Shown here: positions 1-57,196 of the stretch, piece after piece
How the letters are laid out: each line of letters starts with the position of its first letter
How positions within the stretch are numbered: the first letter of the stretch is position 1
From: Desulfovibrionaceae bacterium
GTDB lineage: Bacteria; Desulfobacterota; Desulfovibrionia; Desulfovibrionales; Desulfovibrionaceae
Length of the DNA: 57,196 nt
Assembly (NCBI GenBank): GCA_015709205.1
Contig: JACCQO010000022.1
Coordinates: 1 to 57,196, forward strand
Reading direction: 5' to 3'
Made by a program: the position numbers and the translations under genes
The notes under the pieces: generated by a model
What the model was told of the DNA's origin: nothing
What the model saw: the letters and a program-made list of their open reading frames with translations, nothing else
Database searches by the model: none

Positions 1-121
1 CGGCTCTTCACCCCCCCCCCCGCGCCGCCGGCTCTTTACGTCCGCCGCGAGCGCCGTGGCGTGGAGCCGCTGCGGGCGCGGGTTCGCTGTCGCGGCGTTT
101 CACAAAACTTTACAATCCCCC

Positions 122-149
122 TAAAGAACCACCGCTCCCGGACCGATCA
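122..149 (+). promoter_or_regulatory. FliA (sigma-28)-like promoter of the 69-residue orphan
   Basis: TAAA at 122-125 and ACCGATCA at 142-149 resemble the sigma-28 consensus TAAA-N15-GCCGATAA, with 16-base spacing and two mismatches in the -10. It lies about 40 bases before the start codon of the small gene at 191. It is weaker than the two flagellin promoters in this window, so the call is moderate. Confidence 0.5.
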
Positions 150-190
150 GAATGTTGAACGGGCGCACAGGAACCCAAGGGAGGCGGAAC

Positions 191-400
191 ATGTACATAG
201 GGAGCGTGGACGGTGGATTCGGCGGACTCGTCGGAGCCTTCGAAAAGCAGCGCGAAGACGTGGAGCATGTGGACAAGGCCTCCACTCCCGGCAGCGACAG
301 CCGCACCGCCGCCGAACAGGGGCTGGACCTGAACACCAAGGTGCGCGAACTGGCCAGCGCCGTTACCGGCATCGGCACCAAGCTCGACGTGGACGTCTGA
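191..400 (+). CDS. Small orphan protein, possibly flagellar regulon (69 aa)
   Basis: I do not recognise the family. ATG at 191 is chosen over an upstream in-frame ATG at 152 because a good ribosome site (GGGAGGCGG) lies just before it. The protein is glycine-rich at the N terminus (MYIGSVDGGFGG), acidic and helical in the middle, and ends in VTGIGTKLDVDV. It has no signal peptide, membrane segment or cysteine. A FliA-like promoter upstream and a strong terminator downstream make it a single-gene unit. A role with the flagellum is inferred only from the promoter. Confidence 0.65.
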   Translation: MYIGSVDGGFGGLVGAFEKQREDVEHVDKASTPGSDSRTAAEQGLDLNTKVRELASAVTGIGTKLDVDV

Positions 401-514
401 TCCACCGATTTTCCATTTGGCCGCGCCACTCAGCGCGGCCCGGCGGACGCGGCGCGTCGGCCCCCGGAGCGAACCCTTCCTCGACCGCCCGGGCCGCCGC
501 CGCAACGGATGCTG

Positions 515-549
515 CCGGAGGCGGACGCGGACCGCCTCCGGCTCTTTTT
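515..549 (+). terminator. Rho-independent terminator after the orphan gene
   Basis: A perfect 10-bp stem (CCGGAGGCGG at 515-524, CCGCCTCCGG at 532-541) with a 7-base loop is followed by CTCTTTTT. A second hairpin without a T-tract lies at 419-440 (GGCCGCGC / GCGCGGCC). Confidence 0.85.
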
Positions 550-577
550 GTGCGTGCGGGAGGCAGGGAGGAGGAGG

Positions 578-655
578 CGAAGAGCCGGGGGGAGGCGGGG
601 AGGATGGAGAGCGGAGCGGGCTTGCCGGGCTGCCGCCGCCTTTGACGGCGGATGC
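578..655 (-). repeat. Dispersed intergenic repeat, copy A
   Basis: Read on the minus strand this stretch contains a short hairpin core (CCGCCGTCAAAGGCGGCGG) followed by CAGCCCGGC, then a C/T-rich arm. The core recurs at 8065-8095 and 8383-8415. The 26 bases at 578-603 recur exactly, inverted, at 8621-8646. It fills the gap between the terminator at 549 and the end of the gene at 742, where I see no coding sequence. Confidence 0.65.
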
Positions 656-741
656 GCCCTGGGGCGGACGGGAAAGAGGTGGAGGAGGCGACGATGCGGA
701 GGGGAAGCGCAGGCAGACTGCAACGCCGTAGCGGCATCCCC

Positions 742-1041
742 TCAGGCGTTTTCGTTGACGATGGAGCCTTCGCTGATTTCGGGGACCGGGGCGCTGCCCA
801 CGTCGCGCGGACCGTGAAAGTTCGTGTCGCTGTCCGCGCGCTCGGGCATCTTCGATATCCACTCCTGCCCCGCGCGTGCGGCCTCGGCGTCGCGAAGGGC
901 CAACGCCTTGTCCAGCACGCCCTTGAAGGCGGGCGAAAGATACGGCAGGTCGCGGAAATACCGGTTGTTCCCCAGCATGAGCTCGGGGAACGGATCGTAG
1001 ATGTATTCGTCGTACCCGCCGGCGAGATGGCCTCGGATCAT
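742..1041 (-). CDS. Hypothetical protein (99 aa)
   Basis: No family recognised. The protein is rich in aromatic residues near the N terminus (YDEYIYDPFPELM, NNRYFRDLPYL) and then a helical Ala/Arg-rich stretch, without signal peptide or membrane segment. The ATG at 1041 follows a GGGGGTGGGG stretch that could serve as a weak ribosome site. The frame stays open upstream of 1041 without another ATG, so a longer product from a non-ATG start is possible. It is divergent from the gene at 1219. Confidence 0.55.
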   Translation of the reverse strand: MIRGHLAGGYDEYIYDPFPELMLGNNRYFRDLPYLSPAFKGVLDKALALRDAEAARAGQEWISKMPERADSDTNFHGPRDVGSAPVPEISEGSIVNENA

Positions 1042-1218
1042 GCCCCACCCCCGTGTGGCGTCGATTGGAGTTCCGTTTCCTTTGTACCGCGCGCCGGGCG
1101 TTGTGTAAAGAAACCGCGCCCGCGCGGCGCTCCGCACGACTTGTGCGGCACGGCCGAAGATAGTATTGGACTGCCTCGGCGCGGAGCGCGCCGACGACGC
1201 CACCCAAAGGAGACGCCC

Positions 1219-1737
1219 GTGACGCAGCAGACCCCGGCCATCGACGTGGAGACCCTGGACCTCAAGCCCTATTTCGACCTGGAACTGCTCATGCAGATCA
1301 GCCAGTCCAAGCGCTTGGAGGGCGACGACATCGACCTCATGGCCGAATACTGGGCCAGGTGGATGCCCCATCTGCGCGTGCAGCGCCTCACCGCGGGCAA
1401 GATCCAATACCTCCTGGTCTGGCTGGACGAACCCGTGGAAAAGGAACTGGACGCCATGTGGGAGTCCTCGCCCGGCGACGCCTTCACCCTGGGGATCGTG
1501 GCCCAGGCCCTGCCCATGGGCGCGGTGCGCGACACGCTGCCCGACGTGGCCGCCGTGGGCTGCGCGCCCGTGCCCAAGCCCACGGACAACCTCCTGCGCG
1601 CCCTGGACAAGGCGGGCGTGCCCTGGGAGGCGGACAACACCCTGGGTCGCCAGTTCGCCATGCTCACGCACTACCCGTTCAAGGGCGGCTGCGCCATCTG
1701 CCACTTGAACGATTCCTGTCCCAACGCCAAGCTCTAG
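1219..1737 (+). CDS. Hypothetical protein with C-terminal cysteine cluster (172 aa)
   Basis: Starts at a GTG preceded by AAAGGAGA at 1206-1213, the only good ribosome site in the frame. No family recognised. The protein is soluble, mostly helical, and ends with a C-X2-C-X5-C motif (GGCAICHLNDSCP) that could bind a metal or Fe-S cluster; a further Cys sits in VGCAPVP. It converges on the GAF-domain gene, with a shared terminator between them. The cysteine motif is visible; metal binding is inference. Confidence 0.75.
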   Translation: MTQQTPAIDVETLDLKPYFDLELLMQISQSKRLEGDDIDLMAEYWARWMPHLRVQRLTAGKIQYLLVWLDEPVEKELDAMWESSPGDAFTLGIVAQALPMGAVRDTLPDVAAVGCAPVPKPTDNLLRALDKAGVPWEADNTLGRQFAMLTHYPFKGGCAICHLNDSCPNAKL

Positions 1738-1787
1738 CGACCGGTTCGCGATGCGCGCCCGTTCCCGGGCTCTTCCGGGACGCACGC

Positions 1788-1829
1788 AACGAAACGCCGC
1801 GTTCCCCGTGGGGAACGCGGCGTTTCGTT
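1788..1829. terminator. Bidirectional terminator between convergent genes
   Basis: A perfect inverted repeat of 20 bases (1788-1807 against 1810-1829) is flanked by AAC/GTTTG, giving a T-run on either strand. It serves the plus gene ending at 1737 and the minus gene ending at 1848. Confidence 0.85.
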
Positions 1830-1847
1830 TGTCCGGGCCGCGGCGGA

Positions 1848-2423
1848 TCAGGCCTTGGAGGCCATGTCCGGCTGCTTGCCCGAGCGCAACAGGCGGTAGA
1901 GCTCGAAACTCTCGATGGCGTTGGCGCAGTTCTTGAGGATGATCGTCAGGAGCGAAAGCAGGATGGCCGAGATGTTCTTGTCCTTGCGGCTCATGAGCCC
2001 CAGGAACATGCCCCGTGTGCGCGAACTGGTCGCCAGCACCTGCAGCACCATGCGGTACTTCTTGTCGCGCGAGTACACGGTGATCGGCCGGTTCTCCCGG
2101 ATGGCCAGGGAGAAGATGCCGTTGTCGATGAGCTGCACCACCTCGCCGTCGAAGTATTCCTTGTACTTGGCCGGGGTGCAGACGTTCATCACGAAGTCGT
2201 TGGTGACCTCGTCCACGAGCAGGAACGCGGTGGCCTTGAAGTGGATCAGGCTTTCCACGCGGCCCAGGGTCTCGCGCAGGATTTCCGACGGCTCGTGCAG
2301 CTTGTTGATCGAGGTCTGGAAATCGCCCAGCGTCGAGGCCATCTCCAGAATGTCCAGGGTGAAGCGCGCCTGTTCCTCCAGGCTCTTCACCCGCCCTTCG
2401 AGGTCTTCTCGCGAGAGTCGCAT
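1848..2423 (-). CDS. GAF-domain protein (191 aa)
   Basis: An N-terminal coiled-coil helix (REDLEGRVKSLEEQARFTLDIL) leads into a GAF-like sensory fold (residues about 35-165) containing SLIHFKATAFLLVDE, VVQLIDNGIFSLAIRENRP and a hydrophobic helix SAILLSLLTIILKNCANAIE. No output domain follows, so it probably works with a partner, most simply the HDOD protein encoded just upstream. I chose ATG 2423, with AGGTGGG before it; a GTG at 2432, abutting the upstream stop codon, would add three residues. The two genes are probably co-transcribed. Confidence 0.8.
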   Translation of the reverse strand: MRLSREDLEGRVKSLEEQARFTLDILEMASTLGDFQTSINKLHEPSEILRETLGRVESLIHFKATAFLLVDEVTNDFVMNVCTPAKYKEYFDGEVVQLIDNGIFSLAIRENRPITVYSRDKKYRMVLQVLATSSRTRGMFLGLMSRKDKNISAILLSLLTIILKNCANAIESFELYRLLRSGKQPDMASKA

Positions 2424-2432
2424 CTTTCCCAC

Positions 2433-3698
2433 CTACCCTTCCTGGGTGAAGAACTGGACGATCTCGCTGACCTGATAGTCCATCTGCGCGGCCGTCTGGG
2501 AAATGACCGACAGGGGCAGCCCGAGGGTGTCCCACATGGACGGCTCCAGGCGCGGCACGAGCCGCTCGCCGCTGGAGCCCATCTCCAGGGCGTTGGCCAT
2601 GATGTCGGCGAACTGCAGGATGGAGGCCTCCAACCGGTTGGGCGCGCGTTCCGGCTCGTGGTGATACTGGACGTTCTTTTCCAGGGACACCGGGCACTTC
2701 CACCGCTTGAGCACGATGCCGCCGAGCTTGTGGTGCGTGAATCCGAGCACCTCGCGCTCGGCCTCGAACAGGAGCATGTCCTTGCGCCGGGCCATCTCCA
2801 GGGCGGCCAGCGACGGGTCGGGCAGGGTCTTGTACATGACCAGGCGGCCGATGTCGTGCAGCAGCCCGGCCACGAAGAAGCGTTCGGTGTTCGGCGTGTT
2901 GTGGTAGCTGGCCAGGATGCGCGCGGCGATGCCGCAGGCGATGGAATGCGTCCAGAAGGAGCGCATGTTGATGAGGCTGTCGGGGATGCCCTTGAAGAAG
3001 GTGATCACCGAAAAGCCCATGGCCAGGGACACGAGCTGGTTGGAGCCGATGACGGCCACGGCGCGGGAAATGGTGTCGATCTTGGACTGCAGGCCGTAGA
3101 AGGAGGAGTTGACCACCTTGAGCAGCCGCGCCGAGAGGTCGATGTCGTTGCCGATGACCTCGGCCACGTCCGAGGCCGAACTGCGCGAGTCGTTGACCAC
3201 CTCCACGAGCTTGTGGAAGACCATGGGCAGCGATCCGAGCTTCATGTCGTCGTGCACGAGCTTGTAGGGATCGATCTCGCGGATGCCCGGATAGGGCAGG
3301 TCCGGCGCGTCGGCCGCGCCGCGCGCGGCCTCCTCGGACACCAGCCCGCCGGGCACCGAGCTGGAGGCGCTGACCTCCTCGGCGATGCGGTAGGTGCACA
3401 GCCGCACCAGTTCGGCCACGGCCTCGTGCTCCAGGTCGTTGTTCACGAACCGGCTGCGCACGTATTCGCCCGCGGCCTCCAGCACGGCCGGGTCGAGCTC
3501 CTTGAAGAGCTCTTCCTCCACGCTCTCCTGCGTCACCCCTTCCACGTCGGCTTCGGTGACGCCCCATATCTTCATGATCCGCAGATGCTTTTCCGCGAGT
3601 TCAACGCCCTTGCCCAGGAGCAGGCGGCCGTTGCGGTCCAGGACCGTGTCCGCCAGCACCATGCCGGGCTTGAGGGAGGTGATATTGATTTTGCCCAT
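2433..3698 (-). CDS. HDOD-domain signalling protein (421 aa)
   Basis: HDOD domains are catalytically degenerate HD relatives found in bacterial signalling. Residues about 150-350 form the HDOD core (LGSLPMVFHKLVEVVND, IDLSARLLKVVNSSFYGL, ISRAVAVIGSNQLVSLAMG, SFWTHSIACG, FVAGLLHDIGRLVMY). The N-terminal 60 residues (ITSLKPGMVLADTVLDRNGRLLLGKG) match the segment that often precedes HD-GYP and HDOD domains. The HD pair in LLHDIG is kept. The ribosome site is TGGAGAA before ATG 3698. It is first in a two-gene unit with the GAF protein; there is no DNA-binding domain. Confidence 0.88.
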   Translation of the reverse strand: MGKINITSLKPGMVLADTVLDRNGRLLLGKGVELAEKHLRIMKIWGVTEADVEGVTQESVEEELFKELDPAVLEAAGEYVRSRFVNNDLEHEAVAELVRLCTYRIAEEVSASSSVPGGLVSEEAARGAADAPDLPYPGIREIDPYKLVHDDMKLGSLPMVFHKLVEVVNDSRSSASDVAEVIGNDIDLSARLLKVVNSSFYGLQSKIDTISRAVAVIGSNQLVSLAMGFSVITFFKGIPDSLINMRSFWTHSIACGIAARILASYHNTPNTERFFVAGLLHDIGRLVMYKTLPDPSLAALEMARRKDMLLFEAEREVLGFTHHKLGGIVLKRWKCPVSLEKNVQYHHEPERAPNRLEASILQFADIMANALEMGSSGERLVPRLEPSMWDTLGLPLSVISQTAAQMDYQVSEIVQFFTQEG

Positions 3699-3853
3699 GG
3701 TTCTCCAATGATTTCCGGGTAGAATACGCCCGGGCCTCCCCCCCTGGTTGGTTCCGGCCCCTCAACCGGACGAGGCACACAACGGTGCGCACATTCTTGA
3801 AATACCCTTTCGCGGCCGCGAAGGCAAACTCGTGACCGCCACCCGCCCCGCGT

Positions 3854-4438
3854 TCAGCGCTGCTTCCAGGCCCCGCCGTTGTCCTGCACCCACCAGCCCT
3901 TGGGAGCCTGATCGCGCCACTCGTCGGCAAAGATGGCCTGGACCTTGGTCAACTGCGTGGCGTCGATCTGCAGGGCCGCGGCGACCTCCTTGTAGAGCTG
4001 GGCGCGGGCCTCGTTGTCCGCGTCCACCAGCCGCTTGAGCTGCGCCACCTGCGGCACGGCCATGCCCTCCTGGGAACGGATCACCAGGAAGCCGTCGCGG
4101 CCGATGCCCAGGTTGCCCGAGGCGTAGAACGGCGCGAGCTGCTTGTGGTTCTGGGCGATCTGCTGCTTGAGCCCGCGGATGGCCGCGTTGGAGACCGTGG
4201 TGGCCTCGGCCGCATGCGCCTCGGCCGGACCGAGCAGCGCCAGGAACACCTCGAGCTGCGAGGTGGGCTCCTTGGCCTCGCCCGTGGGTTGCGGCTTGCC
4301 GTAGACGTCCTCCACGATGTCCTCGGCCGCGTGTTCGACCCTGGCCGCCGGAAAATAGATGTTCACCGTGACGCAGGCCGTGAAGAGCAGGGCCAGCAAC
4401 GCAACGCGCGCCGCCGTGGCCGGGAATGCGAATCTCAT
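3854..4438 (-). CDS. ydbL: DUF1318/YdbL-family lipoprotein with YnbE-like N terminus (194 aa)
   Basis: Residues 1-22 form a lipoprotein signal ending LLFTAC, with Cys22 as the probable lipidation site. Just after it comes VTVNIYFPAARVEHAAEDIVED, a short strand-helix. The C-terminal 100 residues (RGLKQQIAQNH, NGGAWKQR at the end) resemble YdbL (DUF1318). E. coli YdbL is a soluble periplasmic protein, while the separate lipoprotein YnbE pairs with YdbH. Here one protein may cover both jobs (inference). ATG 4438 has a perfect AGGAGGAC ribosome site; an ATG 15 codons upstream is rejected. It lies 41 bases downstream of the ydbH-like gene. Confidence 0.8.
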   Translation of the reverse strand: MRFAFPATAARVALLALLFTACVTVNIYFPAARVEHAAEDIVEDVYGKPQPTGEAKEPTSQLEVFLALLGPAEAHAAEATTVSNAAIRGLKQQIAQNHKQLAPFYASGNLGIGRDGFLVIRSQEGMAVPQVAQLKRLVDADNEARAQLYKEVAAALQIDATQLTKVQAIFADEWRDQAPKGWWVQDNGGAWKQR

Positions 4439-4479
4439 ACGTCCTCCTGTTGTGTCCGCGCGCGGCGCGGGGGCGGGCT

Positions 4480-7400
4480 TCATGCCCCGGGTCCGGCGGC
4501 CGGACCGCTTCGGGCGCCCGGGCCGGACGCGTCGCCCACGTCCGGACCGGAGCCAGGGCCGACCACCCTGCGGATGCGCTCCAGCATGTCCTTGAAGCTG
4601 ATCACGTTGTCCGGGTTGCCGTTGACCACGTTGATGCCGAAAAGAAGCGGCTTCCTGATAAGATACTCGACTCCCCCTTCCCGGATCAAGCCCCGAACGC
4701 GGAACACGTCGTTGCTCAGGTCGCAGGTGAAGCCGATGTCGCGGTAGGCGAACTGTTTGAAGAACGACGAGAACACGCCCACCCCCACGCCCGTAAGCCC
4801 GGAGCCCGTGCCCATGACCGAGATGGCGTTCACGGCCTTGAGGCTGATCTCGCGCCCGCCGGACGCGTTCCGGTTCGAGCGCGCCGTGAGCCGGAAGGCC
4901 ACGGGCTGGCCGAAGGCGGCCTCGAAGTCGTCCAGGTCCAGGTCCATGCGCCCGGTGACGCGCCCCACGCCCAGGGCCTCGGACAGGGCCTCCAGGTCCA
5001 TGGAGCGCACCGCGACGCTGCCGCCGATCTGGCGGTCCGCCTCCAGGGGGCGTTCCACGGCCAGACGCGATACCGTGAGCCTGCCGCCAAAAAAGCTGCC
5101 GCGCACGGACCGCTCCACGCTCAGGAGTTCCGGCGTGAGGCGCACGCGGCCCAGGTCGCCGGAAAGCTCGCCGCTCAGGGGGATGGCGGTCCCCAGGCGC
5201 GACAGATCCAGCCGCGCCAGGCGCGCGTTGGCCGAGCAGGCGAAATTCCAGGACAGCGGCCGATCCACGCGCAACCCGGAGAGCTCCAGAACGCCGCCGG
5301 GCACGGGCACGCGCAGGGACGCGCCGACCTCCAGCAACCCGGGCGCAAGACGCATGGGCGCGTCCAGCGGGTCCAGCGGCCCGGCGGGCGTGTCGCCGCC
5401 GCCCACGGTCAGCCGCCCCCAGGCGGGCTGGGCGGACGGCAGCGCATCGCGCGGGCCGTCGCCCAGCAGATAGGCGAAGGGCAGGTCCAGCTCCACCGGC
5501 CCGGCGCGCATGGCGTCGGCCGAAGGCGCATCATTGCCGGACGCGCCGAACGCGGTGCAGTTGACCGCGCCGTGGCGCACAAAAACGGTCCCGGCCACGG
5601 ACGCGCCCGTGGCGTTGGCCGCAAAGGCCATGGAAAAGGCCCCGTCGCCGCGAACGTCCGTGGCCGCGGCCAGCGGACTGGTCAGGGCCAGCGGGTCGCG
5701 CACGAAGGTTTTGTAGAGCGCGCCCAGGCGCGCATCGGCGATCTCCAGCCAGCCGTCGGCGCGCAGCCCGGCGGCCGAACGGCGCAGGCCGCCCGAGGCC
5801 CGCGCCCGCGCATGCCCGGCCAGGGCCACACCGAACACGCCGTCCCAGGCGCGCTGCGGCGCGGCCGAGGCGGCCGCGCCGACTGAAACGGGAGAGACTG
5901 TCCGGGCCGAATCGGTGAAATAGGTATGCAGGTCCAGCGTGGCGTTGCACGGCGCGGCCGCGAGGTCCACGTAGACCGTGCCCAGCAGCAACTGCCCCGA
6001 CCCGGCGTCCAGGCGCGCGCACAGTTCGCCGGAGCGGTCCACCCGGGCCGTCAGGCGCGCCGCGCCCTTGGCCAGCATGCGCTCGCCGCCCGGAGACAGA
6101 AACGCCAGGTCGCGCACCGCTATCTCGGCCTCGCCGGACGCGGGCAGGGCAGAGGCGGAGGGAGACGTGCCAGGTGCGTCCGAACCGGGCCACGGGCCGC
6201 TGGCGGAGAGTTTCACATCGCACGCACCCACGGGGTTCCAGCTCGCGGCGTCCACGCCCGCGACCCCGGCCAGGGCCGCGAGCCCGGCCACGTCCACCCC
6301 GCTTCCCGCGACCCGAGCCCGCCATCCGGACGGCCCGGCGGCCCCGGAAAGCTCCAGCACGCCCACGCCGTCGCCCGCCGCGGGCGCGGCGGCGGAGGCG
6401 GTGGCGGGCCGGGCGGCGGAAGCCCCGGGAGCCTCGGCCGAAGCGGCCGCCGCACCCAGCGCCAGCCGCCCGTCGCGCAGCACCCATTCCTCGCCGCGCG
6501 GCGACAGCCGCCCGGACAACCGCACGGGCACGCCCGCAAGCGCCACGTCGCCGTCCACGGCGAAACCGGATGCCAGCACGCCCTGGACAGCCACCCGGCC
6601 GGAAAGGCGTACCACCGGGTCGGAAGGAGATCGGCCGCCCTCCGCGCCCGCTTCACCGCCCGAGCGCAGAAGCACATCCCTGGGCCGCAGCACCAGCCTC
6701 AGCCAGGAGGACTCCACCGTGAAGACGGACCCGGCCCGTCCGGGGACATCCCCACCTGCAGTCGTCTTCGTGGCCAGAATGCCACTCAGGTTCCCACCTG
6801 GTTTGCCTCCAACGGCGACTGGTGACGACTCATTCCCACTCGTTATACGACCGGCCGTCCCGGCATCCGCCGCCGCGCCGCCCGCGCCAAGGGGCAAAAC
6901 AACCTCGGCCTCCAGGCCGCAGGGGCCGGAAAGCACGCCCGCCGCATTCGCCGCGAACAGGGCCGCCAGCGCCCCCACGTCGGCCGCCTCGCCCCTGGCC
7001 GCGACACGCAACGCGCCGTCCGGCCGGACGCGCACCTCCAGCGCCAGACGCGCCTCCCCCGGCAGCCGCAACGCCGCGCCGCGCACCACCAGCCCGCCGC
7101 CCGGCGCAAAACGCACCTCGTCCGCCGCCAAAAGCGCATCCCCCGTGCGCAACGCCACGCCTCCGGAAAACGTGGTCCCGCGCCGCGCCGTGACGCGCAC
7201 GCCCGAAAACACCGTGCCGTTGGCGGAAAAATGGACATCGGCCGCCGCATCCAGCACGCCCGCGCACCACGGCAGGGACACGGACCAGCCCGTCAGCTCC
7301 ACGCGCAGCCCCAGGCCGCGTTCGTCCCACAGCGGCGCAAGCCGCACCCCACCGCCCATGGGCCGCGCCCCGCGCCCCAGCTCCACGGCCACGCGCCCGT

Positions 7401-7542
7401 CCGCCGCCGCACCGCCCAGCCCGGCCGCCGCGCGCACCGGAACAACGGCGAACACCGCCGCGACCAACAGCCACAGCAGGAGGAATTCCGCAACAAAGCG
7501 ACCTGAAAAGAAGATGGCGAGCCGCCAAGACAAACCGGGCAT
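4480..7542 (-). CDS. ydbH: YdbH/AsmA-like inter-membrane protein (1020 aa)
   Basis: One N-terminal membrane segment (about residues 8-40: FFSGRFVAEFLLLWLLVAAVF) anchors a very long periplasmic stretch of alternating beta strands, typical of AsmA-like lipid-transport bridges. The C-terminal region (GLTGVGVGVFSSFFKQFAY, CDLSNDVFRVRGLIREGGVEY, NVVNGNPDNVISF) matches the conserved end of YdbH-like proteins. Low-complexity Ala/Gly/Pro inserts (for example EAPGASAARPATASAAAPAAG) look like linkers. It forms an operon with the DUF1318 lipoprotein. The start is uncertain: ATG 7542 has only a weak AAGGGGCG, and a TATAAG lies 5 bases upstream. Confidence 0.82.
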   Translation of the reverse strand: MPGLSWRLAIFFSGRFVAEFLLLWLLVAAVFAVVPVRAAAGLGGAAADGRVAVELGRGARPMGGGVRLAPLWDERGLGLRVELTGWSVSLPWCAGVLDAAADVHFSANGTVFSGVRVTARRGTTFSGGVALRTGDALLAADEVRFAPGGGLVVRGAALRLPGEARLALEVRVRPDGALRVAARGEAADVGALAALFAANAAGVLSGPCGLEAEVVLPLGAGGAAADAGTAGRITSGNESSPVAVGGKPGGNLSGILATKTTAGGDVPGRAGSVFTVESSWLRLVLRPRDVLLRSGGEAGAEGGRSPSDPVVRLSGRVAVQGVLASGFAVDGDVALAGVPVRLSGRLSPRGEEWVLRDGRLALGAAAASAEAPGASAARPATASAAAPAAGDGVGVLELSGAAGPSGWRARVAGSGVDVAGLAALAGVAGVDAASWNPVGACDVKLSASGPWPGSDAPGTSPSASALPASGEAEIAVRDLAFLSPGGERMLAKGAARLTARVDRSGELCARLDAGSGQLLLGTVYVDLAAAPCNATLDLHTYFTDSARTVSPVSVGAAASAAPQRAWDGVFGVALAGHARARASGGLRRSAAGLRADGWLEIADARLGALYKTFVRDPLALTSPLAAATDVRGDGAFSMAFAANATGASVAGTVFVRHGAVNCTAFGASGNDAPSADAMRAGPVELDLPFAYLLGDGPRDALPSAQPAWGRLTVGGGDTPAGPLDPLDAPMRLAPGLLEVGASLRVPVPGGVLELSGLRVDRPLSWNFACSANARLARLDLSRLGTAIPLSGELSGDLGRVRLTPELLSVERSVRGSFFGGRLTVSRLAVERPLEADRQIGGSVAVRSMDLEALSEALGVGRVTGRMDLDLDDFEAAFGQPVAFRLTARSNRNASGGREISLKAVNAISVMGTGSGLTGVGVGVFSSFFKQFAYRDIGFTCDLSNDVFRVRGLIREGGVEYLIRKPLLFGINVVNGNPDNVISFKDMLERIRRVVGPGSGPDVGDASGPGARSGPAAGPGA

Positions 7543-7579
7543 CGCCCCTTATACCCTCCCATCCTCCGCGCGCGCAACA

Positions 7580-7690
7580 GGCGGGGCTCCGCCGAGGCGC
7601 TGCCCCGCACCCCGCTGGGGCGCTGCCCCAGACCCCGGTGGGACGCCGTCCCAGACCCTGCTGGGGCTCTGCCCCAGACCCCGCCGGGGG
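7580..7690. repeat. Tandem 23-base palindromic repeats
   Basis: At least three consecutive units of about 23 bases, consensus GACCCCGCTGGGGCGCTGCC plus CCA, run through 7609-7680, with degenerate flanks from 7580. Each unit can fold on itself (CTGGGGCTCTGCCCCAG). It lies just upstream of the ydbH-like gene and is not coding. There are no spacers, so it is not a CRISPR array. Confidence 0.7.
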
Positions 7691-7702
7691 GGATCATCCC
7701 CC

Positions 7703-7729
7703 CCGGGCCCCCCGGTCGGGGGGGCCCGG
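7703..7729. repeat. GC-only hairpin
   Basis: CCGGGCCCCCC (7703-7713) pairs with GGGGGGCCCGG (7719-7729), one extra G in the loop side. It lies between the tandem palindromes and the long inverted repeat. No T-tract follows, so I do not call it a terminator. Confidence 0.55.
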
Positions 7730-7771
7730 AGATGGGTGCCTCGGTCCGGGTTTACTCCGGCGCACGAACAG

Positions 7772-7849
7772 TTCCGGGTCGGGGCAGGGCGGCCCGGGCG
7801 CGAGGCCGAAGACGGCCTCCCTCCCGAACCACCCTGCCCCGACCCGGAA
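7772..7849. repeat. Long inverted repeat with nested stem
   Basis: Arms 7772-7792 and 7829-7849 are 21 bases each and match at 20 positions. Inside lies a second stem (GAGGCCG AAGA CGGCCTC, 7802-7819). As RNA this would be a stable cruciform-like structure of about 78 bases. No open frame or protein similarity is apparent. Confidence 0.7.
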
Positions 7850-8064
7850 CGCCCGCACGCCGCCGCGTGCCGCTTCGCTGCGCTGCGCGGCACAGGGTCG
7901 AAGGGGAATGGTGGGATAAGAACATGGACGCAAACGACCCGGGAAATAGCTGGGGCGCTCGGGCGCGCTCGCGCGGCCGCGTCGTAAGCGGGCGGCAAGA
8001 GGAATCCATCGCGACAGGCACGCTCAAAAGAGGCCGCCATGCCCGTCTCTTCCCCCAGAGTACA

Positions 8065-8415
8065 TCCGCCGCCAAGCGGCGGCAGCCCGGCACGACCGCA
8101 CCGCTTCCACCTTTTCCGCTCTTCCCCGCCTCTTCACGGCCCCTCCGCCCTCTGGACGCAAACGGCGGGGAGAACGCCGTGCGTTCTCCCCGCCCATCCC
8201 CCTTTCCGGCAGCCGACCGGAAATCTTATTGCGGCAATATCGCTGCCGCCCTTTCGGCTGCGTGTCGCTGCCCCCGCTCTTTTCACAGTCGCATAGCGCC
8301 CAGCGCAGGCTCCAACATCTCTCCACCCTCACTCCGCGACCATATCTCGGGCCATCCGCCCTTTTCCCACTTCCCCCCAGGGCGCATCTGCCGCCAAAGG
8401 CGGCGGCAGCCCGGC
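8065..8415 (+). repeat. Dispersed intergenic repeat, copies B and C
   Basis: Two copies of the element seen at 578-655 lie in the same orientation, at about 8065-8095 (CATCCGCCGCCAAGCGGCGG then CAGCCCGGC) and 8383-8415 (GCATCTGCCGCCAAAGGCGG then CGGCAGCCCGGC). Each is preceded by a C/T-rich arm. Between them is an 11-bp hairpin (8165-8175 / 8183-8193). The rest of 7850-8580 shows no gene I can support. Confidence 0.6.
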
Positions 8416-8580
8416 GCGGCAGCAATGCTGCTGCACCCATTCATCACTTCCGCGTCCGCTCCCCTCCGTCCGGCATCCACGCGCACTCAAAAATCACCCC
8501 CGCCCTCATCCAACCAGCAGTTTTTGGGGGAGAGGTGGGGGGGAAGGAGGGCCGGGGGGAGGCGAGGTGGGGGGTAATAA

Positions 8581-8624
8581 GGAGGGGAGGACCCTTTTTT
8601 CGCCGAAAAAGGGTCCTCCCCTCC
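8581..8624 (-). terminator. Probable acs terminator
   Basis: A 19-bp perfect stem (8581-8599 with 8606-8624) and a 6-base loop, ending in a run of T within the stem on either strand. It lies 41 bases after the acs stop codon. A further copy of the dispersed-repeat arm (8621-8646) abuts it. Confidence 0.65.
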
Positions 8625-8664
8625 CCGCCTCCCCCCGGCTCTTCGCTTCATCGCTTCCTTTCGC

Positions 8665-10653
<1,989 letters not shown>

Positions 10654-11210
10654 TTCCGTCTCCTGCGATGCGCGCTTTGCCGTTTTCGAAAGCCGCGCGC
10701 CGCGGCGTGAGCCGTGGCGCCGGGCCGGGGGATGTCGTGTCCCGGCCGCCGGGCCGGGCTATGCGCAAAGGTATACTGCCCATCCCCACCTGCGGCACTC
10801 GTTTTTCGGTGAACGGCGGCGACTCGGCCGCGACCGCATGCCCGGCCCGGGGGTGCGGCATCGGGCGGCCGGTTTCGACCGTTCACCGGGCGCTCGACGC
10901 CGCCCGGCGGCGGCGGGGGTTTGCGGTGCGCGCGGGGGTGCGGAGCCGGACCGGGTGCAGAGGTGGACGAAACGGCATTTTTCGCCCCTTTTCCCTCCGG
11001 CGCGGCGAACGGGACGCGCGCCCGGATGAGCGGCGCGCCGCCGCGGTGAACGGGGCCGGAGCCCCGGCCCCACCTGCCGAAATGACGTTTTCCCTCCATT
11101 CACCGAAAATGGGATGCAATCGTGTTGCGCCCGGCTATGCTGTGCACAGGCAGGAACGGATCGGCCGTGTTTCGGCCATGGGAATCAACGCGCAACACAG
11201 GGAGGCGGTC
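10654..11210. other. Intergenic region between acs and the symporter operon
   Basis: 557 bases of divergent control region. It is very GC-rich and shows no supported gene. I found neither a convincing sigma-54 (GG-N10-GC) nor a sigma-28 site by eye. A run GCTATGCTGTGCACAGG near 11140-11156 contains the palindrome TGTGCACA, but no operator can be assigned. An ATG at 11179 in frame with the next gene lacks a ribosome site. Confidence 0.5.
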
Positions 11211-11498
11211 ATGGAAGAAGGAACGGGAACGGAAGCAAGGACGAGGGAAGAGGGGCGGATGCGGGAGTATTGGAAGAAGAACCTCGGCTACATGGTCGCG
11301 CTGTTGTCCGTCTGGGCCGTGGTCTCCTACGGCTGCGGCATCTTCTTCGTGGAGCAGCTCAACGCCGTGCGCATCGCGGGCTTTCCCCTGGGCTTCTGGT
11401 TCGCCCAGCAGGGCGCGATCTATTTCTTCGTGGTCCTGATCTTCGCCTACTACGTGCTGATGCAGCGGCTGGACCGCGCCTACGACGTGCACGAATAG
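11211..11498 (+). CDS. DUF4212 symporter small subunit (95 aa)
   Basis: Member of the solute:sodium symporter small-subunit family (TIGR03647 type). A charged N terminus (EEGTGTEARTREEGRMREYWKKN) precedes two membrane helices: YMVALLSVWAVVSYGCGIFFV and FWFAQQGAIYFFVVLIFAYYV. The small subunit is normally encoded directly before a VC_2705-type symporter, as here, with 42 bases between them. ATG 11211 follows GGGAGGCGG. It probably associates with the large symporter in the inner membrane. Confidence 0.93.
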   Translation: MEEGTGTEARTREEGRMREYWKKNLGYMVALLSVWAVVSYGCGIFFVEQLNAVRIAGFPLGFWFAQQGAIYFFVVLIFAYYVLMQRLDRAYDVHE

Positions 11499-11540
11499 GC
11501 CCCGCACGGCAACCGCAAACACATCCAAGGGGAGCGCGAC

Positions 11541-13316
11541 ATGTCCATACAAACCTGGACGTACATCATGGTCATCGGGACCTTCGGCATCTACCTGACC
11601 ATCGCCTGGATGGCGCGGGTCAAGGACACCAAGGGCTTCTACGTGGCGGGCGGCGGGGTTCCGGCCCTGGCCAACGGCATGGCCACGGCCGCGGACTGGA
11701 TGAGCGCGGCCTCGTTCATCTCCATGGCCGGTCTGATCTCCTTCATGGGCTACACGGGCAGCATCTACCTGCTCGGCTGGACCGGCGGCTACGTGCTCCT
11801 GGCCCTGCTGCTGGCCCCGTACCTGCGCAAGTTCGGCAAATTCACGGTTCCCGATTTCGTGGGCGACCGGTACTATTCCAGCACCGCGCGCGTGGTGGCG
11901 CTGGTCTGCGCCATCTTCGTCTCCCTGACCTACGTGGCCGGGCAGATGCGCGGCGTGGGCATCGTCTTCAGCCGATTCCTGGAGGTGGACGTGAACACCG
12001 GCGTGCTCATCGGCATGGCCATCGTCTTCTTCTACGCGGGGCTGGGCGGCATGAAGGGCATCACCTGGACCCAGGTGGCCCAGTACTGCGTGCTCATCCT
12101 GGCCTTCCTCATCCCGGCCGTGGCCATCTCCATGAAGATCACCGGGCACGTGCTGCCGCAGTTCGGCTTCGGCGGCAGGATCGTGGGCGGGCCGGACTCC
12201 GGGGCCTATCTCCTGGACACGCTCAACCGCATCGGCACGGACCTGGGCTTTTCCGAATACACCTCGGCCTTCGGCGCGGGGCAGAAATCCATGCTCGACG
12301 TGTTCTGCATCACCCTGGCGCTGATGGTCGGCACGGCCGGGCTGCCGCACGTGATCATCCGTTTCTACACCGTGCCCAGCGTGCGCGCGGCGCGGCTTTC
12401 GGCCGGATACGCCCTGCTCTTCATCGCCATCCTCTACACCACGGCCCCGGCCGTGGCGGCCTTCGCGCGCTACAACATGGTCAACAGCCTCTCCGGCGCG
12501 ACCTACGCTTCCGCGCCCTCCTGGTTCAGGAACTGGGAGAAGACCGGGCTGATCGCCTGGATGGACAAGAACGGCGACGGCGTGATCCAGTACCACGCGG
12601 GCGCGCCCTTCCAGGGCAAGCCGGCCTACGCCGACGGGGCCGGAGCCATGGGCCAGCGCATGCTGACCAACGCGCCCACGGCCTCGCCCAACGAGCTCTA
12701 CGTGGACCGCGACATCATGGTCCTGGCCAACCCGGAGATCGCCGACCTGCCCGCGTGGGTCATCGCCCTGGTGGCGGCGGGCGGCCTGGCCGCGGCCCTG
12801 TCCACTGCCTCGGGGCTGCTCCTGGTCATCGCCTCGTCCATCTCCCACGACCTCTACTACCGGCTGATCAACCGCCAGGCCTCGGAAAAGCGGCAACTGC
12901 TCATCGGGCGGATCATGATCGGCGTGGCCGTGTGCATCGCGGGCTACTTCGGCATCAACCCGCCCGGATTCGTGGCCCAGGTGGTGGCCCTGGCCTTCGG
13001 GCTCGGCGCGTCGTCCTTCTTCCCGATCATCGTGCTGGGCATCTTCTGGAAACGCGCCAACAAGTACGGGGCCATCGCGGGCATGGTCGGCGGCATCGGC
13101 TTCACCATGCTCTACATCGTGCAGACCAAGTTCCTGGGCGCGGCCCCGTGGCTGCTGGGCATCAGTCCCGAGGGCATCGGCGTGGTCGGCATGTGCCTGA
13201 ACTTCGCCCTGACCATCGGCGTGTCCCTGGTCACGGAGCAGCCGCCCGTGGAGATCCGCGAGCTGGTGGAGCGCGTGCGCATTCCCAGGGGCGCGGGCGC
13301 GGCCCTGGACCACTAG
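11541..13316 (+). CDS. Sodium:solute symporter, VC_2705/ActP type (591 aa)
   Basis: Inner-membrane cation-coupled transporter of the SSS family, most likely for acetate or another short carboxylate. Conserved features include FYVAGGGVPALANGMATAADWMSAASF, FVSLTYVAGQMRGVG and AAALSTASGLLLVIASSISHD. An insert at about residues 325-405 (WMDKNGDGVIQYH, GQRMLTNAPTASP) lies between helices and is characteristic of the VC_2705 subfamily. The ribosome site is AAGGGGAGCG. The acetate assignment rests on the neighbouring acs and on known family context, not on a residue signature. Confidence 0.93.
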   Translation: MSIQTWTYIMVIGTFGIYLTIAWMARVKDTKGFYVAGGGVPALANGMATAADWMSAASFISMAGLISFMGYTGSIYLLGWTGGYVLLALLLAPYLRKFGKFTVPDFVGDRYYSSTARVVALVCAIFVSLTYVAGQMRGVGIVFSRFLEVDVNTGVLIGMAIVFFYAGLGGMKGITWTQVAQYCVLILAFLIPAVAISMKITGHVLPQFGFGGRIVGGPDSGAYLLDTLNRIGTDLGFSEYTSAFGAGQKSMLDVFCITLALMVGTAGLPHVIIRFYTVPSVRAARLSAGYALLFIAILYTTAPAVAAFARYNMVNSLSGATYASAPSWFRNWEKTGLIAWMDKNGDGVIQYHAGAPFQGKPAYADGAGAMGQRMLTNAPTASPNELYVDRDIMVLANPEIADLPAWVIALVAAGGLAAALSTASGLLLVIASSISHDLYYRLINRQASEKRQLLIGRIMIGVAVCIAGYFGINPPGFVAQVVALAFGLGASSFFPIIVLGIFWKRANKYGAIAGMVGGIGFTMLYIVQTKFLGAAPWLLGISPEGIGVVGMCLNFALTIGVSLVTEQPPVEIRELVERVRIPRGAGAALDH

Positions 13317-13379
13317 GACGCAGGCCGCCCCCGGCCGGGCCCGCACGGGCCCGGCCGCGCGGGCGCGCAAGGAGGGAGC

Positions 13380-15377
13380 ATGAGCGGAAACCGCGTGGGG
13401 GCCTTCCGGCCGCCGGTGGCGGAAAACGGCGCGGGCGCGAGCGCCATCGGCGCGTTCCTGCGGGCCACCCTGCCCTTTTGCGAGATCGACGCCGAGGCGT
13501 CGCTGACGCGGCTGACGCGCGCCTGCGTGGTGGACTTCGCGCCCGCGGGCACGCGGCTGATGGGCCGCGACCTGCCGCCGCCCGAGGACCTGCTCCTGGT
13601 GCAGAAGGGCGGGGTCAAGCTCTTCGTGCCCGACGCGGACGGCTCGGAGCGGCTGCTGGACTATCGCGGCGAGGGCGCGAGCGTGGGCGAGATGGCCCTG
13701 CTGGGCGAGGACGCGCCCGGAAACGCGCCCGGAAACGCCCCGGGGAACGCGCCGGAAGGCGCACCCCTGGAGGCCGTGACCCTGGAGGACACCTTCTTCG
13801 TGCGCATGCCCAAGGCCGATTTCCTCTGGGCCATGGAAACGCACGCCTGCGTGGCCAACTACTACCTCAAGAAATTCTCGGACACCTTCACCTCCAAGTT
13901 CCTGGCCGCCATGCGCGAGCGGCGCTCCGAGCTGCCCGCCCCGCGCTCCTTCTACCTCTTCAGCAGCGAGGTCGGATCCATCGCCACCCGCGCGCCCCTG
14001 GGCGTGGACGCGGGCGAGACGGTGCAGAACGCGGCGCGCATCATGGTCCGCCACAAGGTCGGCTCGCTCCTGGTGCGCGACGGCGAGGGCGGGACCGTGG
14101 GCATCGTCACGGACAAGGACCTGCGCACGGCCATGGCCCTGGGCATCGGCGGCGACGCGGCCGTGGAGACGATCATGAGCGCGCCCGTGGCGACCATCGG
14201 CGCGCACGAGGTCTGCTTCGACGCCCTGCTGACCATGATGGGCAACAAGATCCACCACCTGGCCGTGGTCGAGGCCGGGCGCATCACGGGCATGGTCACT
14301 TCCCACGACATTCTGGTGAAGCAGGGCAAATCGCCCATGTCGATCTTCACGGAGATCAAGGCCCAGACCGCGATCCACGGGCTCTACGGCCTGAGCGGCA
14401 AGCTCCCGGGCGTGGTCCGCACCCTGCTGGAGGAGGGGGCCAAGGCCGGGAACATCACGCGGATGATCTCGGTGCTCAACGACCTGATCCTGGAACGGCT
14501 CCTGCAGATCCTGGAACACGAGCTGGGGCGGCCGCCCGCGCCGTACTGCTTCCTGCTCCTGGGCAGCGAGGGCCGCCGCGAGCAGACCTTCGCCACGGAC
14601 CAGGACAACGCCCTGGTCTACGACGACTGGGACGACGACATCGTGGCCCGCGCGGCCGAGGTCTATTTCGAGATGTTCGCGAAGCAGGCCATCCGCCACC
14701 TGGTCAAGTGCGGCTTCCCGCCCTGCCGGGGCGGGATCATGGCCTCCAACCGCAAGTGGCGCGCCAACCTGCCGACCTGGAAGCGGCTCTTCAGCCGCTG
14801 GATCGCGGTGCCCGAGCCGCAGGAGGTGCTCCACGCCACGATCTTCTTCGACCTGCGCGCCGGGCCGGGCGCGCGAGAGATCGTGGAGGACCTCAAGGGC
14901 CACGTGCTCTCCCAGGCCCCGCGCTCGGACGTGTTCCTGCGCCACCTGGCCGCGGACTGCCTGACCTCGCGCCCGCCGCTCACGCTCTTCCGCAACTTCA
15001 TCGTGGAAAAGAGCGGCGAGCACCGCAACCATCTGGACATCAAGCACCGGGGGTTGGTGCCGTTCATGGACTTCGCCCGGGTCATGAGCCTCAGGCACGC
15101 GGTCTGGGACTCCTCCACCCTGGGGCGGCTGCGCGTGCTGGCGCGCGAGGAGCACATCCCCCGCGCGCTCTACAACGACGCGGCCGAGGCCTTCGAACTG
15201 CTCCTGCAACTGCGTCTGGTGCACCAGCTCGACCAGGTGGAGCGGGGGCTCGCGCCGGACAACTTCATCGACCCGTCGCGGCTTTCGGACCTGGAGAAGC
15301 AGACCCTGAAGAACGCCTTCGAGGTCGTGGGGCGGCTGCAGGCGTTCCTCAAGGAGATGTTCCGGCTGAACGTGTGA
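13380..15377 (+). CDS. cNMP-binding / CBS / DUF294 regulator (665 aa)
   Basis: Domain order: cyclic-nucleotide-binding-like fold (about 20-170), a CBS pair (about 205-325: NAARIMVRHKVGSLLVRDGEGGTVGIVTDKDLRT and ITGMVTSHDILVKQG), a DUF294 nucleotidyltransferase-like domain (about 360-500: LLGSEGRREQTFATDQDNALVYDD) and its C-terminal partner domain. GlnD-like residues G-S-x8-T-x2-D-x-D are visible. Such proteins are regularly encoded beside VC_2705 symporters and are thought to control them. An APGN repeat (13713-13748) interrupts the cNMP fold. Good AAGGAGGG ribosome site before ATG 13380. Confidence 0.92.
   Translation: MSGNRVGAFRPPVAENGAGASAIGAFLRATLPFCEIDAEASLTRLTRACVVDFAPAGTRLMGRDLPPPEDLLLVQKGGVKLFVPDADGSERLLDYRGEGASVGEMALLGEDAPGNAPGNAPGNAPEGAPLEAVTLEDTFFVRMPKADFLWAMETHACVANYYLKKFSDTFTSKFLAAMRERRSELPAPRSFYLFSSEVGSIATRAPLGVDAGETVQNAARIMVRHKVGSLLVRDGEGGTVGIVTDKDLRTAMALGIGGDAAVETIMSAPVATIGAHEVCFDALLTMMGNKIHHLAVVEAGRITGMVTSHDILVKQGKSPMSIFTEIKAQTAIHGLYGLSGKLPGVVRTLLEEGAKAGNITRMISVLNDLILERLLQILEHELGRPPAPYCFLLLGSEGRREQTFATDQDNALVYDDWDDDIVARAAEVYFEMFAKQAIRHLVKCGFPPCRGGIMASNRKWRANLPTWKRLFSRWIAVPEPQEVLHATIFFDLRAGPGAREIVEDLKGHVLSQAPRSDVFLRHLAADCLTSRPPLTLFRNFIVEKSGEHRNHLDIKHRGLVPFMDFARVMSLRHAVWDSSTLGRLRVLAREEHIPRALYNDAAEAFELLLQLRLVHQLDQVERGLAPDNFIDPSRLSDLEKQTLKNAFEVVGRLQAFLKEMFRLNV
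13713..13748 (+). repeat. In-frame 12-base tandem repeat (APGN)
   Basis: Three 12-base units (GCGCCCGGAAAC twice, then GCCCCGGGGAAC) encode (APGN)3 inside the cyclic-nucleotide-binding fold of the DUF294 regulator, probably in a surface loop. Confidence 0.8.
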
Positions 15378-15411
15378 CGGGACGGCAACGGGCAAGGGAG
15401 GGAGAGACGGA

Positions 15412-16248
15412 ATGATCGCGGCCACGAACACGCTGTTTTCCACGGACGGCGCGGAACGGACGAACGGGCCGGACCGGGCGGTCGGGGCGGACGGGGCGGA
15501 GCCCCGGAAGAGGCTCCTGGCGCGGCTGTGGGCAGATACGGCCCGCGCGGCGCGGCGGGTTGCTGGCCGCGCGCCGGTGCACCCGGCCGTGGCCGCCAAC
15601 CGCGCGCTCTTTCGCCGCGCGGACCAGGACCGGCCCCTGGCCGAGTGCTCCTTCGCCGTGGTGGACACGGAGCTCACGGGCCTGAACCCCCGGCGCGACG
15701 AGATCGTGTCCATCGGCGCGGTGCGCGTGCGCGGGCTGGCCATCGACCCGGCGGACGGGTTCTACGCCGAGGTGCGCCCGGCCGCGCCGCTGCCCAAGAC
15801 GAGCACCCTGATCCACCGCATCACCCCGCAGTGCGTGGCCCACGCGCCGTGCATCGCCCAGGTGCTGCCCGACTTCCTGGAGTACCTGGGCGACTCCTTC
15901 ATCGTGGGCCACCACGTGGGGCTGGACATGAGCTTTCTCAACGCCGCGGCGCGCCGCCACCTGGGCGGGCGCATCGCCACCCCGTGCGTGGACACCATGC
16001 GGCTGGCGCGCGCCTTTCGCGAGGAATCCTGGCGCTCGGTCTACGACGCCTACGACGGACGCATCTCCTACAACCTCGCGGACCTGGCCCGCGAGCTGGG
16101 GCTGCCGCGCTGCGACGAGCACAACGCCTACTGGGACGCCATGCAGGCCGCCTACCTCTTCGTCTTCCTGGTGCGCAAGCTCCGCAAGGGGGAGGTGCGC
16201 ACCATCCGGGAACTGCACGCGGCCACGCGCCCCCGGCGCTGGTGCTGA
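15412..16248 (+). CDS. DnaQ-like 3'-5' exonuclease (278 aa)
   Basis: RNase T/DnaQ superfamily, DEDDh type. Exo I VVDTELTGLNPRRDEIVSIG (D and E catalytic), Exo II VGHHVGLDMSFLN (D), Exo III HNAYWDAMQAA (H and D). A lead of about 75 residues (RLLARLWADTARAARRVAG) precedes the catalytic core. It is the last gene of the symporter operon, 34 bases after the DUF294 gene; this exonuclease is a common companion of that pair, for unknown reasons. Ribosome site GGGAGGGAG. Confidence 0.93.
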   Translation: MIAATNTLFSTDGAERTNGPDRAVGADGAEPRKRLLARLWADTARAARRVAGRAPVHPAVAANRALFRRADQDRPLAECSFAVVDTELTGLNPRRDEIVSIGAVRVRGLAIDPADGFYAEVRPAAPLPKTSTLIHRITPQCVAHAPCIAQVLPDFLEYLGDSFIVGHHVGLDMSFLNAAARRHLGGRIATPCVDTMRLARAFREESWRSVYDAYDGRISYNLADLARELGLPRCDEHNAYWDAMQAAYLFVFLVRKLRKGEVRTIRELHAATRPRRWC

Positions 16249-16290
16249 ACCCGAACCGCCCCGCCGCCACCGGGGGGCAAGGAGATGACC

Positions 16291-16695
16291 ATGAAGGGAT
16301 ACGTTGTCCTGCTGGCCGTGCTCTGGCTGGTCAACGTGGCCGTGCGGCTGCTGAGCCTGACGCATCCGGCCGCCATGCTGCCCAACGCCCTGCTCGGCGC
16401 GCTCTACGTGGCCGACGTGGCGCTCTTCACCCTGTGCCTGGCCGGGAGCCTGGACGCCGCCTTCGGCACGCGCCTGACGCGGCGGCTCCCGGCCGGAACG
16501 TTGCGCCTGGCCTGGCGCGCCACCCTGGCCGAAGGGCTGCTCACGGTCCTGCTCATGGGCTTCGGCGACCGGCTCGGGCTGCCGGGTTTCGGCCCCGGCC
16601 CGGGGCTCGTCTCCCTGCTGCTCATCCTCCTGCCCTACGCGCTCTTCGCCGCGCCGCTGATTCTTGCCGAGCACGGCCCCGGGGCGCGCGCATAG
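16291..16695 (+). CDS. Small four-helix membrane protein (134 aa)
   Basis: Family not recognised. About four hydrophobic segments: VVLLAVLWLVNVAVRLLSL, LLGALYVADVALFTLCLAG, ATLAEGLLTVLLMGFG and GLVSLLLILLPYALFAAPLIL. ATG 16291 is preferred to ATG 16285 because the AAGGAG ribosome site directly abuts the latter and is 6 bases before the former. It lies 42 bases after the exonuclease and may be the last gene of that transcript. Confidence 0.65.
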   Translation: MKGYVVLLAVLWLVNVAVRLLSLTHPAAMLPNALLGALYVADVALFTLCLAGSLDAAFGTRLTRRLPAGTLRLAWRATLAEGLLTVLLMGFGDRLGLPGFGPGPGLVSLLLILLPYALFAAPLILAEHGPGARA

Positions 16696-16824
16696 CCCGG
16701 GGTGCCCCCCGGGCCCGACGCCCTTCGCCGGGCCGCGCCGCCCGCCCTGCGCGCCCCGCTTTCCTTTTGCACGGGCTTTTGATAGGCCTGGGCCATTCGT
16801 ATCCCCCCCAGCAGCGAAGGGCGC

Positions 16825-17466
16825 ATGAACATTCTCGACATCATCTTCGCGGTCATCGCCGGCTATCTCGTGCTGCGCGGCCTGTTCCGCGGCCTGGTCG
16901 TGGAGACCGCATCCCTGGCGGGCGCGGTCGTGGGCTTCTTCCTGGCCAACAGCTACGCCCCGGCCCTGGCCCCGTACACGGCCAAGGTGCTCTCGACCAC
17001 GGCCTGGGCGCACACGGCCTCGTACTTCGCCATCTTCGCCGCGACCATGATCCTGGCCACCCTGCTGGCCAAGGCCGCGCGCCGGCTCCTGCAGATCGAG
17101 TTCGCGGCCTGGCTGGACCACGTGGCCGGGGGGCTGGTGGGGCTGGTCAAGGGCGCGCTGATCTGCTCGGTGATCCTCCTGGTGCTGGCCAACTTCTTCG
17201 GCGAACGCGACTTCATCATGGAGTCGCAGGGCGCGCGCTACCTGAGCGTGGGCGCGGGCTACCTGCAGCGCTTTTTGCCCGAGCAGTACCGGGGCGGCGA
17301 ACTGGAGAAGCGCCTCTCCCAGCTGGAGGAACTGCGCGAGCGCGACCACCTCTGGGGCGACGACGACGCCGACGAGTCGTCTTCGTCCAAGGCCGACCAG
17401 CACGAGCCCGAGATCAGGACCTACGAGGGCAAGGGCAAGGGTTCCGGCCGCACGGACCGGGACTAG
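16825..17466 (+). CDS. cvpA: CvpA-family membrane protein (213 aa)
   Basis: Starts with the CvpA signature (NILDIIFAVIAGYLVLRGLFRGLV) followed by three more membrane helices (LAGAVVGFFLANSYAPALAP, YFAIFAATMILATLLAKAARRLL, GLVGLVKGALICSVILLVLANFF). A cytosolic charged tail (from about residue 170, DDDADESSSSKADQHEPEI) is longer than in E. coli CvpA. CvpA is tied to colicin V production and envelope homeostasis; its biochemical role is not settled. The gene precedes mazG by 109 bases. Confidence 0.88.
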   Translation: MNILDIIFAVIAGYLVLRGLFRGLVVETASLAGAVVGFFLANSYAPALAPYTAKVLSTTAWAHTASYFAIFAATMILATLLAKAARRLLQIEFAAWLDHVAGGLVGLVKGALICSVILLVLANFFGERDFIMESQGARYLSVGAGYLQRFLPEQYRGGELEKRLSQLEELRERDHLWGDDDADESSSSKADQHEPEIRTYEGKGKGSGRTDRD

Positions 17467-17575
17467 CCCGCCACACGCCCGCCCCGCGCGGGCGTTTTCA
17501 TTTCGTCGCCGCCGCGCGCGGCGCGAACCGACCAACCGCCGCCGCGCCGCGCGGCGGACAAGCAAAGGAGCCGTC

Positions 17576-18520
17576 GTGAGCAGCAAGGAGCGCACCGCGC
17601 GGGACGCCGTGGGCGAACAGGAAAGCGAAACGGGACTGGCCGCCAGGGCCGATGGCAAGGACACCAGGACCGAGGAGAAGGACGCCGGGACCGATGGCAA
17701 GAACGCCGGGACCGAGGAAAAAGACGCCGGGGCCGCCGAGGCCATCCGCGAACTGCGCGCGGTCATCGACCGGCTGCTCGGCCCGGGCGGCTGCCCGTGG
17801 GACCAGCAGCAGACCCCGCTGTCCCTGTGCGACTACGTCATCGAGGAGGGCTACGAGCTGGTCGAGGGCATCCGCGCCCAGGACCCGGACATGGCCCGCG
17901 AGGAGCTCGGCGACGTGCTCTTCCTGTTGCTCTTCATCGCCCGGCTCTACGAGCGGTCCGGCGATTTCAGCCTGGAGGGATCGGTGCGCGAGAACGCGGC
18001 CAAGATGATCCGCCGCCACCCGCACGTGTTCGGCGACCTGGAGATCAAAAACCAGGAAGAGTTGCTGAAAAACTGGGAGCGCATCAAGCGCAACGAGCAC
18101 GCGGACGCCGAGGACAAACCCGCCGGGGTCTTCGACTCCCTGCCCTCCGGCCTGCCGCCGCTGCTCAAGGCCTACCGCATCCATTCCAAGGCCGCGCGCG
18201 TGGGCTTCACCTGGAAGCAGGACGCGGACGTGGTCCGGCAGATGGAATCCGAGTGGGCGGAATTGCAGGAGGCGCGGGCGTCCGGCGACCCGGAGCGCGT
18301 GGAGGCCGAATTCGGCGACTACCTCTTCACCCTGGCCGAATACGGCCGCCGGTTGGGCGTCAAGGCCAACGCGGCCCTGGACCGCACGAACATCACCTTT
18401 CTTTCGCGCTTCCGGGCCATGGAATCCCTGGCCCGCGCCCAGGGCAAGGACATCGCCGAACTGACCCTCGACGAGCAGGACGCGCTGTGGCGGGAGGCAA
18501 AGAAGGCCGAGGAAGCGTAA
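17576..18520 (+). CDS. mazG: Nucleoside triphosphate pyrophosphohydrolase MazG (314 aa)
   Basis: Hydrolyses NTPs to NMP and pyrophosphate. The first MazG domain (about 60-160) has LRAVIDRLLGPGGCPWDQQQ, the metal-binding EEGYELVEG and EELGDVLFLLL (E-E-x-x-E and E-x-x-D), and MIRRHPHVFGD. The second domain (about 200-300) has RVEAEFGDYLFTLAEYGRRLGV. A 58-residue N-terminal extension, absent from E. coli MazG (263 aa), consists largely of two 14-residue repeats. The GTG start at 17576 follows AAAGGAG. Confidence 0.93.
   Translation: MSSKERTARDAVGEQESETGLAARADGKDTRTEEKDAGTDGKNAGTEEKDAGAAEAIRELRAVIDRLLGPGGCPWDQQQTPLSLCDYVIEEGYELVEGIRAQDPDMAREELGDVLFLLLFIARLYERSGDFSLEGSVRENAAKMIRRHPHVFGDLEIKNQEELLKNWERIKRNEHADAEDKPAGVFDSLPSGLPPLLKAYRIHSKAARVGFTWKQDADVVRQMESEWAELQEARASGDPERVEAEFGDYLFTLAEYGRRLGVKANAALDRTNITFLSRFRAMESLARAQGKDIAELTLDEQDALWREAKKAEEA
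17651..17734 (+). repeat. In-frame 42-base repeat in the MazG leader
   Basis: Two 42-base units (17651-17692 and 17693-17734) encode DGKDTRTEEKDAGT and DGKNAGTEEKDAGA. They sit in the charged N-terminal extension before the first MazG domain. Confidence 0.85.
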
Positions 18521-18558
18521 GCCCGGCCCGCGCGCGGCGAACAACGCGACGAAAAGCG

Positions 18559-18595
18559 AAGCGGCGCGCCCCGTTCGGGGCGCGCCGCTTTGTTT
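18559..18595. terminator. Bidirectional terminator mazG / wrbA
   Basis: AAGCGGCGCGCCCC (18559-18572) pairs perfectly with 18577-18590 around a GTTC tetraloop, followed by TGTTT on the plus strand and TTCGCTTTTC on the minus strand. It serves both convergent genes. Confidence 0.85.
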
Positions 18596-18612
18596 CGTGT
18601 GGCGATACGGCG

Positions 18613-19221
18613 TTACGCGGCCAGCTTTTTGGCGATCTCGGCGATGTGGCGGCCCTGGTAGCGCGCGCCGGCCAGATCGTTCTCCGTGGGCGTGCGGGAG
18701 CCGTCCGGGCCCGCGATGGTCGATGCGCCGTAGGGGCTGCCGCCCGTGATCTCGGTGGCGTTCATCTGGCCCTGGAAGGCGTAGGGCAGGCCGACCACGA
18801 CCATGCCGTGATGCAGCAGCGGGATGAACGTGCTCAGGATGGTGGTCTCCTGGCCGCCGTGCTGCGTGCCGGTGCTGGTGAACACGCCGCCCGCCTTGCC
18901 CACCAGCGCGCCCTGGGCCCACAAGGCGCCCGTGGCGTCCAGGAAGGCCTTCACCTGCGCGGCCATGTTGCCGTAGCGCGTGGGCGTGCCGAAGATGATC
19001 GCCCCGGCCTCGGGGAGCTCGTCCACCGTGGCCAGGGGCACGTCGGCCCAGGCCTTGCGCGCCTCCAGCGCGCCCATCTTGGCCAGCACCTCGTCCGGCA
19101 GGGTCTCGGGAATGCGGCGCAGCTGCGCGTCGCCCCCGGCCTCGCGCACGCCTTCGGCCACGGCCCGGGCCATGGCGTAGATATGACCGTAGGTGGAATA
19201 GAACGGAATCAGAACCTTCAT
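18613..19221 (-). CDS. wrbA: NAD(P)H:quinone oxidoreductase, WrbA type (202 aa)
   Basis: Flavodoxin-like FMN enzyme that reduces quinones by two electrons. N-terminal FMN phosphate loop [16 protein letters not shown], then [24 protein letters not shown] and [20 protein letters not shown] are all WrbA signatures. Length 202 against the usual 198-200. ATG 19221 follows CAGGAGG; reading upstream in the same frame gives an Arg/Ala-rich stretch without homology character. Single-gene unit. Confidence 0.95.
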
Positions 19222-19334
19222 GGCGGACCTCCTGTTTCCGGAACGCCTCGCGGGGCGCTCGTTCGTGGAACCGGACGCGGCGGCCGCACGGCCCCGCGCC
19301 CCGGACAAGGAGGCTTCGTGGTCGTATGGAAGCC

Positions 19335-20009
19335 TCAGCGCGCCAAGCGCGCTACCTCCATAATAAGGCGTTCGAAGACTTGGTCAACGTCCAGGTCCGA
19401 AGTATCCACGATCACGGCGTCGTCGGCCGGGCGCAGGGGCGCCTCGGCGCGGGAGCGGTCCTGGTGGTCGCGGGCGCGGATCTGCGCCTCGATGATCTCC
19501 AGGGGCGGGCAGGGCTGGCCCAGGGACTTGAGCTGCATGAAGCGCCGCCGGGCGCGCACCTCGGGCCGGGCGTCCAGGAAGAGCTTGCACGTGGCCTCGG
19601 GAAAGACCACGGTGCCCATGTCGCGGCCCTCGGCCACCAGGCTCGAAGCGTGGCCGATGGCCTGCTGCGCGCGCTTCTGAAAGGCGCGCACCGCGCCGAT
19701 GGTCGCGATGTTCGAGGCCCACATGCCCACGGTCTCGGTGCGGATGTCGCCGGGCACGGGCTCGCCGTCGAGGCTCAGCACGGTGGCCCCGCCCACGCCC
19801 GCGATGGAGAAGACGAAGCCCTCCATGCGCCTAGCCAGTTCGGCCTCGTCCAGGTCCCACGCGCCCTCGCCCAGCTTCCAGGCCGTGGCGCGGAACATGG
19901 CGCCAGTGTCCAGATAGGCCACGCCCAGCTTGTCGGCCACGCGGCGGGCCAGGGTGGTCTTGCCCACGCCCGCCGGGCCGTCCAGGGTCACGATCAGCCG
20001 CTCAGCCAT
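19335..20009 (-). CDS. cmk: Cytidylate kinase (224 aa)
   Basis: Phosphorylates CMP and dCMP. P-loop GPAGVGKTT (residues 10-18), [13 protein letters not shown] (substrate-binding; RATA replaces the usual RALT), the internal [13 protein letters not shown] and the [23 protein letters not shown] motif identify Cmk. It starts 8 bases inside the end of hisC (20002-20009), so translation is probably coupled. Confidence 0.95.
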
Positions 20010-21153
20010 GCAGAATCTCCCGCGTCAGTTCGATGAACAGCGCGTTCTCGCGCTCGTTGCCCACGCTCACGCGCACCCACTCCTCCAACCCGTAGCTCTT
20101 GAGCGGGCGGATGATCACCCCGCGCTCGAGGAGCCGCTCGAACAGGACGCGCGCGCTCACGGGCACGCCGCCGTCCAGGGCGGCCACGGGCCGGAACATG
20201 AGGAAGTTGGACTGGCTGGGCAGCACCTCGCAGCCCAGGTTGCGCAGGGCGTGCGCCAGGTACTGCCGCCCCTCGGCCACCGCGCGCACGGTCTCGTCGC
20301 GGAAGACCTGGTCCTCGAGCGCGGCCAGCCCGGCCGCCTCGGCCAGGACGTTGACGCTGAAGGGCGGGCGCGTGCGCCACATGTAGTCCGCCAGCCACTC
20401 GGGCAGCACGCCGTAGCCCAGCCGCAGCCCGGCCAGCCCGTAGAGCTTGGAGAAGGTGCGCAGCACGGCCACGTTGGGGAAGCTCGCCAGCCGCCCCAGA
20501 AGCGAGTGCGCGGCCTGGTCGGCCACGAAGTCCATGTAGGCCTCGTCGACGACCAGCAGGCACCCCTGGGGCAGGCGCGCGGCCAGGGCCTCGAGCTCGG
20601 CCGCGGGCGGGGTGAAGCCCGAGGGGTTGTCCGGCGTGGTCACGAAGGCCAGGGCGGTATGCGCGTCGGCCTGGGCCACGAAGGCGTCCCAGGGAAAGGT
20701 GAAGTCCGCGTTCAGCGGCGTGGCGCGGAACTCCACGCCGCACAGGCGCGACTGCAGCCCGTACATGCTGAAGGAGGGCTTGAAGGCGATGACGTTGTCC
20801 ACGCCGGGCCGCGCCAGCACGCGGATGAGCAGGTCGATGATCTCGTCGGAGCCGTTGCCCACGACCACGCGCGCGCTCTCCACGCCCAGGTGCTCGGCGA
20901 TGGCGCGCACCAGGCGCGGGTTGCCGGACTGGGCGTAGCGGAAGGCCAGCCCCGCGTGCTCGCAGATGGCGCGCTGCACCAGGGGCGAGGTGCCCAGCGG
21001 GTTCTCGTTGCTGGCCATCTTCACGACCTGGGCCAGGCCGTAGCGTTCGCGGATCTCGTCGATGGACATGCCCGCCACGTAGGGCGAGAAGTCGCGCACT
21101 TCGGGTTTGAGACAGGCGGGCGACAGGGCGGGTCGCGCGGTGTCGATGCTCAT
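20002..21153 (-). CDS. hisC: Histidinol-phosphate aminotransferase (383 aa)
   Basis: PLP-dependent fold-type I transaminase of histidine synthesis. ASNENPLGTSP (48-58), TPDNPSG with Asn176, VVDEAY with Asp203, the PLP lysine Lys236 in TFSKLYGLAGLRLGYG, and the C-terminal VRVSVGN Arg are all present. HisC enzymes also act on aromatic amino acids in some bacteria, and no other his gene is nearby. It is followed by cmk with an 8-base overlap. No other gene in the window is in this unit. Confidence 0.94.
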   Translation of the reverse strand: MSIDTARPALSPACLKPEVRDFSPYVAGMSIDEIRERYGLAQVVKMASNENPLGTSPLVQRAICEHAGLAFRYAQSGNPRLVRAIAEHLGVESARVVVGNGSDEIIDLLIRVLARPGVDNVIAFKPSFSMYGLQSRLCGVEFRATPLNADFTFPWDAFVAQADAHTALAFVTTPDNPSGFTPPAAELEALAARLPQGCLLVVDEAYMDFVADQAAHSLLGRLASFPNVAVLRTFSKLYGLAGLRLGYGVLPEWLADYMWRTRPPFSVNVLAEAAGLAALEDQVFRDETVRAVAEGRQYLAHALRNLGCEVLPSQSNFLMFRPVAALDGGVPVSARVLFERLLERGVIIRPLKSYGLEEWVRVSVGNERENALFIELTREILHG

Positions 21154-21204
21154 GGGCTACTCCCTGGCCGCCGGGCGCATCCGGCGGCGTTGCGGAACGG
21201 GGCG

Positions 21205-21239
21205 GACAAAAAGAAAACGGGCGGCCCCTCGGACCGCCC
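21205..21239 (-). terminator. Terminator downstream of uspA
   Basis: On the minus strand GGGCGGTCC pairs with GGGCCGCCC (one G-U) around GAG, followed by GTTTTCTTTTTG. It ends the uspA transcript before hisC. Confidence 0.8.
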
Positions 21240-21358
21240 TTGATACGTAGGTTGACATTTTTTGGCAAGCGTCCCGGCGCAACGAACACCCGCGCGCGAT
21301 GCGGGCCCGCCCTGCCCGATGCGCCCCGCACGTCGCACACCCGGCCTCGGGGCCCGAG

Positions 21359-21396
21359 CACGTCTTGGCACGTCCGAACACGTCTTGGCACGTCCG
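21359..21396. repeat. Direct repeat upstream of hisC
   Basis: CACGTCTTGGCACGTCCG occurs twice, 21359-21376 and 21379-21396, with a 20-base period (about two helical turns). It lies in the 284-base gap between uspA and hisC and could be a pair of protein-binding sites. Confidence 0.6.
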
Positions 21397-21437
21397 GGAC
21401 GCGCGGCGCGGCCCGGCCGCCCCCGCCCATCCCGCCG

Positions 21438-21881
21438 CTAGGCGGTGGGACGAATGGTCAGCACGGGCTGGATCGCGCTCTTGACCACCTTCTCGGCCAC
21501 GGAGCCGAAGAGGATGCGGTCGATGCCCTTGCGGCCGTGCGTGCCCATGACGATCATGTCCACGGCCTCGTCGTCGGCCACGTTGAGGATCTCCTCGGCG
21601 GCGTAGCCGGTGACCACGCGGCCCTCGACCTGCATGCCCGCGAAGTTCTCGGCCAGGAAGTTGTCCATGGTCTTTTCCGCGCCGCTCACGATCTCGCCCA
21701 CGAAGCTCTCGATGGAGTTGGGGGCCACGTGAAAGCCCACGTACTGGGACATGGACGGGGCCACGTAGACCACGATCACCTTGGCGTCCATGGCCTTGGC
21801 CAGTTCCACGGCGTAGTCGGCGACCATCACGCTCTGATCCGAGAAGTCCACCGCGCAGAGTATCTTCTTTATGGAAGCCAT
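21438..21881 (-). CDS. Universal stress protein, UspA family (147 aa)
   Basis: Single UspA domain: IKKILCAVDFSDQSVMVADYAVELAKAM at the N terminus, a long helix insert (SIESFVGEIVSGAEKTMDNFLAENF), and the ATP-type phosphate loop MGTHGRKGIDRILFGSVAEKVVKSA (G-x2-G-x9-G-S). The conserved loop suggests the ATP-binding subgroup. ATG 21881 has a GGAGGAGCT ribosome site. It has its own promoter and inverted repeat upstream and a terminator downstream. Confidence 0.95.
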   Translation of the reverse strand: MASIKKILCAVDFSDQSVMVADYAVELAKAMDAKVIVVYVAPSMSQYVGFHVAPNSIESFVGEIVSGAEKTMDNFLAENFAGMQVEGRVVTGYAAEEILNVADDEAVDMIVMGTHGRKGIDRILFGSVAEKVVKSAIQPVLTIRPTA

Positions 21882-21926
21882 AGCTCCTCCTTTGCGTTTG
21901 CGCCCGGGGCCGCCCAAGTCTCAGCC

Positions 21927-21994
21927 TGTCGAATGGGGGTCCGCGGTCCGCCGGGCTTGGTTCAAGTATGCGCCATCCCTGCCCCATTCGACAA
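21927..21994 (-). promoter_or_regulatory. uspA promoter flanked by a 12-bp inverted repeat
   Basis: Minus strand: -35 TTGTCG (21994-21989), 18-base spacer, -10 CATACT (21970-21965). TGTCGAATGGGG (21927-21938) and CCCCATTCGACA (21982-21993) are perfect inverted repeats 43 bases apart. One overlaps the -35 and the other lies in the early transcribed region, as expected for a repressor that loops DNA or for a structured leader. Confidence 0.55.
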
Positions 21995-22186
21995 GATTTT
22001 TCTTCTGATCTATGATGGTTCCGCGCGAACGCCCGCCCGGGAGCGGCATTGGGGGCGCCCCTGGAGGCGACAGAATGCGTCGTTTTTTCCGCCCGGGCCG
22101 ACGGCTTTCCGACGGGTCGCGAACCTTTTTTCCCGGCCCTTTACACAGGCCCACGACATTCCCGCGCGTTAGGAAGCATTGTAAAG

Positions 22187-22203
22187 TTGGCAAGGTCCTT
22201 GCT
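22187..22203 (+). promoter_or_regulatory. Sigma-54 promoter
   Basis: TTGGCAAGGTCCTTGCT matches the -24/-12 consensus TTGGCACG-N4-TTGCT almost perfectly, with GG at 22189-22190 and GC at 22201-22202 (10 bases between). It lies 37 bases before the start codon of the gene at 22240. Confidence 0.85.
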
Positions 22204-22239
22204 TCGACGGGGCGGAACCTGTTACCACGAGGTGTGCCC

Positions 22240-22770
22240 ATGAAGATACGCACCGAACAACTCGAAGCCCTGCGCCAGCTGCAGGAAAAGCCCAAGGCCA
22301 AGCCCGGGGCGGAAGACGGAGGCTTCGGCGATCTGCTCGCCCGGGAGGTGGGCCGGTCCGACGGAGCGGCCGCCGATCAGGCCGCGTCCGTCGCGCCGCC
22401 GCCGCCGGGAGCCCGCGCCTTGGGCCTGGACCGGGTGGCGCAGTCCGAGGCCGTTTCCGGAACCGAGGCAGTGGCCGAAACCGGCGCCGTGAGTCCCACT
22501 TCCGACACGGAGCAGGAGATCATGGACGGCATCGCAACCGTGCTGGACAAGTGGGAAAACTATGCCGACCAGTTGAGCTCCGCGACCGCGGAGCAGGGCC
22601 TCAAGCAGGCCTACGGGAGCCTGACGGGCATCACTGCGGACGTGCAGGGCCTCAAGGACCAGCTGGCCGGACTGGACGGCGAGCGGCCCGAGCTGACGGC
22701 CATGGTCGACGAGCTGGACGTGCTGGCGACCACGGAAACCTTCAAGTTCAACCGCGGCGACTACATCTAG
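22240..22770 (+). CDS. Sigma-54-dependent hypothetical protein (176 aa)
   Basis: No family recognised. N-terminal helix KIRTEQLEALRQLQEKPKAK with GFGDLLAREV, a low-complexity linker rich in Ala, Glu, Val and Pro (residues about 45-88), and a helical C-terminal half (IMDGIATVLDKWENYADQLSS, AYGSLTGITADVQGLKDQL) ending FKFNRGDYI. The short N-terminal helix, flexible linker and helical domain recall secreted flagellar or type III substrates or chaperones, which is inference. The start is ATG 22240 with GAGGTG before it. The sigma-54 promoter suits a flagellar class II gene. Confidence 0.7.
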   Translation: MKIRTEQLEALRQLQEKPKAKPGAEDGGFGDLLAREVGRSDGAAADQAASVAPPPPGARALGLDRVAQSEAVSGTEAVAETGAVSPTSDTEQEIMDGIATVLDKWENYADQLSSATAEQGLKQAYGSLTGITADVQGLKDQLAGLDGERPELTAMVDELDVLATTETFKFNRGDYI

Positions 22771-23044
22771 CGGCCCGCATCCCCCGTTGCCTCGGGGGGC
22801 GGGCCGTGCGCCGCGCCGTGGCCCGGGCGAACCGGACGCGGCGAATCATAACGGATCACGGCGGACCTCTGCGGACCGCGGCGGACCGGCCGCCGCCTCA
22901 AGCCGCCGCGCAACGCGGCGGCGGAAGGAACCGGGAAGCGCGCCCGGGGCACCACGCCGCGCAGAACGCAGGGCGACCGCCGTCCGGACGTAGCGCCCGG
23001 CGGCACACGGGGGCAGGGTACGCCACCGCGTCGAAACGAACATT

Positions 23045-23671
23045 TCAGCGGGCCGGGAAGGTCCGCAACGGCGTGTAGGTCGGCCCGGACGGGCCCAGCA
23101 CGCTCTTCCAGAGCACGAAGCGCTCCGCCGTAAAGGCGGGCCACTCCATTTTTTCCACTTCCGCTTCCAGCGTCTCCCAATCGCGCGTCCAGTTGCCCGG
23201 CGCGCCGCTCTTGACGCGCGCCAGGGTCAGGTGCGCGGCAAAGGGCCGCCGCTCCGGGGCAAAACCCACGGACGCGCAGGCCGCGTCCACGGCGCGGGCC
23301 AGGCGCGCGGCCTCCTCGGCCCCGCGCGCCAGGCCCAGCCAGACCACGCGCGCCGCGCCGCGCGGCGGAAAGCACCCCGTCCCGCCCGCCTGGGCCGTGA
23401 ACGGCGCAAAGGCCACCGCGTCCAGGGCCGCCTCCAGCGCCGGGGTACGCTCCGGCTCCACGTCGCCCAGGAACTTCAGCGTCAAATGCCAGTTGCCCGG
23501 ACGCGTCCAGGCCAGTCCGGTCCGCTGCGGCCCCGGGGCCGGGACCTCCCGCCAGCGGGCGCGCAGCCGCGCCAGGGCCTGCTGGTGCGCCTCGTCCAGC
23601 GGCACCCCGACGAAGAGCCGCAGCGCGCCGCTACCCACGGCCGCCCTGCTGGTCCCGCGCATCGGGGTCAT
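23045..23671 (-). CDS. thpR: RNA 2',3'-cyclic phosphodiesterase (208 aa)
   Basis: 2H phosphoesterase family (LigT/ThpR). Both catalytic HxTx motifs are present: HLTL in [16 protein letters not shown] and HLTL in [13 protein letters not shown] terminus [18 protein letters not shown] is typical. It overlaps the end of the cinA-like gene by 41 bases if ATG 23671 is used, or 32 bases with ATG 23662; neither has a clear ribosome site, so translational coupling is likely. Confidence 0.92.
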
Positions 23672-24293
23672 ATGCGCCCGGGTCCGGCACACCAGGAACC
23701 TCCACGGCATGCAGCAGTTCCTCCAGGGCCGCGCGCACGGTCTGGGCGCGCACGGCCGCTCGATCGCCGGGAAAATGGCGCAGCGCGGTTCCGGCGCGCT
23801 CCACTCCGGCGTTCGTGCCGTCGCCGGTCCCGCCGGGGATTCCCCCAACGGACCAGCCCACGGACCAGCCGATCCAGACCGTGCCCACGGGCTTTTGCGG
23901 CGTGCCACCCGTGGGCCCGGCCACGCCGGACACGGCCACGGCCGCGCCGACCCCGAGCACGCGCCGCGCCCCGCGCGCCATGGCCGCAACCACCGGACCG
24001 CTGACCGCGCCGTGCGCCGCGAGCAGCGCCGCATCCACGCCGAGCACGTCGCGCTTGACCTCGTTGGCGTAGGCCACCACGGCCCCGGCAAACCACTCCG
24101 AGGCCCCGGGCACGTCCGTGAGCGCCCCGGCGATAAGCCCGCCGGTGCAGGACTCCGCGGTGCCCATGGCCAGCCCGCGCGCCGCCAGCGCGCGCCCCAG
24201 CCGCGCCGCGATTTCGCCGACGGGGATGCCTTCCGTCGCAATATTCCCGGCCGCCCGCGCGGCCTCTTCCGGCTTGTTCCGTTCGTCGTGCAT
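23631..24293 (-). CDS. pncC: CinA C-terminal domain protein, nicotinamide-nucleotide amidase (220 aa)
   Basis: Only the C-terminal CinA domain is present, as in E. coli PncC, which deamidates NMN. Motifs: [46 protein letters not shown] and [26 protein letters not shown] 25-residue N-terminal lead and a Gly/Thr/Ala-rich insert after VGWSVGG (residues about 150-168) are additions. ATG 24293 follows GCGAGGAA. It forms a two-gene unit with thpR. Confidence 0.9.
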
Positions 24294-24510
24294 GGTTCCT
24301 CGCTTGCGTTGCGCCCGCTGCGGGCCCGCCAGGGCCCGGTTCGGTCCGAAAAAAGCCGGCCGCTCGGGCCCGGTTCCGCACCCTAGCAGCCCCCCGACGC
24401 GGGATAAAGCCCCCCTTGCGCCGCCCCGAAGCGGGCAGTAGAGTCGTCTCGGGGCATCGCCCCTTGCCGCGCGCGCCCAAACCCGGAAACGCCGTACCCC
24501 GGAGGCCGTG

Positions 24511-25308
24511 ATGGAACGCCTGCTCGAATTCGCCGACTCCCTGACCAACGAGGCCCTGGCCGATATGGCCGAGAGCTTCTTCGGCGAACGCCGGAGCATC
24601 GACGAGGAGGTGGACGTCTTCAAGGCCAAGGCCTCGCTGCTGGGCGAGCTGGGCCGCCGCGCCCTGAACCGCGCCTGCCTGCTGCACGCCCTGCTCCTGG
24701 ACGCAAGGGCCGCGCCGGACTTCTACCGGCTCATCGGCGTCAAGCCCACGCGGCTGTTCGCCTGGGTGGACCCGGCGCGCGGCCGCCTGTTCTTCTCCCC
24801 GCCGCGCGGGCTCACGGCCACCAGCCGCTACGTCAAGACCCTGCTCACCGCCTACCACGGGGTGCAGGACGCCTTCGACGAATACATGAACGGCCGCTAC
24901 TACACGGACCGCCGCCGCGGCCGCAAGCGGCTGACCATGCACTACAAGCTGTTGCGCGACTGGGCCGGGCACATCAACCGGCGCATCCGCAAGGTCAACG
25001 AGGGCCACGCCCCCTCGTGCGTACTCGGTTTCGCGCGGTCCATGGACGTGGCCGGGGAACGCAGAGCCGACGTGGCCGGGGCGGCCATCCCGGGCTATGC
25101 CTGCGCCCTGGACACGGACCTGCGCATGCGCCCGCTGGACACCAACGCCCTGGGCGTGCGCGAGCTGCCCGAGCTGCCCCCGCCCCAGGCGGTGGAGGAC
25201 GCGCTCCGGCACTTTGCGCGGCGGCTCTTCAAGGAAAATCGGCCGGAACTGGAGGCCATCCTTCGGCGCGTGGCCGCCCGGGCCGAGGACAACGGCGAAT
25301 CGGACTGA
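24511..25308 (+). CDS. Conserved-looking hypothetical protein (265 aa)
   Basis: No family recognised. Mostly helical and basic; segments include [78 protein letters not shown] and [21 protein letters not shown]. No signal peptide or membrane segment. ATG 24511 is used (GGAGG 5 bases upstream); a GTG immediately before it is the alternative. Single gene, divergent from cinA. Confidence 0.75.
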
Positions 25309-25409
25309 CCCCCGAGCCGCCGCCCGGGCCGGGTGACGCCGGATCCGGCTGGCGGCCCTGGTGCCGCCCCGGCCGGGGGACGTCGCCCGAACGCGATGGC
25401 AACGCCCCC

Positions 25410-25436
25410 TAATCCCACCTGATCTTCATCCGATAA
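25410..25436 (+). promoter_or_regulatory. FliA (sigma-28) promoter
   Basis: TAAT (25410-25413), 15-base spacer, TCCGATAA (25429-25436): one mismatch from GCCGATAA, with exact spacing. It has the same form as the flagellin promoters at 39973 and 50360 in this window. The next gene downstream is the binding-protein fusion at 25564. Confidence 0.75.
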
Positions 25437-25563
25437 GACTCCGTGGACAGCTGCCGCGCGGGATTCCGTCGCCCGCGGCCGGGCGGTTGCCCCCACGGCG
25501 CCCAGGCGCTACATTCCAGCATGGACGACCGCCCGCACGGCGGCAAGCCCACGGAGTTCTCGC

Positions 25564-26820
25564 ATGCACCACGCCCGGCGCACAGCGCCCCAGGCCCCGA
25601 ACCCGGTTTCCGCGCCCCGTCGCGCGATCGCGCGGCTTTCCACGACAGCGCGGCTCCTCCTCGCGCTCGCGCCGGTCCTGGCGTGTCTCGCGCTCCTGTG
25701 GTCGGCCGAGCCGCGCCCGGCCCTGGCCGCGCCCGCGTCCGAACCCCTCAAGGTCATCTACGGCTTCGACCGCGAGTTCCCGCCCTACAGCTTCGAATAC
25801 GAGGGCGAGGCCACGGGCTTCGACGTGGAGGTGATCAAGGCCATCTGCGACGCGCCCAACGTGGAACTGATCTTCCGGCCCCTGGCCTGGGACAAGGTCC
25901 AGCTCCAGCTCTCGGCGGGCAATGTCTTCGTGACCTCGGGCATGGCCAAGACCAAGCAGCGCATGCTGCTCTACGACTTCTCCGCGCGGCCCGTGCTCCC
26001 GCTCAACGTCAAGCTCTTCACCAAGGGCCAGCACCGGGTGGGCAACGTGACCCTGCTGCGCGGCAAAACCGTGTCCGTGCCCAAGGGATCCTTCTACCAG
26101 CGCGTCATCGAAGACTTCGGCGGCTACAACGTCAAACTCTACCGCAACGAGCTGGACGCGCTCAAGGCCCTGGCCGCCGACGAGGTGGAGGTCTTCTGCG
26201 GCGGGGACAAGACCGCCTACTACTACATCCGGAAATTACACATGCAGGACATCAGCGCCGTGGGCACGCCCATCCGCGTAACCCAGATGTTCCTGGCCGT
26301 GAACAAGGACCACAAGGACGTGCTCGACCTGGTCAACAACGGATTGCGCCGGATCATGGAGAACGGCGAGTACGACCGCATCTACCGCAAGTGGTTCGTG
26401 CAGGAGCTGGCGCCGGGCGAACGCGAAAAGCTCATCGCCGCGGCGCGCGACATCCGGGTCAACGCGTACGCGCCGTACACGCGCCAGACCGACGGCGCGG
26501 CCGTGCTCACCCAGTCCGGCCGGATCTACACGGGCGTGACCATCGAGAACGCCCTGCCCAACCTGACCACCAGCGCCCTCAAGGTCGCGGCGATGAAGGC
26601 CGTGAGCGACGGCGAGACCGAACTGCGCGCCGCCGTGGTCGTGTCCGCGAACGGCGACATCGTGCCCCCTTCCGCGGACGAGCGCCAGGTGCTCTTCGAG
26701 TTCGGCCGGGGCGTGCTCGCCGTGACCGAGCCGGTCAAGGGCACCTTCGTGGACCACATGGTCTCGGACCTGCTGCCCTTTGCCCAGGCCGCCGCGCCCA
26801 GGGACGACGGCAACATCTAG
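25564..26820 (+). CDS. Periplasmic solute-binding protein fused to a degenerate cytidine deaminase domain (418 aa)
   Basis: A long positively charged signal peptide (hydrophobic core about 31-48, cleavage after ALAA, near 56) precedes an SBP_bac_3-type ligand-binding domain (about 60-285: IYGFDREFPPYSFEYEGEATGFDVEVIKAI, RIMENGEYDRIYRKWF). Residues 287-408 align along their length with small cytidine deaminases (AYAPYT, GRIYTGVTIENA, KAVSDGETE, LLPFA). The catalytic set is gone: Cys-Ala-Glu is Ser337-Ala-Leu339, and the PCxxC pair is Ser370 and Glu373. The domain should therefore be non-enzymatic and zinc-free. A FliA promoter upstream suggests a motility or chemotaxis link. No permease genes are nearby. 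Confidence 0.88.
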   Translation: MHHARRTAPQAPNPVSAPRRAIARLSTTARLLLALAPVLACLALLWSAEPRPALAAPASEPLKVIYGFDREFPPYSFEYEGEATGFDVEVIKAICDAPNVELIFRPLAWDKVQLQLSAGNVFVTSGMAKTKQRMLLYDFSARPVLPLNVKLFTKGQHRVGNVTLLRGKTVSVPKGSFYQRVIEDFGGYNVKLYRNELDALKALAADEVEVFCGGDKTAYYYIRKLHMQDISAVGTPIRVTQMFLAVNKDHKDVLDLVNNGLRRIMENGEYDRIYRKWFVQELAPGEREKLIAAARDIRVNAYAPYTRQTDGAAVLTQSGRIYTGVTIENALPNLTTSALKVAAMKAVSDGETELRAAVVVSANGDIVPPSADERQVLFEFGRGVLAVTEPVKGTFVDHMVSDLLPFAQAAAPRDDGNI

Positions 26821-26855
26821 CCCACCCGGGCCGCGTGCGGCCCGCCGTTCTTCGC

Positions 26856-26890
26856 GCGGCCGGGACCGGTTGGTCCCGGCCGCTCCGTTT
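26856..26890 (+). terminator. Terminator after the binding-protein fusion
   Basis: GCGGCCGGGACC (26856-26867) pairs perfectly with GGTCCCGGCCGC (26872-26883) around GGTT, followed by TCCGTTTCG. The T-run is short. Confidence 0.6.
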
Positions 26891-27115
26891 CGGACGGAAG
26901 GTCCCCGCCGCGCCCCCTCTTGCGCAAACCGCGGCGCACCGCGTAGGATGGAGATGCGCGCGCCCTTTGCGCGCGTTCGTTGCGCATACCCGGCCGCCGC
27001 CCGGCGGCCCGCCGGGCGGGAGCCGACCGGACGGTCCCGTCCCGCGTCCACCGCGCGCGGCCCCGCCGCGCCGCAAGCACGACCAGGCCCCGGCGGCCCG
27101 GCCCGGAACCGCACC

Positions 27116-27553
27116 ATGCACGACCGACGCATGCGCACCCGAGTGGAAGGGGAATATCCCGGCACGCTGACCGCGCACGGCCGCAGCATGGCCGTGATCA
27201 CCGACGACCTGAGCCTGCGCGGCGCGCGCTGCCGCGCGGAGCCCGGCACCCGCGACGCCGCCGCCCCGGCCGCCCCGGAACCCGCGGCCCACGAGCTGGC
27301 CCCTCACGAATTGGCACCAGACGACGCCTGCACCCTGACCATCCCCCTGGCCGCCTCCCTGCGCCTGGAGCTGGAGGCGCGCGTGGTGCGCACGGACGGC
27401 GCGGCCATGGCCCTGGCCTTCGAGCCCATGGAGCCGGAGACCTACGCGCACCTGCGCAACATGGTCCGGCTGCTGGCCCCGGACGCCGACGCCATCGACG
27501 ACGAGCAGGCTCCGGGCCATGGCCCGGACCCCGTCAAGGGGCCCTGCCGATGA
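27116..27553 (+). CDS. PilZ-domain protein (145 aa)
   Basis: Probable c-di-GMP receptor. The N-terminal Arg-rich motif (HDRRMRTRVEGEYPGTL) and the downstream DDLSLRGARC ([DN]-x-S-x2-G) are the two nucleotide-binding motifs. A Pro/Ala/Glu-rich insert (residues about 44-65) interrupts the barrel, and the rest (CTLTIPLAASLRLELEARVVRTDGAAMALAFEPM) completes it. ATG 27116 has a poor ribosome site. Its stop codon overlaps the glucokinase start by 4 bases (ATGA), indicating coupled translation. Confidence 0.85.
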   Translation: MHDRRMRTRVEGEYPGTLTAHGRSMAVITDDLSLRGARCRAEPGTRDAAAPAAPEPAAHELAPHELAPDDACTLTIPLAASLRLELEARVVRTDGAAMALAFEPMEPETYAHLRNMVRLLAPDADAIDDEQAPGHGPDPVKGPCR

Positions 27554-28605
27554 CGCGCGCACGCCGGAAAATCCTGGCTGCGGACATCGGCGGCACCAAC
27601 GCCCGCTTCGCCCTCTACGGGGCCGACGGGGTGGGCGCGGACGGCGCCGCGCCCGGGCCGCTGCAGTGCCTCTGGACCAGGACCTATCCCACGCGCGGCT
27701 TCGCGGGCTTCGCCCTGGTCGCGCACGCCGCCGGAGAGGACTGCGCCGCGCACCTCCGCCAAAAGGACCCGGACGCCGTGCTGCACGCGGACTGCGCCGT
27801 GGTCGCGGCGGCCGGGGCCGTGCGCGGGCGGCGCTGCACCCTGACCAACGCGCCCTGGGACGTGGACCTGGACCGCGACGCGCTGCCCGGCTCCCCGCGC
27901 CTGAGCGCGCTGATCAACGATTTCGGGGCCCAGGCCATGGCCTGCCTCGCGCCGCGCCCGGACAAGTTCGAGGTCCTGCAGCCCGACTCGGCCGGACCTG
28001 ACGGAGCCGAACCCGGCGGGGCCATCGCCGTGCTCGGCGCGGGCACGGGCTGCGGCTTCTGCCTGCTGGCCGAAATACCCCGCTCCCTCTTGCAGACGGG
28101 TGGCACTCGCCGCCTGCCCCTGCCCTCCGAAGGCGGGCACGCATCCTTTCCCCTGCTCGGCGGCGAGGAGGCGCGCTATCGGGAGTTCCTGGAGGCCCGG
28201 GGCCTGCCGCCCACGCCGGACGTGGTCCTTTCCGGCGGCGGACTGGAGCGGTTGCACGAATTCCTCACCGGCGACCGGCTTCCGGCCAAGGATGTGGGCG
28301 AACTCGTGCACAGGGGGCTGGCCGCGCGCACCGAGGCGGCCTTTGCCCGGTTCTACGGCCGCGCGGCGCGCAACTGGGCCCTGCAGGTCCTGGCCCTGGG
28401 CGGGGTGGTGGTCACGGGCGGCGTGGTCGAACACACGCCGGAACTGGTGCGCCATCCCGCGTTCCTGGAGGAATTCCGCACCAGCCGCACCTACGGCGAC
28501 CTGCTCGCGCGCCTGCCCGTGCACCTGCACCTGGACCCGGCCGCCGGGCTGGACGGCGCGGCCCTGTTCGGCCGCGACCTGCTGGCCGCCGAATCCGGGG
28601 CCTGA
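27550..28605 (+). CDS. glk: Glucokinase (351 aa)
   Basis: ATP-dependent hexokinase of the Glk family. Phosphate-binding LAADIGGTNARFALYG at the N terminus, LTNAPWDVD, LINDFGAQAMACL with the catalytic Asp, GAIAVLGAGTGCGF and the glucose-binding SEGGHASFPLL, then VLSGGGLERLHEF. Length is a little above E. coli Glk (321). Ala-rich stretches (GVGADGAAPG) account for the excess. It is coupled to the PilZ gene by ATGA overlap. Confidence 0.93.
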   Translation: MTRARRKILAADIGGTNARFALYGADGVGADGAAPGPLQCLWTRTYPTRGFAGFALVAHAAGEDCAAHLRQKDPDAVLHADCAVVAAAGAVRGRRCTLTNAPWDVDLDRDALPGSPRLSALINDFGAQAMACLAPRPDKFEVLQPDSAGPDGAEPGGAIAVLGAGTGCGFCLLAEIPRSLLQTGGTRRLPLPSEGGHASFPLLGGEEARYREFLEARGLPPTPDVVLSGGGLERLHEFLTGDRLPAKDVGELVHRGLAARTEAAFARFYGRAARNWALQVLALGGVVVTGGVVEHTPELVRHPAFLEEFRTSRTYGDLLARLPVHLHLDPAAGLDGAALFGRDLLAAESGA

Positions 28606-28647
28606 ACCGCGGGCCCCCATCCAGGGCGTTCCGCCTCCGTTTCGTCC

Positions 28648-29346
28648 ATGTCCGCCGCCACGCTGCAACGCCTGGGCCTGGCCGTGCTGCTCGCGGCGCT
28701 GGTCGCGGCCTTCTTCGCCCTGGACCTGGGCCGTTTCCTGACCCTGGACGCGGCCCGGGCCGCGCACGCGCGCTTCGCGGTCCACTACGCCGCGCACCCG
28801 GCGCTGACCGTGGCCGCGTACATGGGCGTCTACGTGCTGGTCACGGCCCTGTCCCTGCCGGGCGCGGCCGCACTGACCATGGGCGGGGCCGCGCTGCTGG
28901 GGTTCTGGCCCGCCCTGCTGGCCGCCTCCTTCGCCTCGTCCCTGGGCGCGACCCTGGCCTGCGGCGCGGCGCGCTACCTGTTCCGCGCGCCGGTGCGCCG
29001 CCGCCTCGGCCACCGGCTCGCGCGCCTGGACCAGGGCATGGCCGAGGAGGGCGCGTTCTACCTCTTCACCCTGCGGCTGGTGCCCGTGTTCCCCTTCTTC
29101 GTCGTCAACCTGCTCATGGGCCTCACCCCCTTGCCGTTGCGCACCTTCTACTGGGTCTCGCAGCTCGGCATGCTCCCGGGCACCATCGTCTACGTCAACG
29201 CCGGACGCGAACTGGGCGGCGTGGGGTCGGTATCCGGGCTGTTCTCGCCCGGGCTGCTGGCGGCCTTCGCCCTGCTCGGGCTCTTTCCCCTGGCCGCCAG
29301 GCGACTGGTGGCCTGGTTGCGCAACCGCCGGTCCCGGCGTACCTGA
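28648..29346 (+). CDS. TVP38/TMEM64 (DedA-superfamily) membrane protein (232 aa)
   Basis: Inner-membrane protein of the SNARE-associated/VTT family, which is implicated in lipid scrambling. The core motif is present: LTVAAYMGVYVLVTALSLPGAAALTMGGAALLGFWPALLAAS, then LFTLRLVPVFPFFVVNLLMGLTPLPLRTFYWVSQLGMLPGTIVYVNAG. A gap of only 5 bases separates it from the FAD oxidoreductase, a pairing (sometimes a fusion) seen in other bacteria. No clear ribosome site precedes ATG 28648. Confidence 0.92.
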   Translation: MSAATLQRLGLAVLLAALVAAFFALDLGRFLTLDAARAAHARFAVHYAAHPALTVAAYMGVYVLVTALSLPGAAALTMGGAALLGFWPALLAASFASSLGATLACGAARYLFRAPVRRRLGHRLARLDQGMAEEGAFYLFTLRLVPVFPFFVVNLLMGLTPLPLRTFYWVSQLGMLPGTIVYVNAGRELGGVGSVSGLFSPGLLAAFALLGLFPLAARRLVAWLRNRRSRRT

Positions 29347-29351
29347 TCAGC

Positions 29352-30866
29352 ATGGGCACTCCCTTCGACTTCGACCTGGCGATCATCGGCGGCGGCGCGG
29401 CCGGGCTTTCCGTGGCCGCGGGCGCGGCGCAGCTCGGCGTGCGCACCCTGCTCGTGGAGCGCGAAGCGGCCCTGGGCGGCGACTGCCTGCACTACGGCTG
29501 CGTGCCGAGCAAGGCGCTGCTGCACAGCGCGCGGCTGCGCCGGGCCATGGCCACGGCGGGCCGTTTCGGCCTGCCCCAGCCCACGCGCATGCCGCCCGTG
29601 GATTTCGCCCGCGTGGCCGCGCACGTGCGCGGCGTGGTCGCGGCCGTGCAGGCCCACGACTCGGTGAAGCGGTTCACCGGCCTGGGCGCGACCGTGCGCT
29701 TCGGCGCGGCGCGCTTCGCCGACGAGCACACCATCGTGGTGGACGGCAAGCGGATCACGGCCGCGCGGCTGGTGCTGGCCACGGGCTCCTCAGCGGCCGC
29801 GCCGCCCTTCCAGGGCGCAGGCTCGCTCCCGCCGGGCGCGCTGCTCACCAACCGGGAAATCTTCTCCCTGGACCGGCTGCCCGCGTCCCTGATCGTGCTC
29901 GGAGCCGGGCCCGTGGGCGTGGAAATGGCCCAGGCCTTTGCTCGCTTCGGCACGCGCGTGACCCTGGTGCAGCGCTCGGACCAGATCCTTTCGCGCGAGG
30001 ACCGGGACATGGCCGACGTGGTGCTGCGGCGGCTGTGGGAGGAAGGCGTGGAAGCGCACCTGGGCGCCACGGTGCGCGCCGTGCGGCCCGCTCCGGAGGG
30101 GGTGGAGGTCGATCTGGAGTTGCCCGGCGGCGGCGAACTGACGCTCACGGCGGAAAAACTGCTGGCCGCCCTGGGCCGGCGGCCCAACGTGTTCGACCTG
30201 GGGCTGGAGAACGCGGGCGTGCGCCACGACGCGCGCGGCGTGCGGGTGGACCGGCGGCTGCGCACCTCGCAGCGGCACATCTTCGCGGCGGGCGACGTGA
30301 CGGGCGCATACCAGTTTACGCACGCGGCCGGGTACGAGGCCTCGGTGGTCGTGGCCAACGCGGTCTTCCGCCTGCCCCGGCGCACGGACTACCGGCTGCT
30401 GCCCTGGTGCACGTACACGGAGCCGGAGCTGGCCTCGGTGGGGCTCAACGAGAAGCGCGCCCGCGAAGCGGGCATCGGCGTCACCGTGCGCACGGAATCC
30501 TTTGCGCACAACGACCGCGCCCTGGCCGCGCACGCGGGCGAGGGGCTGCTCAAGCTGGTCCTGGACCGGCGGGGGCGGCCCGTGGGCGCGCAGATCGTGG
30601 GCCCGCACGCGGGCGAACTGATCAACGAATGGGTGGCGGCCCTGGGCGGGGGTGTGCGGCTTGCGGCCCTGGCCTCGGCCCCGCACCCCTACCCCACCCT
30701 GGGCGAGATCAGCAAACGCGCGGCGGGCGCGGTGCTGGCCGAAAAGCTTTTTTCCGAGCGCACCCGGGGGCTGCTGCGGCTGCTCTTCCGCTATCGCGGG
30801 CCGCTGGAGGATGGGGAGACGGGGAAGCGGGAAGACGCGACCGGCGAGGAACCGCCGGAGGCGTGA
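29352..30866 (+). CDS. FAD-dependent dithiol oxidoreductase, MerA/Lpd-like (504 aa)
   Basis: Class I pyridine nucleotide-disulfide oxidoreductase. FAD loop LAIIGGGAAGLSVAAGAAQLG, redox pair C45-x4-C50 in GGDCLHYGCVPSKALLHS, NAD(P) loop IVLGAGPVGVEMAQAFARFG, second FAD motif IFAAGDVTG and the C-terminal HPYPTLGE dimer motif. It lacks the heavy-metal domain and the C-terminal cysteine pair of mercuric reductase, so MerA would be a misannotation; the electron acceptor is unknown. It is co-transcribed with the TVP38-type membrane protein. Confidence 0.93.
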   Translation: MGTPFDFDLAIIGGGAAGLSVAAGAAQLGVRTLLVEREAALGGDCLHYGCVPSKALLHSARLRRAMATAGRFGLPQPTRMPPVDFARVAAHVRGVVAAVQAHDSVKRFTGLGATVRFGAARFADEHTIVVDGKRITAARLVLATGSSAAAPPFQGAGSLPPGALLTNREIFSLDRLPASLIVLGAGPVGVEMAQAFARFGTRVTLVQRSDQILSREDRDMADVVLRRLWEEGVEAHLGATVRAVRPAPEGVEVDLELPGGGELTLTAEKLLAALGRRPNVFDLGLENAGVRHDARGVRVDRRLRTSQRHIFAAGDVTGAYQFTHAAGYEASVVVANAVFRLPRRTDYRLLPWCTYTEPELASVGLNEKRAREAGIGVTVRTESFAHNDRALAAHAGEGLLKLVLDRRGRPVGAQIVGPHAGELINEWVAALGGGVRLAALASAPHPYPTLGEISKRAAGAVLAEKLFSERTRGLLRLLFRYRGPLEDGETGKREDATGEEPPEA

Positions 30867-31062
30867 TACGCGCCGCAGCGCCGCACACGACAGGCGGGCG
30901 CGCACCCACGGGGGACACGGGGCCCGCGGACGCAGGACGGGAACGGTCGCGCATCCGGCGCGTTCCGGCGCATCCCGTCCGTCCTTCCGGGCCGCGGCGG
31001 CCCGACATCGCGTCACGCACCAACGGCCGGCCCCACCCGCACCGCCGACGCGCGGCGGGCCG

Positions 31063-31302
31063 TCAGGCGCCGGCCAGCAGGTCCATGCCCTTGCGGGTCA
31101 GGACCATGCCCTCGATCTTGCTGCCGTCGTCGAACTTGGCCGAATACAGGGCCACGAGCCCCTGCTCGAACGACTCCCGAACCGCGACCTCGTCACAGGA
31201 GCGCACCAGACGCCGGGGCATGATCCCCCGGTAGGCGCGCGCCTTGCTGAATTCGTTGACGGCGTTGAGGAAACCCACGCGGCGATCCTCAAGAGCTTCC
31301 AT
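31063..31302 (-). CDS. Small hypothetical protein, winged-helix-like end (79 aa)
   Basis: ATG 31302 with a perfect GGAGGTGA ribosome site is used; upstream residues have no support. The sequence EALEDRRVGFLNAVNEFSKARAYRG then VALYSAKFDDGSKIEGMVLTRKGMDLL resembles the helix-strand-strand end of a small winged-helix domain, but I cannot name a family. No signal peptide. It is a single-gene unit with its own promoter, convergent to the oxidoreductase. Confidence 0.78.
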   Translation of the reverse strand: MEALEDRRVGFLNAVNEFSKARAYRGIMPRRLVRSCDEVAVRESFEQGLVALYSAKFDDGSKIEGMVLTRKGMDLLAGA

Positions 31303-31367
31303 TGCGTTCACCTCCGGTTTCCGTTGCACTCTCCAACAGAGCCCAACCCAAAATCCATGCACCCCGT

Positions 31368-31396
31368 GCTATAGCGCCGCCGCCACAAGGAAACAA
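31368..31396 (-). promoter_or_regulatory. Sigma-70-like promoter of the 79-residue protein
   Basis: Minus strand -35 TTGTTT (31396-31391), 17-base spacer, -10 TATAGC (31373-31368). It lies 66 bases before the start codon. Confidence 0.5.
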
Positions 31397-31440
31397 ACTT
31401 TTTTAATGCACGCCTTTATGCAAACACGGCGCAGGAGCGC

Positions 31441-31466
31441 AAAAAAAGGGCGGCCGAAGCCGCCCC
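31441..31466 (-). terminator. tyrS terminator
   Basis: On the minus strand GGGGCGGC-TTCG-GCCGCCC is followed by seven T residues. It lies 56 bases after the tyrS stop codon. Confidence 0.9.
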
Positions 31467-31521
31467 GAATCGCACTCGTTGGCGCAACGCCATTACCGGC
31501 CCGCCCGGCCCGCCGGGCCCG

Positions 31522-32715
31522 CTAGCGCACCACCAGCCTGAGGAAGCGCTTCTTGCCCAGCTTGACGACGTATTCGCCCGGGCCGAGGGTCCGCTCGGGG
31601 TCGTCGCACTTCTCGCCGTCCACGGTCAGCGCGCCCTGGGCGATGAGCCGCTTGGCCTCGCCGCGCGACTTGGCCAGGCCGGAATCGGCCAGAAAGGCCA
31701 GGGGGCGGCTGGTTTCGCCCTGCGCGGCCACGTGCTCGGGCATGTCGTCGGGCACGCCGCCCTTGGCGAAGACCGCGTTGAAGCCCTCGCGGGCCTCCTT
31801 GGCCGCGGCCCAGCCGTGGAACCGCGCCGTGATCTCGGCGGCCAGCTCCTCCTTGGCGGTCTTGGGGTGCGCGCCCCCGGCCTCCACCTGCGCGCGCAGG
31901 GCCGTGACGTCGGCCATGGACTTGTCCGAAAGCAGCTCGTAGTAGCGCCACATCAGCTCGTCGGACACGGACATGAGCTTGCCGAACATGTCCGCGGGCG
32001 GCTCCTCGATGCCCACGTAGTTGCCCAGGGACTTGCTCATCTTGTTCACGCCGTCGAGGCCCTCGAGAATCGGCATGGTCAGGATGCACTGCGGCTCCTG
32101 GCCGTACTGCGACTGCAGGGTGCGTCCCATGAGCAGGTTGAACTTCTGGTCCGTGCCGCCCAACTCCACGTCGGCCTGCAGCGCCACGGAGTCGTAGCCC
32201 TGCACCAGGGGATAGAGGAATTCGTGGATGGAGATGGGCTTGTTGTTGTGCATGCGCTTTTCGAAGTCGTCGCGCTCGAGCATGCGCGCCACGGTGTAGC
32301 GCGAGCACAGGGTCACGAAGTCCGCGGCGCTGAAGCGGTCCATCCATTCGGAGTTGAAGCGGATCTCGGTCTTGTCCTCGTCCAGGATCTTGAAGATCTG
32401 GCGCTTGTAGGTCTCGGCGTTGGCCATGACCTGCTCGCGCGTGAGCACGGGGCGCGTCTCGGACTTGCCCGAGGGGTCGCCGATCATGCCCGTGAAGTCG
32501 CCGATGAGGAAGATGACCTGGTGGCCGAGTTGCTGGAAATGCCGCAGCTTCTGGATCAGCACGGTGTGGCCCAGGTGCAGGTCCGGGGCCGTGGGGTCGA
32601 ACCCGGCCTTGACGCGCAGGGGCTTGCCCCGGCGCAGCTTCTTCTTCAGTTCTTCGAGGTCGATGAGTTCGGCGGCTCCCCTCTGGATCAGGTCAAGGCT
32701 CGGTTTGCGGTGCAT
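31522..32715 (-). CDS. tyrS: Tyrosyl-tRNA synthetase (397 aa)
   Basis: Class I aminoacyl-tRNA synthetase charging tRNA-Tyr. HIGH-type motif HLGH in [19 protein letters not shown], the binding loop [27 protein letters not shown] in [13 protein letters not shown], and a C-terminal S4 RNA-binding domain ([23 protein letters not shown]). Length fits the TyrRS group with the HLGH signature. ATG 32715 lacks a strong ribosome site, so a start upstream cannot be excluded; the first 20 codons beyond it look non-homologous. Confidence 0.96.
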
Positions 32716-32790
32716 GGCGGGTCCGTGTCTGGTGGTCTGGTGGTCTGAATGTGGCCGATGCGGTCTTTTTTTGCACAATGCGTGGAAACG

Positions 32791-33561
32791 TCAAAAAATC
32801 CGTATCCCCGTAGTGATGCCCATCTCGTCGTGGACCTCCACAAGGGCCCCCTGCAACACGCCGCGCCCCGCGGCCAGGGTGAAGCGCGTAGGCATGCCCG
32901 AGAGAAAGCGGCCCACGATGGGCTCCGGGGCCATGCCCAGGATCGAGCCCGTGGACACGCCGCACATCCCGGCGTCGGTCAGGTAGCCGGTGCCCGCCGG
33001 GAGCACGTGGGGGTCGTTGGTCTGCACGTGGGTGTGGGTTCCGAGGACTGCGGATACCCTGCCGTCAAGGTGGTAGGCAAGGGCTTTTTTCTCGCTGGTG
33101 GCCTCGGCGTGCATGTCCACCAGCCGCACGCGCACGGCGTCCGGCACCTCGGCCAGGAGGCGGTCCGCCGCGCGGAAGGGGCAGTCCACGTCGCCCATGA
33201 AGGTGCGGCCCATGAGGTTGAGCACGGCCACGCGGCGGCCGTCGGCCAGGGCGTGCAGGAGCAGGCCGCGCCCGGGCGCGCCGGGCGGGTAGTTGCCGGG
33301 CCGCGCGATGCGCTCTTCGGCGTCCAGATACCCATAGATCTCGCGGTGTTTGTAGACGTGGTTGCCGGTGGTCATCAGGTCCACCCCGGCGGAAAACAGC
33401 TCGCGCGCCGTGGCCGGGGTCAACCCCAGGCCGCCCGCGGCGTTCTCGCCGTTGGCCACCACCAGGTCCGCATCCAGGGCCGCGCGCAGGTCGCGGAGTT
33501 CGCGCTGCACGGCCTCGCGGCCCGGGCGGCCGACCACGTCTCCGAGAAAGAGGATGCGCAT
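32791..33561 (-). CDS. YmdB-type metallophosphoesterase (256 aa)
   Basis: TIGR00282 family; Bacillus YmdB hydrolyses 2',3'-cAMP. Metal-binding motifs are complete: RILFLGDVVGRPGREA, VANGENAAGG, LMTTGNHVYK, VDMHAEATSEK and VLGTHTHVQTND. ATG 33561 follows TAGGAAC. It is 10 bases downstream of the NlpC/P60 lipoprotein gene and 75 bases upstream of tyrS. Confidence 0.93.
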   Translation of the reverse strand: MRILFLGDVVGRPGREAVQRELRDLRAALDADLVVANGENAAGGLGLTPATARELFSAGVDLMTTGNHVYKHREIYGYLDAEERIARPGNYPPGAPGRGLLLHALADGRRVAVLNLMGRTFMGDVDCPFRAADRLLAEVPDAVRVRLVDMHAEATSEKKALAYHLDGRVSAVLGTHTHVQTNDPHVLPAGTGYLTDAGMCGVSTGSILGMAPEPIVGRFLSGMPTRFTLAAGRGVLQGALVEVHDEMGITTGIRIF

Positions 33562-33571
33562 GGCGGCGTTC

Positions 33572-35185
33572 CTAGGGCCGGGTGGGCGTGTTTGCGGACG
33601 CGGGCGCGACGGGTGCCGGGGCCGCCGCGTTGCCCGGCGCGACGTGCGCATCGGCCGGTGCGCCGCCGATTCCCGGGGTGATGGGCGGGGCGGCCAGAAA
33701 GGTCAGGCCCAGGATGCGCTCGCGCAGGTCCGACGCGCCCGGGACTTCCGCGCCCGGGGTCAGCGTGGTGACCACGGCCTTGCCGATGATCCGCCGCCCT
33801 TCCCGGCCGCCGGCGTCGGTCACGCGCACGCCCCAGGCGTCGTGAAAGACCACGGGCCGCCCGTTGCGCGCGCCCACGTAGAGCATGATGTGCCCGCGCA
33901 GCCAGACCAGGGTGCGCCAGGGCACGCCGCGCTCCAGCAGCTCGCGCTCCTTGTCCGCCGGGGCCAGGGCCGCCACGTCCACCAGGACCCCGGCCTTCTG
34001 CGCCTGCTGGGCCGAGTTGCGCGGCAGCCACACGCCCACGCAGGCGAAGAGGTCGCGCAGCAGGGCCGAGCAGTCGCGGTTCTCGTAGAGCCCGCCCCAG
34101 CCGTAGGGCTGGCCCATCATTCGGTCGCCGACCACGGCCAGGACGCGGCGCATGGGCGGCAGGGGCCACGGCGCGCCCGCGCCGCGCGCCAGGGACGCGC
34201 GGCGCAGCACCGCGCGCCGGTCCGCGTCCGCCGCCGGAACGAGCACGGTCATGCCGTAGGCGTCGGGCGCGCCGTCCAGGGGCAGGAGCGTGCCCAGGTG
34301 CGCGCGCGTGCGGAACGTGCCGGAAAAGTCCGTGAGCGGCGTACCGTCCTCCAGGACCACGGCGTAGCGGCCGGTGCGAAAGGCGCGCACGAAGTCGTCG
34401 TCCACCCAGGCCACCTCGCCCGGCCGCAGCCAGCCGGACACGTGCCCGGCCTCGGCGAAGAGCCACGCCCCGTCCTCCGTGGCGTGGGTCACGAGCACGG
34501 GCGTGCCCGGCCAGAGCCCGGAGTTCTGGAAGTAGTCGAAGGGAAAGCCCTCGCCCGCGCGGGCCGGGTCGCCGAAAAAAGGACGCGCGGTGGGCAGCAC
34601 GCGCAGGGCCGCCGGGGCCAGGACCACGGCGCGGCGGTTCATGGACGGGAACGCTTCGGGGTGCGCGTAGCGCGCCAGCTCCTCCGCATGGTCGGACGGC
34701 AGCACGCGCAGGTTCTCGCCCCAGCCGGGCTTGCCCACATACTTCTCCACGCCCCAGAGGGCCTCGGTGGCGTTGGCGTAGGAGGTGGCCGTCCAGGTCC
34801 AGGGCGCGAAATGGCGGGCCTCGAAGTCCACGGCCAGGGCCGCGTGCTCCTCGGGGGTGAAGACCCAGTCCTCGGACGTGTCCCGGACGGTCGGGTTCGC
34901 CGGGGCGGCCTCATCGGCCGGACCGGCCGGACCGGCCGGGTCGGCCGGGGCGACGAGGTAGGCGGCCAGGTCCTGGGGCAGCTCGCGCACGTCGCGCACG
35001 TCCGGGTCCCACGGCCAGGCGGGGGCGGCGGGCGCAGCGGCCTCCGGCCCCGGGGCGGGCGGCCCGGCCACCGGCGCGCAGGCCCCGGCCAAGACCGCGG
35101 CCAGCGCCGCGCACGCCGCCAGGCGCAACGCCCAGCGTCGCGCCTTCCACTCCCTCCGCGCCATCGCCGCCAGTCGCATGCTCAT
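33572..35185 (-). CDS. SH3 and NlpC/P60 lipoprotein, putative murein endopeptidase (537 aa)
   Basis: A lipoprotein-type signal (LAACAALAAVLAGAC) is followed by a Pro/Ala linker, SH3-like domains (about 160-340: PGTPVLVTHATEDGAWLFAEAGHVSGWL, DDFVRAFRTGRYAVVLEDG) and a C-terminal NlpC/P60 domain (about 365-490). The catalytic Cys is in YGWGGLYENRDCSALLRDLF, with a His in GHIMLYVG and a further His in VVFHDAWG. This architecture matches envelope cysteine peptidases that cut peptide cross-bridges. It overlaps the recD2 stop by 4 bases (ATGA). Confidence 0.92.
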   Translation of the reverse strand: MSMRLAAMARREWKARRWALRLAACAALAAVLAGACAPVAGPPAPGPEAAAPAAPAWPWDPDVRDVRELPQDLAAYLVAPADPAGPAGPADEAAPANPTVRDTSEDWVFTPEEHAALAVDFEARHFAPWTWTATSYANATEALWGVEKYVGKPGWGENLRVLPSDHAEELARYAHPEAFPSMNRRAVVLAPAALRVLPTARPFFGDPARAGEGFPFDYFQNSGLWPGTPVLVTHATEDGAWLFAEAGHVSGWLRPGEVAWVDDDFVRAFRTGRYAVVLEDGTPLTDFSGTFRTRAHLGTLLPLDGAPDAYGMTVLVPAADADRRAVLRRASLARGAGAPWPLPPMRRVLAVVGDRMMGQPYGWGGLYENRDCSALLRDLFACVGVWLPRNSAQQAQKAGVLVDVAALAPADKERELLERGVPWRTLVWLRGHIMLYVGARNGRPVVFHDAWGVRVTDAGGREGRRIIGKAVVTTLTPGAEVPGASDLRERILGLTFLAAPPITPGIGGAPADAHVAPGNAAAPAPVAPASANTPTRP

Positions 35186-37551
35186 GCCTCGGCCTCCCCT
35201 TCCCCGTCCCCGTCCTCGTCCGCGCCCTCGCGCACGCCCAGGGCCTCGCCCATCTCGGCCAGCCGCTCGGCCAGGTAGGTGTAGCGCTTCTTCACGGCCT
35301 GGTTGCGCACCGCGATGGACAGGGCCTTCTTGGTGCCCACCAGGACCACCAGCTGCTTGCCGCGCGTCACGGCCGTATAGATCAGGTTGCGCTGGAGCAT
35401 GATGAAGTGCTGGGTGAGCACGGGCACGACCACGGCCGGGTATTCCGAGCCCTGGGACTTGTGGATGGACACGGCGTAGGCCGGAGTCAGCTCGTCCAGC
35501 TCGTGGCTCTCGTAGGGCACGTCGCGCTCGTCGAAGCGCACCAGCAGTTCGCCCGCCTTCTCGTCCGCGTCCGCGATGCGGCCGATGTCGCCGTTGAAGA
35601 CGTCCTTGTCGTAGTTGTTGCGGATCTGCATGACCTTGTCGCCCACCCGCCAGGCCCTCGCGCCGCGCTGGATGGCGCGCCCGGCCGGGTTCAGCGCGGC
35701 CTGCAGCTGGACGTTGAGGTTCTGCGCGCCGACCACGCCCTTGTGCATGGGCGTGAGCACCTGCACGTCGTTCATGGGGTCCAGCCCGAAGCGCGCCGGG
35801 ATGCGCCGGGCCACCAGCTCCAGGATCATGGCCAGCACGTCGTCGGGGTCCTCGCGGCGCACGAAGTAGAAGTCCGTGAGCGGGCCGTCGGGGTTGTGCT
35901 CGATGTAGGGCACGCGGCCCTCGTTGATGGCGTGGGCGTTCATGATGATGGCCGATTCCTGGGCCTGGCGGAAGATCTCCGTGAGCCGCACCACGGGCAC
36001 GGCGCGGGAGGCGATGCAGTCGCCGAGCACGTTGCCCGGGCCCACGGAGGGCAACTGGTTGACGTCGCCCACGAGCAGCAGGGTCGCGCCCAGGGGCACG
36101 GCGCGCAGCAGGTGCTGCATGAGCGTCACGTCGATCATCGAGGCCTCGTCCACCACGAGCAGGTCGCAGTTCAGCGCCGAGTTCTCGCCCCTCTTGAAGC
36201 CGCCCTCGGTGGGGCTGAATTCCAGGAGGCGGTGCAGGGTCTTGGCCTCGTGGCCCGTGGCCTCGGCCATGCGCTTGGCTGCGCGGCCCGTGGGCGCGGC
36301 GAGCAGGATGCGCGCCTTCTTCTGCTCGAAGATGCGCAGGATGGCGTTGATGATCGTGGTCTTGCCCGTGCCCGGGCCGCCGGTGATGACCAGGACCTTG
36401 GAGCGCGCGGCCGCGGCCACGGCGGCCTGCTGGCGCTCGGAGAGCCGGATGCCCGTGCTCTCGTAGACCGACTTCACGGCCGCGGGCACGTCGATGCGCC
36501 CGGTGGACGCGGCCATGGAGAGCAGCGCGCCCAGCCGCGCGGCCACGTACTTTTCCGCCGCGTGCAGCCCGGCCAGATACACGGCCGTGCCCAGGCCGTA
36601 GTTCAGTTCCTCGATCACGGCCCAGCGCCGCTCGGCCACGGAGCGCACCGCCGCCTCCACCTGTTCGCGCTCAAGGCCCAGGATCTCCTGCGCGGCGGCC
36701 ACCAGTTCGGGCAGGGGCACATACACGTTGCCCTGGTCGCTGGACTGGCGCAGGGCGTAGATGATCCCGGCCTCGGCGCGCAGGTCGCTGTCGCGCGAGA
36801 ACCCGAGCTTCATGGCGATGGCGTCGGCCGTGAGAAAGCCGAAGCCGTGCACGTCCATGGCCAGACGGTAGGGATTTTCCGTGACCTTGCGCACGGCGTC
36901 GCGGCCGTAGTGGCTGACGATGCGCACGGCGTAGCCCGCGCCGATGTCGTAGGACTGCAGAAAGAGCATGGCCTCGCGGATTTCCGAGGTCTCGCGCCAG
37001 GACTCCGTGATCTGCTTGAGGCGCTTCCTGCCGATGCCCGGCACGGCCAGCAGCCGCTCCGGGTCCTCGTCGAGCACGCGGATGGTGTCCTCGCCGAAGA
37101 GGTCCACGATGCGCCCGGCGTAGAGCTTGCCGATGCCCTTGGTCAGGCTGGACTCCAGGAAGTTGCGGATGCCGTCGATGGTCGCGGGCGGCGCGTAGCC
37201 GCAGTCGTCGGCCTTGAACTGCGGGCCCCACTTGGGGTCCTGGACCCATTTGCCGCGCGCGGTCACGGCCAGGCCGGGGGCCGGGTCCACCAGCGCGCCC
37301 ACCAGGGTGGCCATGCCGCGCTCGCTCTTGCCGCGCACCTTGATCCGCAGCACGCAGAACCCGTTCTGGGGGTTGTGGTAGACCACGCGCTCGATCTCGC
37401 CGCGCAGCTCCTCGCGACCGTCGGGGAGTTCCGGGCCGTCGGGCAGGCCCGGCAGCCGGGGACGCGCGTCGGCCCCGGCCGGGCCGCCGTCCTCGGGATG
37501 CGCGCGTTCGGGCCGGGCGTGCGGGGCGTTTCTGGCGGGCCGTCCGGACAT
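35182..37551 (-). CDS. recD2: RecD2-type ATP-dependent DNA helicase (789 aa)
   Basis: SF1B 5'-3' helicase not associated with RecBC. The N-terminal OB-like region (GEIERVVYHNPQNGFCVLRIKV), the tandem helix-hairpin-helix region (FLESSLTKGIGKLYAGRIVDLFGEDTI, GIGRKRLKQITESW), Walker A VITGGPGTGKTTIINAIL, Walker B LLVVDEASMIDVTLMQHLL, GDVNQLPSVGPGNVL and VSIHKSQGSEYPAVVVPV are in order. No recB or recC is seen. It starts 3 bases after the aroC stop codon, in a tightly packed cluster. Confidence 0.95.
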   Translation of the reverse strand: MSGRPARNAPHARPERAHPEDGGPAGADARPRLPGLPDGPELPDGREELRGEIERVVYHNPQNGFCVLRIKVRGKSERGMATLVGALVDPAPGLAVTARGKWVQDPKWGPQFKADDCGYAPPATIDGIRNFLESSLTKGIGKLYAGRIVDLFGEDTIRVLDEDPERLLAVPGIGRKRLKQITESWRETSEIREAMLFLQSYDIGAGYAVRIVSHYGRDAVRKVTENPYRLAMDVHGFGFLTADAIAMKLGFSRDSDLRAEAGIIYALRQSSDQGNVYVPLPELVAAAQEILGLEREQVEAAVRSVAERRWAVIEELNYGLGTAVYLAGLHAAEKYVAARLGALLSMAASTGRIDVPAAVKSVYESTGIRLSERQQAAVAAAARSKVLVITGGPGTGKTTIINAILRIFEQKKARILLAAPTGRAAKRMAEATGHEAKTLHRLLEFSPTEGGFKRGENSALNCDLLVVDEASMIDVTLMQHLLRAVPLGATLLLVGDVNQLPSVGPGNVLGDCIASRAVPVVRLTEIFRQAQESAIIMNAHAINEGRVPYIEHNPDGPLTDFYFVRREDPDDVLAMILELVARRIPARFGLDPMNDVQVLTPMHKGVVGAQNLNVQLQAALNPAGRAIQRGARAWRVGDKVMQIRNNYDKDVFNGDIGRIADADEKAGELLVRFDERDVPYESHELDELTPAYAVSIHKSQGSEYPAVVVPVLTQHFIMLQRNLIYTAVTRGKQLVVLVGTKKALSIAVRNQAVKKRYTYLAERLAEMGEALGVREGADEDGDGEGEAEA

Positions 37552-37554
37552 GGC

Positions 37555-38610
37555 CTACCCCGGCATCCTGCGCTGCAGGAGCCAAAAATCGGCCAGGGTC
37601 AGCAGGACCATGGCCCCGAGCACGGGCACGATGCGCGGAATGGCGCTCACGTCGTGCCGCCCGCCCACGGAAAGATCCACGGGCTCGCCCGCCGCGTTCA
37701 CGGTCTTCTGCACCGTGGCGATGGAGGGAATGGGCTTGACCGAGGCGCGCACGACCACGGGCTGGCCCGAGGACACGCCGCCGAGGATGCCGCCCGCGTT
37801 GTTGGAGGCGAAGCGGTCCGGCAGGATGGGGTCGTTGTTCGCGGCCCCGGTCAGTCGCGCGGCCGCAACGCCCGCGCCGATCTCCACGGCCTTGACCGCG
37901 CCCACGCCCATGCAGGCGTAGGCGAGGCGCGCGTCGAGCTTGTCGAAGACCGGCTCGCCCAGCCCGGCGGGCACGCCGAGGGCCTCCACCTGGACCACGC
38001 CGCCGATGGAGTCGCCCCGGGACTTGACCTCCTTGACGCGCTCCTCCCAGGCCGCGACCACGCCCGGATCCGGCGCGAAGAAGGGCCGGTCGGCCGCGCC
38101 CTCGGGGTCCAGGATCTCCGCGCGCACGCCGCCGAGCTCCACGGTGTAGGCGCGCACGCGCACGCCCACGGCCGCAAGCATCTGCCGGGCCACGGCCCCT
38201 CCGGCCACGCGGCTCACGGTCTCGCGGCCCGAGGCGCGTCCGCCGCCGCGGTAATCGCGCACCCCGTACTTGGCCTGGTAGGTGATGTCCGCGTGCCCGG
38301 GGCGGAAGACGTCCCTGATCTTGGAATAATCGCGCGAGCGCTGGTCCTCGTTGGCGATGTGGAAGCCGATGGGCGTCCCCGTGGTCAGCCCCTCGAACAC
38401 GCCGGAGAGCAGGTGCACGGTGTCCGACTCCTTGCGCGCCGTGGCCGCGATGCCCTGGCCGGGCCTGCGCTTGTCCAGCTCGGCCTGGATCAGGGCCTCG
38501 GTCAGGGGAACCCCGGCCGGGCAGCCGTCCACCACGCCGCCCAACCCCGGGCCGTGCGACTCGCCGTAGGTCGTGAGCTTGAAGATCGTGCCGAAGGTGT
38601 TGCCGCTCAT
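37555..38610 (-). CDS. aroC: Chorismate synthase (351 aa)
   Basis: Converts EPSP to chorismate using reduced [31 protein letters not shown] is signature 1, RRPGQ and [19 protein letters not shown] follow, then [25 protein letters not shown], and the [28 protein letters not shown] signature. Length is standard. It overlaps aroK by 4 bases. Confidence 0.97.
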
Positions 38611-39254
38611 GAACGCTCCGCGCCGCCCGGTGCGGGCAGCAGGTCGAGAATGGTTCGTACGATGGTTTCCGGCGCGGCCGCGGCGTCCAGCACGTGGTGC
38701 GCCGCGTCCCGGTACAGGGACTCGCGCTCCGCGAGCACCGCGCGCGTCTCGGCCAGCGCGGCCGCCGCCGCGTCGCCGGGCGCGCCGGGTGTGCCGGACG
38801 CGCCGGGTGTGCCGGACACGCCGGGTGTGACGGACGCGCCGGTCGCGCCGGGCAGGGCCGGACGCTGGCCCGGCAGGGGGTCGGCCGCCAGCCGCGCGGC
38901 CAGGATTTCGGGCTCGGCCCGCAGGTAGAAGACCGTGCCCGTGGCGCGCATCAGCGCGCGGTTGGCCGCGTCCAGGACCATGCCGCCACCCGTGGCCGCC
39001 ACCAGGTTTTCGCGCTCGGCGCAGGCCACCAGGGCCTCGGACTCGCGGGCGCGGAACGCCTCCCAGCCCTCGGCGGCCACGATGGCCGCGATGTCGCGCC
39101 CGGCGCGCGCCACCACCAGGGCGTCCGTGTCCGCGAAGTCCGCGCCGCGCCGCTGGGCCAGGAGCCGCCCCACCGTGGTCTTGCCGCTGGCGCGCGCGCC
39201 CACCAGCCAGATGCGGCCCGCGTGGGCCTGCGCGGGCGCGCTCCCGGCGCTCAT
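38607..39254 (-). CDS. aroK: Shikimate kinase with repeat insert (215 aa)
   Basis: Phosphorylates shikimate. Walker A is GARASGKTT (19-27), shikimate-binding DTD at 42-44, ESE-region FRARESEAL, and ATGGGMV. The lid has GQRPAL (130-135). Directly after it comes a 25-residue Gly/Ser/Thr/Pro insert (136-161) made of an 18-base tandem repeat, after which [19 protein letters not shown] resumes the fold. E. coli AroK is 173 residues; the insert and a 12-residue N-terminal lead explain the difference. It overlaps both aroC and the upstream gene by 4 bases. Confidence 0.93.
38781..38834. repeat. In-frame 18-base tandem repeat in aroK
   Basis: Units CGCGCCGGGTGTGCCGGA at 38781-38798 and 38799-38816 are identical; a third at 38817-38834 differs at two positions, and a partial fourth follows. 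They encode the S-G-T-P-G-x hexapeptides in the AroK lid. Confidence 0.9.
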
Positions 39255-39742
39255 GCGCCGTTGCCCTCCGGCGGACGCGGACCCTCGACCGTGCGCGCCA
39301 GGATGCGCGCGAAATGGCGCACCACGGCGTCCACGTCGCGCAAGACCTCGCGCGCGCCGTCGCCGGCCTCCAAAATGAAGAGACCGTCCGTGAGCGAGGC
39401 GGGGGCCTCCAGGTCGATCTGCGCGGGCTCGAAGCGCAGCTTCCAGGCCGACTGCCCCACGCGCGCAAATATTTCGCCCTCGTCCTCCTCGAATTCGAAG
39501 GCCGCGGGGTCGTCCAGCTCGGCGCGCATCTCGGCGAAGGCCGCGAGCACCGGGCCGAGCTGTTTGGCCGAGAGCTCGCGCACGCGGCGCGCGCCTTCGG
39601 CCGCGCTGGCGCGCAGGGCGCGTTCGCGCTCCATCTCCTCACGCAGCACGGTGCGCGGCGAGCCTTCGCGCCGCGCCCAGCGACGGCCCAGGCGAAAGAC
39701 CAGATAGACGAAGAGAACGCCCAGGATCAGGTTGACGTACAT
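39251..39742 (-). CDS. Membrane-anchored hypothetical protein (163 aa)
   Basis: Family not recognised. One N-terminal membrane helix ([18 protein letters not shown]), then a charged helix rich in Arg and Glu ([41 protein letters not shown]), then a mixed C-terminal domain ([34 protein letters not shown]). ATG 39742 has CGGAG upstream. It is first in the aroK-aroC-recD2 chain, overlapping aroK by 4 bases. Its topology puts the body in the cytoplasm or periplasm; the sequence does not decide this. Confidence 0.72.
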
Positions 39743-39755
39743 GCTCGGCTCCGAA

Positions 39756-39807
39756 ATCGCGCCGCAGGATCGCGCCGCACAATCGCGTTGCAGGATCACG
39801 CCGCGCG
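39756..39807. repeat. Four 13-base tandem repeats upstream of the aro cluster
   Basis: ATCGCGCCGCAGG, ATCGCGCCGCACA, ATCGCGTTGCAGG and ATCACGCCGCGCG follow each other with a 13-base period. They lie just upstream, on the minus strand, of the gene starting at 39742. They could be operator iterons or a decayed coding repeat. Confidence 0.75.
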
Positions 39808-39972
39808 GCGGGCATGCGCCGTAGGCGCGCGGGCGCGCCGTGGGGTGCGGCAATGCGCCCAAGATGCGGCCTGACGGGCGCGCGTGTCAAGGAACTCCGG
39901 CAATCCGGCCCTCTTCGCGCAATTTTGGAGGCGGCGAGGCGGCCCTTCCGCGGGGTTTTCGAACGCGAACGT

Positions 39973-39999
39973 TAACTTTCGGGATTCGCGCGCCGATAA
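39973..39999 (+). promoter_or_regulatory. FliA (sigma-28) promoter of flagellin 1
   Basis: TAAC (39973-39976), 15-base spacer, perfect GCCGATAA (39992-39999). The 5' leader to the GTG start at 40136 is about 130 bases. Confidence 0.9.
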
Positions 40000-40135
40000 G
40001 CCTTACGGGTGGAATGGAAGCGCCGCCCACCCATCGGGCCAAGGGGCAGGAACGCCCCGGGTCCGACCGGCCGCGCCGCCGGTGCGGCACGGTGCGGCCG
40101 ACGATCCGCAGAGCCGACGTTTCAGGGAGGAAACC

Positions 40136-41029
40136 GTGGCGCTGTACATCAACCACAACCTCATGGCCGTGAACGCGTCGCGGAACCTTTCCTCCGCGTT
40201 CTCGGCCCTGTCGCTGTCCACGCGCAAGCTCTCCTCGGGCCTGCGCATCACGACGGCGGCCGACGACGCGGCCGGCTTGGCCATCCGCGAGTTGATGCGC
40301 TCGGACATCGCCACCCTGAACCAGGGCATCCGCAACATCAACGACGCCATCTCCCTGATCCAGACCGCCGACGGCGCGGCCCAGGTCATCGACGAAAAGC
40401 TCATCCGCATGAAGGAGCTGGCCGAGCAGGCCGCCACCGGCACCTACAATTCGGACCAGCGGCTGATGATCGACTCCGAGTACCAGGCCATGGCCTCGGA
40501 GATCACACGCATCGCCAACGCCACGGACTTCAACGGCATCCACCTGCTCAACGGCAATCTTTCCGGCGAGAATTCCGACCACGACGGGTCCGGCGTACAG
40601 GCCACCGGGCCGCTCAAGGTCCACTTCGGCACGGGCAACGACAGCGCCGAGGACTACTACTACATCGCCATCGGCACGGCCACGGCCTCGGCCCTGGGCG
40701 TGGGCAACCAGTCCGCCGCGGGCGCGGGCTTCTCCATCTCCACCCAGCAGGGCGCGCAGCAGGCCCTGGTGGCGCTTACCGAGGCGATCATCTCCAAGGA
40801 CAAGATCCGCGCCAACCTCGGCTCGCTGCAGAACCGGCTCTACGCCGTGACCAACCAGTCGATCATGGTAGAGAACCTCCAGGCCTCGGAATCGCGCATC
40901 TCGGACCTGGACATCGCCCAGGAGATGACGCTGTTCATCCGCAACCAGATCCTCGCCCAATCCGCGGTGGCCATGCTCGCCCAGGCCAATTCGCTGCCGC
41001 GCCTGGCCATGCAGCTTTTGGGCGGCTAG
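40136..41029 (+). CDS. Flagellin 1, divergent (297 aa)
   Basis: Secreted filament subunit. N-terminal D0/D1 ALYINHNLMAVNASRNLSSAFSALSLSTRKLSSGLRI and C-terminal MLAQANSLPRLAMQLLGG are conserved; the variable D2-D3 region is short (about 150-200). The usual C-terminal D1 helix NLQAQAENLQAAESRISDVD is altered here to NQSIMVENLQASESRISDLD, with SIM replacing the otherwise strict NLQ-type heptad. It starts at GTG 40136 after GGGAGGAAA. It has its own sigma-28 promoter and is about 10 kb from flagellin 2. Confidence 0.96.
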   Translation: MALYINHNLMAVNASRNLSSAFSALSLSTRKLSSGLRITTAADDAAGLAIRELMRSDIATLNQGIRNINDAISLIQTADGAAQVIDEKLIRMKELAEQAATGTYNSDQRLMIDSEYQAMASEITRIANATDFNGIHLLNGNLSGENSDHDGSGVQATGPLKVHFGTGNDSAEDYYYIAIGTATASALGVGNQSAAGAGFSISTQQGAQQALVALTEAIISKDKIRANLGSLQNRLYAVTNQSIMVENLQASESRISDLDIAQEMTLFIRNQILAQSAVAMLAQANSLPRLAMQLLGG

Positions 41030-41057
41030 CCGCGCGTTGGTCCTCCTCATGCGCGGC

Positions 41058-41086
41058 GGCCCGGCGGTCCTGTGGACCGCCGGGCC
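41058..41086. terminator. Hairpin between flagellin 1 and the AraC gene
   Basis: A 13-bp perfect stem (41058-41070 / 41074-41086) with a TGT loop, in the convergent gap. No T-run follows on either side, so termination strength is uncertain. Confidence 0.55.
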
Positions 41087-41126
41087 GTTCGCATCGGGGA
41101 AAGGGGAAAAAGGCCTGGCGCGGGGA

Positions 41127-42038
41127 TCAGGCCAGGCGGATATGGATTTCCGTAAGCAGTTCTTCGGGCGGCGTCGTTTCCGGGTCGTTGAGGTAGAATT
41201 CGCGCGAGGCCTCCTCAACGGCGGTGCGGCCGGACTGCGGCAGCCACTGGCCGAACAGGGCCTCGTAGCACCCGTAGAGCCCCTCGTAGGGCCCCTTGTG
41301 CAGGGTCACGGCGAACTCGCCGCCAGGCAGGTCGCGCAGGCACAGCCCCTGGGCCCGGGCCGCCTCGTCCAGCTCCACGTCCGGCCCCACGACCAGGCAG
41401 GCGTCGTAGCGGATCTTTTCCGGCGGGGTCACGGCCGGATCGTCGTAGCACATCCCGAGCACCGCCATGCCGGGATGCAGCAGTCCCTTGGGCCCGGCCC
41501 AGCCGCAGAGAACGCCCCAGGCCTTGCCGCACTCCATGTACGACCCCACGTGGCGCACGCAGAGCACACGCAGGGGACCTTCCTTCCTGATGCTCACGTC
41601 CATCGCGCAAATCCTCCTTCGGGCCTGGCCGTCCTCCTCGGAAAACGGCCCCCCGGGCGCATTCGCGCCCTCCTGGTAGTGAATGCCGGAGGGGGACGGC
41701 GGCCACGGCCTTCCGGGCGCGGCCCGAAATTCCGAGGGCGGCAGGCCGAACATGGCCTTGAAGGCCCGGGAAAAGGTGTCCGGCGTCTCGTACCCGGCCT
41801 CGAAGCACAACTCCGTGACCGAGCGGCCGGTGTAGAGCAGCCGCTGGGCCGCGCGCTCCAGCCGCAGCCTGCGCACGTGCTCCTTGACGCCCTCGCCGAG
41901 CATGCCCTTGAAGACGCGATGGAAGTGGGACATGGAAAAACAGGCCAGCGCGGCCAGGTCCTCCAAGGCCAGTTCCTCGTCCAGGTGATCCTGGATGTGG
42001 TCGAGCACGCGCCGGATGCGCTGCGCATAGTCGTTCAC
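41127..42038 (-). CDS. AraC-family regulator with GyrI-like effector domain (303 aa)
   Basis: The DNA-binding domain is N-terminal (residues about 8-105: IQDHLDEELALEDLAALACFSMSHFHRVFK and FCFEAG-type second helix-turn-helix TELCFEAGYETPDTFSRAFKAMFG), as in Rob and SoxS-like small-domain regulators. A Pro-rich linker then leads into a GyrI-like small-molecule-binding domain (about 150-303: VLCVRHVGSYMECGKAWGVL, GEFAVTLHKGPYEGLYGCYEALFGQWLPQSG). GTG 42038 follows GGAGGAGGAAG. It sits downstream of uvrA on the same strand, which hints at a stress or efflux role (inference). Confidence 0.92.
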   Translation of the reverse strand: MNDYAQRIRRVLDHIQDHLDEELALEDLAALACFSMSHFHRVFKGMLGEGVKEHVRRLRLERAAQRLLYTGRSVTELCFEAGYETPDTFSRAFKAMFGLPPSEFRAAPGRPWPPSPSGIHYQEGANAPGGPFSEEDGQARRRICAMDVSIRKEGPLRVLCVRHVGSYMECGKAWGVLCGWAGPKGLLHPGMAVLGMCYDDPAVTPPEKIRYDACLVVGPDVELDEAARAQGLCLRDLPGGEFAVTLHKGPYEGLYGCYEALFGQWLPQSGRTAVEEASREFYLNDPETTPPEELLTEIHIRLA

Positions 42039-42156
42039 GGCCGTCTTCCTCCTCCGTGGTCGGAGACCACCTTAGCGGCGGCGGCAACGGCCCGCCCGAC
42101 ATTTTCTCTCAACTTCGCCCCGTTCCGGATGCTCCGACCGCTTCCGGCCGCCCGGC

Positions 42157-44949
<2,793 letters not shown>

Positions 44950-45117
44950 GCTGCTCTCGTGCTGCTGGGGGTGCCGAAAAGGGGAGTTGGGAATGATTCC
45001 TGTCGGCACAGAGTAACCACGCCGGAAAGGGTGTCAATGCGCGGATATTCGGTTAAGGAAGAACGCGCGTTGGAAAAACGGTCGCCTGCGGCCACAACCC
45101 GTTCCGGGAGCGATTCA

Positions 45118-45363
45118 ATGAAAAAGCTTCTCTTCGTCGCGTACAGCGTGTTCGTCCTGCTGGTGGGTTTTTCCCTGGCCTCCATGGCCGGCGGGGGCAT
45201 AGCCCCGGCCGATTCCTCCTACAGCGGCCGGGCGAACGCCTTCGGCGTATCGGCCGGCCTATCCATCAGATCCGCCAAGGAAGTCGAGATAATGGTCTAC
45301 CAGCCCGGCGTCATATCCAGTATCACCCACAGCAAAAACATCGCGCACATCTATTTGAAATGA
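45118..45363 (+). CDS. Small secreted protein (81 aa)
   Basis: A clear Sec signal peptide (KKLLFVAYSVFVLLVGFSLASMAGG) is followed by 55 residues without cysteine (APADSSYSGRANAFGVSAGL, EIMVYQPGVISSITHSKN). Ribosome site GGGAG before ATG 45118. It converges with the YkgJ gene with a 12-base gap. Shorter than, and without the Asn-Asn-Ser motif of, the secreted family at 46491 onwards, so I do not include it there. Family unknown. Confidence 0.6.
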   Translation: MKKLLFVAYSVFVLLVGFSLASMAGGGIAPADSSYSGRANAFGVSAGLSIRSAKEVEIMVYQPGVISSITHSKNIAHIYLK

Positions 45364-45375
45364 CGCGCGACGCGG

Positions 45376-45978
45376 CTATTCTCCGTTGTGCCCCTCGTAG
45401 CAGACCCCGCCGCGTTCGCGCAGGTTGGTCACGTCGGCCTCCACGATGAAGCGGAAGGCGCAGACGTCCATGACCTCGAGGTAGAGGTGGTCGCCGGGGA
45501 TGGGGAACAGCAGGCAGGCCAGGGGATAGTTGGGAGCGCGCCAGCGCGAGCAGCGATCGGCCGCGTCCAGAAAACGGCAGCGCACGCGCACCACGGGCGA
45601 CCCCGCGCCCCGGTCGGCGAAGCCCTCCAGGTATTCGGAATAGTCGCCGTGCAGGCAGATCATGGCGCAGCAGGCCGCGCGGCAGCGCTCGGTGTCGCAC
45701 GCGCCCGTGCGCCGCAGCACGTATTCGCGGTCGGCCCGGCGCACCAGGAAGAGGTCGTCGGCCATGAGTTCCAGCATTTCGGCGTCGCGCAGGAAGTCGC
45801 GGTCGGCCGGGCTCCCGGCGAGCGCCCGCGCCGGTGCGGGGCCCGAGATCCGGACGGCCGAATCGGCCGGGGCAGAGGTGGCGGAGGCCTGGGGCGACGC
45901 CACGGCGGCCGCCGAGGCAACGTCCGGCGCGACGGTGCCGGAGGCGACGCGGTGCTTGCGGGTGATGGTGACCTTCAT
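45376..45978 (-). CDS. YkgJ-type cysteine-cluster protein (200 aa)
   Basis: Carries a cysteine set (CDTERCRAACCAMICLH, CRFLDAADRCSRW, YPLACLLFP, DVCAFRF) of the kind predicted to bind metal or Fe-S in YkgJ-like proteins. The N-terminal 65 residues are a low-complexity Ala/Ser/Pro leader (ASAAAVASPQASATSAPADS) without a signal peptide. ATG 45978 has AAGGGCG. Function unknown. Confidence 0.75.
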   Translation of the reverse strand: MKVTITRKHRVASGTVAPDVASAAAVASPQASATSAPADSAVRISGPAPARALAGSPADRDFLRDAEMLELMADDLFLVRRADREYVLRRTGACDTERCRAACCAMICLHGDYSEYLEGFADRGAGSPVVRVRCRFLDAADRCSRWRAPNYPLACLLFPIPGDHLYLEVMDVCAFRFIVEADVTNLRERGGVCYEGHNGE

Positions 45979-46182
45979 GCGCCCTTGTCCTCCCCGGGGC
46001 AGGCCGCGTCAAGCGTTGCCCGGCGAGGGCGCCGACGCCCATCGGGGGCCGGGAGCGCACCGCCGCCAACGGCGGTCGGGCCGCCCGGCCGTGCCGCGGG
46101 GCGCGCCCTCCGATCACGTCTTCCGCTCGCCTCCGGTCCGCCGTCTTCCGGCAAAGGCAGGCGCAACTCGTCCGCGTCGTTG

Positions 46183-46211
46183 TTGACTTCGGCCCGGCCT
46201 TGACCTAGAAA
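46183..46211 (+). promoter_or_regulatory. tRNA-Leu promoter
   Basis: -35 TTGACT (46183-46188), 17-base spacer, -10 TAGAAA (46206-46211). It lies 12 bases upstream of the mature tRNA 5' end. Confidence 0.7.
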
Positions 46212-46222
46212 CGGCAAACCGT

Positions 46223-46309
46223 GCCGGGGTGGTGAAATTGGTAGACGCGCTGGACTCAAAATCCAGTGGCCGCGAGGCCGTGCGGGTTCGATTCCCGCCC
46301 CCGGTACCA
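46223..46309 (+). tRNA. tRNA-Leu (anticodon CAA), CCA encoded
   Basis: An 87-base class II tRNA: acceptor GCCGGGG pairs with CCCCGGT, anticodon stem CTGGA-TCCAG with loop CTCAAAA (anticodon CAA), a long variable arm (TGGCCGCGAGGCCGTG), T arm GCGGGTTCGATTCCCGC and 3' ACCA. All arms are intact. It is followed by a strong terminator and marks the left edge of the low-GC segment. Confidence 0.97.
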
Positions 46310-46343
46310 TATGACAATCCCGGCCATGCTTTGGCCGAGCACA

Positions 46344-46371
46344 AGCCCTGTCGCGCGACAGGGCTTTTTTT
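46344..46371 (+). terminator. tRNA-Leu terminator
   Basis: Palindromic stem AAGCCCTGTCGC-GCGACAGGGCTT (46344-46367) followed by a T-run. Confidence 0.9.
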
Positions 46372-46402
46372 CTGCCGAAAGGGTTTCGCATGCAGCTGGA
46401 TT

Positions 46403-46429
46403 TTGATAAGGCCATCATCATGTTATGAT
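46403..46429 (+). promoter_or_regulatory. Possible promoter of secreted protein 1
   Basis: TTGATA (46403-46408), 15-base spacer, extended -10 TGTTATGAT (TATGAT 46424-46429). It lies 62 bases before the start codon. The spacer is short, compensated by the TGn element. Confidence 0.4.
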
Positions 46430-46490
46430 ATTTTACATATGACGCGAACTTCTTGGCGAGCCTGGAATCCCCATCCTCAAGGAGAAGACC

Positions 46491-46850
46491 ATGAACCGAC
46501 TCTTGCACCTGGCACTCGCTCTCGCCGCCCTGCTGCTCCTGTCCGTTGCGCCCGCCGCCGCAGGAAGCGCCAGCCCCCCGCACATTCAGTATGAATTCAG
46601 AAACAACTCAAAAATACCGGCAAGCTTGCACGGGATGTCCGGGAGCTATATTGTGCCGATATGCACAACGTATGCAAAGAGCACATGCGGCGAGAATCTC
46701 ACTGATAAATACTCGCGCTTCGTTGTCCAAACCCAGAACAGCGAATACAAAATGGAGACGTTGTGCACACTGGATGTCTCTAATGGCAAAAATAAAAGAG
46801 TATACGTCATACTCTTCTCGGATATGCATTGCACCATTACCACCGAGTAA
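46491..46850 (+). CDS. Secreted four-cysteine protein 1 (119 aa)
   Basis: Sec signal peptide (NRLLHLALALAALLLLSVAPAAAG, cleavage near 25). Mature protein begins with an Asn-Asn-Ser strand motif (QYEFRNNSKIPASL) and has four cysteines at 58, 66, 92 and 114, in the same spacing as the proteins at 48615 and 49254. The C terminus (CTLDVSN...CTITTE) is predicted to be beta. No known family recognised. AAGGAG ribosome site within a leader conserved with its paralogs. It lies between the intact tRNA-Leu and a broken tRNA-Leu copy. Confidence 0.8.
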   Translation: MNRLLHLALALAALLLLSVAPAAAGSASPPHIQYEFRNNSKIPASLHGMSGSYIVPICTTYAKSTCGENLTDKYSRFVVQTQNSEYKMETLCTLDVSNGKNKRVYVILFSDMHCTITTE

Positions 46851-46884
46851 CGCAGCCGTTGGAAGGTTGCTGATTCTGGCCGGA

Positions 46885-46950
46885 ACGCGCTGGACTCAAA
46901 ATCCAGTGGCCGCGAGGCCGTGCGAGGCCGATTTCCGCCCCGGAACCAGT
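46885..46950 (+). pseudogene. Broken tRNA-Leu copy
   Basis: Positions 46885-46924 are identical over 40 bases to 46245-46284 of the intact tRNA-Leu (anticodon arm and variable arm). The D arm is deleted and the T arm has mutated, ending GGAACCA. It cannot fold as a tRNA. A terminator follows, copying the tRNA-plus-terminator layout. Confidence 0.9.
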
Positions 46951-46953
46951 AAG

Positions 46954-46999
46954 AAAAGAGAGTTGCGAACGCAGTGATTGCGGTCGCAACTCTCTTTTT
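46954..46999 (+). terminator. Terminator after the broken tRNA-Leu copy
   Basis: AAAAGAGAGTTGCGA (46954-46968) pairs with TCGCAACTCTCTTTT (46984-46998) around a 15-base loop, then TTTTGTTTTT. The stem differs from that of the intact tRNA. Confidence 0.85.
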
Positions 47000-47005
47000 G
47001 TTTTT

Positions 47006-47802
47006 CATCCCCGACTGCCCCCCCCTTGTTGAGGCTGGAGCCCTCACCGCGTGAAACGGATGTTGGCCAAGGCGACCGTCTTCCCCCCATCTTCTTCTTA
47101 GGGCTTTACAAAGCAACCAGATCCAAGTGCCATGCGACCATCGATGCGTGGGTCCTCCCCGGCCTCCCTGGCTATGCGGGCCCCAAAAGCCTCGATGGTT
47201 GCGCGCGGGGTGGGGTAAGGAAAATCCGAAAACGGCGTATTTTCGAACTTGGGCATGGTGAGACACGGCCAATGTCTGGCCATGAGCATGGAAATGGCGC
47301 CGCCCCCGGCGGCGGCAACAATGTTGGCGCTGCGGCCGATGCCGCAGCCATTCGCGAGCAAGTCGGGCGGGGCGTGGCCGAGGAGCGGACGGCGGCACGG
47401 GCCAGGGCCGGGGAGGGGGCCAAGAGGACGCGCGTTCAGTCCGAGGCGGACAGGCGAAGCCGCGCGGGCACCGCCCGGGACCTGCGCCACAACCAGGCCG
47501 GCGGTGTACGCCGGTTCATGCGCCGCCACGAGGGACGGTCCCCCTTCGACCACTTTTCCGGGGTGCGGGCCACATCTCAACAGCGGGAAATATACAGCGG
47601 GCGGCCTGTGGCACCGCGGCCCCCCTGCTCTTCCTCCCGGCCCGCCCCCAACCCGGCACCATTGCTCAGTGTTTGCAATTCATAACTCCACATTCCCCCA
47701 CGTCATGTGAGTTGGCACCCCCCATTCAAAGCGTCCGGGCCCCGAGGGCTGATTCAACTGATTCCTGCCGAGATGTAGATTCCCTCGTTCGTCGCAGGCA
47801 GG
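47006..47802. other. Segment without a supported gene
   Basis: About 800 bases of mixed composition. A minus-strand reading frame (47098-47257) has a protein-like stretch (PKFENTPFSDFPYPTPRATIE) but no ribosome site or upstream continuation, so it may be the end of a decayed gene. The rest shows no start or coding pattern I trust. Confidence 0.4.
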
Positions 47803-48372
47803 TTACGCTATTTTCCAATGGAACCAGCAAGATGGATGATTTCCAGGAAAGCACCGACCAACAAAGGTACCCAGAACTTGTTGCCGAGTCGTTGCAAAAA
47901 TCTGAATTGGCACCTTCCGTGCAATACAGCCATCGTGGCGGGGCGGCGGATGGCCGACCGGAACAGCCTGGCCATTCGGCGCAAACCAATACGAAGCGCA
48001 CCGTGAAAACTTAGTATGCGCGGTATTGTTGGCGGGGGTTATGGGGCTTGGCCGCCACGCCAGGGTTTTCCAGAGCAGGGAGGCGTCCATCCATCGAAAG
48101 AACATCCACGGAATGCAAGCCACCTGCCAGAAGTTGACAAAGATAATGATGAGTTACGGCATAATCTGCCCTGCCTTGGCCGACATATGGAAAACGAGGC
48201 GGGTAATGGCCTGAAAAATTCCGAGTACATAAGCGCAATGGATAGCAAGGGCATTGGCCACGGCTATGGGTTTGCACTCTGCAGGTAGTATTTCGGCGAG
48301 AAATAAAAGGTCACCTCTTAGATACATTTGCTCCGCTGTTTTCCACGGTCCTATGGCTTTCCTGTGCACCAT
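47803..48372 (-). pseudogene. Possible decayed membrane-protein gene
   Basis: One minus-strand frame runs 190 codons from ATG 48372 to the stop at 47803, interrupted only by a single TAA after GQIMP (near 48154). Around the break it is strongly hydrophobic (ALAIHCAYVLGIFQAITRLVFHM, then LIIIFVNFWQVACIPWMFF), consistent with a disrupted membrane protein. Family not recognised; no clear ribosome site. It could also be chance in this lower-GC segment. Confidence 0.35.
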
Positions 48373-48493
48373 ACTATGATTTTGTTTGCCTAACTACCAG
48401 AACATTGGATTGGGTACCAGCACGGCACCAACCATGAGAGCATTCCGGCCACACCGAAAACTGTCAAAGGTCCCTGTCCAGCGGCATGAATTC

Positions 48494-48510
48494 TATTTGC
48501 ACATATTTGT
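48494..48510 (+). promoter_or_regulatory. Duplicated upstream element of secreted proteins 2 and 3
   Basis: TATTTGCACATATTTGT at 48494-48510 recurs exactly at 49129-49145, at 121 and 125 bases before the respective start codons. It is part of a longer duplicated leader. Confidence 0.6.
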
Positions 48511-48614
48511 TTCGCTTTCATTTGAATTTTGGCAAAGTCGTCGATGTGCCGCGACACACACCGTACGCAGACACCTTGGCGAACCTGAAAATACACATCT
48601 TCAAGGAGAAAACC

Positions 48615-48968
48615 ATGAACCGAATCTCTTGCCTGACGGTCGCCCTCGCCGCCCTGTTGCTCCTTTTCGCCGCGCCGGCCACCGCAGGAGGAGGCAAGAA
48701 GGAAATTACGTACAATCTTGTCAACAACTCAGAATATGTCGCGGTGATAAACGGCATTGACCGCGGGTACCAGTTTGATATCTGCAAAGCAAATCCTTCG
48801 GACTCCTGTACCTGTCAAACAAGCCGGAGCTTCACGCAGGTCTTTGTCCAATATCAGAAAAGCCTGCACCGTTATGCCAGGGTGTGCACACTGGAAGGCA
48901 CCGAACTACGGGAAAGCCTCACCATCAGCATCTCAAAAGAGCTGCAGTGCAACTTTTCGATCAAATAG
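48615..48968 (+). CDS. Secreted four-cysteine protein 2 (117 aa)
   Basis: Sec signal peptide (NRISCLTVALAALLLLFAAPATAG). Mature part begins TYNLVNNSEYVAVI, with cysteines at 57, 65, 91 and 112 matching its paralogs (one extra at 67). The C terminus SLTISISKELQCNFSIK parallels SLTITISPDLKCKYSIR of protein 3. ATG 48615 with AAGGAGAAAACC. Signal peptide and leader are nearly identical to protein 3, indicating recent tandem duplication. Function unknown; export to the periplasm or beyond is predicted. Confidence 0.82.
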   Translation: MNRISCLTVALAALLLLFAAPATAGGGKKEITYNLVNNSEYVAVINGIDRGYQFDICKANPSDSCTCQTSRSFTQVFVQYQKSLHRYARVCTLEGTELRESLTISISKELQCNFSIK

Positions 48969-49253
48969 CGCTGACAGCTGGCGTGATGTTTCTTTGTGCA
49001 CGACGGACACCGCCGCACCGTGAGCGGATCGGGCCACGTAGTGGGGGTCCTGTCCCAGGGTTAGTGCCAAAAGAGCATTCTCGGTCACATCCAAAACCGT
49101 CGAAGAAGCCTGCCCAGCGCATGGGTTTTATTTGCACATATTTGTCTTGCTTCCTTCCGGATCTTGATGGAGTCGTCGATGTGTCGTGACACATCCGCAC
49201 AGTCCTCGAGCACGTTGGCGCGCCTGGAAACACACATCTTCAAGGAGAAGACC

Positions 49254-49613
49254 ATGAACCGAATCTCTTGCCTGACGCTCACCCTTGCCGCCCTGTTGCT
49301 CTTTTGCGCCTTGCCGGCCACCGCGGGAGGGGGAGACGTGAAAAAGGACCGTGCATACGTCCTCATAAACAAAACGAATTACCATACGGTGTTGAGCGGA
49401 AAAGACCACGGGTACCCGTTTAACATCTGCCGCGCAACGGCCACGGAATCCTGTGTCTCTCAGGACCCCCGGGACTACACGCATTTCTTCGTCAAATACG
49501 AGGTAAGCCACGGCAGCGATGTAACGGCATGCACATTTGAAAACCTCGACCTCAAGTCAAGCCTCACCATCACCATCTCGCCAGACCTGAAGTGCAAATA
49601 TTCGATCCGATAG
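49254..49613 (+). CDS. Secreted four-cysteine protein 3 (119 aa)
   Basis: Sec signal peptide (NRISCLTLTLAALLLFCALPATAG). YVLINKTNYHTVL corresponds to the Asn-Asn-Ser motif, with Thr for Ser. Cysteines at 59, 67, 93 and 114. Nearest relative is protein 2 just upstream; mature regions have diverged more than the signal peptides and leaders, as if under diversifying selection or older than the leader conversion. Followed by a tRNA 3' end fragment and a terminator. Confidence 0.82.
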   Translation: MNRISCLTLTLAALLLFCALPATAGGGDVKKDRAYVLINKTNYHTVLSGKDHGYPFNICRATATESCVSQDPRDYTHFFVKYEVSHGSDVTACTFENLDLKSSLTITISPDLKCKYSIR

Positions 49614-49623
49614 CGGCAACGAC

Positions 49624-49649
49624 GTGCGGGCTCGACTCCCGCCCCGCCA
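49624..49649 (+). pseudogene. tRNA 3' end fragment
   Basis: GTGCGGGCTCGACTCCCGCC followed by CCGCCA resembles the T arm and 3' end of the tRNA-Leu at 46223 (GTGCGGGTTCGATTCCCGCC), with two substitutions compensating each other in the stem-loop. No 5' half exists. It may be the far edge (attR-like) of an insertion or part of another tRNA. Confidence 0.6.
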
Positions 49650-49655
49650 AATATG

Positions 49656-49697
49656 CCAACGACACAGGCCGCTCGTTCGAGCGGCCTGTGTCGTTGG
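49656..49697. terminator. Terminator after the tRNA fragment
   Basis: A 20-base perfect inverted repeat (49656-49675 / 49678-49697) centred on a CGTTCG turn. It lacks a long T-run. Confidence 0.7.
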
Positions 49698-49833
49698 CGG
49701 CCTTCCGCCATGGCGGGCGGGACCTCCGGGGGCTGCGGGACCATCACGGCCTGGACCGGAAGATCCTTTGTCCCCCCACCATGCCTTGACGATCTTCACC
49801 GTGCCCATATCTATGCTCAGGGCCATCTCTTTG

Positions 49834-50142
49834 TTATGAAACGTGTGTTGCCCCCTGTTCAAGCACGGTCCGCGTCATTTTCTGAAGTAGCCGGCATTCC
49901 TGCTTCGCCGTGATGGCCCCGTCCAGCGCCATGTACCTCATTGTTCCCGTTTCAATGCATTCCACAACGAGATTGAGCGGCACCAATTTCGTTCCCCGCA
50001 TGCACTGAGGCCCCCACCACACACTGGAGCTTTTCGGCAAGACCGTCCCCGTGACATCTTCGCATTTTCCCGGCCCGGCGGCCTTGGCCGTGTCGGCACC
50101 CGCCAGGACCAATGCGGCCGCAGCCAGCGCCGCCGGCGGCAC
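49834..50142 (-). CDS. Possible secreted cysteine-containing protein, start unclear
   Basis: The frame encodes an Ala-rich hydrophobic segment ending ADTAKAAG, then a mature-like region with four cysteines (KCEDVTG, QCMRG, ECIETG, ECRLL). I used a GTG at 50142; the only ATG in frame lies 200 bases further upstream behind a basic non-homologous stretch. No ribosome site is seen at either. The N terminus may have been lost. Opposite in strand to the other secreted genes. Confidence 0.4.
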   Translation of the reverse strand: MPPAALAAAALVLAGADTAKAAGPGKCEDVTGTVLPKSSSVWWGPQCMRGTKLVPLNLVVECIETGTMRYMALDGAITAKQECRLLQKMTRTVLEQGATHVS

Positions 50143-50359
50143 TGCGGCAACGTTGTCGGCGGCGATGGGGAAACTAAAAAAATCAAATTGAAGACGCCAG
50201 TAGGAGCTTCGTCTTGGGACGGCCCGGCCGCTTCGCCGGAGCAACCATTTGCGCCGTCCCGCCCATCGCGTGGAAATTTGCTCGACCGCCACCGCCCGCC
50301 CCACGCCCGGCCACGTCTTGCGGCCCTGGCCGGAAAATCTCATTTTTCTTTCTCTCCCT

Positions 50360-50386
50360 TAATTTTTGCCTAATGATGGCCGATAA
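50360..50386 (+). promoter_or_regulatory. FliA (sigma-28) promoter of flagellin 2
   Basis: TAAT (50360-50363), 15-base spacer, perfect GCCGATAA (50379-50386), 80 bases before the start codon. Confidence 0.9.
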
Positions 50387-50466
50387 TTATATGTAGCGCT
50401 GAGCGGGCGCGGCCCGTTCCGGCCCGGCTGCCTTCGCAACGCACGGACCAGCACCCACGAAAAACC

Positions 50467-51357
50467 ATGTCGCTGATCATCAATCACAACCTGATGGCCA
50501 TGAACGCCGCGCGCAGCCTGAGCACGGCCTATTCCCGGCTGTCGGTCTCCACCCAGCGGCTCTCCTCCGGCCTGCGCATCAACAGCGCGGCCGACGACGC
50601 CGCCGGCATGGCCATCAGCGAACTCATGAAGGCGGACATCACCGCCCTGAACCAGGGCGTGCGCAACGCCAACGACGCCATCAGCCTGATCCAGACCGCC
50701 GACGGCGCGCTGCAGATCATCGACGAGATGCTCATCCGCATGAAGGAGCTGGCCGAACAGGCCGCCACCGGCACCTACAACTCCGACCAGCGGTTGATCA
50801 TCGACTCCGAGTACCAGGCCATGGCCTCGGAGATCACGCGCATCGCCAACGCCACGGACTTCAACGGCATCCACCTGCTCAACGGCAACCTGGACGGAAC
50901 CGCGCACGACGGCTCCGGCATGCAGGCCACCGGCCCGCTCAAGGTGCACTTCGGCCCGGCCAACGACTGGGCCGAGGACTACTACTACATCCGGATCGGA
51001 TCGGCCACGGCCTCGTCCCTGGGCCTGGGCAACCAGTCCGCCCCCGGCGCTGGCTACGCCATCTCCACCCAGCAGGCCGCGCAAGAGGCCCTGGTGGCCG
51101 TCAACGAGGCCATCGTGGCCAAGGACAACATCCGCGCAAACCTGGGGGCCATGCAGAACCGCCTGGAGGGCACCGTGGCCAACCTCCAGGCCCAGGCCGA
51201 AAACCTGCAGGCCGCGGAATCCCGGATTTCCGACGTGGACGTGGCCACGGAGATGACCAACTTCGTGCGCAACCAGATCCTGGTGCAGTCCGCCGTGGCC
51301 ATGCTGGCCCAGGCCAACTCCCTGCCCCGGCTGGCCCTGCAGCTCCTGGGCGGCTAG
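50467..51357 (+). CDS. Flagellin 2 (296 aa)
   Basis: Filament subunit. N terminus SLIINHNLMAMNAARSLSTAYSRLSVSTQRLSSGLRI and C terminus NLQAQAENLQAAESRISDVDVATEM ... LLGG follow the usual Desulfovibrio-like pattern, unlike flagellin 1. About 70-75% identical to flagellin 1 by eye, with most differences in the short D2-like middle and the C-terminal D1 helix. No purine-rich ribosome site is visible before ATG 50467. It has its own sigma-28 promoter. Confidence 0.97.
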   Translation: MSLIINHNLMAMNAARSLSTAYSRLSVSTQRLSSGLRINSAADDAAGMAISELMKADITALNQGVRNANDAISLIQTADGALQIIDEMLIRMKELAEQAATGTYNSDQRLIIDSEYQAMASEITRIANATDFNGIHLLNGNLDGTAHDGSGMQATGPLKVHFGPANDWAEDYYYIRIGSATASSLGLGNQSAPGAGYAISTQQAAQEALVAVNEAIVAKDNIRANLGAMQNRLEGTVANLQAQAENLQAAESRISDVDVATEMTNFVRNQILVQSAVAMLAQANSLPRLALQLLGG

Positions 51358-51970
51358 GCGCGGCGGCGGCCGACGGCTCGCCCCCGTCCGGATTCGTCGG
51401 CACGCGCGGCCCCGCCGCCGGGCGGCAGGCGCCGTGGGCCCGCGGCGGCCCGAAGGGCGGCCAACGGGCGGCCAACGGGCGGCGCAACAGGCGCTTCGAT
51501 CTTTTACAAGGAAGTAAAAGCGGCGCATGCGCCGCGCGCCCGCGCGGGACGGCCGTTCCGCCTCCCGCCGCCCGTCCGTCCCGCGCGTCCCGGGGATACG
51601 GCGCGCCCCCTTCCGGCCGCGGACCAACCCGCGCTTTCCGCGCCGCGCGGTCGCCGTCGCCCCGCAACCCGCCGTCCTTGCTCGACATGCCCCCCTTTCG
51701 TGCGCCGGGCTCGCGCGCCCGCCTCCCACAAGGCCCGACACGATTTGCAATATTGTCAATACCCTCGAAAAAGACCACGTTTCAGTGGACATTTTTGTTG
51801 TTTTTTTCGAAAAACGCGCCCCGTCAATTTTGCATCCTTCCAAAATAACGGCACTTCCAAAAATTGGCGCGGACTTTGTTAGACAGGCCGACACGACAAC
51901 TGCGTGGTAACGGCCGCTCGGGACGGCCGGCTTTCCTTCAAATCATCAAACTCGGCAAGGAGAATCCAGC
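51358..51970. other. Intergenic region between flagellin 2 and glutamine synthetase
   Basis: 613 bases without a supported gene. It holds an 11-base direct repeat (GGGCGGCCAAC, near 51455-51480), a hairpin CTTTTAC-AAGGAA-GTAAAAG (51501-51520) followed by the palindrome CGGCGCATGCGCCG (51521-51534), and an AT-rich stretch (51740-51900) that is likely to hold the glutamine synthetase promoter. I could not define its -35/-10. Confidence 0.5.
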
Positions 51971-54151
51971 ATGAGCCAGGCCGAAGTCCGCCGGAACGCC
52001 ATTGCGGCGGTCACCAATTACAAACCCAGCACCCAGCCCCTCGACTTTTCCAAGACGTCGCCCACCGATATCTTCGGCAGCAACGTCTTCAACGACAAGG
52101 TCATGAAGGAGCGGCTGCCCAAGGACGTCTACAAGTCCCTGAAGAAGACCATCGAAAACGGCGAGAAGCTCGATTCCTCCATCGCCGGCCCGGTCGCGGC
52201 GGCCATGAAGGAATGGGCCCTGTCCAAGGGCGCCACCCACTACACCCACGTCTTCTACCCGCTCACCGGCCTCACCGCCGAGAAGCACGACGGCTTCCTG
52301 GCCCCGGACAACCAGGGCGGCGCGGTGGCCGAGTTCGACGGCAAGCAGCTCATCCAGGGCGAGCCGGACGCCTCCAGCTTCCCCTCCGGCGGCCTGCGCG
52401 CCACCTTCGAAGCCCGCGGCTACACCGCCTGGGACGTGACCAACCCGGCCTACATCCTGGAGAACCCCAACGGCACCTTCCTGTGCATCCCCACCGCCTT
52501 CGTCTCCTGGACCGGTGAGGCCCTGGACAAGAAGACCCCGCTGCTGCGCGCCAACCAGGCCCTGAACACCCAGGCCCAGCGCATCCTCAAGCTCTTCGGC
52601 CGCAACGGCGAGCGCGTCAATTCCTTCGCCGGTCCCGAGCAGGAGTACTTCCTGGTGGACCGCAACTTCTTCTTCGCCCGCCCCGACCTGCTCATCGCCG
52701 GTCGCACCCTGTTCGGCGGCAAGTCCGCCAAGGGCCAGGAGATGGAGGACCACTACTTCGGCGTGATCCCCCGCCGCGTGCTGGCCTTCATGCTCGAGGC
52801 CGAACGCGAGCTCTACAAGCTCGGCGTGCCCGTGAAGACCCGCCACAACGAGGTGGCCCCCGGCCAGTTCGAGATCGCGCCCATCTACGAGCAGTCCAAC
52901 CTGGCCACGGACCACAACCAGATGGTCATGACCACCCTGAAGACCGTGGCCAAGCGCTACGGCATGGCCTGCCTGCTGCACGAGAAGCCCTTCGCGGGCA
53001 TCAACGGCTCGGGCAAGCACCTCAACTACTCCATCGGCACCGCCGCCCTGGGCAGCCTCTTCGATCCGGGCGACACCCCGCACGAGAACGCCCAGTTCCT
53101 GGTCTTCTGCGCCGCGGTCATCCGCGCGGTCCACAAGTACGGCAAGCTGCTGCGCGCCGTGGTGGCCACCGCGGGCAACGACCACCGCCTGGGCGCCAAC
53201 GAGGCCCCGCCGGCGATCCTGTCCATCTACCTCGGCGAGCAGCTCACCGACATCTTCGACCAGATCAAAAAGGGCGGCGCCAAGACCTCCAAGACCAAGG
53301 GCATGCTCCAGGTCGGCGTGGACACCCTGCCCCCGCTGCCCATGGACGCGGGCGACCGCAACCGCACCAGCCCCTTCGCCTTCACCGGCAACCGCTTCGA
53401 GTTCCGCGCCGTGGGCTCGAACATGTCCATCGCCGGCCCGCAGGTGGCCCTGAACACCATGCTCGCCGAATCCCTGGACTTCATCGCCACCGAGCTGGAG
53501 AAGATCACCAAGGGCGATCCCAAGAAGCTCAACGCCGCCGTGCAGAAGGTCATCCAGGAGATCATGGTCAAGCACGAGGCCATCATCTTCAACGGCGACG
53601 GCTACTCCGACGAATGGCAGAAGGAGGCCAAGAAGCGCGGCCTGCCGAACCTGAAGACCACCCCCGAGGCCCTGCCCGTGCTCACGGAAAAGGACATCGT
53701 GGAGCTCTTCACCAAGTACGGCGTGTTTTCGGAACGCGAACTGCACAGCCGCGAGGAGATCTACTTCGAGCAGTACTGCAAGATCATCCAGACCGAGGCC
53801 GAGCTGTGCCTGAAGATGGCCAAGACCATCGTCTTCCCGGCCGGCGTGCGCTACCAGAAGGAGCTCGCCGAGACCACCGCGGCCATCAAGGCCACGGGCA
53901 TCGAGCCGCACACCACGGCCCTGGACGACGTCACCGGCAAGGTGCGCGACCTGCAGACCGCCATCGCCGGCCTGGAGACCGTCCTGGCCAAGGCCAACGG
54001 CAAGACCGTGCAGGCCGAGGCCACGACCAAGTGCACCAAGGTGCTCCCGGCCATGCTCGCGGTGCGCGACGCGGCCGACGCCCTGGAGACCGTGGTGGCC
54101 GACGACCTTTGGCCTCTGCCCACCTACCAGGAAATGCTCTTCATCAAGTAG
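51971..54151 (+). CDS. glnN: Type III glutamine synthetase (726 aa)
   Basis: Makes glutamine from glutamate and ammonia. The 726-residue length and motifs such as [62 protein letters not shown], and [16 protein letters not shown] identify GSIII rather than the 470-residue GSI. Long C-terminal helical region ([29 protein letters not shown]) is typical. ATG 51971 follows CAAGGAGAA. Single gene with its own terminator. Confidence 0.97.
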
Positions 54152-54177
54152 CCTTTCCCGGCATGGCGACCACAAAG

Positions 54178-54206
54178 GCCCCCGGAGCGATCCGGGGGCT
54201 TTTTTT
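54178..54206 (+). terminator. glnN terminator
   Basis: GCCCCCGGA-GCGA-TCCGGGGGC followed by seven T residues. Confidence 0.95.
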
Positions 54207-54461
54207 GTGTGTCCCCCCGGCTCCCGTGGTTCCGGCGGTTCTGCCCCGCGCCTTCCCGCCCTGTCGGCACGGGCCTTGCTATTCTTCAGGCAACAGGCTC
54301 AACCGCCAACGTCGTTGGCGATATGGACCAATGCACCCGAAGCGCATGGACGGCATGCGCAGTTTGATGATAACCGACCGAATGCCCAGCCAAAGACGGT
54401 GCAACACGGTCGGCCCAGGCGGCGGCATGGGCCACGAAACGGCCCCCCTACGGAGAACGCC
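54207..54461. other. Leader region of secreted protein 4
   Basis: About 255 bases. GCCAACGTCGTTGGC (near 54305-54319) is a short hairpin. No clear promoter seen. Confidence 0.35.
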
Positions 54462-54908
54462 ATGGCCAAGTCCACCCTCCCGATTCCGCACGCGCTCCTC
54501 TTCGTCGCCGCCCTGCTGCTGGGCGGACTGCCGGCCGCTCCGGCGCCGGCCGGCGGCCCACCCCCGGCGAAGTACACGGGCTCGATCAGGAACAACTCCG
54601 GCGCGGCGTTCAGCATCGCCAGCGCGCTGCTCAACACCAGGTGCAACGGCGAAGGCAAGATGGCCGTGATCTTCGGCAGGGCGGGCGGCTATCCGCTCGG
54701 CTCGCATTCGGCCTCTTCCTTTGCCTACGAGGTGCCCGAGGGGTGCGAATTCGTGTGCGTGCGGGTCGTCGGCCATCCCCGCGTGGGGAATTCGGACGCC
54801 AACACCTTCACCCTGTGGCACAAGGTGGTCGGCGATTTCGAAGTCGCCATCGAACAAAAGGACGTGGAGCACTGGGAGAGGGTCGGGTCCTTCTCGGCCG
54901 ACCGGTGA
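54462..54908 (+). CDS. Secreted protein 4 of the Asn-Asn-Ser family (148 aa)
   Basis: Sec signal peptide (TLPIPHALLFVAALLLGGLPAAPAPAG). After it GSIRNNSGAAFSI (RNNS 43-46), then SSFAYEVPEGCEF (Cys95), VVGHP and TFTLWHK, and the C-terminal FEVAIEQKDVEHW. These landmarks recur in the two following genes at near-equal spacing: [FL]-x-Y-x3-3-C, a G-x-P turn, and an acidic helix ending in Trp. CGGAGAA ribosome site. Function unknown. Confidence 0.82.
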   Translation: MAKSTLPIPHALLFVAALLLGGLPAAPAPAGGPPPAKYTGSIRNNSGAAFSIASALLNTRCNGEGKMAVIFGRAGGYPLGSHSASSFAYEVPEGCEFVCVRVVGHPRVGNSDANTFTLWHKVVGDFEVAIEQKDVEHWERVGSFSADR

Positions 54909-55030
54909 CGCTCCTTGCGGAAGGCCGAAGCGGCGCCCCGCCCCCCCACGCCGGGGCCTCCCGGCGCAATGGGCACGCGCGGAAAGCGGTCCTTCCGACA
55001 CTGCAACCCAACCCCCTTGGAGGCATCCCC

Positions 55031-55471
55031 ATGCGTTCGCATCGTCTGTTCGGCTTTTCGGCCGTGGCCCTGCTGCTGGCGCTCGCCCTGACCCTGCCCG
55101 CCCTGGCGGGCGGCTCGCCGTCGGCGAAGCACTGCAAGGTCACCGTCCGCAACTCCTCCTCCGCGCCCATGACGATCACCTACGGCCGCGTGCACTGGCG
55201 GCACGAGGGCACCGGCGAGGGCGGAAGCACCGGCCTGCTCTCCGCGAAGGTGGTCATTTCGCCCAACACCGCCGCGCAGTTCGATTACGAGCTGAACGAC
55301 GGCTGCAAGGTGTCCGAAACCCGGCTGCTCGGCTATCCGAACATCATCGACGGGCGCACCTCGGGCTACAGCTTCACCTCGGGGGACGACATCGACAACC
55401 CGAGCTTCGAGATCAACGAGAGCGACCTGGCCGATTGGCGGAACGGACAAGACGTGAACAAGCACCAGTAG
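55031..55471 (+). CDS. Secreted protein 5 of the Asn-Asn-Ser family (146 aa)
   Basis: Sec signal peptide (RSHRLFGFSAVALLLALALTLPALAG). KVTVRNSSSAPMTI (RNSS 40-43), AQFDYELNDGCKV (Cys92), LLGYPNIIDG, SGYSF, and FEINESDLADW match the neighbours. Cys35 is extra. TTGGAGG ribosome site. It is 122 bases from protein 4, in the same orientation, probably one transcript. Confidence 0.85.
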   Translation: MRSHRLFGFSAVALLLALALTLPALAGGSPSAKHCKVTVRNSSSAPMTITYGRVHWRHEGTGEGGSTGLLSAKVVISPNTAAQFDYELNDGCKVSETRLLGYPNIIDGRTSGYSFTSGDDIDNPSFEINESDLADWRNGQDVNKHQ

Positions 55472-55950
55472 GCCGCCGCGCGGCCGGGGCCGAACCGAAG
55501 ACAGGGCGGACGGGCTGCACCACATCCCGGCGGCGGGATGCCGCCCTCAAGCCGCACGAGAGGTCTCGTCCACCGTTTCCGTCGTTCACCGCACCCGCTT
55601 TCTCGCAACCCCGGCCGCCTCGGCTCCGGCCATAAGCTCCGGGCCGGACACTCCTTCACCGTGACCGTCCCGGACGTGAGCACGTCCACGTCCGGGACAA
55701 GCGTAACAAGCGTCGGCGGTGCGGCCCGGGCCGTGAAGCCCGCGCAGGCCCCGTCGGCAAACGCCTGCTTCGCCCCTCCGGGGCCGGGACATTCCGCTTG
55801 ACGAAGGCGGCTTGAAGAGGTGCAAACGGGGAAAGGACATCGCCATCGACGGAGACAAACGCGCCCCCCGCGGCGCCAGCAGAAAACGTGCAGTGCGATC
55901 CGGCCCAACGCCGCCGCGGCCCCGCGACAGCATCCGAAGGAGCATCAGCC
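55472..55950. other. Gap between secreted proteins 5 and 6
   Basis: 479 bases. A 12-bp perfect stem (GTCCCGGACGTG at 55667-55678 with 55687-55698) may be a transcript end for protein 5, without a T-run. A plus-strand frame (55538-55801) includes KLRAGHSFTVTVPDV, faintly like the VRAGQSAALTYKI segment of protein 6, but has no signal peptide or ribosome site. It may be a remnant of another family member. Confidence 0.4.
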
Positions 55951-56394
55951 ATGAAACATCTCCCCCATGCGGCAACGGCCCTGTTTTGGACGGCGGCGCT
56001 CGCGCTGCTTCTGGCCCTCCCCGGGAACGCCCTTGCCGGAGCCTCCACCCCCAAGACCACGGAATACGTCGTCAAGGTCATCAACAATTCCGGCTACCCG
56101 CTCACCATCTCCAAAGGCTACTTCAACTATTCGAACTCCCAGGTCGGCGGGTCGAAGACGTTCGTCACGAACAGGACCGTCAGGGCGGGACAAAGCGCGG
56201 CCCTCACCTACAAGATCCGCCAGGACTGCGCCCTGGACGTCCTCCAGCTCTTCCTGAAGCCCGTTATCGACGGCGAAAACGGCAGCAACATCATCCGCTT
56301 CACGACGTACCAGAAAAAAAACGTCTACTGCACCATCGACAACCGGGAGATCAATGCCTGGAAAAAAGGCGGAACGGTGGACGTGAGCTACTAG
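55951..56394 (+). CDS. Secreted protein 6 of the Asn-Asn-Ser family (147 aa)
   Basis: Sec signal peptide (KHLPHAATALFWTAALALLLALPGNALAG). VVKVINNSGYPLTI (INNS 44-47), AALTYKIRQDCAL (Cys93), KPVIDGENGSN, IIRF, and YCTIDNREINAW (Cys127). It is the closest to the general family pattern. GAAGGAG ribosome site. The two cysteines could form a disulfide linking the middle strand to the C-terminal helix. Confidence 0.85.
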   Translation: MKHLPHAATALFWTAALALLLALPGNALAGASTPKTTEYVVKVINNSGYPLTISKGYFNYSNSQVGGSKTFVTNRTVRAGQSAALTYKIRQDCALDVLQLFLKPVIDGENGSNIIRFTTYQKKNVYCTIDNREINAWKKGGTVDVSY

Positions 56395-56425
56395 CGGCGC
56401 CCCGCCCGCACAGTCGCGGCCAAGC

Positions 56426-56467
56426 GACGAAAAAGGGCCGTGGAGCGATCCACGGCCCTTTTTCGTC
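56426..56467. terminator. Bidirectional terminator
   Basis: A 19-base perfect stem around GCGA (56426-56444 / 56449-56467) containing AAAAA and TTTTT ends. It serves secreted protein 6 and the convergent membrane-protein gene. Confidence 0.9.
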
Positions 56468-56503
56468 ATGCGGAACGGGTGGAAGAAAGACGAGAAAACA
56501 CGC

Positions 56504-56938
56504 CTACATGGCAGCGAGGACGTAGTCGCGGATCACGCCGATGCCCGTGACGACCTGCCAGAGGGCCAGGAGCAGGGCCAGGGTGTTGGCCGCGCCGTGC
56601 ACCAGGGGCACGGTCTTGGGCCGCTTGGCGGGCCTGGAGATGGCCACGCCCGTGACCAGCCCCACGACGACGAGCGGGACCATGGCCAGGCCCGCGTAGA
56701 AGTGCGCGCCCGAAAGGCCGACCATGCCCCACTGGCGCTGCGTGCTCCACACGCCGACCACCAGGCCGATGAGCCAGAGCATCAGCGCGGCCTTGCCCAG
56801 GGCCACGTGGCGCTTCCAGGCAAAGGGCACCTTGGCGTGCAGGTGGTTGCAGCGAAAGCGCTGCACCCCCATGGACAGGACGTAACAGGCCAGGAGCGTG
56901 GCGACGCTCTGCAGGACGGGATGCAGCCAGGCGGTCAT
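56504..56938 (-). CDS. DUF4079-like four-helix membrane protein (144 aa)
   Basis: Four hydrophobic helices: VLQSVATLLACYVLSMGVQ, HVALGKAALMLWLIGLVVGVW, HFYAGLAMVPLVVVGLVTGVAI and GAANTLALLLALWQVVTGIGV. Histidines at helix starts (RHVALGKA, GAHFYAGLA, LVHGAAN) are arranged as in b561-like or DUF4079 proteins and could ligate heme (inference). ATG 56938 follows CGGAGA. It is 26 bases from the preceding partial gene, so co-transcribed. Confidence 0.8.
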   Translation of the reverse strand: MTAWLHPVLQSVATLLACYVLSMGVQRFRCNHLHAKVPFAWKRHVALGKAALMLWLIGLVVGVWSTQRQWGMVGLSGAHFYAGLAMVPLVVVGLVTGVAISRPAKRPKTVPLVHGAANTLALLLALWQVVTGIGVIRDYVLAAM

Positions 56939-56964
56939 ACGGCGACGTCTCCGAAGGGTTCGCG

Positions 56965-57196
56965 TTACAGAAGGATCGCTCCGCCGGGAGCGCCCCCGGG
57001 CATGGCGGCCCAGATCGTGGCCGCCCAGACCATGGCGGCCATCACCAGGACGATGGCCGCGTCGAACGCGGCCAGGGCCAGCCGGGTGCGGCCCGTGGCC
57101 GACCAGCGGCACACGGCCGCGCCCAGGGCCGGGCAGGCCAGGGCAACGGCCGCCGCGGCCAGGGGCCCGGCGCCGGCCGCACCGGTCGCACCGGCC
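56965..57196 (-). CDS. Membrane protein, C-terminal part (window edge)
   Basis: Reading on the minus strand from the window edge gives an Ala/Gly-rich stretch and then two hydrophobic segments (GPLAAAAVALACPALGAAV and LALAAFDAAIVLVMAAMVWAATIWAAM) ending GGAPGGAILL. The 5' end lies beyond the window. It is upstream of, and probably in one operon with, the DUF4079-like gene. Family not identified from this fragment. Confidence 0.6.
   Translation of the reverse strand, partial: AGATGAAGAGPLAAAAVALACPALGAAVCRWSATGRTRLALAAFDAAIVLVMAAMVWAATIWAAMPGGAPGGAILL

Follow-up and report, generated by a model that had tools for sequence, protein, structure and literature searches.

A conserved fusion of a solute-binding protein with a cytidine deaminase fold that has lost its zinc ligands and catalytic residues in Desulfovibrionaceae

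Results

A gene in the 57,196-nucleotide stretch of Desulfovibrionaceae DNA that we analysed (contig JACCQO010000022.1 of assembly GCA_015709205.1; hereafter the window) encodes an SBP_bac_3 solute-binding protein (SBP) fused to a cytidine deaminase (CDA) fold. The fusion is conserved across the lineage, and the loss of the catalytic residues from its deaminase domain is conserved throughout the family and universal in the members found. In our preferred reading, to which we assign a probability of about 0.45, the product is an exported orphan SBP that carries a zinc-free CDA fold as an assembly or docking module, likely self-associating.

The earlier note on this DNA had read the gene as a periplasmic binding protein joined to a deaminase domain in one open reading frame, an architecture borne out by Pfam, NCBIfam and matches to solved CDAs (Table 1). 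The SBP_bac_3 profile covers residues 65-279 over positions 2-131 of its 132 (E = 5.9e-26, 91.2 bits against a cut-off of 26.4). HMM comparison of the C-terminal domain gives dCMP_cyt_deam_2 at residues 286-360, with 36.9 bits (E = 4.9e-9) exceeding the cut-off of 25, and dCMP_cyt_deam_1 at only 15 bits, under its own cut-off of 25. The NCBIfam cytidine deaminase equivalog PRK05578 matches residues 287-407 at 75.3 bits, barely above its cut-off of 74, and TIGR01354 scores 62.9 bits, below its cut-off of 113.65; against solved CDAs, residues 286-418 reach a best E-value of 5e-18. Because PRK05578, representing tetrameric enzymes, outscores the dimeric-type PRK09027 (31.2 bits), descent from the inactive C-terminal part of an E. 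coli-type dimeric CDA is less likely.

Table 1. Coordinates of the fusion gene, its parts and recurrent neighbouring genes in the window
Feature	Position	Strand	Basis and remarks
SBP_bac_3 - pseudo-cytidine-deaminase fusion gene	25564..26820	+	418 aa, ATG start; open reading frame and translation; orthologs in 40/150 same-family genomes, window's included
Putative N-terminal export signal, residues 1-56	25564..25731	+	Hydrophobic stretch, then ALA-A-type cleavage site; by eye
SBP_bac_3 domain, residues 65-279	25756..26400	+	Pfam, 91.2 bits
Pseudo-cytidine-deaminase domain, residues 287-407	26422..26784	+	PRK05578 match
Ser337-Ala338-Leu339 replacing zinc/catalytic C-A-E	26572..26580	+	Alignment; predicted helix 338-348 starts directly after Ser337
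Ser370-x-x-Glu373 replacing zinc-binding C-x-x-C	26671..26682	+	Alignment; predicted helix 371-380 starts directly after Ser370
Glu328, ribose-contact Glu	26545..26547	+	Kept in 39/41 fused domains
Glucokinase (PF02685)	27550-28605	+	Downstream of fusion; in 14/29 other neighbourhoods; in some, frame opens right after fusion stop
266-aa protein, no Pfam match at E 0.01	24508-25308	+	Just upstream of fusion; 7/30 neighbourhoods, window included
PilZ-domain gene	27116-27553	+	Between fusion and glucokinase; 6/30 neighbourhoods, window included
Small protein, no Pfam match at E 0.01	22012-22770	+	8/30 neighbourhoods, window included

Within Desulfovibrionaceae, the window's family, the fusion was detected in 40 of 150 genomes, 39 of which carry it at full length (the window's included), the remaining copy (genome G014) being split over two contig ends. 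At the level of the order, 19 of 199 genomes pass a threshold of E 1e-40, all of them from this family, and among the matches listed for the phylum the full-length fusion occurs in two of 395 genomes: the window's and one from another family (G164), in which 1 of 20 genomes has it. Plasmid sequences gave no fusion match at E 1e-20, and a viral collection, in which 13 CDA-like loci were found and eight were used, held no relative of the fusion, of the SBP or of the window genome's own CDA. Beyond the family, order and phylum searches, genome contigs were scanned with exact peptide patterns (one locus), a procedure that samples sequences outside the phylum poorly.

The residue changes described in the earlier note are correct by alignment: Ser337-Ala338-Leu339 replaces C-A-E, and the two cysteines of P-C-x2-C have given way to Ser370 and Glu373. 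We compared 41 distinct fused domains, 40 from the window's family and one, L080, from G164. All four zinc-binding and catalytic residues are absent from all 41, none of which keeps even one, and a local sequence error in the window is therefore ruled out. In B. subtilis numbering, Cys53 is replaced by Ser (28), Thr (8), Gly (4) or Gln (1); Glu55 by Leu (25), Ile (8), Val (3), Thr (2), Met, Pro or Phe (1 each); Cys86 by Ser (15), Thr (11), Ala (8), Gly (3), Asp (2), Glu or Asn (1 each); and Cys89 by Asp (26), Glu (13) or Val (2). Translated to the window protein, Ser or Thr thus stands at 337 in 36/41 and at 370 in 26/41, Asp or Glu at 373 in 39/41, and the former proton-shuttle position 339, Leu in the window, is aliphatic (Leu, Ile or Val) in 36/41. 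In a fold model whose alignment included true CDAs, and whose SBP part is of low confidence (block means 22-55, with only two sequences there), two predicted helix starts coincide with the sites of the lost zinc ligands. The domain would bind no zinc, and Ser/Thr and Asp/Glu side chains may substitute for the metal as helix N-caps.

Standalone CDAs provide the counterpart to this survey. All four residues are intact in 17/17 control sequences, consisting of 16 CDA-only entries among the phylum matches listed and the window genome's own enzyme, as against 0/41 fused domains with the motifs retained. A further 16 standalone CDAs were fetched within the family from 18 non-fusion entries, leaving out that of G073 (weak, 20.7 bits); by-eye reading of the alignment finds both motifs in 15 of these 16, among which L129 is divergent. 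The remaining one, L130 in G116, has an apparent frameshift after C-A-E. The window's own genome carries a motif-intact standalone CDA, L081, on a separate 7.7-kb contig (C99). Of the 40 fusion genomes in the family it is the only one in which a standalone CDA was detected; among the 110 genomes in which no fusion was detected, 14 show one, a count that leaves out G116 (apparent frameshift), G052 (divergent, both motifs kept) and G073. Hetero-assembly of the fusion with the cell's own active CDA is consequently unlikely as a rule. In the phylogenetic tree, the control CDAs and the B. subtilis enzyme group together on one side of a branch supported at 99/96 and L080 falls nearest to the standalone CDAs (96/92), the forks near the root being weak.

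We placed the substrate and quaternary contact positions of CDA, taken from the excerpts of PMC6686228 used here, on the window protein by motif spacing. Among the 41 fused domains the substrate contacts are kept very unequally: Phe308 in 1, Asn326 in 25, Glu328 in 39, Ala338 in 39 and Phe408 in 1, whereas in the controls Phe308 is present in 13/18 and each of the other four in 18/18. Phe is missing at both base-stacking positions in 40/41 fused domains, with Tyr at 408 in five members; the window protein has Gln at both and Thr326 in place of the ribose-contact Asn, and keeps only Glu328 and Ala338. The fused domain from outside the family, L080, combines all five substrate contacts with the loss of the four catalytic residues; a nucleoside-binding ancestor is therefore possible, and L080 may be an evolutionary intermediate. 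Quaternary contacts are retained in 35 (Tyr305), 23 (Ser306), 21 (Arg374), 31 (Gln375), 37 (Glu379) and 32 (Leu404) of the 41 domains, a mean of 29.8, in comparison with 29.4 for 27 other control-conserved columns and zero for the four catalytic ones. Oligomer contacts have thus survived as often as fold positions in general and no more often; catalysis and base stacking have been lost. The CDA fold itself is retained, and the contact positions of the putative homotetramer are partly kept. A G-R-G-x-L stretch at residues 381-385 is common in the family: Arg382 is found in 34/41 fused domains and in 0/18 controls (Pro 14, Lys 3, Ser 1), and Gly383 in 35/41, the latter residue also being seen in control L105 (for position 383 in controls, the three commonest letters were recorded).

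Across 39 members (741 pairs), mean pairwise identity is 47.1% for the SBP part and 42.1% for the CDA part. Of 14 pairs compared, 13 gave a finite dN/dS for the CDA part, ranging from 0.011 to 0.221, and 11 for the SBP part, ranging from 0.027 to 0.166. These estimates are rough because dS was saturated, giving no ratio, in one CDA pair and three SBP pairs, with synonymous sites near saturation in several. Purifying selection acts on the dead CDA domain as it does on the SBP domain. Since selection keeps it, the tail most likely serves a purpose other than catalysis.

The SBP domain has as its best PDB match a reconstructed ancestral amino-acid binding protein (E = 2.4e-23). Arg133, which lines up with the Arg that we take to be the alpha-carboxylate position in amino-acid binding proteins of known structure, is present in 39 of the 40 rows with a letter there. 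Position 215, aligned with the Asp that presumably contacts the alpha-amino group, is Asp or Glu in only 25/40, and the ligand class is therefore uncertain: a carboxylate ligand is plausible from these residues, a standard amino acid not being assured for every member. By-eye reading of the N-termini finds a hydrophobic stretch followed by a cleavage-like site in the window protein, and similar features in most relatives; taking the ALA-A-type site as an export-signal motif, we consider the protein likely to be exported.

Gene order was compared in 30 neighbourhoods, the window and 29 fetched from among the 41 fused loci. Counting the window, CinA lies near the fusion in 19 of the 30, and a glucokinase gene in 15, in 12 of them downstream and on the fusion's strand, in three on the other strand. 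The PilZ-domain gene and the 266-aa protein recur as well. In the loci examined no partner gene is consistently found beside the fusion; other downstream genes vary by locus and include HisA, IPP transferase, NrfD, redoxin and, at one locus, a chemoreceptor (MCP). There was no ABC permease/ATPase importer or kinase among the window neighbours scanned, and no ABC importer or sensor kinase in 18 nearby downstream open reading frames from 13 other loci, five of these frames having no family match. With no importer or kinase among its annotated neighbours, the protein is most fittingly described as an orphan SBP. At loci L039-L042 and L044, genes further downstream resemble by eye those for an outer-membrane channel and for an exporter of the ABC type (read for L040 only).

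Discussion

In the mechanism that we favour, the N-terminal flytrap domain would bind a small carboxylate- or amino-acid-like ligand, and the C-terminal domain would be a former tetrameric-type CDA now devoid of zinc and of catalytic activity. The two helix starts formerly pinned by the metal may now be closed by N-caps, with Ser/Thr at both and, three residues into the second, Asp/Glu. The fold would survive as a module for assembly or docking, most likely self-associating as CDAs do, so that a multivalent binding protein could present its ligand state to a putative membrane partner. Several observations pull against parts of this scheme. The interface positions are kept no better than ordinary fold positions, Arg374 and Ser306 being the least conserved of them, the loci examined show no conserved adjacent partner gene, and the near-invariance of Glu328 could mean that a polar pocket survives. 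The capping step is weakened by Ala, which offers no helix cap, at position 370 in 8/41 domains, 12/41 being without Ser, Thr, Asp or Asn there, and the ligand step by the variable position 215.

The CDA fold could alternatively be a surface for a specific membrane or periplasmic protein, with the G-R-G-x-L stretch as part of it and without any CDA-type self-assembly. This we regard as rather unlikely: the prevalence of Arg382 and Gly383 in the fused domains, with Arg382 foreign to the controls, speaks for such a surface, but no partner gene accompanies the fusion consistently, CinA, glucokinase and PilZ occurring in 19, 15 and 6 of 30 neighbourhoods. The earlier note had suggested a nucleoside or pyrimidine sensor or a two-ligand co-receptor. 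Its description of an SBP fused to a CDA domain without catalytic residues has held, and the loss is conserved, but the sensing function is not established; the window protein has Gln308, Gln408 and Thr326. A dead pocket that binds a nucleoside or pyrimidine without turnover and integrates it with the SBP ligand would fit the retention of Glu328 and, in 25/41, Asn326, the five members with Tyr at 408 and the intact contacts of L080, and active CDAs also vary at 308. Against it stand the loss of both stacking Phe residues in all fused domains except one and an aliphatic residue at 339, which may fill the base pocket. A nucleoside sensor is thus possible and not favoured, and we think the two-ligand receptor unlikely; its historical version, a periplasmic receptor with the pocket as second ligand site, in which an L080-like ancestor kept the nucleoside contacts and Desulfovibrionaceae retuned the pocket around Glu328, seems a little more doubtful again.

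Two further explanations carry very little weight beside the assembly or docking module. An inert relic, decaying and without a role, would suit the disappearance of the catalytic residues from every member, but decay is largely contradicted by the sequence conservation of the CDA part and by dN/dS values that do not exceed 0.221, which makes this reading highly improbable. Residual catalysis, with another metal or other chemistry at the Ser/Thr, Ser/Thr and Asp/Glu positions, draws on the replacement of three thiolates by three oxygen-bearing side chains in many members; with the proton-shuttle Glu exchanged for Leu, Ile or Val in most domains and Ala at 370 in eight, it is the hardest of all to credit.

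A search of open-licence PMC articles found no description of an SBP-pseudo-CDA fusion. If export is confirmed, the family would clearly exemplify, across a whole lineage, how a metabolic enzyme from inside the cell was relocated beyond the cytoplasm, lost its metal site and its activity, and was retained for a different use; it also suggests a possible route for losing a structural zinc, in which helix N-caps take the place of thiolates. A practical consequence is the risk of misannotation, as the fusion passes a cytidine deaminase equivalog cut-off without the residues of the enzyme.

Several known systems share features with the fusion. SBPs that activate sensor kinases, described in the excerpts of PMC11113362 used here, are a precedent for a signalling role of binding proteins; the fusion differs in having no adjacent kinase among its annotated neighbours, with a downstream chemoreceptor at one locus. 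In common with SBP_bac_3 (PF00497) amino-acid binding proteins it has the whole flytrap domain and Arg133, but it carries an extra C-terminal domain, lacks an ABC importer among its annotated neighbours and has an acidic residue at 215 in only part of its members. Deaminase folds without catalysis are described, in the portions of the sources available to us, as the 'broken active site' domain of E. coli-type dimeric CDA (PMC6686228) and as the N-terminal domain of human CDADC1, which is catalytically dead and has an architectural role while still holding zinc (PMC12088426); as presented there, those dead domains sit beside an active deaminase domain, whereas the fusion has none attached. With tetrameric CDA (TIGR01354/PRK05578; B. 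subtilis Cdd, 1jtk) the fusion shares the CDA fold; it has lost the zinc ligands, the catalytic Glu and the base-stacking Phe, and has gained an SBP and a likely signal peptide.
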